The notes under the pieces: generated by a model | Told to the model about the DNA's origin: nothing | Database searches by the model: none | The model's input: the letters and a program-made list of their open reading frames with translations, nothing else | Translations under genes and position numbers: made by a program | Shown here: positions 1 to 43,309 of the stretch, in pieces | Position numbering within the stretch: the stretch's first letter is position 1 | Layout: every line of letters begins with the position of its first letter | Source: a virus | Length of the DNA stretch: 43,309 nucleotides | IMG/VR virus record: IMGVR_UViG_3300040811_000700 | Span: 1 to 43,309 of that record | Strand: one strand, 5' to 3'

Positions 1-526
1 ACGAGCAGGATCTACTGTAAATCTACAGCTACACTACACACCAGACGGTGTAGCAAGAACTGACAAAGCAAGAATTGGATTATACTTCCACGATGAAGGT
101 GTAGTACCAGAAGAAAGAATGGCAGGCGATTGTGCTTGTATATTCCCCAACAACTGGACAACTATTCCTGCGTACGATCCTAACTTTGTACAGACAGCAG
201 AAGTAGTACTAAAGCAAGATGTAATGCTGCACACATTCTTACCACACATGCACTTCCGTGGCAAGAGTATGAAAGCAACAGCGTACTATCCAGACGGTAC
301 TGTAGAAGAATTAATTGATGTGCCACGATACGAATATGCTTGGCAATTGTCATACACTTGGAGAGAGCCTAAGTTCTTGCCTGAGGGTACTGTACTATTT
401 GTAGAAGGTGCGTTTGATAACTCAGTAGACAATCCTATGAATCCAGACCCAAGCAGAGATGTACCGTGGGGTCAGATGTCAGAAGATGAAATGTTCTTTG
501 GAGCATTTACTTGGAAGAATTTATAA
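1..526 (+). CDS. Copper type II monooxygenase-like C-terminal domain (5'-truncated)
   Basis: The reading frame is open from base 2 to the stop at 524-526, so the gene enters from the left; a Met at 119 is internal. The protein resembles the C-terminal copper domain of the ascorbate-dependent type II copper monooxygenases (PHM/DBH fold) as found in bacterial multidomain proteins: LQLHYTPDG, then LPHMHFRGKSM, VPRYEYAWQLSY, a DNSVDNPMNPDP segment and a final EDEMFFGAF. His codons at 245 and 251 form the H-x-H pair and the Met at 491 fits the third ligand of the CuM site of PHM. Known members hydroxylate C-H bonds or are uncharacterised. The N-terminal copper domain would lie outside the window, so activity cannot be judged. 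Base composition matches the neighbours. Family assignment is by recalled motifs. Confidence 0.72.
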   Translation, partial: RAGSTVNLQLHYTPDGVARTDKARIGLYFHDEGVVPEERMAGDCACIFPNNWTTIPAYDPNFVQTAEVVLKQDVMLHTFLPHMHFRGKSMKATAYYPDGTVEELIDVPRYEYAWQLSYTWREPKFLPEGTVLFVEGAFDNSVDNPMNPDPSRDVPWGQMSEDEMFFGAFTWKNL

Positions 527-808
527 TTTTCCAATAGGCGTAGAACTTGAAGCAGTCATATTCCACACTTGCTTCTTTTCTACGCCTTTCTTTTGTGCAA
601 AAACTTTAGCATCACAGTTACTACACACGTGAAAGTAATTGTTGCTCAAACGTTTAGGATCCATACTTCCTCTTGCACGTTCAAACTCAGAATCACAACT
701 GTCGCATCTAAACACACATATAGTTAATTCGCGTGTATAGGCGTGTTCCTTGCCCGTTTTACTTTTACGAACGTGCCGGCTTTGCTTTTTAATTTCTCTT
801 ATGAACAT
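521..808 (-). CDS. Small zinc-ribbon-like conserved phage protein
   Basis: A 95-residue protein starting at the ATG with complement at 806-808; a longer in-frame reading reaches 916 but crosses the promoter and start of the opposite gene. It is very basic at the N-terminus and carries two CxxC pairs (C35-x2-C38 and C62-x2-C65) around a RARGSMDPKRLSNNYFHVC stretch, the arrangement of a small treble-clef or zinc-ribbon. I recall similar proteins of unknown function in marine T4-like phages. Its 3' end overlaps the last bases of the convergent upstream gene. It is divergent from the Fe-S carrier gene, and no clear late box faces it. Function unknown; nucleic-acid binding is plausible for a basic zinc ribbon. 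Confidence 0.75.
   Translation of the reverse strand: MFIREIKKQSRHVRKSKTGKEHAYTRELTICVFRCDSCDSEFERARGSMDPKRLSNNYFHVCSNCDAKVFAQKKGVEKKQVWNMTASSSTPIGKL
536..594 (+). terminator. Stem-loop followed by T-rich tract, candidate terminator
   Basis: AGGCGTAGAA (536-545) pairs perfectly with TTCTACGCCT (578-587). Inside it GAAGCA (549-554) pairs with TGCTTC (570-575). A T-rich run (TTCTTTT) follows. This fits a rho-independent terminator for the copper-domain gene ending at 526. It lies inside the coding sequence of the convergent zinc-ribbon gene. The loop is longer than usual. Confidence 0.5.
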
Positions 809-840
809 AACTATATTTACATTAAGATTATAAAACAATA

Positions 841-849
841 CGATAAATA
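841..849 (+). promoter_or_regulatory. Late promoter box CGATAAATA
   Basis: CGATAAATA, a T4-type late box, lies upstream of the Fe-S carrier gene. By T4 geometry (+1 six bases past the last A) transcription would start near 855, giving a 15-base leader that contains AAAGGG. Confidence 0.75.
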
Positions 850-869
850 TTGATGTGAAAGGGAAATCT

Positions 870-1244
870 ATGCCAATATGTACACTAACAGACTCAGCAA
901 AACAACAAATAGACACTTTATGTAACGAACACGGGTGCTATGCAATTACTTTAAATGTAAAGGGAGGCGGTTGTGCAGGATTTGAGTATGAATGGGGTAC
1001 ATTAAACGGACCAGATGAACTTAATGAGGGCGACGAAGTCCTAAAAACAGACAACAACTGTACCTTTGTAATTGGTGTGCATAGCACTATGTTTTTAGTT
1101 GGTACAGAAATTAATTACAAAAAAGACATAATTGGATCAATGTTTGAAGTTAATAACCCTAACGCACAATCAGCATGTGGCTGTGGCGTTAGTATAAACT
1201 TTGACAAGATGTTTGATGAAACACAAATATTGGAGCTAAAATAA
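870..1244 (+). CDS. A-type iron-sulfur carrier (IscA/HesB/ErpA family)
   Basis: A 124-residue protein. The ATG at 870 is preferred over the in-frame GTG at 855 because AAAGGG (858-863) is a good ribosome binding site for it and the predicted late transcript starts near 855. C35 (in GGGCAGF), C103 and C105 (in SACGCGVSINF) are the three conserved cysteines of A-type carriers, which bind an Fe-S cluster and pass it to client proteins. Length is close to bacterial IscA (about 107) with a slightly longer C-terminus. It is first under a late promoter, and its stop at 1242-1244 sits one base before the ATG of the giant fibre gene. That placement suggests late expression, possibly serving a virion protein rather than host metabolism; the latter is inference. 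Confidence 0.9.
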   Translation: MPICTLTDSAKQQIDTLCNEHGCYAITLNVKGGGCAGFEYEWGTLNGPDELNEGDEVLKTDNNCTFVIGVHSTMFLVGTEINYKKDIIGSMFEVNNPNAQSACGCGVSINFDKMFDETQILELK

Positions 1245-1245
1245 A

Positions 1246-4200
1246 ATGGCAAGACAAGATGTAGATATCGGTATTGAAGGTAATGACGGCACCGGCGATA
1301 GTATTAGAGAGTCGTTCCGTAAAGTAAATGAAAACTTTCAAGAACTATATGCCGTATTTGGTATTGGAGGTCAAATTTCATTTACTGATCTTAATGATAC
1401 TCCTAACACATATGAAGGTAATGAAAATAAAGTTCCGTTAGTTAAGTCAGACGGCAGCGGCACTGAGTTTGTACAGCTTGCTTCGGATAACGCACTTGAC
1501 GGTTCCGCTGACACAATTGGTTTTGATTTCTCAGTTGACGGTAAAGTAATTATTAAACAACTAGTATCAAAAGTAGTTAACGATCCATTGCCAACGTTAT
1601 TTGCTCCATTAAATGCTGCTTCACAACCGATTGCTAATATACCAGTAGACCAAGCTGCTATAGAACTTTTTAATAATGTTCACGGCACGGATCTTGATAT
1701 TGGCGCACTTGTAATTAACAAGGCATATGCAGACAGAAGTTATCAAGCTAAAAGTGTTGCAGGCGGTGGCATACGTATAGGTAACGAACCAACAACAGTT
1801 AGCCAGTATACACTAACAGCAACAGGTATTCTACAAGGTAACTTAACTATTACTGACCACGGATTAACTGAAGCATTTACCGGTGCTAAATTTACATTTA
1901 ATTCAACTGGTACTGATCCATTTGGTGTGGTAACAGGTTCTGATTATTTTATTAGAGTTGTAAATTCAAGCACTATTAGTTTGTATCCAACTGAAGAAGA
2001 TGCTATTAACAGCACAGGAAGAATATTGCTAAGTGGCGGTACTGGCACATTTAGTATTACTGATACAGCATATGATTCTTCATTAGAGGGTAACTGGTTA
2101 AGTAACGAAGCATTACCACGTAAGTCAGTTGTACGTCGACAAGGCGATACAATGGAAGGAGCACTTAATTTATTTGATCATCCAGGTGAAGTAGCAGGTA
2201 AAGGCACGCCAAACGGACCAGATGATTTACAGGCAGCTACAAAACTTTACGTAGATAATGTTGCCGCAGTAAGCGAAGTTAATTTATACGTTAGTACAAC
2301 GGGTAGTGATCAACAAGAATTTACGCCAGACGGTAAAGAAGGTCGCTCGCCGGGATATGCATTTAGAACAATTAATGCAGCAGCGCAGAAAGCAGAAGAA
2401 TTAATTATTGCAGCGGTTCCTGAGCCAGGTCCTTATCAACAAACAATGACATTTGGCGGCGGCACCGGAACATCAAAAATTGTAACAGCAGGTATTAATT
2501 CACAAATTGCAGGCAGACAAGCTGCTAGAGATCTTATTGTTGCAAACAAAGAATTTGTTGCAAAAGAAGTAACAGCATATGTAGATGCAACATTTCCTAA
2601 TTTTGCAGGAACATATGATTTAGAAATTTGTCAACGTGATGTAGAATACATTTTAGATAGTGTTAGCTTAGATGCATTGTTAGGAAACAACGCAAACTAT
2701 CTATCACGTTGGGCAGGCATACGTTATTACTCAAATGTTAGTGCGCAAAAAGCAATTGGCGTACAACGTGTAGAAACATTAGCAGGACTTGAATATGCTA
2801 AGACTCTTGTAACACAATATATTTTAACAAATACAGCACCGCCGACATTATACCAATCTCGTGTTCCACAATTTATTGACACCAATATAGTTCCAGACTC
2901 ATCAGCAGATGAAACTATTGGTGCAAAAATGGATATTATTACAGGCATTATTAATGACGGTGTCTTCCAAGCACCTCAAGTTGTTGACGGATCAACAACT
3001 TATAAAATTAATGCAGGTAATGGCAACTTAGGATTTATTGATCAAGCTAATCCTGAAAATACAGATATTATTCCAGGTAAAGTTGTACGTGGTAAAAGTT
3101 CAGGTGCTAAAGCTAGAATTATTGATTACAGATACGAATCTGGGCCAAGAGCAGTTGGTGTAGTAGAGACAGATGAAATTGAACTACAACTTCTAGAGCC
3201 AATTGAATTTGAAATTGGAGAAGAATTAGAATATGGAAACTACCAAGTAGAAACACAAATTTCAATTAGAGTCGAATCAGGTATCTACTTAGAAGACTAT
3301 CCAATACGTGTGCCTAAAAACGTAAGTGTTAAAGGTGACGAATTTAGACGAGTGATAGTACGTCCAAAAAATCGTGTATCACAGTCACGCTGGGCAAGTA
3401 CATTCTTTTATAGAGATGCGGAGTTTGACGGACTTGTACTAGGCAAATCTAGCATTGAATCTGTAGAGTTTGATCCACAGACAGACGCATCTAGAACACC
3501 AGGTACATATGCAGTAAACACATGGACTAGTGACAAGCTAGGTAAAGATGCTGAATTTAGTATTGTTATTGGTAGTGACGGTGCTGTTAATAGTATTACT
3601 ATTACAAACGCAGGTGACCAATTCCAAAAAAATGAACGTGTCACTGTATTAGACGATGCATTAGGCGGCGGGGGCGCGACTAGTATTTCATTTGTAATTT
3701 CAAGTGTGCCAAACGGTATTCCTTATATAAATCCTTTAACTAGTGCATGTGATGGTTATTTTGGTAACCACTACTTGTTAAAGCCAAACAAATTAAAAAA
3801 TACAGGGCAAGGTTATGAAAACGTAGGTAACTGGAATACTAACGCATTAACACTGGTTGACAACAGAGAATTTATTCAAGAACAAGTTGTAAATTATATT
3901 GAAACTACATATCCTGCACTAGTAGGTACAGCACAATATTCAAGAACAAAATGTTTTAGAGACGCAGGCTTAATTGTTGATGCACTTGTTAAAGATTTCC
4001 GCAATGGTGGTAATGAATTTTCACTTGAAGCACAAGGCGAATATTATGCAGGTGCTGTTGAAGTAGGAACAGAAGATGAAACAGTTGCAGGTATACAACA
4101 TATCTACACTATAGCCAGCAAGCTAATTCAAGGACAAAATCCAGATACACTTTACAACGAAGCAGGTGGCGGCGTATCTGATAGAGAATATGCAGCAGAC

Positions 4201-7200
4201 TTGTATAATGGTTCAGGCGAGCCAGCGGCATGGTCAGCTGGAACGTTATATCGATTAGGTAATGTTATTAAATTTACAACTGGATTAAATGTAACAACAT
4301 ATTATACTCCCATTAAAGAACATACATCTAGCTCAACCTTTGACGCAGCTGAAATTTCAGCAAACTGGAGAGTTATTGACGGACCAGATACAGTATTACA
4401 AAACTTAATTAACACAGTTAAGTTTGCATTCAATGACGATTATAATCCGCCATTAAGAAATACAGAGATGGATGCGTTCTTAATGAACGATGCTACAATT
4501 TTGCGTAACATGACTGTACAAGGACATGGTGGCTTTATGCTTGTACTTGATCCAGAAGGACAAGTACTTACTAAATCTCCATATGTACAAACAGGTTCAA
4601 GTTTCTCAGCATCTGCAAACAAACAAGCATTTAGAGGCGGATTGTTTGTTGATGCGTTTGTTGGTAACTCAGCAGTACGAGTCGTAGAAAAAGTTGACGG
4701 AAGTGCATTTAGATTAGCAATTCAAAGTTTAGGATCACAAGCAGAACCACAAGGTTTATTTGTAAGACGTCCTGAAACTCCAAGTGCATTTTATGTAGAT
4801 GGTAGACGTTTCCAAGTTAACGCTGTTACTAATTACGATAAAGCAAATGGTACAGCAGAACTAATATTAGATCCTAACTCAAACGGCGGCGTTGGTTTCA
4901 CAGGTGTAACAAGTGCATTAGCAACAGGCATTGACTTAGACTCAGTAGGAACATTTGAATTTGATACTGTAAAGTGTGCTAGAGACACAGGATATATTTT
5001 AGATGGTATTGCAAAAGATGTAGCGTTGGGTACAAACTATAATAGTGTGTATAACGGTCTTGCTTATCAAAGAGCAACAGGTAATTACGTACAAAGCAAT
5101 CAACAAAGCCAAACAACAAATGCAATTGCATTTGCAAAAGGACAAGTACTTGCACTAGCACAAGTTGATGATAGTGTTACAGCTGAAACTAGAGTTACAG
5201 CAGGATTCGACGAAGTTGTTGATATTATACAAAATGGCACAGTCAGTGTAAGTGAACCAGGTGACGGAGTTGCAGACGCATTAACATTCCCTGCTCCAGC
5301 TGTACTTCCAACTACAGATGCTGACGATGCTGCAACAAGATTACAAAATAACAAAACGTTCTTAGGTGCAGAAGTTGTTGCATTTGTAAATGCTAACACG
5401 CCGCCTGCAGGTTATGACAGTGCAAAATGTGCTAGAGATGTAAGGTATATTGTTGATGCACTAACATACGATATACTCTACGGCGGCAATAGTGGTACAG
5501 TAACTAATGCTCGTGCATACTTAGATGGTGCTGTAGCACAACTTCCAGTAGCACAACGAGCAGCGACAGCAGCAGCATATGTGCATTTAGCATCAGTGGT
5601 TGCAACAGTTCTTACAGACGTAACTGCAACGCCAACAGTAACTCCTACCACAGGCAATACTGAAGTTCAAGACGCTTCTGGAAGCGCAGCAACAGCAACT
5701 GAAACTGCTATTACAGATAGTTTGATTAACATTATTAAATTAACTGCTGAAAATGCAAATCTTAATGCTGTTCCTGATACAATTTTCCCAGCGGTAGATA
5801 CATTAGGTGTAAGCACAGAATTAAAAGACGCACATGATGATATTAATAACAATAGAAAATTAATTATTAATGCAACAGTACAAAGTGTTCCGGCTCCATT
5901 GCCTATTACATTACAAACAGCTGGTAACAGAAGTATACTAGGTAACGACTTTACACAAGTTAACGATTTAGGATATGGTCTAGTTGCAAGTAATGGTGCG
6001 CTATCAGAGATGGTTAGTATGTTTACATATTACTGTCATGCTAGTTACTATTCAAAGAACGGTGCTGAGATTAGGTCGCTAACAGGTTCAAGTTGTTATG
6101 GTGAGTTTGGTCTAGTTGCTGAAGGTGCTGATCCAAATGAGATTCCGGATGCGATTTCATTATATCAAGATATGACACAGCCAGTGCGAGCGTTTGACGT
6201 TGATGCAATTCTAACAACAACAGGAAATGTATCTGTACAAGAAGGTGAAACACTAACACAAGCTGCAAGCGGCGCAACTGGTACGGTTGCTGTAACTACA
6301 CAAAATAAAACTGTATACATAACAAATATTTCAGCAGCATTTGATACAACTAATGAAATAACTGGTAGTGTAAGTGGTGCGTTAGGCGCAAATAGTGTTC
6401 CAACAACAATTGACTCAAATGGCTACGATAACGCAGTTGAAAAACTAGCAGTCTATGTTTACGATTCAAAAGATGTACCATCAAATAGATCAGAAGTTAA
6501 CATATGGCATCCAGCTCGCCCTGCGTTTGCACGTTACGAAGTTGCCAACGTTGAAGTTGTACAACACGTAGTTGCACAGTATTCAGATATTGATGGCAAT
6601 CCAATTCAGACAGTAGCAGATCCTGCTGCAACAGGATTTGACTTTACTCTTACAAAAACAGTTAACGGTGGTTATCAAGTATCAGCAACAGCAGCACAAC
6701 TAGCAGCAACTTCAAATTATGAAGTAGGTGATACTTTTGTAGTACCTGGTACTGAACTAGGCGGTGCTACTCCTGCAAACGATGCAACAGTTACAGTAGA
6801 CTCAGTAACAGCAGTTACAGGCGTCATTGAAACATTTAGTGTAACTGGTACAATAGCCGTTGAAGATAGTACACCGACAAACAGCGGTCAAGTATACAAA
6901 TTAAACTTTAGTACATCGGATGCACAATTTAGTGCAAACGGACTATTAGAAATTGTACCTTTTAACACAAATATAATTTACTACAGAAATCAGACACACA
7001 TTATTAGTGACTTGGCTCGCCCAGATGTATTAACAATCCGTCCAAGTACAGCATTAACGTTTGATGAAAATCCAAACTTTGTTTACAGAAGTATTAGTTT
7101 CTTAACAAGTGATAGTATTGGTGAGGATTTGCCTGCTAACACTTCACAAGCAGGTCTTGATAGCACTTACGACTTTATTAGATTAACAATTGATAGTGCT

Positions 7201-10026
7201 AAAGCACAAGAAGCTATTGGAGTAACTACACTCGACGGCGTGGCACTAACTGGCGGCACTACAAAAGGTAACACAGCAGGCGATACTACAATTGCTATTA
7301 AACCGTGTGATGCAAATGAAATCTTTAGACTTAATAATAACCAAAGGACAGTTACAGCAAATAGACCTGCAGGCTGGACCGTTGACAGTTTAACAACTGA
7401 AGCTCCGATTCTTACGTGGGATGGCAAAAAGCATTATGTGTTTAACTACAGAGGCGTTGAAGGTAATGCAGTTGTTGAGCCCAATGAATCAAATGATTAT
7501 GCTATTGTTGACTTAGTTGATTATGAAACAATTAATCCAACTAATGCACCAGGGATTAATAGTACAGTTGTATTAGGCTCTGAACTTGTTACACTTAGAG
7601 GTGGTTTGAAAAATGGTGCAACTGGACAAGTTACAGTTAATATTTCAACTTGTCGTGCAACAGGACATGACTTCCTTGATATCGGTACAGGCGGATTTAA
7701 TAGTAGTAACTACCCAAATGTTATTTTTGGTGAACCAGCTGAGAAAAAAGAAGCCAACGAAGTTGTTGAAAAAGGCAAAGGTCGTGTGTTCTATGTAAGT
7801 ACAGACCAAAATGGTATCTTTAGAGTTGGTAGATTCTTTAGTGTAGACCAAGGTACTGGTACAGTTACATTTAGTGCATCACTTGCATTATCAGATGTTG
7901 ACGGACTAGGCTTTAAACGTGGTGTTGTTATTACTGAATTTAGTACAGACACAGCAATGACTGATAATGCTTCGGATACAGTACCAACAGAAAGTGCAAT
8001 ACGTGGATATGTAAACAGACGCTTGGGTTACGATGTAACAGGTGCACCTGTTGCTAACAAATTAGGACCTGGAGTACTTGCTCCAAACGGCGCTGTTCCA
8101 ATGACAGACGATTTGAACGCAGCAAACAACACAATTACTAACTTGGCAACGCCAACAAGTGCTTCAGATGCAGCGACAAAATCATACGTTGATTCAGTAG
8201 GTGGCAATACAGACACACTTCCTGATTTAAGAGATAACGAACACAATAATATTGCAGAAGCACAAGTTTTAGTTACAACCGGATACAAGAAAATTATCAT
8301 AAGTGCTGGATCTATTGTAGGTGGCGGTTTTGCTATTGGAGATGTGATCACAGGATCAATAACAGGAGCAACTGGTTCTATTGTAGATTACAAAGACGGT
8401 ATTGTAGGTATTGAAGGCGACATTGTTGAAATCATATATACACCAACTAGTGGAGTATTCAGTGACGGGAAACCTGCTTCAGGACCAGCTGCTGATGTAA
8501 TTACAGCATTAGGTGGCAAGCAAGGTCAAATTATTGATGGTCCAGTAGATGAATGGGCTAACGGTGTTTGGAATGCAGCAAGTGATATTACTGCGTCTGT
8601 ATCTAGACAATCAGATGACGGTTTTGCAACTCATCGTAAGACAGTATTCAACTTACAAATTACTCCAGGTAGTATTGTAAATAGTGACGTATCTGGCACA
8701 GCACAAATTGCACAAAGTAAATTAAATTTAAATCCTGCAAGCACAAGGGTTAATGCAACAGGCATTGCTCAAGCAGACTTAGGTAGTGCAGCATTTGATG
8801 ATGGTAAATTTGAAGTTACAGATGGTTGGGTAACACTCAAAGGCGGTGCAGTTTCTTTAGCTGACATTGAACAAATTGCTACTGACAGTGTAGTAGGACG
8901 AGATGATGCCGGCACAGGCGCAGTTAGTGCAATTTCATTTAATACTGTAGTTGTTGAAGGTACTGGACTTGTAGATGCAGACTTTGGTTCTGAACTAGCA
9001 TCAGTTGCTGATCCTGGACAAGCACTAATTAAAACAGGAGCAGGAGCATATAGTGTTTCTAACGTAACTTCAACTGGTGAAGTTAATAGTATTACTAAAA
9101 CTGATGCAAATGGTAGTTTGCAAGCCAACGCATTAATACTAGGTGGTGATTCGAGTTATGAAGTATTAAGTTTAGACACACTAACACTAAATGTTAAAAC
9201 ACCATCACAGGGTTTAATTTTTACAGCAGTAGGTGGCAGTGGCGCAGGAACTCCAACTGCAACATATCCTGATATGCTAATAAAAGGTAGTGTAGGTATT
9301 GGTGGTACTAATATTTCTGAAAGTTCTTTACAAGGTACTTCAAACTTTAATGGTGAAAAAGTACTTGGCGTTGATTGGATGTATAGTAGCTTTATTGAAG
9401 CACCCGGTGAAAAAGGAGCAGCAAGTACAGGATTAGCAATTGGTGCAAACACAGGTAAAACAACAGCTGGTCAGATTGGTATAGTTGTTGCTAACAGCTC
9501 AACAAGTTCTAGTGTTACTCCAATGATTTTTGATTCAGCCGGAGCAAAACCAGATTTAGATGATACTTATAATATAGGTACAGCAACATTAAAATATTCA
9601 AACGTTTACGCAACTTATTTTAGAGGTACAGCAACTGAAGCATACTATGCTGACTTAGCAGAAAACTATGAAGCAGATGCAGGATACGAGCCAGGTACTG
9701 TACTTGTATTTGGAGGGTCTAAAGAAGTTGCAATGACTGACACACATAACGATCATAGAGTAGCAGGTGTTGTTTCTACTAATCCTGCATACTTAATGAA
9801 TTCACATCAAGAAGCAGAGTTTGTTTGCCCTGTTGCAATGCAAGGTAGAGTTCCTTGTAAAGTAATTGGTAAAGTAGCTAAAGGTGATATGCTTGTGACA
9901 AGTGCAATTCCAGGGTTTGCTATTGTTAATAATAATGCAGCACCGGGTAGAATTGTTGGTAAAGCACTTGAAAATAAAACAGACAATGCCAAAGGTATAA
10001 TTGAAGTTGTAGTAGGTAAACATTAA
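1246..10026 (+). CDS. Giant fibre/baseplate-associated virion protein, 2926 aa
   Basis: Residues 1-37 form a module (EGNDGTGDSIRESFRKVNENF) shared with two other fibre proteins in the window. Around 346 an LYVSTTGSD segment, and around 680-720 GIYLEDYP and VPKNVSVKGD, look like starts of beta-helical pectate-lyase-type folds. Four degenerate repeats carry a conserved CxRD motif with cysteines at about 462, 903, 1244 and 1395, followed by YIxDAxxxD and a G/N-rich turn. Around 2226-2300 a DAATKSYVDS-type tail-fibre segment appears. From about 2800, YYADLAENYEADAGYEPG and HRVAGVVSTNPAYL resemble the C-terminal intramolecular chaperone/peptidase G2-like ends of phage fibres. It is probably a trimeric receptor-binding or long side fibre. 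Translation is likely coupled to the Fe-S carrier gene. The exact virion location is inference. Confidence 0.85.
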   Translation: MARQDVDIGIEGNDGTGDSIRESFRKVNENFQELYAVFGIGGQISFTDLNDTPNTYEGNENKVPLVKSDGSGTEFVQLASDNALDGSADTIGFDFSVDGKVIIKQLVSKVVNDPLPTLFAPLNAASQPIANIPVDQAAIELFNNVHGTDLDIGALVINKAYADRSYQAKSVAGGGIRIGNEPTTVSQYTLTATGILQGNLTITDHGLTEAFTGAKFTFNSTGTDPFGVVTGSDYFIRVVNSSTISLYPTEEDAINSTGRILLSGGTGTFSITDTAYDSSLEGNWLSNEALPRKSVVRRQGDTMEGALNLFDHPGEVAGKGTPNGPDDLQAATKLYVDNVAAVSEVNLYVSTTGSDQQEFTPDGKEGRSPGYAFRTINAAAQKAEELIIAAVPEPGPYQQTMTFGGGTGTSKIVTAGINSQIAGRQAARDLIVANKEFVAKEVTAYVDATFPNFAGTYDLEICQRDVEYILDSVSLDALLGNNANYLSRWAGIRYYSNVSAQKAIGVQRVETLAGLEYAKTLVTQYILTNTAPPTLYQSRVPQFIDTNIVPDSSADETIGAKMDIITGIINDGVFQAPQVVDGSTTYKINAGNGNLGFIDQANPENTDIIPGKVVRGKSSGAKARIIDYRYESGPRAVGVVETDEIELQLLEPIEFEIGEELEYGNYQVETQISIRVESGIYLEDYPIRVPKNVSVKGDEFRRVIVRPKNRVSQSRWASTFFYRDAEFDGLVLGKSSIESVEFDPQTDASRTPGTYAVNTWTSDKLGKDAEFSIVIGSDGAVNSITITNAGDQFQKNERVTVLDDALGGGGATSISFVISSVPNGIPYINPLTSACDGYFGNHYLLKPNKLKNTGQGYENVGNWNTNALTLVDNREFIQEQVVNYIETTYPALVGTAQYSRTKCFRDAGLIVDALVKDFRNGGNEFSLEAQGEYYAGAVEVGTEDETVAGIQHIYTIASKLIQGQNPDTLYNEAGGGVSDREYAADLYNGSGEPAAWSAGTLYRLGNVIKFTTGLNVTTYYTPIKEHTSSSTFDAAEISANWRVIDGPDTVLQNLINTVKFAFNDDYNPPLRNTEMDAFLMNDATILRNMTVQGHGGFMLVLDPEGQVLTKSPYVQTGSSFSASANKQAFRGGLFVDAFVGNSAVRVVEKVDGSAFRLAIQSLGSQAEPQGLFVRRPETPSAFYVDGRRFQVNAVTNYDKANGTAELILDPNSNGGVGFTGVTSALATGIDLDSVGTFEFDTVKCARDTGYILDGIAKDVALGTNYNSVYNGLAYQRATGNYVQSNQQSQTTNAIAFAKGQVLALAQVDDSVTAETRVTAGFDEVVDIIQNGTVSVSEPGDGVADALTFPAPAVLPTTDADDAATRLQNNKTFLGAEVVAFVNANTPPAGYDSAKCARDVRYIVDALTYDILYGGNSGTVTNARAYLDGAVAQLPVAQRAATAAAYVHLASVVATVLTDVTATPTVTPTTGNTEVQDASGSAATATETAITDSLINIIKLTAENANLNAVPDTIFPAVDTLGVSTELKDAHDDINNNRKLIINATVQSVPAPLPITLQTAGNRSILGNDFTQVNDLGYGLVASNGALSEMVSMFTYYCHASYYSKNGAEIRSLTGSSCYGEFGLVAEGADPNEIPDAISLYQDMTQPVRAFDVDAILTTTGNVSVQEGETLTQAASGATGTVAVTTQNKTVYITNISAAFDTTNEITGSVSGALGANSVPTTIDSNGYDNAVEKLAVYVYDSKDVPSNRSEVNIWHPARPAFARYEVANVEVVQHVVAQYSDIDGNPIQTVADPAATGFDFTLTKTVNGGYQVSATAAQLAATSNYEVGDTFVVPGTELGGATPANDATVTVDSVTAVTGVIETFSVTGTIAVEDSTPTNSGQVYKLNFSTSDAQFSANGLLEIVPFNTNIIYYRNQTHIISDLARPDVLTIRPSTALTFDENPNFVYRSISFLTSDSIGEDLPANTSQAGLDSTYDFIRLTIDSAKAQEAIGVTTLDGVALTGGTTKGNTAGDTTIAIKPCDANEIFRLNNNQRTVTANRPAGWTVDSLTTEAPILTWDGKKHYVFNYRGVEGNAVVEPNESNDYAIVDLVDYETINPTNAPGINSTVVLGSELVTLRGGLKNGATGQVTVNISTCRATGHDFLDIGTGGFNSSNYPNVIFGEPAEKKEANEVVEKGKGRVFYVSTDQNGIFRVGRFFSVDQGTGTVTFSASLALSDVDGLGFKRGVVITEFSTDTAMTDNASDTVPTESAIRGYVNRRLGYDVTGAPVANKLGPGVLAPNGAVPMTDDLNAANNTITNLATPTSASDAATKSYVDSVGGNTDTLPDLRDNEHNNIAEAQVLVTTGYKKIIISAGSIVGGGFAIGDVITGSITGATGSIVDYKDGIVGIEGDIVEIIYTPTSGVFSDGKPASGPAADVITALGGKQGQIIDGPVDEWANGVWNAASDITASVSRQSDDGFATHRKTVFNLQITPGSIVNSDVSGTAQIAQSKLNLNPASTRVNATGIAQADLGSAAFDDGKFEVTDGWVTLKGGAVSLADIEQIATDSVVGRDDAGTGAVSAISFNTVVVEGTGLVDADFGSELASVADPGQALIKTGAGAYSVSNVTSTGEVNSITKTDANGSLQANALILGGDSSYEVLSLDTLTLNVKTPSQGLIFTAVGGSGAGTPTATYPDMLIKGSVGIGGTNISESSLQGTSNFNGEKVLGVDWMYSSFIEAPGEKGAASTGLAIGANTGKTTAGQIGIVVANSSTSSSVTPMIFDSAGAKPDLDDTYNIGTATLKYSNVYATYFRGTATEAYYADLAENYEADAGYEPGTVLVFGGSKEVAMTDTHNDHRVAGVVSTNPAYLMNSHQEAEFVCPVAMQGRVPCKVIGKVAKGDMLVTSAIPGFAIVNNNAAPGRIVGKALENKTDNAKGIIEVVVGKH

Positions 10027-10175
10027 TGGACAAAACACAAACTAATAAACTAGTAAAAAGCGGAGTAAAAGCTGCTGTTGATACTAGATCCCCGCAGCCT
10101 AGGCGAGTACTCGCTACTGCTGGCAAACTAAGAGTCGAAGTTGGAGCAAGGAATAATGGCACAAAAAATAATTAA
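10026..10175 (+). CDS. Small basic protein, 49 aa, between fibre genes
   Basis: The ATG at 10026 overlaps the last base of the giant fibre gene stop (TAATG arrangement), and the frame stays open to a TAA at 10173-10175, overlapping the first 20 bases of the next fibre gene in another frame. The product is rich in Lys and Arg, starts MDKTQTNKLVKSGVKAAVD and contains SPQPRRVLATAGKLRVEVG. Without it 129 bases between the two fibre genes would be empty, unusual here. There is no recognisable domain. It may be an assembly factor or only a coupling ORF. Confidence 0.5.
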   Translation: MDKTQTNKLVKSGVKAAVDTRSPQPRRVLATAGKLRVEVGARNNGTKNN

Positions 10176-12261
10176 TATAGGTACAAGTGCAAACAAAGGA
10201 GACGGAGACCCGTTACGTTTAGCTTTTGGAAAAATTAACGACAACTTCACAGAGTTGTATACAGGATCTCCAATAGTACCGCAAGACCTAAGAGGTAGTG
10301 TATTTGGTGACGATAGTACTTTGCTTGTAGATGGTGTTAACAGTTCAATTCCAAAAGCAAACATTGAAGATAGTACCAACTGGGACACAGCATTTGGCTG
10401 GGGCAATCATAGCACAGCAGGATATCTAACAAGTTATACAGTTACAGAATCAGATGTTACCACACACCAAGCAGCACTTAGTATTACAGAATCACAAATT
10501 ACAGATTTAGCACACTATGACGATACTGCACTTGCAACTCGTGTTACTACATTAGAAAATGCAGGGTATCAAGTAGCTGGCGCACTACATGATGGCGACA
10601 TCGAAGGCAGTGTGTTTGGTGATGATAGCACACTACTAGTAGACGCGGTTAACAATGTAATACCAAGTTCAGTTGTGTCTGGCACAGAAGCAACTAATTG
10701 GAACACAGCATATAGCTGGGGCGATCACACAGCTGGTGGATACGCTCCGCAAACAACAACATATACAAAGACAGAAGTTGATTCAGCAATATCTGCTGTT
10801 AATACGTTAGACGGCGATTTTACAGGTAGTGTGTTTGGAGATGATAGTACCGTACTAGTTGATGGAATTAATAATAAGATTGTTGGTGCAGTAGAAACAT
10901 CAAGTTTAAGAACAAGTGAATCAGTAATTGTACTTGGCAACAACGCTCAATCAAATGGTGGGCAATCTTTATCAATAGGAAACACGGCAATATCAGACAG
11001 TTATGGTGTAGCTATTGGTGTTCAAACACAAGCCGCAACTTATGATATAAATGTTGGTGCTTTTTCAGGTAAAAACCATATAACAACAGATAACGGATAC
11101 AGAGTTGCTGTAGGTGCTTTTGCACAACAAAACGCTAATCCAGGAGATGAAACAGGTACAGGTGCAATAGCTATTGGTACTCTAGCTGGTGACGCCAATC
11201 AAGGAGCAAATGCAGTTGCTATAGGTCGGTATGCAGGTAGAAACAATCAAGCCGCAAAGAGTATTGTAATTAATGCTACAGATTCAAACTTAGAAAATAC
11301 CACAGCAGATAGTTTAGTAATTAAGCCAATTAGAAGTGCAGTTGGTACAACTATGTTGATGTACGATGCAACTACAGGAGAAGTAACACATACAGCAAGT
11401 CCTGTAATTACAGGCGATATAACAGGTTCAGTGTTTGCTGATGATTCAACACTATTAGTAGACGGAGTAGGGGGAACTATAGCAGGACCAATATCTAGTA
11501 TAAACTGGATGGCAGCCAGTGACAGTTACTTAACTATTTCCAATGGTGGCGCTACTGGTCCAGGTCCTATACAGATTGTTGCATCAGCAAATTTAGACTT
11601 GTCTTCTGGTACTAATAATGATATTAATATTACACCACACGGTTCAGGTAGAGTAAAAGTAGGTTCAGGCGGACTTGGTATTGTTGAAGCGGCAAACTTT
11701 ATAGGTCACGCAGATCAAACGATGTATCTATCATCTATTGCAGGACCTACAGAAAGCACACATATTACACTTAACAGCACAAGCGGTGTGCAGACTTCAT
11801 TGTATGGTGCAGTTGATTTTGTAAGTGGAGGTTCAGTAGACTTTACTGGTGCAACAGTTACTGGATTGCCTTATGCAACAGTTGCTAACACTACAGCAGG
11901 ATCAGTAACACTTGTTGTTGGCAATGTAATGACCGCAGGCTATTTGAATGTGAGATTGATTGACAAAGGTGTTACACTAGGCGTGGAATTCAACTACGAT
12001 CCAGCAGACTTTACTTCAGTTATTGATGCTTATTCAGATGACCCAAGTGTAGGTAATGTTTTTGATGGAACTTCGACTGTTGCTGTAGGCAACACAACGT
12101 GGACTGAAGTAACCACACTCAGCACCGTTGGTGATAGAATAACATTTACACTAACAGATCATTCATCTCATAAAGTTTATAGAGCAACGGTTACAATGAG
12201 AAACGTGCCTGATGCCGGCATTCTTGGTGCTGCTTATGCTATAATTGAGTTGTTGCTCTAA
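10156..12261 (+). CDS. Fibre protein with YadA-like and DDST motifs, 701 aa
   Basis: Start chosen at the ATG at 10156, with AAGGAATA in front; an in-frame TTG at 10141 has no support. The N-terminus (NIGTSANKGDGDPLRLAFGK) matches the docking-type module of the neighbouring fibres. The motif GSVFGDDSTLLVDG occurs about four times (near 10290, 10605, 10825 and 11425). Residues about 270-370 contain AVAIG-type turns (GAIAIGTLAG, AVAIGRYAG) as in the heads of trimeric autotransporter adhesins, followed by a segment KSIVINATDSNLENT homologous to the next protein. It is probably a trimeric fibre or adhesin made late. The C-terminal about 120 residues look like a separate beta-rich tip. Confidence 0.82.
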   Translation: MAQKIINIGTSANKGDGDPLRLAFGKINDNFTELYTGSPIVPQDLRGSVFGDDSTLLVDGVNSSIPKANIEDSTNWDTAFGWGNHSTAGYLTSYTVTESDVTTHQAALSITESQITDLAHYDDTALATRVTTLENAGYQVAGALHDGDIEGSVFGDDSTLLVDAVNNVIPSSVVSGTEATNWNTAYSWGDHTAGGYAPQTTTYTKTEVDSAISAVNTLDGDFTGSVFGDDSTVLVDGINNKIVGAVETSSLRTSESVIVLGNNAQSNGGQSLSIGNTAISDSYGVAIGVQTQAATYDINVGAFSGKNHITTDNGYRVAVGAFAQQNANPGDETGTGAIAIGTLAGDANQGANAVAIGRYAGRNNQAAKSIVINATDSNLENTTADSLVIKPIRSAVGTTMLMYDATTGEVTHTASPVITGDITGSVFADDSTLLVDGVGGTIAGPISSINWMAASDSYLTISNGGATGPGPIQIVASANLDLSSGTNNDINITPHGSGRVKVGSGGLGIVEAANFIGHADQTMYLSSIAGPTESTHITLNSTSGVQTSLYGAVDFVSGGSVDFTGATVTGLPYATVANTTAGSVTLVVGNVMTAGYLNVRLIDKGVTLGVEFNYDPADFTSVIDAYSDDPSVGNVFDGTSTVAVGNTTWTEVTTLSTVGDRITFTLTDHSSHKVYRATVTMRNVPDAGILGAAYAIIELLL

Positions 12262-12265
12262 GATA

Positions 12266-12274
12266 CGATAAATA
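12266..12274 (+). promoter_or_regulatory. Late promoter box CGATAAATA
   Basis: CGATAAATA starts four bases after the preceding stop codon and 33 bases before the next ATG (12299). Predicted +1 is near 12280, giving a 19-base leader containing TAGGAT. Confidence 0.75.
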
Positions 12275-12298
12275 TGTATAACAATAGGATTAATAAGA

Positions 12299-15200
12299 AT
12301 GGCAAATAGATTTCCCCTAGTACTTGATACTACAGATGGTAACAAAATTAAGGAACTACCAGATTCCGACAATCTCGACTTGCGTACTAATTCAATTGTT
12401 AACGTACAAGACATAACGTCATTGGGGACAATCGATGCAACTGTAATAAAAGTTGACGGGCAAAAACTAGTAGCACAACAGTTTGCTGATCTTACCGACA
12501 CTCCTAATACGTTTTCAGGATCAAACAACTATTTTGTTAAAGTTAATTCAGCAGCAAACGGTTTAGAATTTAGGCCACTAAGCGACTTAGGTACTATTGA
12601 TATTGACACTATTAATGTTGATAGTGCAATTGTTCCTAGTGTTTCAGGCGTAGGGAATATAGGTACAGAAACTAACAAGTTTAATGAAATTGTTGGTACT
12701 ACGTTAAAAGGTAATTTAGTATCTTACAATGAAGAAATTGTTTTTGATGCTACAACAGGTAAAGTAAGTTATGCATCACTACAAGGCGCTCCGCAGTTCT
12801 TATCTGAATTTACAGATGATGTAGGATATTTACAAACTGCTGATTTAAACACACAAATAGCAGGTTTGTTTGACGAAGGCATACCTTTTGAATCAGATAT
12901 TAAGGGCAGTGTTTTTGGTGATGATTCAACTGTAATAGTTGACGGCGTTGCTGGCAAAATACGCGGTGATACTGAATTCACTGGCGCAGGAAGTATCACT
13001 GGTGCAAGTAATATTGTTATTAGTGCTACCACAACTATTGACTTAGGAAATACAAAAGCAACAGGCGACATTTATCCAGATACTGCTGATACTAGATCAG
13101 TAGGTACTACAACTAATCCTTTTGGTGAAGGTCATTTTAATTCAATGACTTCTCAAACTGTTGTAACTAATACACTTAATTACGGTACGGGGCTAGGCAT
13201 TGCTGAAATGACAGCAGCAACTGATCTTGAAATTACAGCAGGCAATAGAGTAAAAATAAATGGCAATGTTCCTTTTAGAATATCAGAAGTTAGCAGCACT
13301 AATTTACCTGCAATTGCAGCAGAAAACGGCGACTTAATTTATAACTCAACAACTAACAAAGTTATTATGTACCAAAATGGTGCATGGAAAGATGTAAACG
13401 GTAATGTAGAAGCAACAGCAGGAACATCAAACTTTAATGATGTTGTAATTGCTGGTGACTTAACTATTACTGGTGACACTACAGAAATTGAAACAACTAA
13501 TACTGCAATTACAGATAATGTTATTGTATTAAACAAAGGTGAAACTGCTGCTGGTGTAACACTAGGCACATCTGGTATTGAAGTTGAAAGAGGAACAGAA
13601 GCTAACAAAACATTTGTATGGGACGAAGCAACTGACAAATGGACATTAGGTACAGAAACACTAATTGCAGCAACATTTGAAGGTAATGTTACAGGTAGTA
13701 TAACAGGCGATACAGCAGGTACACATACTGGACCAGTTGTTGGTGATGTAACAGGTAATGCCGCAGGTGCGCACACAGGTACATTTGATGGCGACATGAC
13801 TGGTAGTGTATATGCTGACGATTCGGGCATATTAGTAGACGGTGTAAATGCTAAAATTGTAGGTAATGTAGACACAGCAAGTTTAAGAACAAGTGAAATA
13901 AGTATTGCACTTGGTTTTGAAGCAGGTAAAACAAATCAAAACACAAAAGCAGTAGCAATTGGTAGGAATGCTGGCACAACCAATCAAGGCGAGAACGCAA
14001 TAGCAATTGGTGATCACGCAGGCCTAACAGATCAAAACTATCGTGGAATAGCAATTGGTGAAGGCGCTGGAAAAACAACACAGGGTGGTGACGGAGTAGC
14101 AGTTGGTTATAATGCAGGAGAAACAACACAAGGCGTAGGTGCAATAGCACTTGGTGTATATGCTGGTAACGTTGGTCAAGGTGCAAATGCAGTAGCAATT
14201 GGTAGTCGAGGAGGTCTTGCAAACCAAGCAGCAAACTCAATTGTATTAAACGCAACAGGTTTAGAATTAAACAATACACAAGCAAGTAGTACAGTTATAC
14301 AACCAGTTAGAAACCAAGCAAGTGCAAACGTAATGATGTACGATCCTGCAAACGGTGAGCTAACACACACAGCAACACCAGGAACACTAGCAGCAAATAT
14401 AGATCAAGCAACACTAGCAATTGGCGCAACAACAGCAACAGCAATTAATATTGGTAATGCAGGCAGCACAACAACAATTAACGGCACTGTTAGTTTTTCA
14501 ACTGCGCTAGTTGCAAATAACATAACAGCTGATGATAGTATACAAATTACTACAGCAGTCGGTACTAACAACGGTATTACACTTAACCCGCAAGGCACAA
14601 ATACAAGCGTAAACATTACCGCAGACGCACTACGCTTATTTGGAACCCCAGTAACTGACAATATTAAAGCAGTAGGTGGTCTTGAAGGTGATTTAACAGG
14701 TAGTGTGTTTGGTGACGACTCTGCTATGCTAGTTAATGGACTAGACAGTAAACTTGTTGGAGATATCGATTCCACAAATATATACGGACAAGCATTTAAA
14801 GCAGATACTATTATTAATAATACTGGTTCTACACTAGATTTAACAGCAGCCGGGTTCTTAAATATATTTGGCGGACATCTTGATGGTGGTGTGTCTAATA
14901 TCCAAATGGACAAGCAAGGCATTAACCATATAGAATTAAAAACAGAACCAGGTAACCCAAGTGACCCAACTGACTATGCAAGAGTTGCAATTAATGCAGG
15001 AACAAACGAAGGTGATGTGAGAATTGGTACTCCAACTTCAACAAGGAACCAAGTTGTAGAAGTGTATAATGCAACAGTATATGGTACACTTGTAGGATCT
15101 ATACAGGGTTCAATTGTTGGTGATGTTAAAGGTAGTATTGTAGCAGATGACTCAACTGTAATAGTTGATGGTGTTGCTGGTAAAGTTGTAGGACCAATAA

Positions 15201-15496
15201 GCACAATTGTTGGTGATATGGAGTCTATTACAGGACCTGGTGCTATCAGCATAGACACACTTTCAACTGAAATTACAACTACTGGTGCAGATGCATTTTC
15301 ATTAGCAGATGGAACAATAGGACAGATGAAACATATTATTCTGTTAGCACATGGAGGTGATGCAACAGTTCAACCAGATACTTTTGCAAACGGTACAGCA
15401 GTAACATTAAATGCAGCAAATGATTGTGTAACATTGTTGTATACTACAAATGGGTGGATGATTATAGCCGGACAATCCTTTGACCTGAACCCATAA
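12299..15496 (+). CDS. Trimeric-adhesin-like fibre protein, 1065 aa
   Basis: The N-terminus (MANRFPLVLDTTDGNKIKEL, then ADLTDTPNTFSG) is of the kind recalled from marine T4-like fibre proteins, and the DLTDTPNTFSG piece echoes DLNDTPNTYEG in the giant fibre. Seven consecutive 16-residue units with the core (V/I)A(I/L)GxxAG are encoded at 13904-14239, matching the left-handed parallel beta-roll repeat of YadA/Hia heads. Four DDST motifs (near 12905, 13800, 14698, 15130) flank them. The C-terminal about 80 residues (DGTIGQMKHIILLAHGG, NDCVTLLYTTNGW) resemble fibre-tip domains seen elsewhere. Likely a trimeric receptor-binding fibre transcribed from its own late promoter. Confidence 0.85.
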   Translation: MANRFPLVLDTTDGNKIKELPDSDNLDLRTNSIVNVQDITSLGTIDATVIKVDGQKLVAQQFADLTDTPNTFSGSNNYFVKVNSAANGLEFRPLSDLGTIDIDTINVDSAIVPSVSGVGNIGTETNKFNEIVGTTLKGNLVSYNEEIVFDATTGKVSYASLQGAPQFLSEFTDDVGYLQTADLNTQIAGLFDEGIPFESDIKGSVFGDDSTVIVDGVAGKIRGDTEFTGAGSITGASNIVISATTTIDLGNTKATGDIYPDTADTRSVGTTTNPFGEGHFNSMTSQTVVTNTLNYGTGLGIAEMTAATDLEITAGNRVKINGNVPFRISEVSSTNLPAIAAENGDLIYNSTTNKVIMYQNGAWKDVNGNVEATAGTSNFNDVVIAGDLTITGDTTEIETTNTAITDNVIVLNKGETAAGVTLGTSGIEVERGTEANKTFVWDEATDKWTLGTETLIAATFEGNVTGSITGDTAGTHTGPVVGDVTGNAAGAHTGTFDGDMTGSVYADDSGILVDGVNAKIVGNVDTASLRTSEISIALGFEAGKTNQNTKAVAIGRNAGTTNQGENAIAIGDHAGLTDQNYRGIAIGEGAGKTTQGGDGVAVGYNAGETTQGVGAIALGVYAGNVGQGANAVAIGSRGGLANQAANSIVLNATGLELNNTQASSTVIQPVRNQASANVMMYDPANGELTHTATPGTLAANIDQATLAIGATTATAINIGNAGSTTTINGTVSFSTALVANNITADDSIQITTAVGTNNGITLNPQGTNTSVNITADALRLFGTPVTDNIKAVGGLEGDLTGSVFGDDSAMLVNGLDSKLVGDIDSTNIYGQAFKADTIINNTGSTLDLTAAGFLNIFGGHLDGGVSNIQMDKQGINHIELKTEPGNPSDPTDYARVAINAGTNEGDVRIGTPTSTRNQVVEVYNATVYGTLVGSIQGSIVGDVKGSIVADDSTVIVDGVAGKVVGPISTIVGDMESITGPGAISIDTLSTEITTTGADAFSLADGTIGQMKHIILLAHGGDATVQPDTFANGTAVTLNAANDCVTLLYTTNGWMIIAGQSFDLNP
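13904..14239 (+). repeat. Seven tandem 48-base units encoding YadA-like 16-aa repeats
   Basis: In frame, seven units of 16 residues follow without interruption: IALGFEAGKTNQNTKA, VAIGRNAGTTNQGENA, IAIGDHAGLTDQNYRG, IAIGEGAGKTTQGGDG, VAVGYNAGETTQGVGA, IALGVYAGNVGQGANA, VAIGSRGGLANQAANS. The period is exactly 48 bases. The DNA units are diverged, so this is an old protein repeat rather than a recent expansion. Confidence 0.9.
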
Positions 15497-15505
15497 CGAT
15501 AAATA
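15497..15505 (+). promoter_or_regulatory. Late promoter box CGATAAATA
   Basis: CGATAAATA begins immediately after the stop codon of the preceding fibre gene. Predicted +1 is near 15511, leaving an 18-base leader with TAGGAAA before the ATG at 15529. Confidence 0.77.
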
Positions 15506-15528
15506 TATAAAACATTAGGAAATGACAA

Positions 15529-18500
15529 ATGAGTGAAAAAGAATATATTGTAAGTTTAAACAAAGGTGTAAACTACGAGGCGTTCAATCAAGAAATGATT
15601 GCTTCCACAGGAGGCGGTGATATTCCTGGACGCTCAATTAACGTTGCTAATGCAAGACCTTTGTCGCAGCGTAATACGCACTATATGTTAACTGACGAAG
15701 AAGCAGCAAAACTAAGCAGTGATGCTAGAGTTTTAGCAGTTGAATTGCGTCCTGATTTGCGCGATGACATCGATTTAGTACGTACTGCAACACAAACAGG
15801 CGACTTTACAAAAACCACACTTGATAGAGGAAATTTTGTCAACTGGGGATTACGTCGAATGAACACGATATCAAATCCATATACTGGTCCTAATGTTACA
15901 GGTGGATATGATTATACGTTAGACGGAACTGGTGTAGATATTGTTATACAAGACAGTGGTGTTCAAGTTGATCATCCAGACTTTTATGATTATAATGGCG
16001 CAAGTCGTGTACAGCAAATTGATTGGTATGCAGCAAGCGGATTAGCAGGATCACAAAGTATTAATCACTATAGAGATTATGACGGTCATGGAACACACGT
16101 TGCTGGCATTGCAGCAGGATTAACATACGGCTGGGCCAAGGGTGCTAAAATTTATGCTTTAAAAGTAAGTGGCTTAGAAGGTTCAGGTGACAGCGGCACA
16201 GGTATAGCTATTAGTGATTGTTTTGATGTAATCAAAGGTTGGCACAACAATAAGCCTGTTGATCCGGCGACAGGCAAGAAGCGTCCTACTATTGTTAATA
16301 TGAGTTGGGGATACGGCGGCTACTTTACTGGTATCTCGGGTGGCTCTTATCGAGGCACGCCGTGGGCAGGAGCAGCAAGGCGTCCAGACTACGGAATGGT
16401 AGGTGCATTGACTGTATCTGGTTATAGATATGTAACTAGAATTGCTTCTGTTGATGTTGATGTACAAGAATTAATTGATGCTGGCGTACACGTTGTTATT
16501 GCAGCTGGTAATTCTTCTCAAAAGATTGATGTAGAAGATGGACTAGATTACGATAACTATTTTACTAAAACGGCGACTGGTACTACAGAATACTATTATA
16601 ATAGAGGTGGCTCACCGTTTTCAACACAAGCACACGTTGTTGGTAATATCGATGCTGATATTCATGCAGACGGACTAGAACAAAAGAGTGCATCTTCTGA
16701 AACAGGTCCAGGTGTTACTGTATACGCTCCAGGCACAAACATTATGAGTACCACAAGTAATATTAATAAATGGGGTGCTAATGATGGGCCATATCCAAGT
16801 AACAGTTCTTTCCTTATAACAAATATTAGTGGTACGTCAATGGCAGCACCAAATGTTGCAGGCGCACTAGCCTTGTATACACAAATTAATCCGGGCGCAA
16901 CACCTGCGCAAGGTTTATCTTTTATTAATACAAATGCTAGAACTTCTAAAATTTATACGACGGGTCTTGACAACGACTATGCTGTTGAAAGAAGCATTTT
17001 AGGCGGTAATAATAGATTTGCATATAATAAGTTTAACAGTGCAACACAAATGACTATTGGCCAAACAACTGAAGCAACAGAACTTGTTCCAGCAACATAT
17101 GCATTAACAGTTGATAGTAATGCAGTTAACGAAGGCGGATCGTTCACAGTAACTCTAACAACAACAAATGTTTCAACTGGTACATCTATACCATATACAA
17201 TTAGCGGCGTATCAAGTGCTGACATTGGTGACGAGCAGTTATCAGGACTATTAACTATTAGTAATAACACAGCAACTAAAACATTTAATGTTACAGAAGA
17301 CTTAACTACAGAAGGTACAGAAACATTTACAATGTCACTAACTAATATTAGTGAAAGTGTAATTGTAACAATTAGCGATACAAGCACAACTCCAGTACAA
17401 AGTTATACACTTGACTTAGGTGGTGTTGCAAGTATCAACGAAGGTTCAGATCTTACTGTTACACTGACAACTGTAAACGTTCCTGATGATACAACAGTGC
17501 CTTATACAATCAGCGGCACAGGAATTACAACAGCGGACATAGGCGGCAATGCACTAACAGGTAACTTTACAGTTACTAGCAATACTGCAACCTTAATACT
17601 TCCAATTACATCAGATGCTGCAACTGAAGGATTGGAGACAATGACTATTGCCCTAGACAATGGTGAAAGCTCAGTTAATGTAAATATTAATGACACAAGT
17701 GTAGCAGGAACAGTATCGTATACATTATCATCAAGCGCAGCAGCAGTAGACGAAGGCGATAGTGTAACTATTACATTAACAACTACAAATGTTGTCGATG
17801 CTACATCAGTAGCATACACTATTACAGGTGTTACATCTGCTGATATTGGTGGAGAGAGTTTAACTGGTAACTTTACAGTTAATAGTAATACTGCAAACCT
17901 TATACTTACACTAGCAAACGATGTAACTACAGAAGGTGCAGAAACGCTAAACATTGCACTAAACAATGGCGAAGATAATATTAACATTACTATTAATGAT
18001 ACAAGCCTAGAAGCCGCTGCTGGTTTTGCATTAGCAGTTAGTTCATCAGCAGTAAATGAAGGCGAATCGACAACATTTACATTAACTACAACTAACGTTC
18101 CTGATGATACAGTAGTACCGTATACAATTAGTGGTGTTACCTCTAGTGACTTAGACAATGGACCGAGGACAAATGCAGCTATTAAACCGCTAGTTGGTGC
18201 AGGCAGTAACTTCTTCAAACGAGAAGTTACAACTAATTATGTTAGACTTGTTGTTGCAGGAGCAGTAGGCGGTCAAACAGCAGTTCCAGATGCGTTTGTT
18301 GAAAAAGTAGCACGTATGTTTGATTTGTTCTTAGATGAAAACGGCGCAGGTATTAACGAAGGTAAACAAAATTTAATACTACAGAACCTTATCGGCGGCA
18401 CAACTTCGTTTCATCCAAATCTTCCAACTATACAAAGAATTGCAAAAGGCGCAGGCGGCGATTATACTCCAAACTTCTTAACTGACGAAGGTATTGCTTC

Positions 18501-19869
18501 TTGGGGACTATCACCATTGTTTGATGCAACAGTGCAGAATGATATGGTTTGGTATTTGAATTCAACTGGAGATCCAGCAGGCACTGGCGATACTGATGCA
18601 CAAGAGGTTATCGAGCACGTTATGCACACACTACACATGCACGGTTTAGATGCACTATCATTAAAGCTGTATCCTAGTTTAAGTTCAGACTGGGCAACTG
18701 GTCCGTTATACAACGCAATGGTAGAAGCATATGATGGCAACTACTGGGACTCATCAGGCTACGGCGGCGCAGCTTGGAAGACAGACGGCGATGCATTTGA
18801 AGTAGCAGCTAAAGAATACTTGTACTTGTTAAACTTCTGTATGTTTGATTACTCAGATTTATGGCCAGGAGACAGTCTTGCTCCAGAATGGGCAGATACT
18901 GTTAAAACACCAGCAGGCATACAAACAAACAACCCACTAGGCTATGCATTGTTTAATTCATACATAGGAGATGTAATTAGTAAACCGTCGCTTACAACTA
19001 TTAGAAGCATATTCCAAGATGGTGACGTAGGTGATCCAACAATTGCAGGTTCATCAGGATATGTTGTAGATTCACCAATTCCTTTGACTGCTAACTTTAC
19101 AGTTGCTTCAAATACTGCTACACTAAAACTTAATATAGCACCCGATGTAGGAACAGAAGGTAGTGAAACATTGCAACTTGCACTTGACAACGGCGAAGCA
19201 ACGCAGACCGTTACTATTAACGATACAAGTACAACTCCGGCTGCAACATACTCACTCTCGAGTAGTGCAGCAAGTGTTAACGAAGGCAGCACATTAACAA
19301 TTACACTTACTACAACAGGAGTTAGCGATGCAGTTAACGTGCCGTACACAATTAGTGGTGTAACAAGTGCAGATATTAGTGATGCAAGTCTAACTGGTAA
19401 CCTTACTGTTACTAGCGGTACAGCTAATGTTGTCCTTACTATTGCAGAAGATAATCTAACTGAAGGCACTGAAACACTTATATTTGCACTTGACAACGGC
19501 GAAGCAACACAACAAGTTACAATTAACGATACTAGCGTTACTCCGAGTGCAGATTATACAATTACCGTTACAGCAAGCGGTTCAAGTAATTATACACTAA
19601 GTGGAACTGATAGAAATGGTGCAGTAAGTGGATCAGATCCAGGATTAAACTTTAATAATGGCGATATCGTTGACTTTAATGTTAATGCTAGTGGACACCC
19701 GTTTTGGGTTAAAACTGCTGCCGTCACGGGCACAGGAAGTCAAGCAACCGGCGTAACTAACGGCGGTACACAAAGCGGCACAGTTAGATGGATAGTCGGT
19801 GGTACTGGTACATTCTATTACATCTGTCAATATCACAGTGCGATGGTTGGCACAATTACAGTTTCATAA
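15529..19869 (+). CDS. Subtilisin-like protease with Calx-beta repeats, inserted domain and cupredoxin-like C-terminus, 1446 aa
   Basis: Residues 1-95 resemble an I9-type propeptide (MSEKEYIVSLNKGVNYEAF, AKLSSDARVLAVELRPDL). The S8 catalytic triad is intact: D142 (VIQDSGVQVDHPDF), H187 (DGHGTHVAGIAAG) and S437 (SGTSMAAPNVAGAL), with the oxyanion Asn in VIAAGNSSQ. From about 520 a series of Calx-beta-like repeats follows (NEGGSFTVTLTTTNV, TEGTETFTMSLTN, INDTS ends). One repeat is split by an insertion of about 305 residues (about 878-1182) containing EVIEHVMHTLHMHGLD, possibly a metal-binding domain. The last about 110 residues hold H1390, C1433, H1436 and M1439, a type 1 copper ligand set. 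No signal peptide is visible. The late promoter and fibre neighbours suggest a virion-borne enzyme that cuts host surface proteins or processes fibres; that role is inference. Confidence 0.85.
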   Translation: MSEKEYIVSLNKGVNYEAFNQEMIASTGGGDIPGRSINVANARPLSQRNTHYMLTDEEAAKLSSDARVLAVELRPDLRDDIDLVRTATQTGDFTKTTLDRGNFVNWGLRRMNTISNPYTGPNVTGGYDYTLDGTGVDIVIQDSGVQVDHPDFYDYNGASRVQQIDWYAASGLAGSQSINHYRDYDGHGTHVAGIAAGLTYGWAKGAKIYALKVSGLEGSGDSGTGIAISDCFDVIKGWHNNKPVDPATGKKRPTIVNMSWGYGGYFTGISGGSYRGTPWAGAARRPDYGMVGALTVSGYRYVTRIASVDVDVQELIDAGVHVVIAAGNSSQKIDVEDGLDYDNYFTKTATGTTEYYYNRGGSPFSTQAHVVGNIDADIHADGLEQKSASSETGPGVTVYAPGTNIMSTTSNINKWGANDGPYPSNSSFLITNISGTSMAAPNVAGALALYTQINPGATPAQGLSFINTNARTSKIYTTGLDNDYAVERSILGGNNRFAYNKFNSATQMTIGQTTEATELVPATYALTVDSNAVNEGGSFTVTLTTTNVSTGTSIPYTISGVSSADIGDEQLSGLLTISNNTATKTFNVTEDLTTEGTETFTMSLTNISESVIVTISDTSTTPVQSYTLDLGGVASINEGSDLTVTLTTVNVPDDTTVPYTISGTGITTADIGGNALTGNFTVTSNTATLILPITSDAATEGLETMTIALDNGESSVNVNINDTSVAGTVSYTLSSSAAAVDEGDSVTITLTTTNVVDATSVAYTITGVTSADIGGESLTGNFTVNSNTANLILTLANDVTTEGAETLNIALNNGEDNINITINDTSLEAAAGFALAVSSSAVNEGESTTFTLTTTNVPDDTVVPYTISGVTSSDLDNGPRTNAAIKPLVGAGSNFFKREVTTNYVRLVVAGAVGGQTAVPDAFVEKVARMFDLFLDENGAGINEGKQNLILQNLIGGTTSFHPNLPTIQRIAKGAGGDYTPNFLTDEGIASWGLSPLFDATVQNDMVWYLNSTGDPAGTGDTDAQEVIEHVMHTLHMHGLDALSLKLYPSLSSDWATGPLYNAMVEAYDGNYWDSSGYGGAAWKTDGDAFEVAAKEYLYLLNFCMFDYSDLWPGDSLAPEWADTVKTPAGIQTNNPLGYALFNSYIGDVISKPSLTTIRSIFQDGDVGDPTIAGSSGYVVDSPIPLTANFTVASNTATLKLNIAPDVGTEGSETLQLALDNGEATQTVTINDTSTTPAATYSLSSSAASVNEGSTLTITLTTTGVSDAVNVPYTISGVTSADISDASLTGNLTVTSGTANVVLTIAEDNLTEGTETLIFALDNGEATQQVTINDTSVTPSADYTITVTASGSSNYTLSGTDRNGAVSGSDPGLNFNNGDIVDFNVNASGHPFWVKTAAVTGTGSQATGVTNGGTQSGTVRWIVGGTGTFYYICQYHSAMVGTITVS

Positions 19870-19881
19870 TAGGAAAAAAGA

Positions 19882-20679
19882 ATGGCTATACAATTAATCA
19901 ATATTGGTAACATCGCAAATGACGGCACTGGCGACGATTTAAGAGAAGCATTTATCAAAGCTAATTCTAACTTCGAAGAGTTAGATTTACGTGACGATGA
20001 AAAAACAACTGCTAGTAACTTAGGCGATAACGGTCAAGGATTATTTGTACAACGTTTAAATTACGATTTGCAATTTAAAAAAATAGCACCTGGTCCTAAT
20101 GTTACTATAACTGCTGATGCAGAAGGAAATCATATAAATGTAAATGTACCTAGCATTGGTGTTGAATCAGTTAGCTTAGGTGACGGAAGTAATTCAATAA
20201 CAGTTTTTGCGCAAGGCGGACTTAACGTAGTTGGTGGGGATGATATTACAACTACACTAGTAGATAACGGTCAAGATGTTCCCGGTACATTAACAATTGA
20301 TTATACTGGTGCGTCTGATTTAGCAAGTGACCTAACTCCTCAATTAAGTAACAATCTAGATGCAAACGGTTTTGCTATATCGGGACTATCCGAAGTTACT
20401 ATAGAAGGAGACATTGAAGCTTTTCAGTTTAAAGGCGAACATGTAGGTGCTACAAGAGGATTTCATACTGGTGATGTTCGTGGAAATTTATATGGTAATG
20501 TTAGAGGTGTAGACGTAGAAGAATTGTACAACCAATACTTTGCACCTGGCACTGGAGACTTTGGCGGCCTTGACTCTGTAGCAAATAATGCAATTGAATT
20601 TATAATTTTTAATTCTGATGTTGATTTCGGTACAATAACAGCTCCGGCGGCAACGTCTTTGGATGGCGGCGCTTTATAA
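19882..20679 (+). CDS. Baseplate/fibre protein with shared N-terminal module, 265 aa
   Basis: The N-terminus (INIGNIANDGTGDDLREAF, then IKANSNFEELD) is the clearest relative of the module at the start of the giant fibre. The remainder is beta-rich with PGPNVTITADAEGNHINVNV and ends in a Phe/Asp-rich tail. ATG at 19882 has AGGAAAAAAG in front and lies 12 bases after the protease gene, so it is co-transcribed with it. Probably a short fibre or connector. I do not recognise a T4 counterpart. Confidence 0.78.
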   Translation: MAIQLINIGNIANDGTGDDLREAFIKANSNFEELDLRDDEKTTASNLGDNGQGLFVQRLNYDLQFKKIAPGPNVTITADAEGNHINVNVPSIGVESVSLGDGSNSITVFAQGGLNVVGGDDITTTLVDNGQDVPGTLTIDYTGASDLASDLTPQLSNNLDANGFAISGLSEVTIEGDIEAFQFKGEHVGATRGFHTGDVRGNLYGNVRGVDVEELYNQYFAPGTGDFGGLDSVANNAIEFIIFNSDVDFGTITAPAATSLDGGAL

Positions 20680-20713
20680 ACTTCCGATAAATACTTAGTA
20701 TTAAGGAAGTTTA
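20677..20713 (+). promoter_or_regulatory. Hairpin enclosing a late promoter and masking the RBS
   Basis: TAAACTTCC (20677-20685) and GGAAGTTTA (20705-20713) are perfect complements. An inner stem AATAC/GTATT (20690-20694 / 20698-20702) closes on a three-base loop. The downstream arm contains the Shine-Dalgarno GGAAG for the ATG at 20718. The late box at 20685-20693 lies inside, with predicted +1 at 20699, so late RNA from it lacks the upstream arm and cannot form the outer stem. Read-through RNA can. Confidence 0.7.
20685..20693 (+). promoter_or_regulatory. Late promoter box CGATAAATA
   Basis: CGATAAATA is placed six bases after a stop codon and 24 bases before the next start. Predicted +1 near 20699 gives a 19-base leader with AAGGAAG. 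Confidence 0.77.
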
Positions 20714-20717
20714 ATTA

Positions 20718-23700
20718 ATGTCTAAATTATGGAATATACCAACAGGTACTAGATATCGTGTACTAGTAGAACGCAGTACAGTAAATATACTTCTGCCACT
20801 TTCATCTGTAGCTAATATTGAGCTAGAACTAATTAGTGGAACGTTGCCAACTGGCACTCGTTTAGAAGGTAATTATATAACAGGTACTGTTTTTGAAGTT
20901 GCATACGATACTACTTTTACCATAGTACTTAGAGCTTCAACTGATTACGAATGGCAAGATTGTACTATTGAGTTTGTTGTTACCGGGCCTGATGATCCTC
21001 TTTGGGCAACTGCTGAAGGTTTATTAAATGTAGGATCTAATAATGCATTGTTTATTCTAGATAGCGAACAGATTGATTTCCAATTAAGTGCTACTGACAC
21101 AGATCTAAGTGCAGGAGACGAATTAACATACTTTATTGCAGACGGTGACGGGGTATTACCTCCAGGAATTACAATGAGTGATTCAGGTAGGATAACAGGA
21201 ACTACAGAACCTCTTCTTAGTCTAGACAAACGTTATGTAGGTGGAGGATATGATACGTCTCCGTTTGCAGGCTTGCCAATGGATTATGCTGCACTAAGTT
21301 CAAACGGGTACGCTAGTTTTTATTATGACACAGTTGACTACGGTTATAATGAGCCTACTTCTAATCCACGTAAATTAAATCGTTACTATCCATTTGCTGT
21401 TACTGTAACTGATGGTGATAGCTTTGTGCGTAGAGAATTTAAAATTTACTTGGTTGGTGATGATTATTTAAAAGCAGACAATACGTTGATGCAATCAAGC
21501 ACAGGTGTATTTACAGCTGATGTAACAAATGTAAGAACACCGACTTGGATTACGCCTAGAGACTTAGGATATAAACGTGCATCTAACTATACTACGTTGT
21601 ACTTAGATATTATCGATAACTGGACACTAGAAGGTGTTGTAGTTTATACACTTGAAGATGTAAATGATGACGGAAGCGCAAGTGAGCTTCCTCCAGGTAT
21701 GTCCCTTGATAGTCAAAACGGTGAGGTAACAGGACGTATACCTTATCAGCCTGCAATTACACAAAATTATAAATTTACAGTAAGAGCAACACGATTAACT
21801 ACAGACTTAGAAACAGTATCAATTGTTGGTAATTTTTATGAAGATGTACTGTTAGGTAAAAATAGTGTAAAAATTTATAAAATAGATTTAACTGGCGACT
21901 TAGACGGAGTTAATGACTTATTCGAACTAGTTAATAGAAATGTATTATTAGGAAACAGACAATATAGAGTTACAAACGTAGACGATAGAAATCCCGACTA
22001 TGATATTTTATACTTAGCAGATACACTTGCACCTAGTATTAGTTTAATTTTATCTAGAACTGCAACAGTAAGTACTGACTATATGTTTGTAAGTAGGCTA
22101 AAAGAATCTGAAAAAGAAAAGTATGCAGGCAGAACACTAAAATTTAGTGGAAACGAACAATACAAAATTAATACAATTACACCGTATATTGAATGGGAAA
22201 TATCACAAGCAAATCCAAGTAATGATCCAATACTTCCCGCAAATGCTCCAAGACTAATTGAATTAAGTGAAAACTATTATGTAGGCGACTATGTAATTAA
22301 CGGAACAGCAACAGGCGGCGATGGGAAAATATACAAATGTACAACTGCACATAATACTGTTTCTCAAACTGATATTGACGGTATCTCAATTGAAGTTAAC
22401 GGTATTATACAGATTGACTTTGAAAGCGGAAACTGGTTGGAAGTTGCAGAATCTATTTCTGGTTTAAGTTTAGCTGATAGATTAACTGCTACAAGTCAAG
22501 CATTAAAAGCAGAATACGGTGATGATGCACATATTACTGTAGTTAATGACACAACATGGAAATTATTAATTCCAAGTACAGCCACATCAAGAATAAAATC
22601 AAACATACAGAACTTTTTTATAGGTCCAGATAGTACTGAAATAACAGCTAAACTTCTTAGAGATAATGAAGATAAAATAAAATTTGATGTAAATTTATCT
22701 TCACAAATAGAACAAGGTCGTAACATAGGTATTGCACTATTCAGAAATGATGCATTCTTTAAAAATATTATTGTTGCATCAAACGATATACAAGATATTC
22801 CAAGTACAGCTAAAACGTTTGAAGTTAATGTAATAGGTGAAATTGACTCTGAAATAAAATGGTTAACTCCTGCTAATTTAGGCACTATCAATGCTAACTT
22901 TACTAGCACTCTAAAAATAGAAGCACAAACAACAGTTCCTGATACTAAAATGATTTATTCATTAAAATCAGGCAAACTACCGTTTGGGCTAGTACTTAAT
23001 TATGATGGTGAAATTATTGGTTCTGCAAGACAGTTTGGTACTGTAGATGAACCAGGGTTAACTATATTTGAAAACAAAACAATTTCATGGGACGGAGCAA
23101 ACCCTGGAATTACAACATTTGATAGAAGTTACAAATTTACAGTCCAAGCAAGAGATCGATTTAATTACACTGCAATTGAACAAGAATTTACTTTAACAGT
23201 CGAAGATTTTAATAATACTAGATATACTGATGTTTATATGCGTCCAATGTTGCCGGCGGTGCAGCGTAAATACTTCCAAGAATTTATAAGTAATCCTGAT
23301 ATATTTACTCCGAGCAAAATTTACCGTCCGGGTGATCCTACATTTGGATTGCAGTCTAATTTAGACATGCTTATATTTGCAGGAGTTGAAGCAAAAGATC
23401 TTGAATATTTTACTGCTGCGGCTGCAAAAAATCATAAAAGAAAAACTTATATCTTAGGTGAAATTAAGTCTGCTGTTGCAAAAAATACTGCACTAGGTGA
23501 TACAGTATACGAAGTTGTGTATATAGATGTTATCGATCCTGCTAATGCTCCTGATAGAAAAGTTACAGCAGCAAGTTTTAACGCTAAGAATTCAAAAAAA
23601 TTAACCATTGATCAAATGCAATATTCAATATTAGATGATGTAACACGCACCGGCGGAGGTTATACTGAATTGCCTGTGTATACTAGAACACTTGTTAAAT

Positions 23701-24230
23701 TTGTATTCAGTGAAACAGATGAAATAACAGTTGAGACTAGAGGAACAGGTGATCAAGATGTTAATGTTGATGATGCAGATTTTGAAGTGACTGTTAGAGA
23801 CAGCGGCGACATTGAAGTTGTACTACAAAAAGGTGATAGTGAACCGTTTAGATTTAGACCAGATACTAATACAATTAAAACAGATAATACTGCAATTAAT
23901 GTAAGTCAAAGTACCGATTCAATAAAATACATTTCTAGTGTAGATCATATGAGATTAAACATTAAACAAATCGGCGACGAAGAAAGAAACTATTTGCCGT
24001 TATGGATGCGTACAGCACAAGACGGTTTTCAAGAATTAGACTTTATTACAGCAATTCCAATTGCTTACTGTAAAGCAGGACAAAGTGGTGATATTATTAA
24101 CAATATTAATAATTCAGGTTTTGATCCTAAAATAATAACATACGACATTGATAGGTATATAATAAAGAGTTCAGAAAATAATACAGATGAAAGCTATATA
24201 CTGTTCGCAAATTACCAGTTCAATGTTTAA
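20718..24230 (+). CDS. Large virion protein with putative Ig-like (He_PIG/cadherin-like) domains, 1170 aa
   Basis: The protein begins MSKLWNIPTGTRYRVLVER. It contains at least three segments with the He_PIG signature, a Leu-Pro-x-Gly turn followed by a Gly-x-(I/V)-x-G strand: GVLPPGITMSDSGRITGTT, ELPPGMSLDSQNGEVTGRI and KLPFGLVLNYDGEIIGSAR, each followed by a YKFTVRA-type strand. This fold is common in extracellular and phage structural proteins. The C-terminal third (about 820-1170) is different, with Asp-rich and mixed sequence. I recall similarly built virion proteins in marine T4-like phages. Transcribed from its own late promoter. Likely a baseplate wedge or fibre component; the exact role is unknown. 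Confidence 0.8.
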   Translation: MSKLWNIPTGTRYRVLVERSTVNILLPLSSVANIELELISGTLPTGTRLEGNYITGTVFEVAYDTTFTIVLRASTDYEWQDCTIEFVVTGPDDPLWATAEGLLNVGSNNALFILDSEQIDFQLSATDTDLSAGDELTYFIADGDGVLPPGITMSDSGRITGTTEPLLSLDKRYVGGGYDTSPFAGLPMDYAALSSNGYASFYYDTVDYGYNEPTSNPRKLNRYYPFAVTVTDGDSFVRREFKIYLVGDDYLKADNTLMQSSTGVFTADVTNVRTPTWITPRDLGYKRASNYTTLYLDIIDNWTLEGVVVYTLEDVNDDGSASELPPGMSLDSQNGEVTGRIPYQPAITQNYKFTVRATRLTTDLETVSIVGNFYEDVLLGKNSVKIYKIDLTGDLDGVNDLFELVNRNVLLGNRQYRVTNVDDRNPDYDILYLADTLAPSISLILSRTATVSTDYMFVSRLKESEKEKYAGRTLKFSGNEQYKINTITPYIEWEISQANPSNDPILPANAPRLIELSENYYVGDYVINGTATGGDGKIYKCTTAHNTVSQTDIDGISIEVNGIIQIDFESGNWLEVAESISGLSLADRLTATSQALKAEYGDDAHITVVNDTTWKLLIPSTATSRIKSNIQNFFIGPDSTEITAKLLRDNEDKIKFDVNLSSQIEQGRNIGIALFRNDAFFKNIIVASNDIQDIPSTAKTFEVNVIGEIDSEIKWLTPANLGTINANFTSTLKIEAQTTVPDTKMIYSLKSGKLPFGLVLNYDGEIIGSARQFGTVDEPGLTIFENKTISWDGANPGITTFDRSYKFTVQARDRFNYTAIEQEFTLTVEDFNNTRYTDVYMRPMLPAVQRKYFQEFISNPDIFTPSKIYRPGDPTFGLQSNLDMLIFAGVEAKDLEYFTAAAAKNHKRKTYILGEIKSAVAKNTALGDTVYEVVYIDVIDPANAPDRKVTAASFNAKNSKKLTIDQMQYSILDDVTRTGGGYTELPVYTRTLVKFVFSETDEITVETRGTGDQDVNVDDADFEVTVRDSGDIEVVLQKGDSEPFRFRPDTNTIKTDNTAINVSQSTDSIKYISSVDHMRLNIKQIGDEERNYLPLWMRTAQDGFQELDFITAIPIAYCKAGQSGDIINNINNSGFDPKIITYDIDRYIIKSSENNTDESYILFANYQFNV

Positions 24231-24233
24231 CAA

Positions 24234-24242
24234 CGATAAATA
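24234..24242 (+). promoter_or_regulatory. Late promoter box CGATAAATA
   Basis: CGATAAATA follows the stop codon at 24228-24230. Predicted +1 near 24248 gives a 13-base leader with AGAGGAAAC before the ATG at 24261. Confidence 0.77.
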
Positions 24243-24260
24243 TATTAAAGAGGAAACAAC

Positions 24261-24857
24261 ATGGCCAGTAACATTGTAAGCGACACAATTGACGGAGCAT
24301 ATCCGGTAGCAGGAGTTGATAACGACACTCAAGGCTTCCGTGATAACTTTACGATTATTAAATCAGGATTATCTACAGCAGCTGGAGAAATAACCACACT
24401 CCAAAATAGCACTGCAAAACTTAATGCTGGTAATGATTTTAACGGCACGAATATTAATGATGCAAACTTTAATTTAGCAACTGATCAATATCATGGTATT
24501 GGCACTGTTATATCAGGACAGAACATTAGCTTGCTGAATGGTAGATATCAAACTGCTTCTATTAACGTACCTGAAGGTGTTTCTGATATTAATTTTGCAC
24601 TTGCAGATTGGCCAGCTAGAGATAACTTATCAAAGGTTACTGTACATTTGTTTGGCAATGATAGTCCTGTTAATGTATCATTTTCAGTAGCAGCAGGCGG
24701 TACAATTAAATATGGGCCAGGCTACCCAAGAGCAGGTGGATCAGGTGCAGCAACACTAAGCGTAGATAGTAGTGTAGATCCTTATATTATTGAGTTTTGG
24801 ACTTATAATCAAGGCACAACAGTATATGCAGATTATAAAGGACAATTTTCTGCATAA
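24261..24857 (+). CDS. Small virion/fibre protein, 198 aa
   Basis: The start MASNIVSDTIDGAYPVAGVD, followed by NDTQGFRDNFTIIKSGL, is a diverged version of the N-terminal module of the other fibres: an Asn/Asp-x-Thr turn, then a helix with FRxNF. The rest is beta-rich, with an INVPEGVSDINFALADWPAR stretch and GSGAATLSVDSSVDPYIIEF. It is the first gene of a late transcript and its stop overlaps the next ATG (TAATG). Probably attaches to the same baseplate site or is a tip protein. Confidence 0.75.
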   Translation: MASNIVSDTIDGAYPVAGVDNDTQGFRDNFTIIKSGLSTAAGEITTLQNSTAKLNAGNDFNGTNINDANFNLATDQYHGIGTVISGQNISLLNGRYQTASINVPEGVSDINFALADWPARDNLSKVTVHLFGNDSPVNVSFSVAAGGTIKYGPGYPRAGGSGAATLSVDSSVDPYIIEFWTYNQGTTVYADYKGQFSA

Positions 24858-25099
24858 TGTTACATCCTTACGTTGATAATTTAGATAAGCTATCTATTAA
24901 TGAGTTGGAAGATAAAGTTATTGAACTCCAACGTAAATACTTTCTAACAAACAATCCTAGTGTTCAGTCTCAAATATCAGTTATAATAGACATTTATAGA
25001 GAACAAATTCAAACCCGGCATCGCATCGATGCACAACGTCAAAGAGATAATCAACAAGATGGCGATAATTCTCTTGACAATTTAATCAAAGTATCGTAA
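24857..25099 (+). CDS. Small coiled-coil protein, 80 aa
   Basis: The ATG overlaps the preceding stop by one base, so translation is coupled. The product (MLHPYVDNLDKLSINELEDK) is predominantly helical, with Leu/Ile heptads over about residues 10-65 and a Gln/Arg/Asp-rich tail. No cysteine and no membrane segment. I recall similar short proteins next to the fibre genes of marine T4-like phages, with no assigned function. Confidence 0.75.
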   Translation: MLHPYVDNLDKLSINELEDKVIELQRKYFLTNNPSVQSQISVIIDIYREQIQTRHRIDAQRQRDNQQDGDNSLDNLIKVS

Positions 25100-25108
25100 A
25101 ATACAAGT

Positions 25109-25639
25109 ATGCTTATGAAAACAGATGAACTAGGTATTCCACGATTCTCTAACAAGGATCTAATCAATATGATCTATAGTGGCAATATAGACAAGTGCCA
25201 CATAGTTCTTTGTGATCCAAGTGATGACGTAGACAAGTTCAATAGTGCTATGGAAGAACAAGGCCTTAGCAAACTACAAAAGTATATCCCATTAGATGTA
25301 GATCAACAGACTTTTGACGGTGTATGTCAAAGTGAATGGTTTATGCCTGATGAATACAAAGACATTAATGTATATGACTATGTATTAGGCAAAGCAGAAA
25401 CACCCTGCCCACAACATGTACAAGATCGTATATGGGAAGAATTAGACGCTTTTGAAGAACGTAATATGCATAACTTATTGCGTTACATGATCTATCTTGT
25501 AGACTTTATGCGTGAGAATGAGATTGTATGGGGTGTAGGACGTGGATCAAGTGTAGCAAGTTATGTGCTGTATTTGATAGGTGTGCATAAAATAGATTCA
25601 ATCCAGTTTGGCCTGGATTGGAGAGAGTTCTTAAGATAA
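25109..25639 (+). CDS. Fragment resembling the palm of DNA polymerase III alpha (DnaE/C family), 176 aa
   Basis: The C-terminal half contains IVWGVGRGSSVASYVLYLIG followed by VHKIDSIQFGLDWREFLR, which matches the C-family polymerase segment with GRGSS, then a YLLGIT-IDP-type stretch and a FERFL-type end. The preceding DAFEERNMHNLLRYMIYLVD fits the helical segment before it. Catalytic aspartates of the palm should come after this point, but the ORF stops there, so no polymerase activity is expected. In-frame ATGs at 25109 and 25115 are both possible; neither has a good Shine-Dalgarno. It sits between virion genes, not replication genes. It may be a remnant or a repurposed nucleotide/DNA-binding piece; I recall similar short ORFs in marine T4-like phages. 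Confidence 0.7.
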   Translation: MLMKTDELGIPRFSNKDLINMIYSGNIDKCHIVLCDPSDDVDKFNSAMEEQGLSKLQKYIPLDVDQQTFDGVCQSEWFMPDEYKDINVYDYVLGKAETPCPQHVQDRIWEELDAFEERNMHNLLRYMIYLVDFMRENEIVWGVGRGSSVASYVLYLIGVHKIDSIQFGLDWREFLR

Positions 25640-25642
25640 ATA
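25634..25642 (+). promoter_or_regulatory. Late promoter box AGATAAATA
   Basis: AGATAAATA overlaps the end of the preceding gene. Predicted +1 near 25648 gives a 28-base leader with a strong AAGGAGG before the ATG at 25676. Confidence 0.65.
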
Positions 25643-25675
25643 AAATATACGTACATTATAAGGAGGCAAAATAAT

Positions 25676-26089
25676 ATGTCTAAGCAAAGTCCACAAAGAA
25701 AACAATATCGCAGTATGCGAGGAAAGAATGTTGACATGGATATGTTGCGTAAGCGCAACGAACTTACACCAGCAGTCGGTAATGCTAGAGTTAACGCTCG
25801 AGGCGATCAGTTAGGTGCTGGCGGTAAAATTATTAAAAAGCGTGAAGATGTAATTGCTGAACACTATGCAGTAGCAGGAAGTGTTAAAGACTCATCTAAT
25901 AGAGGTGTTCAAACAGAAGCCCCAGAAGATGTTGTTGAAACTGTTGTTGAAGCGCCAGCAAAGAAAACTGTAACACGCAAGAAAGATCCTGAGCCTGTAG
26001 TTGAACCAGAAGTCGCTAAATTAGATGCAGAGTTTGACGACGGTTGGATTGAGGATAAAGACGGAAACTTCGTACCAAAAGGTGAATAA
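25676..26089 (+). CDS. Conserved structural-type phage protein, 137 aa
   Basis: Begins MSKQSPQRKQYRSMRGKNVD and continues LRKRNELTPAVGNARVNARG, a basic region recalled from conserved T4-like marine phage proteins. A low-complexity Val/Glu/Pro linker follows (about 80-115) and the end is acidic with FDDGWIEDKDGNFVP. Strong AAGGAGG Shine-Dalgarno. Its stop is immediately followed by the ATG of the gp31-like gene. The charge pattern suits an internal head or scaffold-associated protein; that is inference. Confidence 0.72.
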   Translation: MSKQSPQRKQYRSMRGKNVDMDMLRKRNELTPAVGNARVNARGDQLGAGGKIIKKREDVIAEHYAVAGSVKDSSNRGVQTEAPEDVVETVVEAPAKKTVTRKKDPEPVVEPEVAKLDAEFDDGWIEDKDGNFVPKGE

Positions 26090-26491
26090 ATGGCTATCAA
26101 TTTAAAACCAATTAAAGGCACGCCTCGTGCTGTTAGCGATCGTGTATTAGTAACAGATATGCACTTTGGTGAACAAGTTACTAAAGGCGGAATTATTTTA
26201 GGCAATGATGACGGAAAAACTAGAGGAATTTACCCACGATGGGCTAAAGTTTACTCAAAGGGTCCGTTAAATAAAGATCAATATGATATTGGCCAATGGA
26301 TTTTAATCGAACACGGTCGATGGACTCGTTCAATGAAATTAGAAACCAACGAAGGTGAGATCGAAGTTAGAATGGTTGACGCCGATTGTATTCTAGCTTA
26401 TTCAGATGAAAAGCCAGAAAGTGTGTCAATTGGTGCAGAATATTCAGATGGGCAACATGCAACTATTGATCCATCATCATTCGTTAATTAA
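26090..26491 (+). CDS. 31: GroES/gp31-like co-chaperonin, 133 aa
   Basis: KPIKGTPRAVSDRVLVTDMH is the GroES first strand, followed by FGEQVTKGGIILGNDDGKTR, which fits the mobile loop that contacts GroEL (GGIIL core). WAKVYSKGP and YDIGQWILIEHGRWTRSM fit the remaining barrel strands, and the end (EYSDGQHATIDPSSF) is an extra tail. T4 gp31 (111 aa) replaces GroES so that GroEL can fold the major capsid protein gp23; the same role is likely here. ATG directly follows the previous stop, so it is expressed late with the structural gene before it. Confidence 0.88.
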   Translation: MAINLKPIKGTPRAVSDRVLVTDMHFGEQVTKGGIILGNDDGKTRGIYPRWAKVYSKGPLNKDQYDIGQWILIEHGRWTRSMKLETNEGEIEVRMVDADCILAYSDEKPESVSIGAEYSDGQHATIDPSSFVN

Positions 26492-26502
26492 AAGGTAAAG
26501 TA

Positions 26503-26733
26503 ATGGAATGGTTAAAAAATCTAGTTACAGTTAAGAAAAAAGAAAATGTAGAAATAAAAAAGGAAACAGTTGTCATTGATATGATGAAAGATGACGTTGA
26601 TCCAGAAGAAGTTACAATTGAAAACGCTTATAAAACTAGATGGATTTGGTATCACACTATCCTAGCCATTGAAATAGCATTTACTAACATCTTATTAGTT
26701 GCAATATTAATGCTAATCGCAATCAAATTCTAA
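26503..26733 (+). CDS. Single-pass membrane protein, 76 aa
   Basis: A charged N-terminal half (VKKKENVEIKKETVVIDMMK) is followed by a Trp-rich interface (RWIWYHTILAI) and a hydrophobic segment of about 25 residues (AFTNILLVAILMLIAIKF) to the C-terminus. The topology is probably N-in with a C-terminal anchor. No recognisable family. It lies 11 bases after the co-chaperonin gene. Holin-antagonist or membrane-remodelling roles are possible but unsupported. Confidence 0.7.
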   Translation: MEWLKNLVTVKKKENVEIKKETVVIDMMKDDVDPEEVTIENAYKTRWIWYHTILAIEIAFTNILLVAILMLIAIKF

Positions 26734-26742
26734 GAGGAAAAT

Positions 26743-27120
26743 ATGACAAACCCATTTAAAGATCAAAAAGACTTTATGGAAGCCTGCAACCAGACAGTTA
26801 CAGGTGACGGCTTAAACTTTGAACAATACGGAATGTATCTTAAATTAATTCAAGAAGAAGGTAACGAACTTGCTGACGCAATCAAGGATAACGATCTTGT
26901 AGAACAATTGGATGCATTACTTGATATTATTGTTGTTAGTATTGGTGCTATGAATAGCTTAGGTGTAGACGCAGAAGGTGCATGGAACGAAGTTATGCGT
27001 ACAAACATGGCTAAGATTGATCCAGAAACTGGCATGGTGCGTAAACGCGAAGACGGAAAAGTTCTAAAACCTGATGGTTGGACTGCACCAAATTTAAGAA
27101 AATTTGTAGAAAATAACTAA
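26743..27120 (+). CDS. MazG-like nucleotide pyrophosphohydrolase, 125 aa
   Basis: The MazG/HisE/dUTPase-type alpha-helical signature is present: E38-E39-x2-E42 (IQEEGNELADAI) in helix one, and EQLDALLDIIVV with D57 and D61 in the second, which together bind Mg. The C-terminal NMAKIDPETGMVRKREDGK fits the substrate loop of phage MazG-like proteins. Family members hydrolyse NTPs or dNTPs to monophosphates. It is the last gene before a sigma70-type promoter. A second, shorter member is encoded at 27863. Substrate cannot be told from sequence. Confidence 0.85.
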   Translation: MTNPFKDQKDFMEACNQTVTGDGLNFEQYGMYLKLIQEEGNELADAIKDNDLVEQLDALLDIIVVSIGAMNSLGVDAEGAWNEVMRTNMAKIDPETGMVRKREDGKVLKPDGWTAPNLRKFVENN

Positions 27121-27129
27121 AAATAATAC

Positions 27130-27158
27130 TTGACTCCTTAGCATTTATGCGTTATAAT
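27130..27158 (+). promoter_or_regulatory. Sigma70-type promoter TTGACT-N17-TATAAT
   Basis: TTGACT (27130-27135) and a perfect TATAAT (27153-27158) are separated by exactly 17 bases, with a predicted start near 27165. This is the clearest host-sigma70 promoter I found in an intergenic region of the window. It would drive the 53-residue membrane protein and the downstream exonuclease, MazG-like and clamp-loader genes early in infection. Confidence 0.85.
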
Positions 27159-27177
27159 ATGTATAAAGCTAAGGAGT
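27133..27177 (+). promoter_or_regulatory. Inverted repeat enclosing the early promoter and masking the RBS
   Basis: ACTCCTTAGC (27133-27142) is a perfect complement of GCTAAGGAGT (27168-27177). The downstream arm contains the AAGGAG Shine-Dalgarno of the gene at 27182. The upstream arm lies in the promoter spacer, before the predicted +1, so RNA from this promoter lacks it. RNA reading through from upstream can form the stem and hide the site. Confidence 0.72.
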
Positions 27178-27181
27178 TTTC

Positions 27182-27343
27182 ATGAAAATTACACCACAAA
27201 CAGCAGGCCTAGGCACAACAGGCGCTACAGGCATTGCTTTACTAATCTTACACACAACAGGATATCTAACAGGATGGGCTTGGCCAATTCTTTATGTATT
27301 CCTTATCATCTCAGGCATCGGACAAGAAAATAGGAAGGGATAA
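27182..27343 (+). CDS. Small two-segment membrane protein, 53 aa
   Basis: ATG at 27182, five bases after a strong AAGGAGT; stop TAA at 27341-27343, two bases before the exonuclease ATG. The sequence begins MKITPQTAGLGTTGATGIAL, and the middle is hydrophobic in two stretches (GIALLILHTTGYL and WAWPILYVFLIISGIG), ending in the charged QENRKG. It is the first gene of the only sigma70-type transcript, so it is likely an early product acting at the inner membrane. No known family is recognised. Confidence 0.75.
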   Translation: MKITPQTAGLGTTGATGIALLILHTTGYLTGWAWPILYVFLIISGIGQENRKG

Positions 27344-27345
27344 AC

Positions 27346-27870
27346 ATGGCTATTCATGCAATGATAGACTTAGAAACGCTTCATACTACTCCACAAGCTA
27401 CTGTACTTACAGTAGGTGGTGTAAAATTTAATCCATTCGATAGTTCAGAACCACACAGTGAGTTTTATTTTAAACTTGATATTGATAGTCAGAACAGAGA
27501 AGTTAGTGATGACACAATTACTTGGTGGGGACAACAAGATCCAAAAGTGCAGGAAGAAGCATTTAGTTCAGAAAACCGAGTATCAATGGAAACATTTTTA
27601 GATAGTTTACCAAAATGGATGGTAGGTGTTGATGTACTTTGGGGACATGGCTACGGATTTGATATTACTATCATTGAAGATATGTTACGTCAATGTAATA
27701 AATCTATTCCTTGGCAATTTTGGCAAGTAATGGATAGTCGTACATTGTTTAATTTATGTAAAATTGACCCTCGTAAAGCAATGCAAACAGATCTTCACAA
27801 TGCGTTAGCTGATGCATATTTTCAAGCAAAGGGTGTGCAAATGGCTTACAAGGAGTTAGGTCGTGGATAA
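27346..27870 (+). CDS. DEDD-family 3'-5' exonuclease (RNase T/DexA-like), 174 aa
   Basis: D8 and E10 in MIDLETL, followed by ATVLTVGGVKF, are the ExoI motif of DEDD exonucleases. GYGFDITIIEDML around residue 105 supplies the second Asp, and H151/D156 in DLHNALADAYFQA form ExoIII of the DEDDh subtype. All catalytic residues are present. The protein is shorter than T4 DexA (about 227 aa) but of the same type. Likely degrades single-stranded DNA or RNA 3' ends. It is second in the early transcript, and its end overlaps the next gene. Confidence 0.85.
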   Translation: MAIHAMIDLETLHTTPQATVLTVGGVKFNPFDSSEPHSEFYFKLDIDSQNREVSDDTITWWGQQDPKVQEEAFSSENRVSMETFLDSLPKWMVGVDVLWGHGYGFDITIIEDMLRQCNKSIPWQFWQVMDSRTLFNLCKIDPRKAMQTDLHNALADAYFQAKGVQMAYKELGRG

Positions 27871-28108
27871 GGAAACAAAACTGTTAGTTATTACTATGGA
27901 AGAATGCGGTGAACTTACACGAGCATGTTCAAAAGTACTTAGGCACGGCGCTGATGAAAAACGTTCTACACAACTTATGGAAGAAGCAGGCGATGTTATG
28001 TGTATGATTAAATTGTTAGTAGAACAGAAATATTTCTCTTGGCAAGACTTAGAAAATCGTGTACAATATAAACTAGACAAATTAGAAAGTTATAAAGGGG
28101 TAGTATGA
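27863..28108 (+). CDS. Second MazG-like protein, 81 aa
   Basis: The GTG start at 27863 overlaps the exonuclease end by eight bases and is supported by AAGGAG seven bases upstream. Motifs are E13-E14-x2-E17 (MEECGELTRAC) and E40-E41-x2-D44 (MEEAGDVMCMI), the two metal-binding helices of the MazG fold. The remainder (LVEQKYFSWQDLENRVQYK) is the third helix. It is a minimal MazG-like domain. With the larger MazG-like protein at 26743 the phage has two, perhaps with different substrates. Its 3' end overlaps the clamp-loader start. Confidence 0.8.
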   Translation: MDKETKLLVITMEECGELTRACSKVLRHGADEKRSTQLMEEAGDVMCMIKLLVEQKYFSWQDLENRVQYKLDKLESYKGVV

Positions 28109-29019
28109 AAGAACTATGGGTAGAGAAGTATCGTCCAAAAACAGTAGACGGTTATGTGTTTAGAGATGACGCACAAAGAGCACAGGTAAATACATGGATT
28201 AAAGACAAAACTATCCCGCATTTGCTGTTTAGTGGTAATGCAGGTATTGGTAAAACAACACTTGCTAAACTTTTATTTAATGAGCTTGAAGTTAATGACT
28301 TAGATGTATTAGAAATTAACGCAAGTCGCACAAACTCAGTTGATGATGTAAGAGATAAAATTGTTAACTTTGTACAGATGATCCCATTTGGGGACTTTAA
28401 GGTTGTATTACTAGATGAAGCAGATTACTTATCACCAAACGCTCAAGCAGCTCTCCGTGGGGTTATGGAGGAGTATCATACTACTGCTCGTTTCATTCTT
28501 ACTTGTAACTATCCAAATCGTGTTATACCCGCTTTGCATAGTAGGTGTCAAGGTTTCCACATTGCTAAAATTGACCAAACTGAGTTCACGGCTAGAGTTG
28601 CTGAAATCCTTATCACTGAAGGTGTTACTCCTGATTTGGATACGTTGGATACCTACGTAAAAGGCACATATCCAGACTTGCGCAAATGTATCAACACAGT
28701 ACAAATGAATAGTGTTGACGGTGTATTGAATAAACCCAACGAAGGCGATACAGGCGAGAGTGACTGGAAACTTGAAATGGTTGAACTGTTTAAGGCAGGC
28801 AAGATTCAAGAAGCACGTAAATTATTGTGTGGCGCAATTCGTCCAGAAGAGATGGAAGAAGTGTATCGTTGGCTATATGACAATATTGAACTATTTGGTG
28901 ATGCAGAACAACAGGATCAAGCAGTACTAACAATCAAACAAGGAATGGTAGATCATACATTGGTTGTTGATCCGGAAGTTAATTTGGCAGCTACGCTTAT
29001 TAGATTGGCAAGATTGTGA
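28105..29019 (+). CDS. 44: Sliding clamp loader large subunit (gp44-like AAA+), 304 aa
   Basis: The N-terminal WVEKYRPKTVDGYVF is the clamp-loader signature. Walker A is at 44-52 (GNAGIGKTT), Walker B at D104-E-A-D107, and the SRC arginine-finger motif at 146-148 (ALHSRCQGF). T4 gp44 (319 aa) with gp62 loads the gp45 clamp in an ATP-dependent way for processive replication; the same is expected here. The small subunit and clamp are not in this window. ATG overlaps the preceding MazG-like gene by four bases. Confidence 0.95.
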   Translation: MKELWVEKYRPKTVDGYVFRDDAQRAQVNTWIKDKTIPHLLFSGNAGIGKTTLAKLLFNELEVNDLDVLEINASRTNSVDDVRDKIVNFVQMIPFGDFKVVLLDEADYLSPNAQAALRGVMEEYHTTARFILTCNYPNRVIPALHSRCQGFHIAKIDQTEFTARVAEILITEGVTPDLDTLDTYVKGTYPDLRKCINTVQMNSVDGVLNKPNEGDTGESDWKLEMVELFKAGKIQEARKLLCGAIRPEEMEEVYRWLYDNIELFGDAEQQDQAVLTIKQGMVDHTLVVDPEVNLAATLIRLARL

Positions 29020-29681
29020 ATTTTGAACCGCAAACAATGACAGCGGCATGGCCTACTCTTTTTTTCAGTTATAAGTATAAAAACTATCAGCAAAACAAGG
29101 ATAAACTATTAGACTTAATTTACGATATGTCTAATGAACAAAATGAAGATATCGATAGTGGTGTTTCAGCTAGTCTTAAGTCTAATTTAAAAGAAAGTAA
29201 ATTTAATTTTTTAGAAACGCAGACGCCCGAAGTGCAAGATCTAAAATTATTCTTTAATAATTGTATTAGTAATATAATGACTCACGGGCTTTCTAGTACA
29301 GGGCTATTCAGTTTAGATCAAAATGTAAAGCCAGCAGTACAGATTAAAGAAAGTTGGTATCATATTACAAACGACAACGGCAGTCACGGATTTCATATAC
29401 ATCCAGGATACAGTTGGGGTGCTATTTTTTATTTACAATCATCAGAATGTTCAACGAGAACTTCGAACGGTGTAAATAGGTTCTATAATATGAACACAGT
29501 TGCCGGAGCAAATGACTTAGGAAGTCAGTGGTGGGAACAACATATGTTTTTGGACGCTGAGCCTAAAGAAGGGACTGTTTTTATATTTCCTGCTTGGATA
29601 CCGCACGAAGCCACAAAGTATAATGGTGCTGAAGATAGAGTTATAATTAGTGTAAACACAAACGTTTTTGGAGAGTTATAA
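29016..29681 (+). CDS. 2OG-Fe(II) oxygenase-like protein, 221 aa
   Basis: Starts at GTG 29016 overlapping the gp44 stop; ATG at 29037 (MTAAWPTLFFSYKYK) is an alternative and matches where related proteins usually begin. The core HGFHIHPGYSWGAIFYLQ and the later VFIFPAWIPHEATKY, followed by DRVIISVN, match the double-stranded beta-helix of the 2OG-FeII_Oxy_5 type found in many T4-like phages, with the second-strand His and the distal Arg for 2-oxoglutarate. Target unknown; protein or nucleic-acid hydroxylation are the usual suggestions. It sits between the clamp loader and ferredoxin, which could in principle support an Fe(II) enzyme. Confidence 0.78.
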   Translation: MNFEPQTMTAAWPTLFFSYKYKNYQQNKDKLLDLIYDMSNEQNEDIDSGVSASLKSNLKESKFNFLETQTPEVQDLKLFFNNCISNIMTHGLSSTGLFSLDQNVKPAVQIKESWYHITNDNGSHGFHIHPGYSWGAIFYLQSSECSTRTSNGVNRFYNMNTVAGANDLGSQWWEQHMFLDAEPKEGTVFIFPAWIPHEATKYNGAEDRVIISVNTNVFGEL

Positions 29682-30029
29682 ATGACGTACTTAGTTACAG
29701 AAAATTGTATCAAATGTAAGCACACTACATGTGTAGAAGTGTGTCCAGTAGATTGTTTTTACGAGGGTGAAAACTTCTTGGTAATTAATCCCGATGAATG
29801 TATTGATTGCGGAGTATGTGAACCAGAGTGTCCTATTGATGCTATTGTGCCGGACCATACACTTAACGAACAAGAACTTATTAAGTGGACTGAAATAAAT
29901 GCAAAATATAGCGAAGTTTGGCCTGTAATTACAGAGTCAAAAGGTGCGCTACCCGATCACGAAGAATGGGACGGAGTACCCAATAAACTACCAATGCTAT
30001 CAGGACAGCCAGGTGAAGGAGATATGTAA
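29682..30029 (+). CDS. fdxA: 7Fe ferredoxin (FdxA-like), 115 aa
   Basis: [20 protein letters not shown] begins a classic FdxA sequence. C9, C17 and C50 fit the 3Fe-4S ligands and C21, C40, C43 and C46 the 4Fe-4S ligands, with C12 and C25 at the two free cysteine positions seen in Azotobacter FdI. The C-terminal extension ([20 protein letters not shown], then [11 protein letters not shown]) is also typical of proteobacterial FdxA. It would carry electrons at low potential in the cytoplasm. Phage photosynthetic ferredoxins are 2Fe-2S, so this is a different type. It is directly followed by DHFR with TAATG overlap. The electron acceptor is unknown. Confidence 0.93.
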
Positions 30030-30523
30030 TGATCAAGGCAATACTAGCATGTGACGACTACGGTGGCGTAAGTAAAAATGGCACTTTACCCTGGCCAAAT
30101 AATTCAACAGACCTGCAATGGTTTAAATCTAATACAGCAGGACACATTGTTATAATGGGATCTACTACTTGGGATGATCCGCACATGCCACGTCCGTTGC
30201 CTAAGCGTACTAATGTATTAGCAACTACACGCAAGGATAACTATCCGGGTGCAGATATGTACATTAGTGGTGATTTAAACAGTGAAGTGAAACAGATTGA
30301 GTCTGCAAACGATGGTGTCATTACTTGGGTAATTGGTGGTCCAAAGATTATCGAGCAAACACTAGGTGTTATTGATGAATTCTTTTTAAGTCGTATTCCT
30401 GGCGCATATGCTTGTGATACATTCTTGCCAATTAAAAAGATTGAATCGTTATTTGAAAAAACGTGGACAGAGGACCACGATGAAGTTACATTTGAAATTT
30501 GGAAAAAACGGAAAACAGCATGA
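30029..30523 (+). CDS. folA: Dihydrofolate reductase, 164 aa
   Basis: DYGGVSKNGTLPWPNNSTDL carries the Trp of the active-site loop and the acid D28 that protonates dihydrofolate. GHIVIMGSTTWDD and VIGGPKIIEQTL fit the NADPH-binding strands. Length matches DHFR of bacteria and T4 frd (193 aa) in the shorter range. It regenerates tetrahydrofolate consumed by ThyA, the next gene, whose ATG overlaps its stop (ATGA). Its start overlaps the ferredoxin stop by one base, so the three are translated together. Confidence 0.93.
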   Translation: MIKAILACDDYGGVSKNGTLPWPNNSTDLQWFKSNTAGHIVIMGSTTWDDPHMPRPLPKRTNVLATTRKDNYPGADMYISGDLNSEVKQIESANDGVITWVIGGPKIIEQTLGVIDEFFLSRIPGAYACDTFLPIKKIESLFEKTWTEDHDEVTFEIWKKRKTA

Positions 30524-31386
30524 AGCAATATTTAGACGCATTACATCACATTTTATTACACGGCAAGGATCGTGACGACAGAACAGGCGTAGGCACACGT
30601 AGCGTATTTGGTTATCAAATGCGTTTTGACTTGCGCAATGAATTTCCTGCTGTAACTACAAAGAAACTTGCATGGCGTAGTGTTGTAAGCGAACTACTAT
30701 GGATGCTAGAAGGTTCTAGTGACGAGCGTAGACTTGCTGAAATACACTACGGCAAGCCTAGAGAAGAACTAGTAGGCAAAACAACTATTTGGACTGCTAA
30801 TGCTGACAATCAAGGCAAGCAACTAGGTTACGTTAATGATGATACAACAAAAGATTTGGGTCCTGTTTATGGACACCAATGGCGCTCTTGGGACGCTGCT
30901 CTTGGATTTGTAGATCAGATTGCAGAAGTGTTAGAAAATATGTATTACGACCCAAACAGTCGTCGACACATCGTAAGTGCTTGGAATGCTGATAGAGTAA
31001 ACGTAATGGCGCTACCACCTTGCCATACAATGTTTCAGTTTCATATTCAAGATGGTGAATTAAGCTGTCAATTGTATCAACGCAGTGCTGATATGTTCTT
31101 AGGTGTGCCTTTTAATATTGCAAGTTACAGTTTACTTACACATATGTTTGCGCAGTTACTTGAATTAAAAGTAGGAGACTTTATATGGACTGGCGGAGAT
31201 TGTCATATCTATCAAAATCACTTTGATCAAGTTCAACAACAAATTATTAGAGAGCCGCAAAATGGACCTAGTTTAATAATGCCTGCGTTTGGAGACTTAG
31301 ATCAACTTGTAAAGACTAAGCCGGACGATTATAAACTTATCAATTATACTCCAATGGATTCAATCAAGGCGCCCATGGCTGTATGA
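30520..31386 (+). CDS. thyA: Thymidylate synthase ThyA, 288 aa
   Basis: Start at ATG 30520 (MKQYLDALHHILLHGKDRDD); the longer frame from a TTG at 30499 lies inside DHFR. The family signature is full: DRTGVGTRSVFGYQMRFDL, GPVYGHQWRSW, catalytic C168 in ALPPCHTMFQF, QLYQRSADMFLGVPFNIASY and a final KAPMAV. It methylates dUMP to dTMP with methylene-tetrahydrofolate. Unlike T4 td, no intron interrupts it. Overlaps the DHFR stop and the following small gene by ATGA. Confidence 0.97.
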   Translation: MKQYLDALHHILLHGKDRDDRTGVGTRSVFGYQMRFDLRNEFPAVTTKKLAWRSVVSELLWMLEGSSDERRLAEIHYGKPREELVGKTTIWTANADNQGKQLGYVNDDTTKDLGPVYGHQWRSWDAALGFVDQIAEVLENMYYDPNSRRHIVSAWNADRVNVMALPPCHTMFQFHIQDGELSCQLYQRSADMFLGVPFNIASYSLLTHMFAQLLELKVGDFIWTGGDCHIYQNHFDQVQQQIIREPQNGPSLIMPAFGDLDQLVKTKPDDYKLINYTPMDSIKAPMAV

Positions 31387-31598
31387 TAGGAATAAACTGG
31401 CAACAAGATCCGCAGCGTTCTATAGAGGAAAAATTTGCTTGGTTACCCGTTCGCAGTGGTTCACACAAACGCATCTGGTTAAGCAAATATTATGTCCAAC
31501 ACACATATTATGACGATAACGGTAAGCCGCCGATTAAAGGACCGAGTTGGATTTACATTTATACAAAGAATGAATTTCTTCTAGAGCAATTAAAATGA
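31383..31598 (+). CDS. Small conserved hypothetical protein, 71 aa
   Basis: The ATG overlaps the thyA stop, and the stop overlaps the dCMP deaminase ATG, so it is embedded in the nucleotide operon by translational coupling. The protein (MIGINWQQDPQRSIEEKFAW) is rich in Trp and Tyr, with RSGSHKRIWLSKYYVQHTYY in the middle. No domain recognised, no membrane segment. Confidence 0.75.
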   Translation: MIGINWQQDPQRSIEEKFAWLPVRSGSHKRIWLSKYYVQHTYYDDNGKPPIKGPSWIYIYTKNEFLLEQLK

Positions 31599-32035
31599 AA
31601 ACTAAATTTATATATGCGTATATGGATGTTGCAGAACGTTTTGCACAACTAAGTCATGCCGAACGATTACAAGTAGGGGCAATAATTGTAAAGGATGATC
31701 GTATTATTAGTATTGGGTATAACGGTATGCCTACTGGATGGGATAACTGTTGTGAACATACTATACAACATCATGAATTAGGAACATGTACTACTGTATC
31801 TAAACCAGAAGTTTTACATGCAGAAACTAATGCTATTGCTAAATTAGCAAAAAGCGGGGAGAGTGGACTAGGTGCAACAATGTTTGTTACACATGCACCC
31901 TGTATAGACTGTGCTAAATTAGTCTATCAAAGCGGAATAACCACTGTGTACTACAAAAATGAATATCGTAGTACACAGGGTTTAGAATTCCTTAATAAGT
32001 CAGATGTTGAAGTTATTCATCACCGTAAACTTTAA
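31595..32035 (+). CDS. cd: dCMP deaminase, 146 aa
   Basis: Zinc-site residues are intact: H75-A-E77 (LHAETNAIAKLA) and C103-x2-C106 (APCIDCAKLVY). IGYNGMPTGWDNCC is the substrate loop typical of the ComEB/T4 cd family. It converts dCMP to dUMP, feeding ThyA two genes upstream. Shorter than T4 cd (193 aa). Its 3' end overlaps the convergent phoH by 23 bases, which could allow antisense effects. Confidence 0.95.
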   Translation: MKTKFIYAYMDVAERFAQLSHAERLQVGAIIVKDDRIISIGYNGMPTGWDNCCEHTIQHHELGTCTTVSKPEVLHAETNAIAKLAKSGESGLGATMFVTHAPCIDCAKLVYQSGITTVYYKNEYRSTQGLEFLNKSDVEVIHHRKL

Positions 32036-32735
32036 GAACTTCTTTTACTGCATTGTGTCTTTCAATATCTCCTTGACCAAAGTTGACTATGTCAATATGT
32101 GCTGAGTTAGATTGTACTAAACGGTCTGTAAAGTCTATTAAACCGTTATCCTTAATGCGGTCTGCTTGTGCCAAATCACCAGTTACAGCCATTTGACTTT
32201 CTTCACCTAATCGTGTTAGAAGCATCTTCATTTGATTAGGTGTAGCGTTTTGCATTTCATCCGCTAAAATGAACGATTTTTTAAATGTTCGTCCACGCAT
32301 ATATGCTAAAGGCGCAATTTCAATTATACCTTCTTCGATCATACCTTCGATTTGTTTTGCATCAAAGTACTCACGTAGTACATCAAATATAGGTCTTGTC
32401 CAAGGCGCCATTTTTTGTTCTAGCGTTCCTGGTAAGAATCCTAAATCTTCGTCCACACTTACAGCCGGACGAGTAACAATAATCTTATCAACTGCACCCT
32501 CTTTAAAGAGCTTAACTGCGACCTGTACTGCAAGTAATGTTTTGCCCGTACCTGCAGGACCGATTCCAAAGACAATATCTTTAGTGTCATCTAACAGTTT
32601 TAATACATATGATTCTTGATTTTTGTTTCTAGGAAGTATTGTTACTTCTTGTTTTTTGTTGAAAGGTTTAATATTCACTACATTGTCGTAGCTGTTAAAA
32701 TTTTGCTTGTTAGCAGTCTTTCTTTTAGCACCCAT
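32013..32735 (-). CDS. phoH: PhoH-like ATPase, 240 aa
   Basis: Walker A is at 59-66 (GPAGTGKT) and Walker B near 150 (FILADEMQNATP). VTRPAVSVDEDLGFLPGTL, MRGRTF and the TGDLAQAD sensor are diagnostic of PhoH. The family is widespread in marine phages and is probably an RNA-linked ATPase; the phosphate-stress link is not established for phages. Start ATG (complement of 32733-32735) follows a strong AAGGAGG. It is driven by its own minus-strand late box and its leader begins with a stem-loop. Convergent with dCMP deaminase. Confidence 0.95.
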   Translation of the reverse strand: MGAKRKTANKQNFNSYDNVVNIKPFNKKQEVTILPRNKNQESYVLKLLDDTKDIVFGIGPAGTGKTLLAVQVAVKLFKEGAVDKIIVTRPAVSVDEDLGFLPGTLEQKMAPWTRPIFDVLREYFDAKQIEGMIEEGIIEIAPLAYMRGRTFKKSFILADEMQNATPNQMKMLLTRLGEESQMAVTGDLAQADRIKDNGLIDFTDRLVQSNSAHIDIVNFGQGDIERHNAVKEVLKVYGDE

Positions 32736-32760
32736 TAAGTGTCCTCCTTTGGGTTGATAG

Positions 32761-32802
32761 TTTGTAAGGACGTAATTTGCAAGGCAAACTGTTCCTTACA
32801 AA
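32761..32802 (-). promoter_or_regulatory. Stem-loop in the phoH leader
   Basis: TTTGTAAGGA (32761-32770) is a perfect complement of TCCTTACAAA (32793-32802), with an inner stem TTTGC/GCAAA (32776-32780 / 32784-32788) and a three-base loop. If phoH RNA starts near 32799, seven of the ten outer pairs remain and the hairpin sits at the very 5' end. Its 3' arm contains UCCUU, which could instead pair with the AAGGA of the phoH Shine-Dalgarno. Confidence 0.6.
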
Positions 32803-32804
32803 GA

Positions 32805-32813
32805 TATTTATCG
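32805..32813 (-). promoter_or_regulatory. Late promoter box CGATAAATA, minus strand
   Basis: The complement of 32805-32813 reads CGATAAATA and faces phoH. Predicted +1 is near 32799, about 64 bases before the ATG, the longest leader of the late boxes here. Confidence 0.7.
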
Positions 32814-32854
32814 AGTTTTACAGTCAAAAATAAATGTACTTAACGATCTAACTC

Positions 32855-32863
32855 CGATAAATA
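32855..32863 (+). promoter_or_regulatory. Late promoter box CGATAAATA
   Basis: CGATAAATA is placed 27 bases before the ATG at 32890. Predicted +1 near 32869. It is back to back with the phoH box, 41 bases away, so both strands start late from one intergenic region. A six-base repeat TACTTA/TAAGTA (32837-32842 / 32862-32867) flanks it. Confidence 0.75.
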
Positions 32864-32889
32864 AGTATAGCAAAGAATGGATTACTAAT

Positions 32890-33417
32890 ATGAAAGATGT
32901 CTTAGATATTATTAAAAACATAGAATCTATATACGATTCAAATACTGCTTTCAATGTGCTTAAAGACTTTGAAAGAGTATTAGACGAATTAGATATCTAT
33001 GTCTATAAAAATTGGGCAGACGGTGAAGTCTGCGAAGGACCTAATATAGATAGACATTGGGTAACATGTAGTTTTTTCTGGGACAAAGATAAAATGCCGG
33101 ATCCAATGGGTGGCAAACGTTTACTTGATTATGACTGCAAAGTTAACTATACTAAAACACATATTGTAGAACCACGCAAAATTGAAAAGCAAGACGATAT
33201 TCGTCCTGGTACTAAAAAAGGCAAATTAGATAGACGTCCTATTTGGGTAGTTGAAATTAAAATGCCTAAAAAACTAATCGCAGACATTTATTCAGGATAT
33301 ATTGAATCGGCATACATTGATCCAACACAAACTCCTGAGCCGTCACCAGAAGCATCTCCAATAGATGCAGCAGCAGATGCAGGTTCAGCAGCAGAAACAG
33401 AGCTGGAGCAAGCATAA
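32890..33417 (+). CDS. Conserved phage protein, 175 aa
   Basis: A helical N-terminus (MKDVLDIIKNIESIYDSNTA) precedes a compact alpha/beta part with WVTCSFFWDKDKMPDPMGGK and RRPIWVVEIKMPKK. The last 35 residues are a Pro/Glu/Ala-rich low-complexity tail (QTPEPSPEASPIDAAADAGS). I recall similar proteins paired with the next gene in marine T4-like phages, often listed as virion proteins without function. Own late promoter; the next ATG overlaps its stop by one base (TAATG). Confidence 0.75.
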   Translation: MKDVLDIIKNIESIYDSNTAFNVLKDFERVLDELDIYVYKNWADGEVCEGPNIDRHWVTCSFFWDKDKMPDPMGGKRLLDYDCKVNYTKTHIVEPRKIEKQDDIRPGTKKGKLDRRPIWVVEIKMPKKLIADIYSGYIESAYIDPTQTPEPSPEASPIDAAADAGSAAETELEQA

Positions 33418-34151
33418 TGGGATTACAAAAAGAAGACTTAATTGACACAGTTGACCACATCATTGAAATAGACTCGTATGCAAGTAAAATGGGCGAGGAT
33501 CGTGATATTGTAACCCTATCATTTAGCACAACAACAAAAGAAAGTGCAAATGATTTAGCAGGATTTATTGAAAGAGGTTATGAATACGTATTAGATGCCG
33601 ATGTTACAGCTGGAGAACAGTCAGACGGAACATACAAAGTATTTGTAGAACTACAAAGAGACTCGTCGATTAGTGAAAACATTATGGAACTTGCTAATGG
33701 AGTAGTAAATCTTACAGGTGAAAAAGATTTTAGATTCCGTTATCATAAACAATTCCGTAGTATGCCATTAACTGTAGAAGAATTAACTAAAGCAGTACCA
33801 AATGATCCGGAACTGTACGGTGTTGATTCAGATATATTAACCGATATGACTGAATCAAAAAATAACTATACAAACTTTTTTAATAAAAGTATGTTAGAAA
33901 ATGTAAACATGTGGAGTAACATGATTACATTAAAGAAGGCTTATGCTGATCCTGTAGCATTTCAATTTATAGACTTTGGACCAACTGAAAAAACTATCAA
34001 CAATATCGAAGAAAGTTTTAACCCAAATGATTTCTCAGAAATTATATTTTTAACTAAGTACTTAGGTGACTATAATATCACCAAGTACGGTACTAAATTA
34101 ACTTTTGATAACGATGGTGAAACATTAGTACTCGAACGAATAATGTTGTAA
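33417..34151 (+). CDS. Conserved phage protein, 244 aa
   Basis: Starts MGLQKEDLIDTVDHIIEIDS and has an N-terminal alpha/beta part with a strand pair around TYKVFVELQRDSSISENIME. The C-terminal half contains NMWSNMITLKKAYADPVAFQ and ends in KLTFDNDGETLVLERIML. Coupled to the previous gene and 10 bases before the endolysin. No domain recognised. Probably works with its partner gene; virion role inferred from the late promoter. Confidence 0.75.
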   Translation: MGLQKEDLIDTVDHIIEIDSYASKMGEDRDIVTLSFSTTTKESANDLAGFIERGYEYVLDADVTAGEQSDGTYKVFVELQRDSSISENIMELANGVVNLTGEKDFRFRYHKQFRSMPLTVEELTKAVPNDPELYGVDSDILTDMTESKNNYTNFFNKSMLENVNMWSNMITLKKAYADPVAFQFIDFGPTEKTINNIEESFNPNDFSEIIFLTKYLGDYNITKYGTKLTFDNDGETLVLERIML

Positions 34152-34161
34152 AGGATATAGA

Positions 34162-35016
34162 ATGTTAACAGCAGGACAATTTGCGGATTTATTTCCGAGG
34201 TGCAGTGACCCCGATGGCTGGGTTGATGCAATGAACGAAGTATTTCCAAAGTATGAAATTAATACCAATCGCCGGGTTGCAGCGTTTTTAGCACAATGCG
34301 GACACGAGTCTGGAGGTTGGAGAACATTTAGCGAGAACCTAAATTATAGTGCAAAGGCACTTGATGCGGTTTTTGGAAAATATTTTAAAAGAGCAGGACG
34401 AGATGCTGAAGAGTATGCAAGACAGCCCGAAAAAATTGCAAATGTTGTGTATGCTAATCGCATGGATAATGGTGATACAGCATCTGGTGATGGGTGGCGT
34501 TATCGCGGCCGTGGTCCTATCCAATTAACTGGTAAGCACAACTACGCAAAATTTTCCGATGATATGGACGTAGACGCAGTCAATAACCCAGACATGGTAA
34601 GTGAAGATAAAGAAGTAGCACTAATGAGTGCTATTTGGTATTGGAATTCAAACAAATTAAATCGTTACGCAGATAGTGGGGATATTAAAACCCTTACTAA
34701 GCGGATTAACGGCGGCTACATTGGCCTTGAAGATCGTATTCATCATTGGGAAATGTGTTTAGAAGCACTAGGTGAAGATGTAGAAACACACCATAGCGAC
34801 GATGAAGATGACTCTTTTGATTTAGACGATATTGGCGTACTAAGAAAAGGTGCAAGAGGCGATGGCGTAAAAATGATGCAAGAAGCATTAGGCGTTGGCG
34901 CAGATGGCATTTTTGGCGCAGGAACAGAAGCAAAACTTAAAGAATGGCAAGCTGAAAACGGCTTGGATGCTGACGGTGTTGCAGGACCTGCGACATTAGG
35001 TAAATTATTGGGATAA
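34162..35016 (+). CDS. Endolysin: GH19-type muramidase/chitinase fold plus peptidoglycan-binding domain, 284 aa
   Basis: Residues 1-200 match GH19: AAFLAQCGHESGGWRTFSEN with catalytic acids E49 and E58, YANRMDNGDTASGDGWRYRG, then GRGPIQLTGKHNY. An acidic linker (about 203-220, DDEDDSF) leads to a C-terminal PG-binding-1 type repeat (VLRKGARGDGVKMMQEALGV, ADGIFGAGTEAKLKEWQ, GLDADGVAGPATLGKLLG). It cleaves host peptidoglycan at lysis. No signal peptide, so it needs a holin. It is followed by the spanin pair. Confidence 0.93.
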   Translation: MLTAGQFADLFPRCSDPDGWVDAMNEVFPKYEINTNRRVAAFLAQCGHESGGWRTFSENLNYSAKALDAVFGKYFKRAGRDAEEYARQPEKIANVVYANRMDNGDTASGDGWRYRGRGPIQLTGKHNYAKFSDDMDVDAVNNPDMVSEDKEVALMSAIWYWNSNKLNRYADSGDIKTLTKRINGGYIGLEDRIHHWEMCLEALGEDVETHHSDDEDDSFDLDDIGVLRKGARGDGVKMMQEALGVGADGIFGAGTEAKLKEWQAENGLDADGVAGPATLGKLLG

Positions 35017-35045
35017 AATAACAGAGCAATTGCTCGGAGAAATAT

Positions 35046-35522
35046 ATGGCAAAAATCATGATAGGAATCATTATAATGATGGGCGGAATAGGTTATTGGT
35101 ATTATACTGATACCCAAAACACTATCGCCGTATTAACTGAAAATAATGCAAAATTAAACTTAGCAGTTGCAACTAATGAAGAAACTATAAAAACAATGGC
35201 GGCGGATTTTGCTGCCGCCAATGAAGAACTTAAAAAAACTAATGCAGAATTTGCTGCTACAAGAGAACAAAATAATCAGCTTGCATCTAAGTTGCAAGAA
35301 CACGATTTAGAATTAACTGCTGCTGCTAGACCCAAATCAGTACAAAGATTAATCAATGGTGGTTCTAGAAATGCAGGTAGATGTTTTGAATTACTATCAG
35401 GATCACCTTTAACGGAGAAAGAGAAAAATGCAAAGACAGATAAAAGTTTTAATAACGAATGTCCTTGGCTTTATGATACTTATAAGTCTCGCGGCTTGCT
35501 CAACAGCGCCACAGAGAATTGA
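35046..35522 (+). CDS. Probable inner-membrane spanin (i-spanin), 158 aa
   Basis: One N-terminal membrane segment (MIGIIIMMGGIGYWYY) is followed by a long helical, coiled-coil periplasmic region rich in Ala, Glu, Asn and Lys (about 20-95), the architecture of Rz-type i-spanins. The end has Cys residues (GRCFELL, NNECPWLY) that could form disulphides. The o-spanin gene starts inside its last third in another frame, exactly as in Rz/Rz1 pairs. Preceded by GGAGAAA. It would disrupt the outer membrane together with its partner. Confidence 0.8.
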   Translation: MAKIMIGIIIMMGGIGYWYYTDTQNTIAVLTENNAKLNLAVATNEETIKTMAADFAAANEELKKTNAEFAATREQNNQLASKLQEHDLELTAAARPKSVQRLINGGSRNAGRCFELLSGSPLTEKEKNAKTDKSFNNECPWLYDTYKSRGLLNSATEN

Positions 35523-35907
35523 AGTATCAAGCAAACCTGTTGATAAGCCTGAGCTAATTCTTCCAAATGTTGATACTGTCAACATGCGCAAAATTGAGTG
35601 GATTATCCTTACTGAAGATAACATGGAGGAGGAAATTGCTAAGTGGACATCCGGTGGCAAGCCATTAGCAATCTTTGCTCTTACCGCAAAAGGTTATGAA
35701 AATTTAGGTTTAAACTTTAGTGATGTACGTGCATTAGTACAACAACAGCAAGCTATTATACTAGCATATGAAAATTATTACAAAGCTGCAAATACCGCAT
35801 TAGATAATGCAGAAATATCAAGACAACAAGAAGAAGCAAAAGATGCAGCAGAAGAAGCACAGAGCAATACTTCATTAATAGATAAACTGAACCCGTTTAA
35901 CGACTAA
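35428..35907 (+). CDS. Probable outer-membrane spanin lipoprotein (o-spanin), 159 aa
   Basis: The N-terminus is a lipoprotein signal: MQRQIKVLITNVLGFMILIS, then LAAC with C24 as the lipidated residue, and STAP after it, so no Asp retention signal at +2. The mature part has a mixed region (ILPNVDTVNMRKIEWIILTE) and an Ala/Glu/Gln-rich helix. The first 95 bases overlap the i-spanin gene in another frame. It is longer than Rz1 (60 aa) but fits the larger o-spanins of T4-like phages. A conventional outer membrane is required for it to act. Confidence 0.8.
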   Translation: MQRQIKVLITNVLGFMILISLAACSTAPQRIEVSSKPVDKPELILPNVDTVNMRKIEWIILTEDNMEEEIAKWTSGGKPLAIFALTAKGYENLGLNFSDVRALVQQQQAIILAYENYYKAANTALDNAEISRQQEEAKDAAEEAQSNTSLIDKLNPFND

Positions 35908-35911
35908 ATTA

Positions 35912-35920
35912 CGATAAATA
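35912..35920 (+). promoter_or_regulatory. Late promoter box CGATAAATA
   Basis: CGATAAATA lies 19 bases before the ATG at 35940. Predicted +1 near 35926 gives a 14-base leader with TAGGAG. ACGACTA (35900-35906) and TAGTTGT (35921-35927) flank it and can pair in RNA with one G-U. Confidence 0.75.
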
Positions 35921-35939
35921 TAGTTGTAGGAGAATACAC

Positions 35940-36224
35940 ATGCAACTTATAGATAGCTTGTTAAGTGACACGCTGTGGATTTACACAAGTATTATTGGAG
36001 CACTTTTAGGTGCAGCTTTTTTAGCGTACTTTAGAAACACACGAGCAGGTCTTTGGTGCTATGCTAAATTCGATATGTTTTTAGACTGGCTAGTAGAACG
36101 TTGGGGCCTTACATGGTTTGAACAACCAGTTGATGCATGGCGTAAAAAGTATCCATATGTAACAAAAAAGATTGATGAGCTAGAAGCTCGCATTAAAAAG
36201 CTAGAGGGAAAGTCAAATGAGTGA
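35940..36224 (+). CDS. Small membrane protein, 94 aa, holin-region
   Basis: One hydrophobic segment (TLWIYTSIIGALLGAAFLAY) near the N-terminus is followed by a Trp-rich amphipathic part (CYAKFDMFLDWLVERWGLTW) and a basic helical C-terminus (KKIDELEARIKKLEGK). Placed right after the lysis genes and overlapping the EF-hand membrane gene by eight bases. It could be a holin or antiholin; nothing in the sequence decides. Confidence 0.7.
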   Translation: MQLIDSLLSDTLWIYTSIIGALLGAAFLAYFRNTRAGLWCYAKFDMFLDWLVERWGLTWFEQPVDAWRKKYPYVTKKIDELEARIKKLEGKSNE

Positions 36225-36546
36225 AGAAGAGATTAAAAAATCAGGGCATCATCCAGCAGATACAAACGGCGATGGTAAAGTATCTAACGAAGAACATGCA
36301 ATGTACATGGAGTTCAAACGTAAAGAGCTAGAAGACGCAGATGCTATGCGTGATGCACAGCGCAATATGGCTTGGTTTGCACTATTTGGTATGCTATTGT
36401 ATCCATTTGCTGTTGTATTAGCAGTTTTGATTGGACTCGAACAGGCATCAAAGATACTAGGTGACATGGCAGCAACATACTTTGTATCCGTTGCAGCAAT
36501 TGTAGCAGCGTTCTTTGGTGGACAGGCATTTTCAAATAAAAAGTAA
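36217..36546 (+). CDS. EF-hand membrane protein, candidate holin, 109 aa
   Basis: A canonical EF-hand loop at 15-26 (DTNGDGKVSNEE) has Asp, Asn, Asp, Lys and Ser at the ligand positions and Glu at 12. A charged helix follows (MYMEFKRKELEDADAMRDAQ) and then two membrane segments (WFALFGMLLYPFAVVLAVLI and ATYFVSVAAIVAAFFGG). Two-segment hairpin plus small size and lysis-gene context suit a class II holin. I recall comparable holin-annotated proteins in marine phages, but not confidently. Calcium could set its timing; that is inference. Confidence 0.75.
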   Translation: MSEEEIKKSGHHPADTNGDGKVSNEEHAMYMEFKRKELEDADAMRDAQRNMAWFALFGMLLYPFAVVLAVLIGLEQASKILGDMAATYFVSVAAIVAAFFGGQAFSNKK

Positions 36547-36561
36547 CCAGTACTAACTGTA

Positions 36562-36602
36562 TGTAATAGTCCGTGCGATAAGTATGTGTATGGACTATTA
36601 CA
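36562..36602 (+). promoter_or_regulatory. Hairpin burying the dnaJ start codon
   Basis: TGTAATAGTCC (36562-36572) is a perfect 11-base complement of GGACTATTACA (36592-36602). With wobble pairs the stem can extend four more steps (36573-36576 / 36588-36591), burying the ATG at 36590. A late-type box CGATAAGTA (36576-36584) sits in the middle, with predicted +1 at 36590. Confidence 0.7.
36576..36584 (+). promoter_or_regulatory. Late-type box CGATAAGTA at dnaJ
   Basis: A one-base variant of the late box. By T4 geometry +1 falls at 36590, the A of the dnaJ ATG, predicting leaderless RNA. There is no Shine-Dalgarno in front of that ATG, which agrees. Weaker evidence than the canonical boxes. Confidence 0.45.
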
Positions 36603-37429
36603 CTATTTTAGGAATTCCTAAAAATGCATCCGAACAAGATATACGTAAAGCATACAAAAAGAAAAGTATGCAACATCATCCTGACCGCGGCGGCAACGAA
36701 GAAGAATTTAAAAAAATAAACGAAGCATATCAAACGTTGCGTGATAGTCAAAAGCGTCAACAATACGATAATCCTGGTCCAGATTTTTCTTTTAATTCAC
36801 AACATTTCCAACAAGGTCGTAACCCGTTTGCAGGCACACCATTTGAAGACATATTTGGACGTAATCCTGCAGGGCAACACGGGAGAGGACCAACACCGAG
36901 AAATAGAGATATAACAATACAGGCAAAGATTGATCTAGAAGAAGTATTATTAGGCAAAAATTTAATTATACAGTACACACTGTCAAATAGAAAATTAGAA
37001 ACTGTTACTGTAGATGTACCACCTGGTGCAAGACATGGGGATACTATAAAATATCAAGGGTTAGGCGATAATGGCGATCCACGTTTTCCAAGAGGTGACT
37101 TAAATGTACGTATGCATATAAACAAACACCGTCAGTGGGCTAGAGATGGTGATAATTTAATTGCAAAAATAGACACAAATGTATTTGACTTTTTAACAGG
37201 AGGTGCTATAATAGTTAAAACGTTAGATAAAAAAGAGTTAGAATTAAAAATACCAAAAGGCACACAACCAGGTCAAACGTTTAATATACCAGGTTACGGA
37301 ATACCGAACCTACAAACAGGCAAAAGAGGAAATGTTTACATTACAGTTAATGCGCACATTCCGATAATAAAAGACGAGAGTCTTATACATAAAGTAACAC
37401 AATTGAAAAATGAATTAAAGGATTTATAG
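36590..37429 (+). CDS. DnaJ/CbpA-like J-domain co-chaperone, 279 aa
   Basis: Start at ATG 36590 (MDYYTILGIPKNASEQDIRK); an in-frame ATG lies two codons upstream at 36584. The J domain has HPD at 30-32 (MQHHPDRGGNEEEFKKINEA). A Gly/Phe/Pro-rich linker (about 65-105) leads to two beta-rich C-terminal domains (VDVPPGARHGDTIKYQGLGD, LKIPKGTQPGQTFNIPGYGI). There is no zinc-finger, so it is of the type II/CbpA kind. It would stimulate host DnaK ATPase and recruit clients. Followed after one base by clpA. Confidence 0.92.
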   Translation: MDYYTILGIPKNASEQDIRKAYKKKSMQHHPDRGGNEEEFKKINEAYQTLRDSQKRQQYDNPGPDFSFNSQHFQQGRNPFAGTPFEDIFGRNPAGQHGRGPTPRNRDITIQAKIDLEEVLLGKNLIIQYTLSNRKLETVTVDVPPGARHGDTIKYQGLGDNGDPRFPRGDLNVRMHINKHRQWARDGDNLIAKIDTNVFDFLTGGAIIVKTLDKKELELKIPKGTQPGQTFNIPGYGIPNLQTGKRGNVYITVNAHIPIIKDESLIHKVTQLKNELKDL

Positions 37430-37430
37430 T

Positions 37431-39680
37431 ATGGTCGAGCCAAGTAGCGAATTAAAACTTGTATTTGATAAGAGTATTAAAGACGCACAAAAATTAAAGC
37501 ACGAATATGTAACATTAGAACATTTGTTATATGCAATGTTCTGTGAGGAAAACTTTACAAATGTAATGAATATGTACGGTGCTGATGTTGATTATGTAAA
37601 AGCCAATCTTGAACATCATCTTAAAACTAATTGTGATGATATCAAGACTGATGCTGATAAGTTTAAGCCAAAAAAGACTTCTACAGTAGAACGTGTGTTA
37701 AACAGAGCATTTACACAAGTTTTATTTGCTGGTCGTAGTCATATTGAACTTGCTGACGTATTACTTGCTGTATTATCTGAAAAGAAAAGTATTGCTGTTT
37801 ATTTCTTAGAAAAAGGCGGTGTAGAGAAGTCTAAGTTTGCATCGTTTATTGACAACGAAGTTGAATTAGAAACTGAAAGTGAAGAGATTTCAAGCGAAGC
37901 ACGTAGAGCATTACGTGCATTTACTACTAATCTAAACGATCAAGTAAAGCGTGGCAAGGTTGATCCTATTATCGGACGTTCGGATGAACTAGAAAAACTA
38001 GCATTAGCACTAGGACGTCGAGCAAAAAATAATGTACTAATGGTAGGTGATCCAGGCGTTGGTAAAACTGCTATCGCTGAAGGACTTGCATTTAAAATTG
38101 AGCAAGATGATGTACCTAACTTCTTAAAAGAATATAAAGTATATAACTTAGACATTGGTGCTATGCTTGCTGGTAGTAAATATCGTGGAGACTTTGAAGA
38201 ACGCTTTAAATTAGTTCTACAAGCACTTACAAAGCAAGGAAAAACAATTATGTTCATCGACGAAGCACACATGATGAATGGTGCGGGAGCCGGTGGGCAA
38301 GGTAATTCGAATGACTTAGCAAATATGTTAAAGCCTGCACTCACTAAAGGTGACTTAAAAGTTGTTGCATCAACTACTTGGGAAGAATATCGCAAGTACT
38401 TTGAAAAAGATCGTGCGCTTATGCGTCGATTCCAGCGTGTAACAATTGACGAGCCAACACCCGAAGTAACTAAAGATATTTTGAATGGTCTTAAAAAGTA
38501 TTATGAAGAATATCATGGTACAATTATTAGCAAAGAAGCAATTGATGCTGCCGTTAAATTAAGTGTAAAGTATCAATCAGATAAGAAGTTGCCGGACAAA
38601 GCAATTGACTTAATTGATATTGCTTGTTCTAGATTCAAATTAAACGACGATCATAAAGGTGACAAAATTGTTGCTGAAGCTAATATACAATATGAGCTTG
38701 CTAATATTATTAATATGCCTGCAGAACAAGTTGCTGAGAAAGAAAGTGAAAATCTTATGCACCTTGAAGAAAATCTAAAGAAGGTTGTATATGGTCAAGA
38801 CGAAGCACTTGAAAGTATTGTAGATAAAATTCTTGTTAGCCAAGCAGGACTAAAGCCAGATGATAAACCAGTAGGTGCATTTGTGTTTATGGGTCCAACG
38901 GGCACAGGTAAAACTGAAACTGCAAAAGCACTTGCATCTAATCTAGGTGTTAAACTTGTACGTTTTGATATGAGTGAATACATGGAGAAGCATAGTGTTG
39001 CTAAGTTGATTGGTTCACCTCCAGGATATGTTGGACATGAAGATAATGCAGGACAGTTAATTACTCGACTGCAAGAAAATCCTAATTGTGTATTGCTTTT
39101 AGATGAAATTGAAAAGGCACATCCTGATGTTTCACAAATTTTGTTACAGTTGATGGACAATGGCATGGTTACAGGCTCTAATGGCAAAGAAGCCGATGCA
39201 CGTAACTGTACACTTATTCTTACAACTAACTTAGGAGCGTCACAAGCAGAGAAAAACGCTATTGGTTTTGGTGACGAAGAAGACTTTACCTATGAAGATA
39301 CTGAATTTAAACGTTTCTTTGCACCAGAATTTAGAAATAGACTTGACGGTGTGATTACGTTTGCTAAATTAGGCAAAGAAGTAATGTTGAAAATCGTTGG
39401 TAAGTTCTTACTTGAACTTAAAAATATGGTTATTGATAAAAATATCAATATTACTGTCACTGACGAAGCACTTGATTACTTAGTAGATAAAGGATTTGAT
39501 CCTAAAAACGGAGCTCGTCCATTACAGCGTGTGATCGACAAAGAAATTAAACGTCCACTGTCTAGACAAATACTATTTGGTGATTTGAAGAACGGCGGCA
39601 CTATAAATATTAACTTTGTTGATGATAGTTTAAAGTTAGAAGTGTCAAATGAATCCACAAAAACAACTCAAACTGCATGA
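37431..39680 (+). CDS. clpA: ClpA-type AAA+ unfoldase, 749 aa
   Basis: The N-domain (SSELKLVFDKSIKDAQKLKH, YVTLEHLLYAM) is a Clp repeat. D1 has Walker A at 206-213 (GDPGVGKT), the GSKYRGDFEERF pore segment and IMFIDEAHM. D2 has Walker A at 488-495 (GPTGTGKT), the GSPPGYVGHEDNAGQL pore segment and EFRNRLDG. A middle ClpB-type coiled coil is absent, so this is ClpA rather than ClpB. I611-G612-F613 lies where ClpA has the IGL loop that docks into ClpP. About the length of E. coli ClpA (758). ClpP itself is not in the window, so it would need the host's. The end overlaps the next gene by 32 bases. Confidence 0.95.
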   Translation: MVEPSSELKLVFDKSIKDAQKLKHEYVTLEHLLYAMFCEENFTNVMNMYGADVDYVKANLEHHLKTNCDDIKTDADKFKPKKTSTVERVLNRAFTQVLFAGRSHIELADVLLAVLSEKKSIAVYFLEKGGVEKSKFASFIDNEVELETESEEISSEARRALRAFTTNLNDQVKRGKVDPIIGRSDELEKLALALGRRAKNNVLMVGDPGVGKTAIAEGLAFKIEQDDVPNFLKEYKVYNLDIGAMLAGSKYRGDFEERFKLVLQALTKQGKTIMFIDEAHMMNGAGAGGQGNSNDLANMLKPALTKGDLKVVASTTWEEYRKYFEKDRALMRRFQRVTIDEPTPEVTKDILNGLKKYYEEYHGTIISKEAIDAAVKLSVKYQSDKKLPDKAIDLIDIACSRFKLNDDHKGDKIVAEANIQYELANIINMPAEQVAEKESENLMHLEENLKKVVYGQDEALESIVDKILVSQAGLKPDDKPVGAFVFMGPTGTGKTETAKALASNLGVKLVRFDMSEYMEKHSVAKLIGSPPGYVGHEDNAGQLITRLQENPNCVLLLDEIEKAHPDVSQILLQLMDNGMVTGSNGKEADARNCTLILTTNLGASQAEKNAIGFGDEEDFTYEDTEFKRFFAPEFRNRLDGVITFAKLGKEVMLKIVGKFLLELKNMVIDKNINITVTDEALDYLVDKGFDPKNGARPLQRVIDKEIKRPLSRQILFGDLKNGGTININFVDDSLKLEVSNESTKTTQTA

Positions 39681-40359
39681 CACTCGTAAACTACATTATG
39701 GGGAGTACTTGTATAAACTAGTACTCCACAATCCTCTTTGTACTATGTTTAGGAGTGAGTCGCAAAAGAATGGTAAGCTATCATATGCTAGAGAACAACT
39801 AGATATTCTCACAGAAAAGTATAGAAATAATATTCCTCTTACTCGTAAAGCATTTAGGACCGAAGTGCCGTTAAATATTGATGATTATCTAGATGCTAAA
39901 GATGTATACTCATGCTTAAAACTTGCAAATAACTATAAAATAAGAGTTTCACCCTACATGACTCTTATTCTTTACACTAACGATCGTAGTTTATTAGTAA
40001 GAATAATAAACAAAATGCGTGTTAGTGCTGAAGAATTTTGGGAGCCACGTTCAGAAGAAATTGAGTTGCTAAAGCAACAAGAAAATATTGTAATTGTCGA
40101 TACTGCTCCACAGTTTCCATTAAAAGTATGGTTCAATACTAATAAAGTTCCTGGTGGCTTTGTGGATTGGATAGAGGCTAATAAAGACAAAGCACGTATA
40201 GGCGATAGAGCATTAGACTATTTAATAAAGGACGGACATCTAAATGGCTATTACATGTATATTAGAGATGAACGGGTAATGCAACTTGTATATATGCTAG
40301 CCGGTTCTTCTATACGGCGAATCGACAAATTGGTTTACAATAACAATATAGATAAATAG
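39649..40359 (+). CDS. Conserved hypothetical protein, 236 aa
   Basis: Starts inside the last 32 bases of clpA. Begins MNPQKQLKLHDTRKLHYGEY and continues YKLVLHNPLCTMFRSE. Basic N-terminus, a helical middle with LTRKAFRTEVPLNIDDYLDA, and a C-terminal half with PLKVWFNTNKVPGGFVDWIE and YYMYIRDERVMQLVYMLAGS. No motif recognised. The tail is Asn-rich. Overlap with clpA suggests coupling but not a shared role. Confidence 0.75.
   Translation: MNPQKQLKLHDTRKLHYGEYLYKLVLHNPLCTMFRSESQKNGKLSYAREQLDILTEKYRNNIPLTRKAFRTEVPLNIDDYLDAKDVYSCLKLANNYKIRVSPYMTLILYTNDRSLLVRIINKMRVSAEEFWEPRSEEIELLKQQENIVIVDTAPQFPLKVWFNTNKVPGGFVDWIEANKDKARIGDRALDYLIKDGHLNGYYMYIRDERVMQLVYMLAGSSIRRIDKLVYNNNIDK
40350..40358 (+). promoter_or_regulatory. 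Late-type box AGATAAATA
   Basis: AGATAAATA overlaps the last codons of the preceding gene. Predicted +1 falls at 40364, the A of the next ATG, which also lacks a Shine-Dalgarno. ATAAC (40340-40344) and GTTAT (40359-40363) flank it. Confidence 0.5.
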
Positions 40360-40363
40360 TTAT

Positions 40364-40732
40364 ATGGCACAGAGTGAAACAATATTAACAGCACAAACTC
40401 ATCCAGGGGATAGTACGATTGAATCTGTAACTGGAGAGAAGTTTAAAGGCGACGGCTATTATGGTCGTAGTGACGGATTTCATACCGTACAGTACAATAT
40501 AACTGGGTTTCAGGGTAAGATTAAAATGCAAGCAACTCTTGCAACTAATCCTGTAGATGCTGATTGGTTCACACTTGACGCAACAGAACATGAAACTATT
40601 GGATTTGCAAACGATGGCGCGATTGCAACTGGCTCACATATAAAAAACTTTACAGGTAACTATGTATGGGTAAGGGTTGTTGTAAGTAGCTGGACTGACG
40701 GCACAGTAAATTCAATACAACTTAATCATTGA
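40364..40732 (+). CDS. Conserved beta-rich phage protein, 122 aa
   Basis: SVTGEKFKGDGYYGRSDGFH, then TVQYNITGFQGKIKMQATLA and NPVDADWFTLDATEH, describe a compact beta-sandwich; the end TGNYVWVRVVVSSWTDGTVN closes it. I recall this type repeatedly in marine T4-like phages, probably as a virion surface or decoration protein. No Shine-Dalgarno; a late-type box ends six bases before the start. Confidence 0.78.
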   Translation: MAQSETILTAQTHPGDSTIESVTGEKFKGDGYYGRSDGFHTVQYNITGFQGKIKMQATLATNPVDADWFTLDATEHETIGFANDGAIATGSHIKNFTGNYVWVRVVVSSWTDGTVNSIQLNH

Positions 40733-40741
40733 GGATTTAAA

Positions 40742-41332
40742 ATGGAGTATTTTGTAAGAGTAGTAATGGATAAGGTAGAAGGTGCATCTAAATTAGATGA
40801 AAGCATCTTTCCTTCACAGGAAATATATGAAACAGCACAAGACTGTACTGTATTTCAATTTGAATTACCTCGTGAATTAACAGAATCAGAAGCAGACGAA
40901 TATGCTAATCGATTAGCAAATGTTATGTTTGAAAATGGTTACGAAGATTTTGATATTGAAATGGGTTCAGAAGGATCTTATGTTGATGAAGAAACATATG
41001 ATGACGATGATGAGTTTTTTGAAGCATACGGTATGCTACATTACAACTTAGACGATGATCCAATGGACGAAGCAGAGTATCAAGGACGTAAAGTCAAACT
41101 TGGTAAGCCTATGCAAGGTGATGTTAAGAAGTTCAAAGTGTATGTCAAAGATCCTAAAACAGGTAATGTAAAAAAAGTAAACTTTGGACACGGTGGCTCA
41201 AGTGTTAAAGGCAAAGCAATGAGCATTAAGAAAAATAATCCTAAAAGACGTAAGAGCTTTAGAGCAAGACATAACTGTGATAATCCAGGACCGCGCACAA
41301 AGGCACGTTACTGGTCATGTAGGAAGTGGTAA
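40742..41332 (+). CDS. Conserved phage protein with acidic middle and basic Cys-containing end, 196 aa
   Basis: Three parts are visible: an alpha/beta N-terminus (MEYFVRVVMDKVEGASKLDE), a strongly acidic middle (about 75-110, DEETYDDDDEFFEAYG), and a basic C-terminal domain with KFKVYVKDPKTGNVKKVNFG, SIKKNNPKRRKSFRARHNCD and NPGPRTKARYWSCRKW. The end is highly conserved in T4-like marine phages as I recall and could bind nucleic acid through its two cysteines and Arg/Lys. Function unknown; a prohead or DNA-packaging link is speculation. Confidence 0.78.
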   Translation: MEYFVRVVMDKVEGASKLDESIFPSQEIYETAQDCTVFQFELPRELTESEADEYANRLANVMFENGYEDFDIEMGSEGSYVDEETYDDDDEFFEAYGMLHYNLDDDPMDEAEYQGRKVKLGKPMQGDVKKFKVYVKDPKTGNVKKVNFGHGGSSVKGKAMSIKKNNPKRRKSFRARHNCDNPGPRTKARYWSCRKW

Positions 41333-41333
41333 T

Positions 41334-41663
41334 ATGCGTATTGATGAATTTGCAAAGCCTATGGATGATAGACTACCGTTTGATGTAGTTGATGATGTAT
41401 GTATTTACATGCGTAACGATCCTATGTTCTATCGCAAATCTTTATTCCCAGCAATAATGAAAATGAAAGACTCGTATGATCGAGGTGAAACACCTAATGA
41501 AAGTAGTTGTTTAGAAAGTTCTTGTACAGAAGGAATGAAATCTTATTGTAAAAAATTTAAATTAGGTTCTCCTGAAAACGTTTTTAAGCCAGAAGATAAG
41601 CAGTTAATTATGCACAAATTATACGGCGAGGAAATGAAGCAAATCAAAGATGGAGCATACTAA
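41334..41663 (+). CDS. Small conserved phage protein, 109 aa
   Basis: The ATG at 41334 (MRIDEFAKPMDDRLPFDVVD) is chosen: it directly follows the previous stop, while the longer frame from 41277 overlaps the previous gene. Helical, with four clustered cysteines in NESSCLESSCTEGMKSYCKK. It ends overlapping the next ATG by one base. The N-terminus resembles the short leading segments of the next three proteins. Function unknown. Confidence 0.75.
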   Translation: MRIDEFAKPMDDRLPFDVVDDVCIYMRNDPMFYRKSLFPAIMKMKDSYDRGETPNESSCLESSCTEGMKSYCKKFKLGSPENVFKPEDKQLIMHKLYGEEMKQIKDGAY

Positions 41664-42403
41664 TGTTTTTGAGAGAACTGTTTGAAGCACCTGCAAAAAA
41701 GGCAGTTCTTGCATTTGGACGTCTTAACCCACCCACAATAGGTCATGCTAAACTTGTAGATGCTATTACAGCACAAGAAGGTGATCACTATCTTTTCTTG
41801 TCACAAACACAAAAACCTAAAACAGATCCTTTAGACTTTGCTACTAAAATGAAGTTAGCAAAGCAATTTTTTCCCGGCATTAATATCGGACATCAAGCAG
41901 TACGTACTCCTATACAAGCATTAGAAAAACTACAGAGTCTAGGCTATACTGATGTCGTGTTTATTGCAGGCAGTGATAGAGTAGATAGTTTTCAAAAGCT
42001 GTTTAACACATATAACGGACAACCAGATAAAGCAGGTAATGTTCCTTTTAAGTTTAATTCAATTAAAGTAGTAAGCGCAGGAGAGCGTGATCCAGATGCC
42101 GACGGCGCTGAAGGAATGAGTGCAAGTAAAATGAGAGCAGCAGCAGCCGTTGGTGATTTAGAATCGTTTGCACAAGGTGCACCAGATAAGAGACTTGCTA
42201 AAACTATGTACGATGCTGTACGCAAAGGTATGGGCGTTACTGAACCTGCAACAACAGAGCGTGAACTTAGCAAAGGCGAAGAAAAAGAAAAAGAACGTAT
42301 TGTAAAAGGTATGAAAAAAGGAAAGGCTGGATTTAAAAGGCGTTATGGTAAAGATGCTGACTCAGTAATGTATGCAACTGCAACTAAGCTGGCTAAAAAA
42401 TAA
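41663..42403 (+). CDS. Nucleotidyltransferase, NadM/cytidylyltransferase-like, 246 aa
   Basis: GRLNPPTIGHAKLVDAI holds T25-x-G-H28, the (H/T)xGH motif of the adenylyl/cytidylyltransferase fold. GYTDVVFIAGSDRVDSF and EGMSASKMRAAAAVGD (SxSKxR type) are the other nucleotide-binding motifs. Nicotinamide-nucleotide adenylyltransferases are the closest type recalled in T4-like phages, which would make NAD. The last about 60 residues (ELSKGEEKEKERIVKGMKKG) are a basic extension outside the enzyme. The MFLRELFEAP start is shared in style with the neighbouring proteins. Confidence 0.85.
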   Translation: MFLRELFEAPAKKAVLAFGRLNPPTIGHAKLVDAITAQEGDHYLFLSQTQKPKTDPLDFATKMKLAKQFFPGINIGHQAVRTPIQALEKLQSLGYTDVVFIAGSDRVDSFQKLFNTYNGQPDKAGNVPFKFNSIKVVSAGERDPDADGAEGMSASKMRAAAAVGDLESFAQGAPDKRLAKTMYDAVRKGMGVTEPATTERELSKGEEKEKERIVKGMKKGKAGFKRRYGKDADSVMYATATKLAKK

Positions 42404-42615
42404 TGGATATTGAAAGGCTTAAACAACTAGCAGGTGTAAATGAATTCAAAGGGTATACAGAATACACTCTTGAAGACATGAGCCAAACTGCTACAGAACT
42501 AAAGAAAAAAGAAAAAGCAAATAACATTAAGCCGGGCGATAAAGAATGGTTTGAATTATGGTTTTCAAAACCTTATATGACAGGACATACTTTTAGAGGA
42601 CGTAATAAAAAGTGA
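42403..42615 (+). CDS. Small conserved phage protein, 70 aa
   Basis: ATG overlaps the previous stop (TAATG). The sequence MDIERLKQLAGVNEFKGYTE opens with a short amphipathic helix of the kind (I-x2-L-x2-LAG) seen at the start of many marine T4-like proteins. The middle is Lys-rich. Ends in GHTFRGRNKK, overlapping the next GTG by four bases. Function unknown. Confidence 0.72.
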   Translation: MDIERLKQLAGVNEFKGYTEYTLEDMSQTATELKKKEKANNIKPGDKEWFELWFSKPYMTGHTFRGRNKK

Positions 42616-42860
42616 GTAAAATAAAAAAGTGGTGGAACGAGTTTTGGCTTGAAGAATACGAACTTATTATTTGGGTAGCTGATACAGTAACAATACATCA
42701 AGACGGTGCTAGAACTGAAACTTGGAAGGAAAAAAGATATAGAGCAAAGAAGTTAGTTAGAACTAGCCCAAAGCACTTTGTTTTTATAGATATGAATCAA
42801 CGTAGAAATGAAATTAAATTTTTAAAACCAGTTGATTTTCATGTAATTAAGGTTTGGTAA
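42612..42860 (+). CDS. Small conserved phage protein, 82 aa
   Basis: GTG start at 42612 in a GTGA overlap with the previous stop. The product (MSKIKKWWNEFWLEEYELII) has a Trp-rich N-terminus, then WVADTVTIHQDGARTETWKE and a strand-rich basic end (KKLVRTSPKHFVFIDMNQRR). Looks like a compact beta-barrel or SH3-like fold. The stop overlaps the next ATG. Function unknown. Confidence 0.72.
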   Translation: MSKIKKWWNEFWLEEYELIIWVADTVTIHQDGARTETWKEKRYRAKKLVRTSPKHFVFIDMNQRRNEIKFLKPVDFHVIKVW

Positions 42861-43309
42861 TGAAAGTAAATGAATTATTAGAAGCTGTTGGACGTATTAC
42901 TAAACAGAATCAAACTGTTGACGTAGGTCCTGACGAAGTTACAAAACAGGCTGCTAAGTTTGGCAATAAAGTAGACAAAGACGGGCGTCCGCCTACACTA
43001 AGTAAAAAAGTAAAAGGTAAGTCAACTAATGTTGCATTTAACTTAGGCATGGTTGAAGGTCAAGCTATTAACAATCCTAAAAATACATTTTTAACAAAAT
43101 CAGACACTGCGTATGACTTTTTACGTGTAGGAAAAACTATTTCTAACTTATCAACTGCTAAAAAGAGTGATAATAGAGACGAACCGGATGTAATGATTGT
43201 TCCGTTTGGCGGCAAGAAAGAAAAAGATCATCTTAAGAAAGGTCTTAAAAAATCAGGTTACAAGACACAGGATGCTGATAAGCCAGGTGATGATGCGCAC
43301 GTAGATGAA
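42860..43309 (+). CDS. Phage protein, 3'-truncated by window end (150 aa seen)
   Basis: ATG at 42860 overlaps the previous stop; the frame is open to the last base. It begins MKVNELLEAVGRITKQNQTV, again a short helix-and-acidic start like MFLRELFEAP two genes before. Then a Lys/Asp/Gly-rich body (RPPTLSKKVKGKSTNVAFNL, VMIVPFGGKKEKDHLKKGLK). No domain recognised. Full length unknown. Confidence 0.75.
   Translation, partial: MKVNELLEAVGRITKQNQTVDVGPDEVTKQAAKFGNKVDKDGRPPTLSKKVKGKSTNVAFNLGMVEGQAINNPKNTFLTKSDTAYDFLRVGKTISNLSTAKKSDNRDEPDVMIVPFGGKKEKDHLKKGLKKSGYKTQDADKPGDDAHVDE

Follow-up and report, generated by a model that had tools for sequence, protein, structure and literature searches.

In fold-back protection of the IS10 type, RNA that arrives from outside folds so that the ribosome binding site (RBS) is hidden, and a sigma70 promoter lies inside the inverted repeat. 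PeSL (promoter-early stem-loop) elements, the subject of reports by Arbiol in 2010 and Comeau in 2014, are said to be recombination cassettes made of a promoter plus a terminator. A third group of systems is found at T4 e, soc, 49, I-TevI and segB and at mobE of phage Aeh1, where an RNA hairpin in the long transcript hides the RBS (PMC3014915, PMC2988022). In the e, soc and I-TevI type, a late promoter of the TATAAATA class is nested in the hairpin, so near the gene that the 5' arm is absent from its own RNA, and it is early and middle read-through that is silenced. The genes regulated by e-type hairpins are all late (PMC2988022), and the architecture with a late promoter cuts T4 lysozyme synthesis 100-fold (PMC3014915).

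We analyzed a window of 43,309 nt (IMGVR_UViG_3300040811_000700), one strand of a fragment of a T4-like myovirus; the phages studied form one T4-like group of uncultured marine phages. From 1 to 24 kb the plus strand of the window is taken up by tail and fibre genes. After 24 kb come, in order, part of a DNA polymerase gene, genes for a GroES-like protein and MazG, the hairpin element, and genes for an exonuclease, MazG, a clamp loader, DHFR and ThyA, with virion protein, endolysin and spanin genes 3' of DHFR and ThyA. The upstream neighbor of the element is a MazG-like/PRA-PH pyrophosphohydrolase gene (26743..27120, plus strand; phrog_671, E=3e-36; PF01503, E=2e-10), whose stop codon is 10 nt 5' of the -35 hexamer and whose RNA would continue into the hairpin. 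Downstream, the ATG at 27182 opens a plus-strand gene for a 53-aa predicted two-helix membrane protein (27182..27343). Starting 2 nt past its stop is a 3'-5' exonuclease gene of the DexA/Rv2179c-like kind (27346..27870, plus strand; PF16473, E=2e-33; phrog_255, E=2e-40), and the same plus-strand gene run goes on to a MazG-like pyrophosphohydrolase (27863..28108; phrog_4856, E=2e-19) and a T4 gp44-like clamp-loader subunit (28105..29019; phrog_168, E=3e-76). The window holds two distinct MazG-like pyrophosphohydrolase genes inside 1.2 kb (26743-27120 and 27863-28108).

The element itself lies on the plus strand and begins with a sigma70-type promoter, TTGACT-N17-TATAAT (27130-27158), with the -35 hexamer at 27130..27135, a 17-nt spacer and the -10 hexamer at 27153..27158. 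From the promoter position, transcription is predicted to start at 27165, 7 nt past the -10 hexamer. The Shine-Dalgarno (SD) sequence AAGGAG is at 27171..27176. The initial annotation was correct to the base, and the two 10-nt arms on which it relied, ACTCCTTAGC (27133-27142) and GCTAAGGAGT (27168-27177), are indeed exact complements, but the extent that it gave the hairpin was too short. The structure runs from 27132 to 27178 and has 20 base pairs with one bulge, A27143. Its 5' arm (27132..27152) is made of the ACT of the -35 hexamer and the entire spacer, the six bases of its apical loop coincide with the -10 hexamer precisely, and the RBS falls in the 3' arm (27159..27178), so the promoter is nested in an RBS-masking RNA hairpin as had been proposed. 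The predicted stability was -25.4 kcal/mol (z -7.5), a value that none of 200 shuffles equaled. With a gap of 15-30 nt between them, the two arms are found a single time in the window and never in 100 shuffles. The perfect promoter match is also unique in the window, while matches with up to two mismatches occur at the level expected by chance (11 seen, 10.6 expected). No Rfam covariance model matched the hairpin at the gathering threshold.

RNA from the predicted start at 27165 lacks the 5' arm, so the hairpin cannot form in it. We modeled both RNA versions and found that the probability of GGAG being unpaired was 0.0006 in the long RNA versus 0.47 in the short RNA from 27165, which bears out the annotated claim that only upstream RNA folds the hairpin. 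The short RNA can form a weak local hairpin of its own, and in the model its RBS is no more than about half accessible.

We think it likely that the element, embedded in an early promoter, serves as a translational insulator and would tie the gene product to that promoter. Host-type RNA polymerase at TTGACT-N17-TATAAT would make RNA from about 27165 without the 5' arm; the RBS on this short RNA would be free, the 53-aa gene would be translated, and the abutting exonuclease would probably be translated by coupling with it. RNA from upstream, notably late RNA from the GATAAATA motif at 25635 and from the preceding tail genes, would copy the promoter as well. In such a long RNA the -35 end and the spacer would become the anti-Shine-Dalgarno strand, the 20-bp hairpin would shut the RBS, and the first gene would be silent. 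As in the e, soc and I-TevI type, the promoter is so near that its own RNA, by the start predicted here, lacks the 5' arm. Unlike in that type, the nested promoter is of the sigma70-type early class, and it is late or other read-through that would be silenced. The locus also resembles the IS10 type in having a sigma70 promoter within an inverted repeat and entering RNA that would fold over the RBS, but the IS10 type belongs to transposase genes and insertion-sequence ends, and there is no mobile element here.

The source of late read-through that we propose is an 8-mer, GATAAATA, which is the commonest 8-mer 5' of long ORFs in related contigs. It occurs 10 times in the window versus 3.1 expected (sites include 842, 12267, 15498, 20686, 24235, 25635, 32856, 35913 and 40351); 9 of the copies are on the plus strand, and most lie just 5' of plus-strand ORFs. 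By its position and its likeness to T4 TATAAATA, it is apparently the late promoter of the group. The nearest same-strand copy 5' of the hairpin (25635..25642, plus strand) is about 1.5 kb away, and of the copies 5' of the hairpin in relatives, often 1.2 kb off, 38 are plus-strand and 1 is minus-strand. We found no terminator match on the plus strand between 24 and 32 kb of the window. Since GATAAATA lies upstream on the same strand with no terminator match in between, late read-through into the hairpin is to be expected. Restriction of the membrane protein to the early phase, as the initial annotation proposed, would follow from the promoter class and from this upstream late-type motif.

To follow the element in other phages we compared 69 distinct upstream regions of 53-aa relatives. 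Strong arm pairing was found in 54 of the 64 regions with a promoter match, with a median SD accessibility of 0.001 for the long RNA against 0.47 for the short one. About 8 of some 62-64 promoter-bearing relatives (L077, L148, L155, L160, L188, L231, L239 and L244) are without a good hairpin, so the hairpin is not essential. Two 53-aa relatives (L157 and L158, near 4000) have an SD-masking hairpin with no promoter match within it.

The initial annotation had expected the arms to be conserved as complements in related phages, and this is what we observed. Arm sequences diverge yet stay complementary (CTCCTTAGC/GCTAAGGAG, CTCCTTAGTT/AACTAAGGAG, CTCCTTGCTT/AAGCAAGGAG, CTCCTAATGCT/AGTATTAGGAG and others), and complementarity is kept even in relatives in which the arm register is shifted as a whole, for example CCTTGTATGC/GTATACAAGG; L145, L146 and L246 have such a shift with retained pairing. 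When 43 relatives were aligned, 91.5% of the cells of a 19-pair helix were paired. In the same alignment the covariation score was 0.337, compared with 0.136±0.010 in shuffles, of which 0 of 500 reached it, and at most 0.074 for slid structures; 86 cells were changed on both sides against a comparison value of 30. On a tree built from the coding DNA, parsimony put the number of switches, on both sides, at about 8 for pair 12-48 and about 15 for pair 14-46. Shared descent and recombination inflate such covariation counts, while the slid controls and the ratio of G·U to A·C are less affected. The pairing counts also rest on a MAFFT alignment, but an arm-swap test, which is independent of the alignment, gave -19.7 kcal/mol for a region's own arms versus -12.8 kcal/mol for swapped arms, with 57 of 64 regions beating the mean of divergent swaps.

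We weighed whether the pairing might come about by chance from two motifs under constraint (TTGACTCC and GGAGT) together with common descent. The ACTCC/GGAGT core is almost invariant among the 43 aligned relatives, which fits that account, and the core is uninformative by itself. The variable pairs outside the core, however, covary repeatedly, and the -35 hexamer of this family is not the usual one: it is TTGACT in 45 of 58 members of the 53-aa family (78%), while 174 of the 203 other promoters of the group (86%) have TTGACA and most of these other promoters lack an SD-pairing hairpin. A preference for TTGACT is what a requirement for pairing between base 6 and the A of GGAG would produce. Coincidence is accordingly the least credible of the explanations that we weighed, and we regard it as extremely unlikely. 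The promoter class to which these hexamers belong is real in the group, since 12 related records contain 94 copies of the exact TTGAC-N18-TATAAT pattern versus 5 copies of the reversed control. Two marine contigs (L261 and L268, contigs G001 and G002) have small ORFs packed into dense clusters, and most of these ORFs have a TTGACA-N17-TATA promoter to themselves; the clusters are likely an immediate-early region.

An inverted repeat that flanks the -10 hexamer symmetrically and overlaps the -35 hexamer might also act in the DNA, as the operator of a regulator or as a cruciform that controls the promoter. What is conserved, however, is the complementarity and not the sequence of the arms. Moreover, the stems contain 83 G·U pairs versus 10 A·C pairs, under symmetric scoring that does not favor G·U, where composition predicts about equal numbers, and a DNA palindrome leaves this excess unexplained. 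Because G·U so far exceeds A·C, selection acts on the plus-strand RNA and not on a DNA operator, and we consider a DNA-level role very improbable. The hairpin is kept by selection as plus-strand RNA.

A stem-loop in this position could instead be a transcription terminator fused to the early promoter, as in a PeSL cassette, ending upstream transcripts and not masking the RBS. Composite promoter-terminator motifs are known in T4-like phages, as cited in PMC4503421. TTTT stands 3' of the arm in the window, and several early promoters of T4 and of the marine phages have a stem-loop around the -10 hexamer whose 3' arm is not the RBS. Against this, the U-run is not a conserved feature: of 60 relatives, 24 have no T run longer than 1-2 nt past GGAG and only 25 have one of 4 nt or more. 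There is also no terminator match at the hairpin. When stems of -12 kcal/mol or lower were collected, TTTT came next after none of the 10 in T4 and after 1 of the 52 in marine contigs. It is the SD pairing that is preserved instead, even through register shifts, and we consider a terminator unlikely here. The resemblance to PeSL is that of a strong early sigma70-like promoter with an overlapping or adjacent stem-loop. The element differs from PeSL in having no conserved U-run and in having the SD sequence as the paired arm; it is present as a single copy in the window and its arms differ between genes, whereas PeSL are near-identical repeated cassettes that promote shuffling. The e type fails here on the late promoter and PeSL on the terminator, and the element would work like the e type in the opposite temporal direction.

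The initial annotation had assigned the hairpin to the membrane protein, and the RBS of the 53-aa gene is indeed the one that would be masked in the window, but tying the element to that protein proved too narrow. In relatives, the 53-aa stop is 0-3 nt 5' of the exonuclease start, or the two genes run together without a clear gap scored. Among relatives without the 53-aa gene, L050/L054, L059 and L061 have the hairpin at the exonuclease itself, and L010, L014, L028, L032 and L033 have a weaker, bulged form there. In many relatives that lack the 53-aa gene, no such element was found at the exonuclease. Since the exonuclease can carry the element when the 53-aa gene is absent, the element belongs to whichever gene comes first in the unit, and we rejected the 53-aa gene as its sole target.

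Other genes carry it too. Among 203 other promoter-gene pairs of the group, 16 (about 8%) had SD pairing of -12 kcal/mol or lower, versus 2.3 expected from swaps. At a 142-aa gene (phrog_27048), the hairpin is retained in five diverged relatives with arms that have changed and covary, and a HAD-like gene (phrog_420) has a nested hairpin in several relatives. In L390 and L392, near 1500, a HAD-like gene has a nested promoter hairpin with the arms AACTCCC/GGGAGTT, which is apparently independent in origin.

We put T4 (AF158101; loci L452-L454) through the same promoter-hairpin scan. Of its 45 early promoters, 10 had a nested stem of -12 kcal/mol or lower versus 2.0 expected, and some of these stems exclude the SD sequence. 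The early promoter of regB (AF158101 62740) is nested in an SD-masking hairpin of -23.1 kcal/mol (z -4.5), and that of alc (AF158101 about 136275-136278) in one of -26.9 kcal/mol (z -3.8). Further copies were found at alt.-3 (123032) and, weaker, at mrh.2 (15232). As at the marine locus, the promoter is early, the -10 hexamer is in or near the loop and the 3' arm is the SD sequence, while the genes and hosts are unrelated. The regB arms in Mosigvirus and phiE142 relatives are TTCTCCTCTAGTTG/CAACTAGAGGAGAA instead of TTTTCCTCTTGACTG/CAGTTAAGAGGAGAA, a compensatory change. The likeness to T4 gene e noted in the initial annotation holds, and T4 itself uses the early-promoter direction as well, at regB and alc. 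Early promoters with a strong, PeSL-like stem-loop around the -10 hexamer, in which the 3' arm is not the SD sequence, were seen in T4 on the minus strand (34202 and 42011 in L453, 29389 in L452) and in marine L261 and L268, with no U-run 3' of the stem-loop.

The regB promoter is a typical early promoter that is shut off within 2-3 min, and RegB cuts GGAG in T4 early leaders, its own leader included (PMC3014915). The hairpin could be a processing or protein-binding site, for RNase III or for a RegB- or RegA-like factor, that activates the long RNA or causes its decay, with RBS masking as a by-product. About 20 bp of double-stranded RNA that includes GGAG would suit such a factor. The stem and loop have no sequence-specific feature except the promoter and the SD sequence, however, and both stem length and bulges vary, and we find this account improbable.

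Returning to RBS masking, we lean toward the view that self-insulating early promoters are a general class in T4-like phages, in which the -35 hexamer and spacer would serve as an anti-Shine-Dalgarno strand so that translation would come only from the gene's own early promoter. The class would be a mirror image of e, soc and I-TevI, would recur at roughly one in ten early promoters, and would include T4 regB and alc. In dense, co-directional phage genomes, early genes must be protected from renewed expression by late read-through. Shutting early promoters leaves late RNA free to cross these genes, and the nested design would stop their expression there. It would do so at no extra sequence cost, the promoter doubling as the antisense strand of the RBS. 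The presence of the design at regB, whose nuclease product cuts early messages of the phage itself, and at alc makes it testable by standard T4 genetics, and in uncultured phages the hairpin could be read as a signature of temporal class.

We found no description of the regB or alc hairpin in the literature searched, in which subscription papers were thinly covered. An early-promoter version of the e-type hairpin was likewise not found there, which is weak evidence given that most subscription papers were outside its scope, and the variant may have been described before.

The 53-aa protein is conserved in at least 80 viral contigs, and a wider search with the protein gave 229 candidates. It had no PHROG or Pfam family above the cutoff and no fold match in a viral fold library. 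The phage collection searched contained no cultured relative of the protein, and the DNA of the region was likewise without a match. The sole match in a cellular genome (L249, PBPT01000016.1) belongs to a contig of 335 kb from a bin assigned to Candidatus Neomarinimicrobiota; it may hint at the host or be a phage contig within that bin, and we do not claim Neomarinimicrobiota as the host. An AlphaFold model of the protein (pLDDT 78) has helices at residues 8-30 and 33-52.
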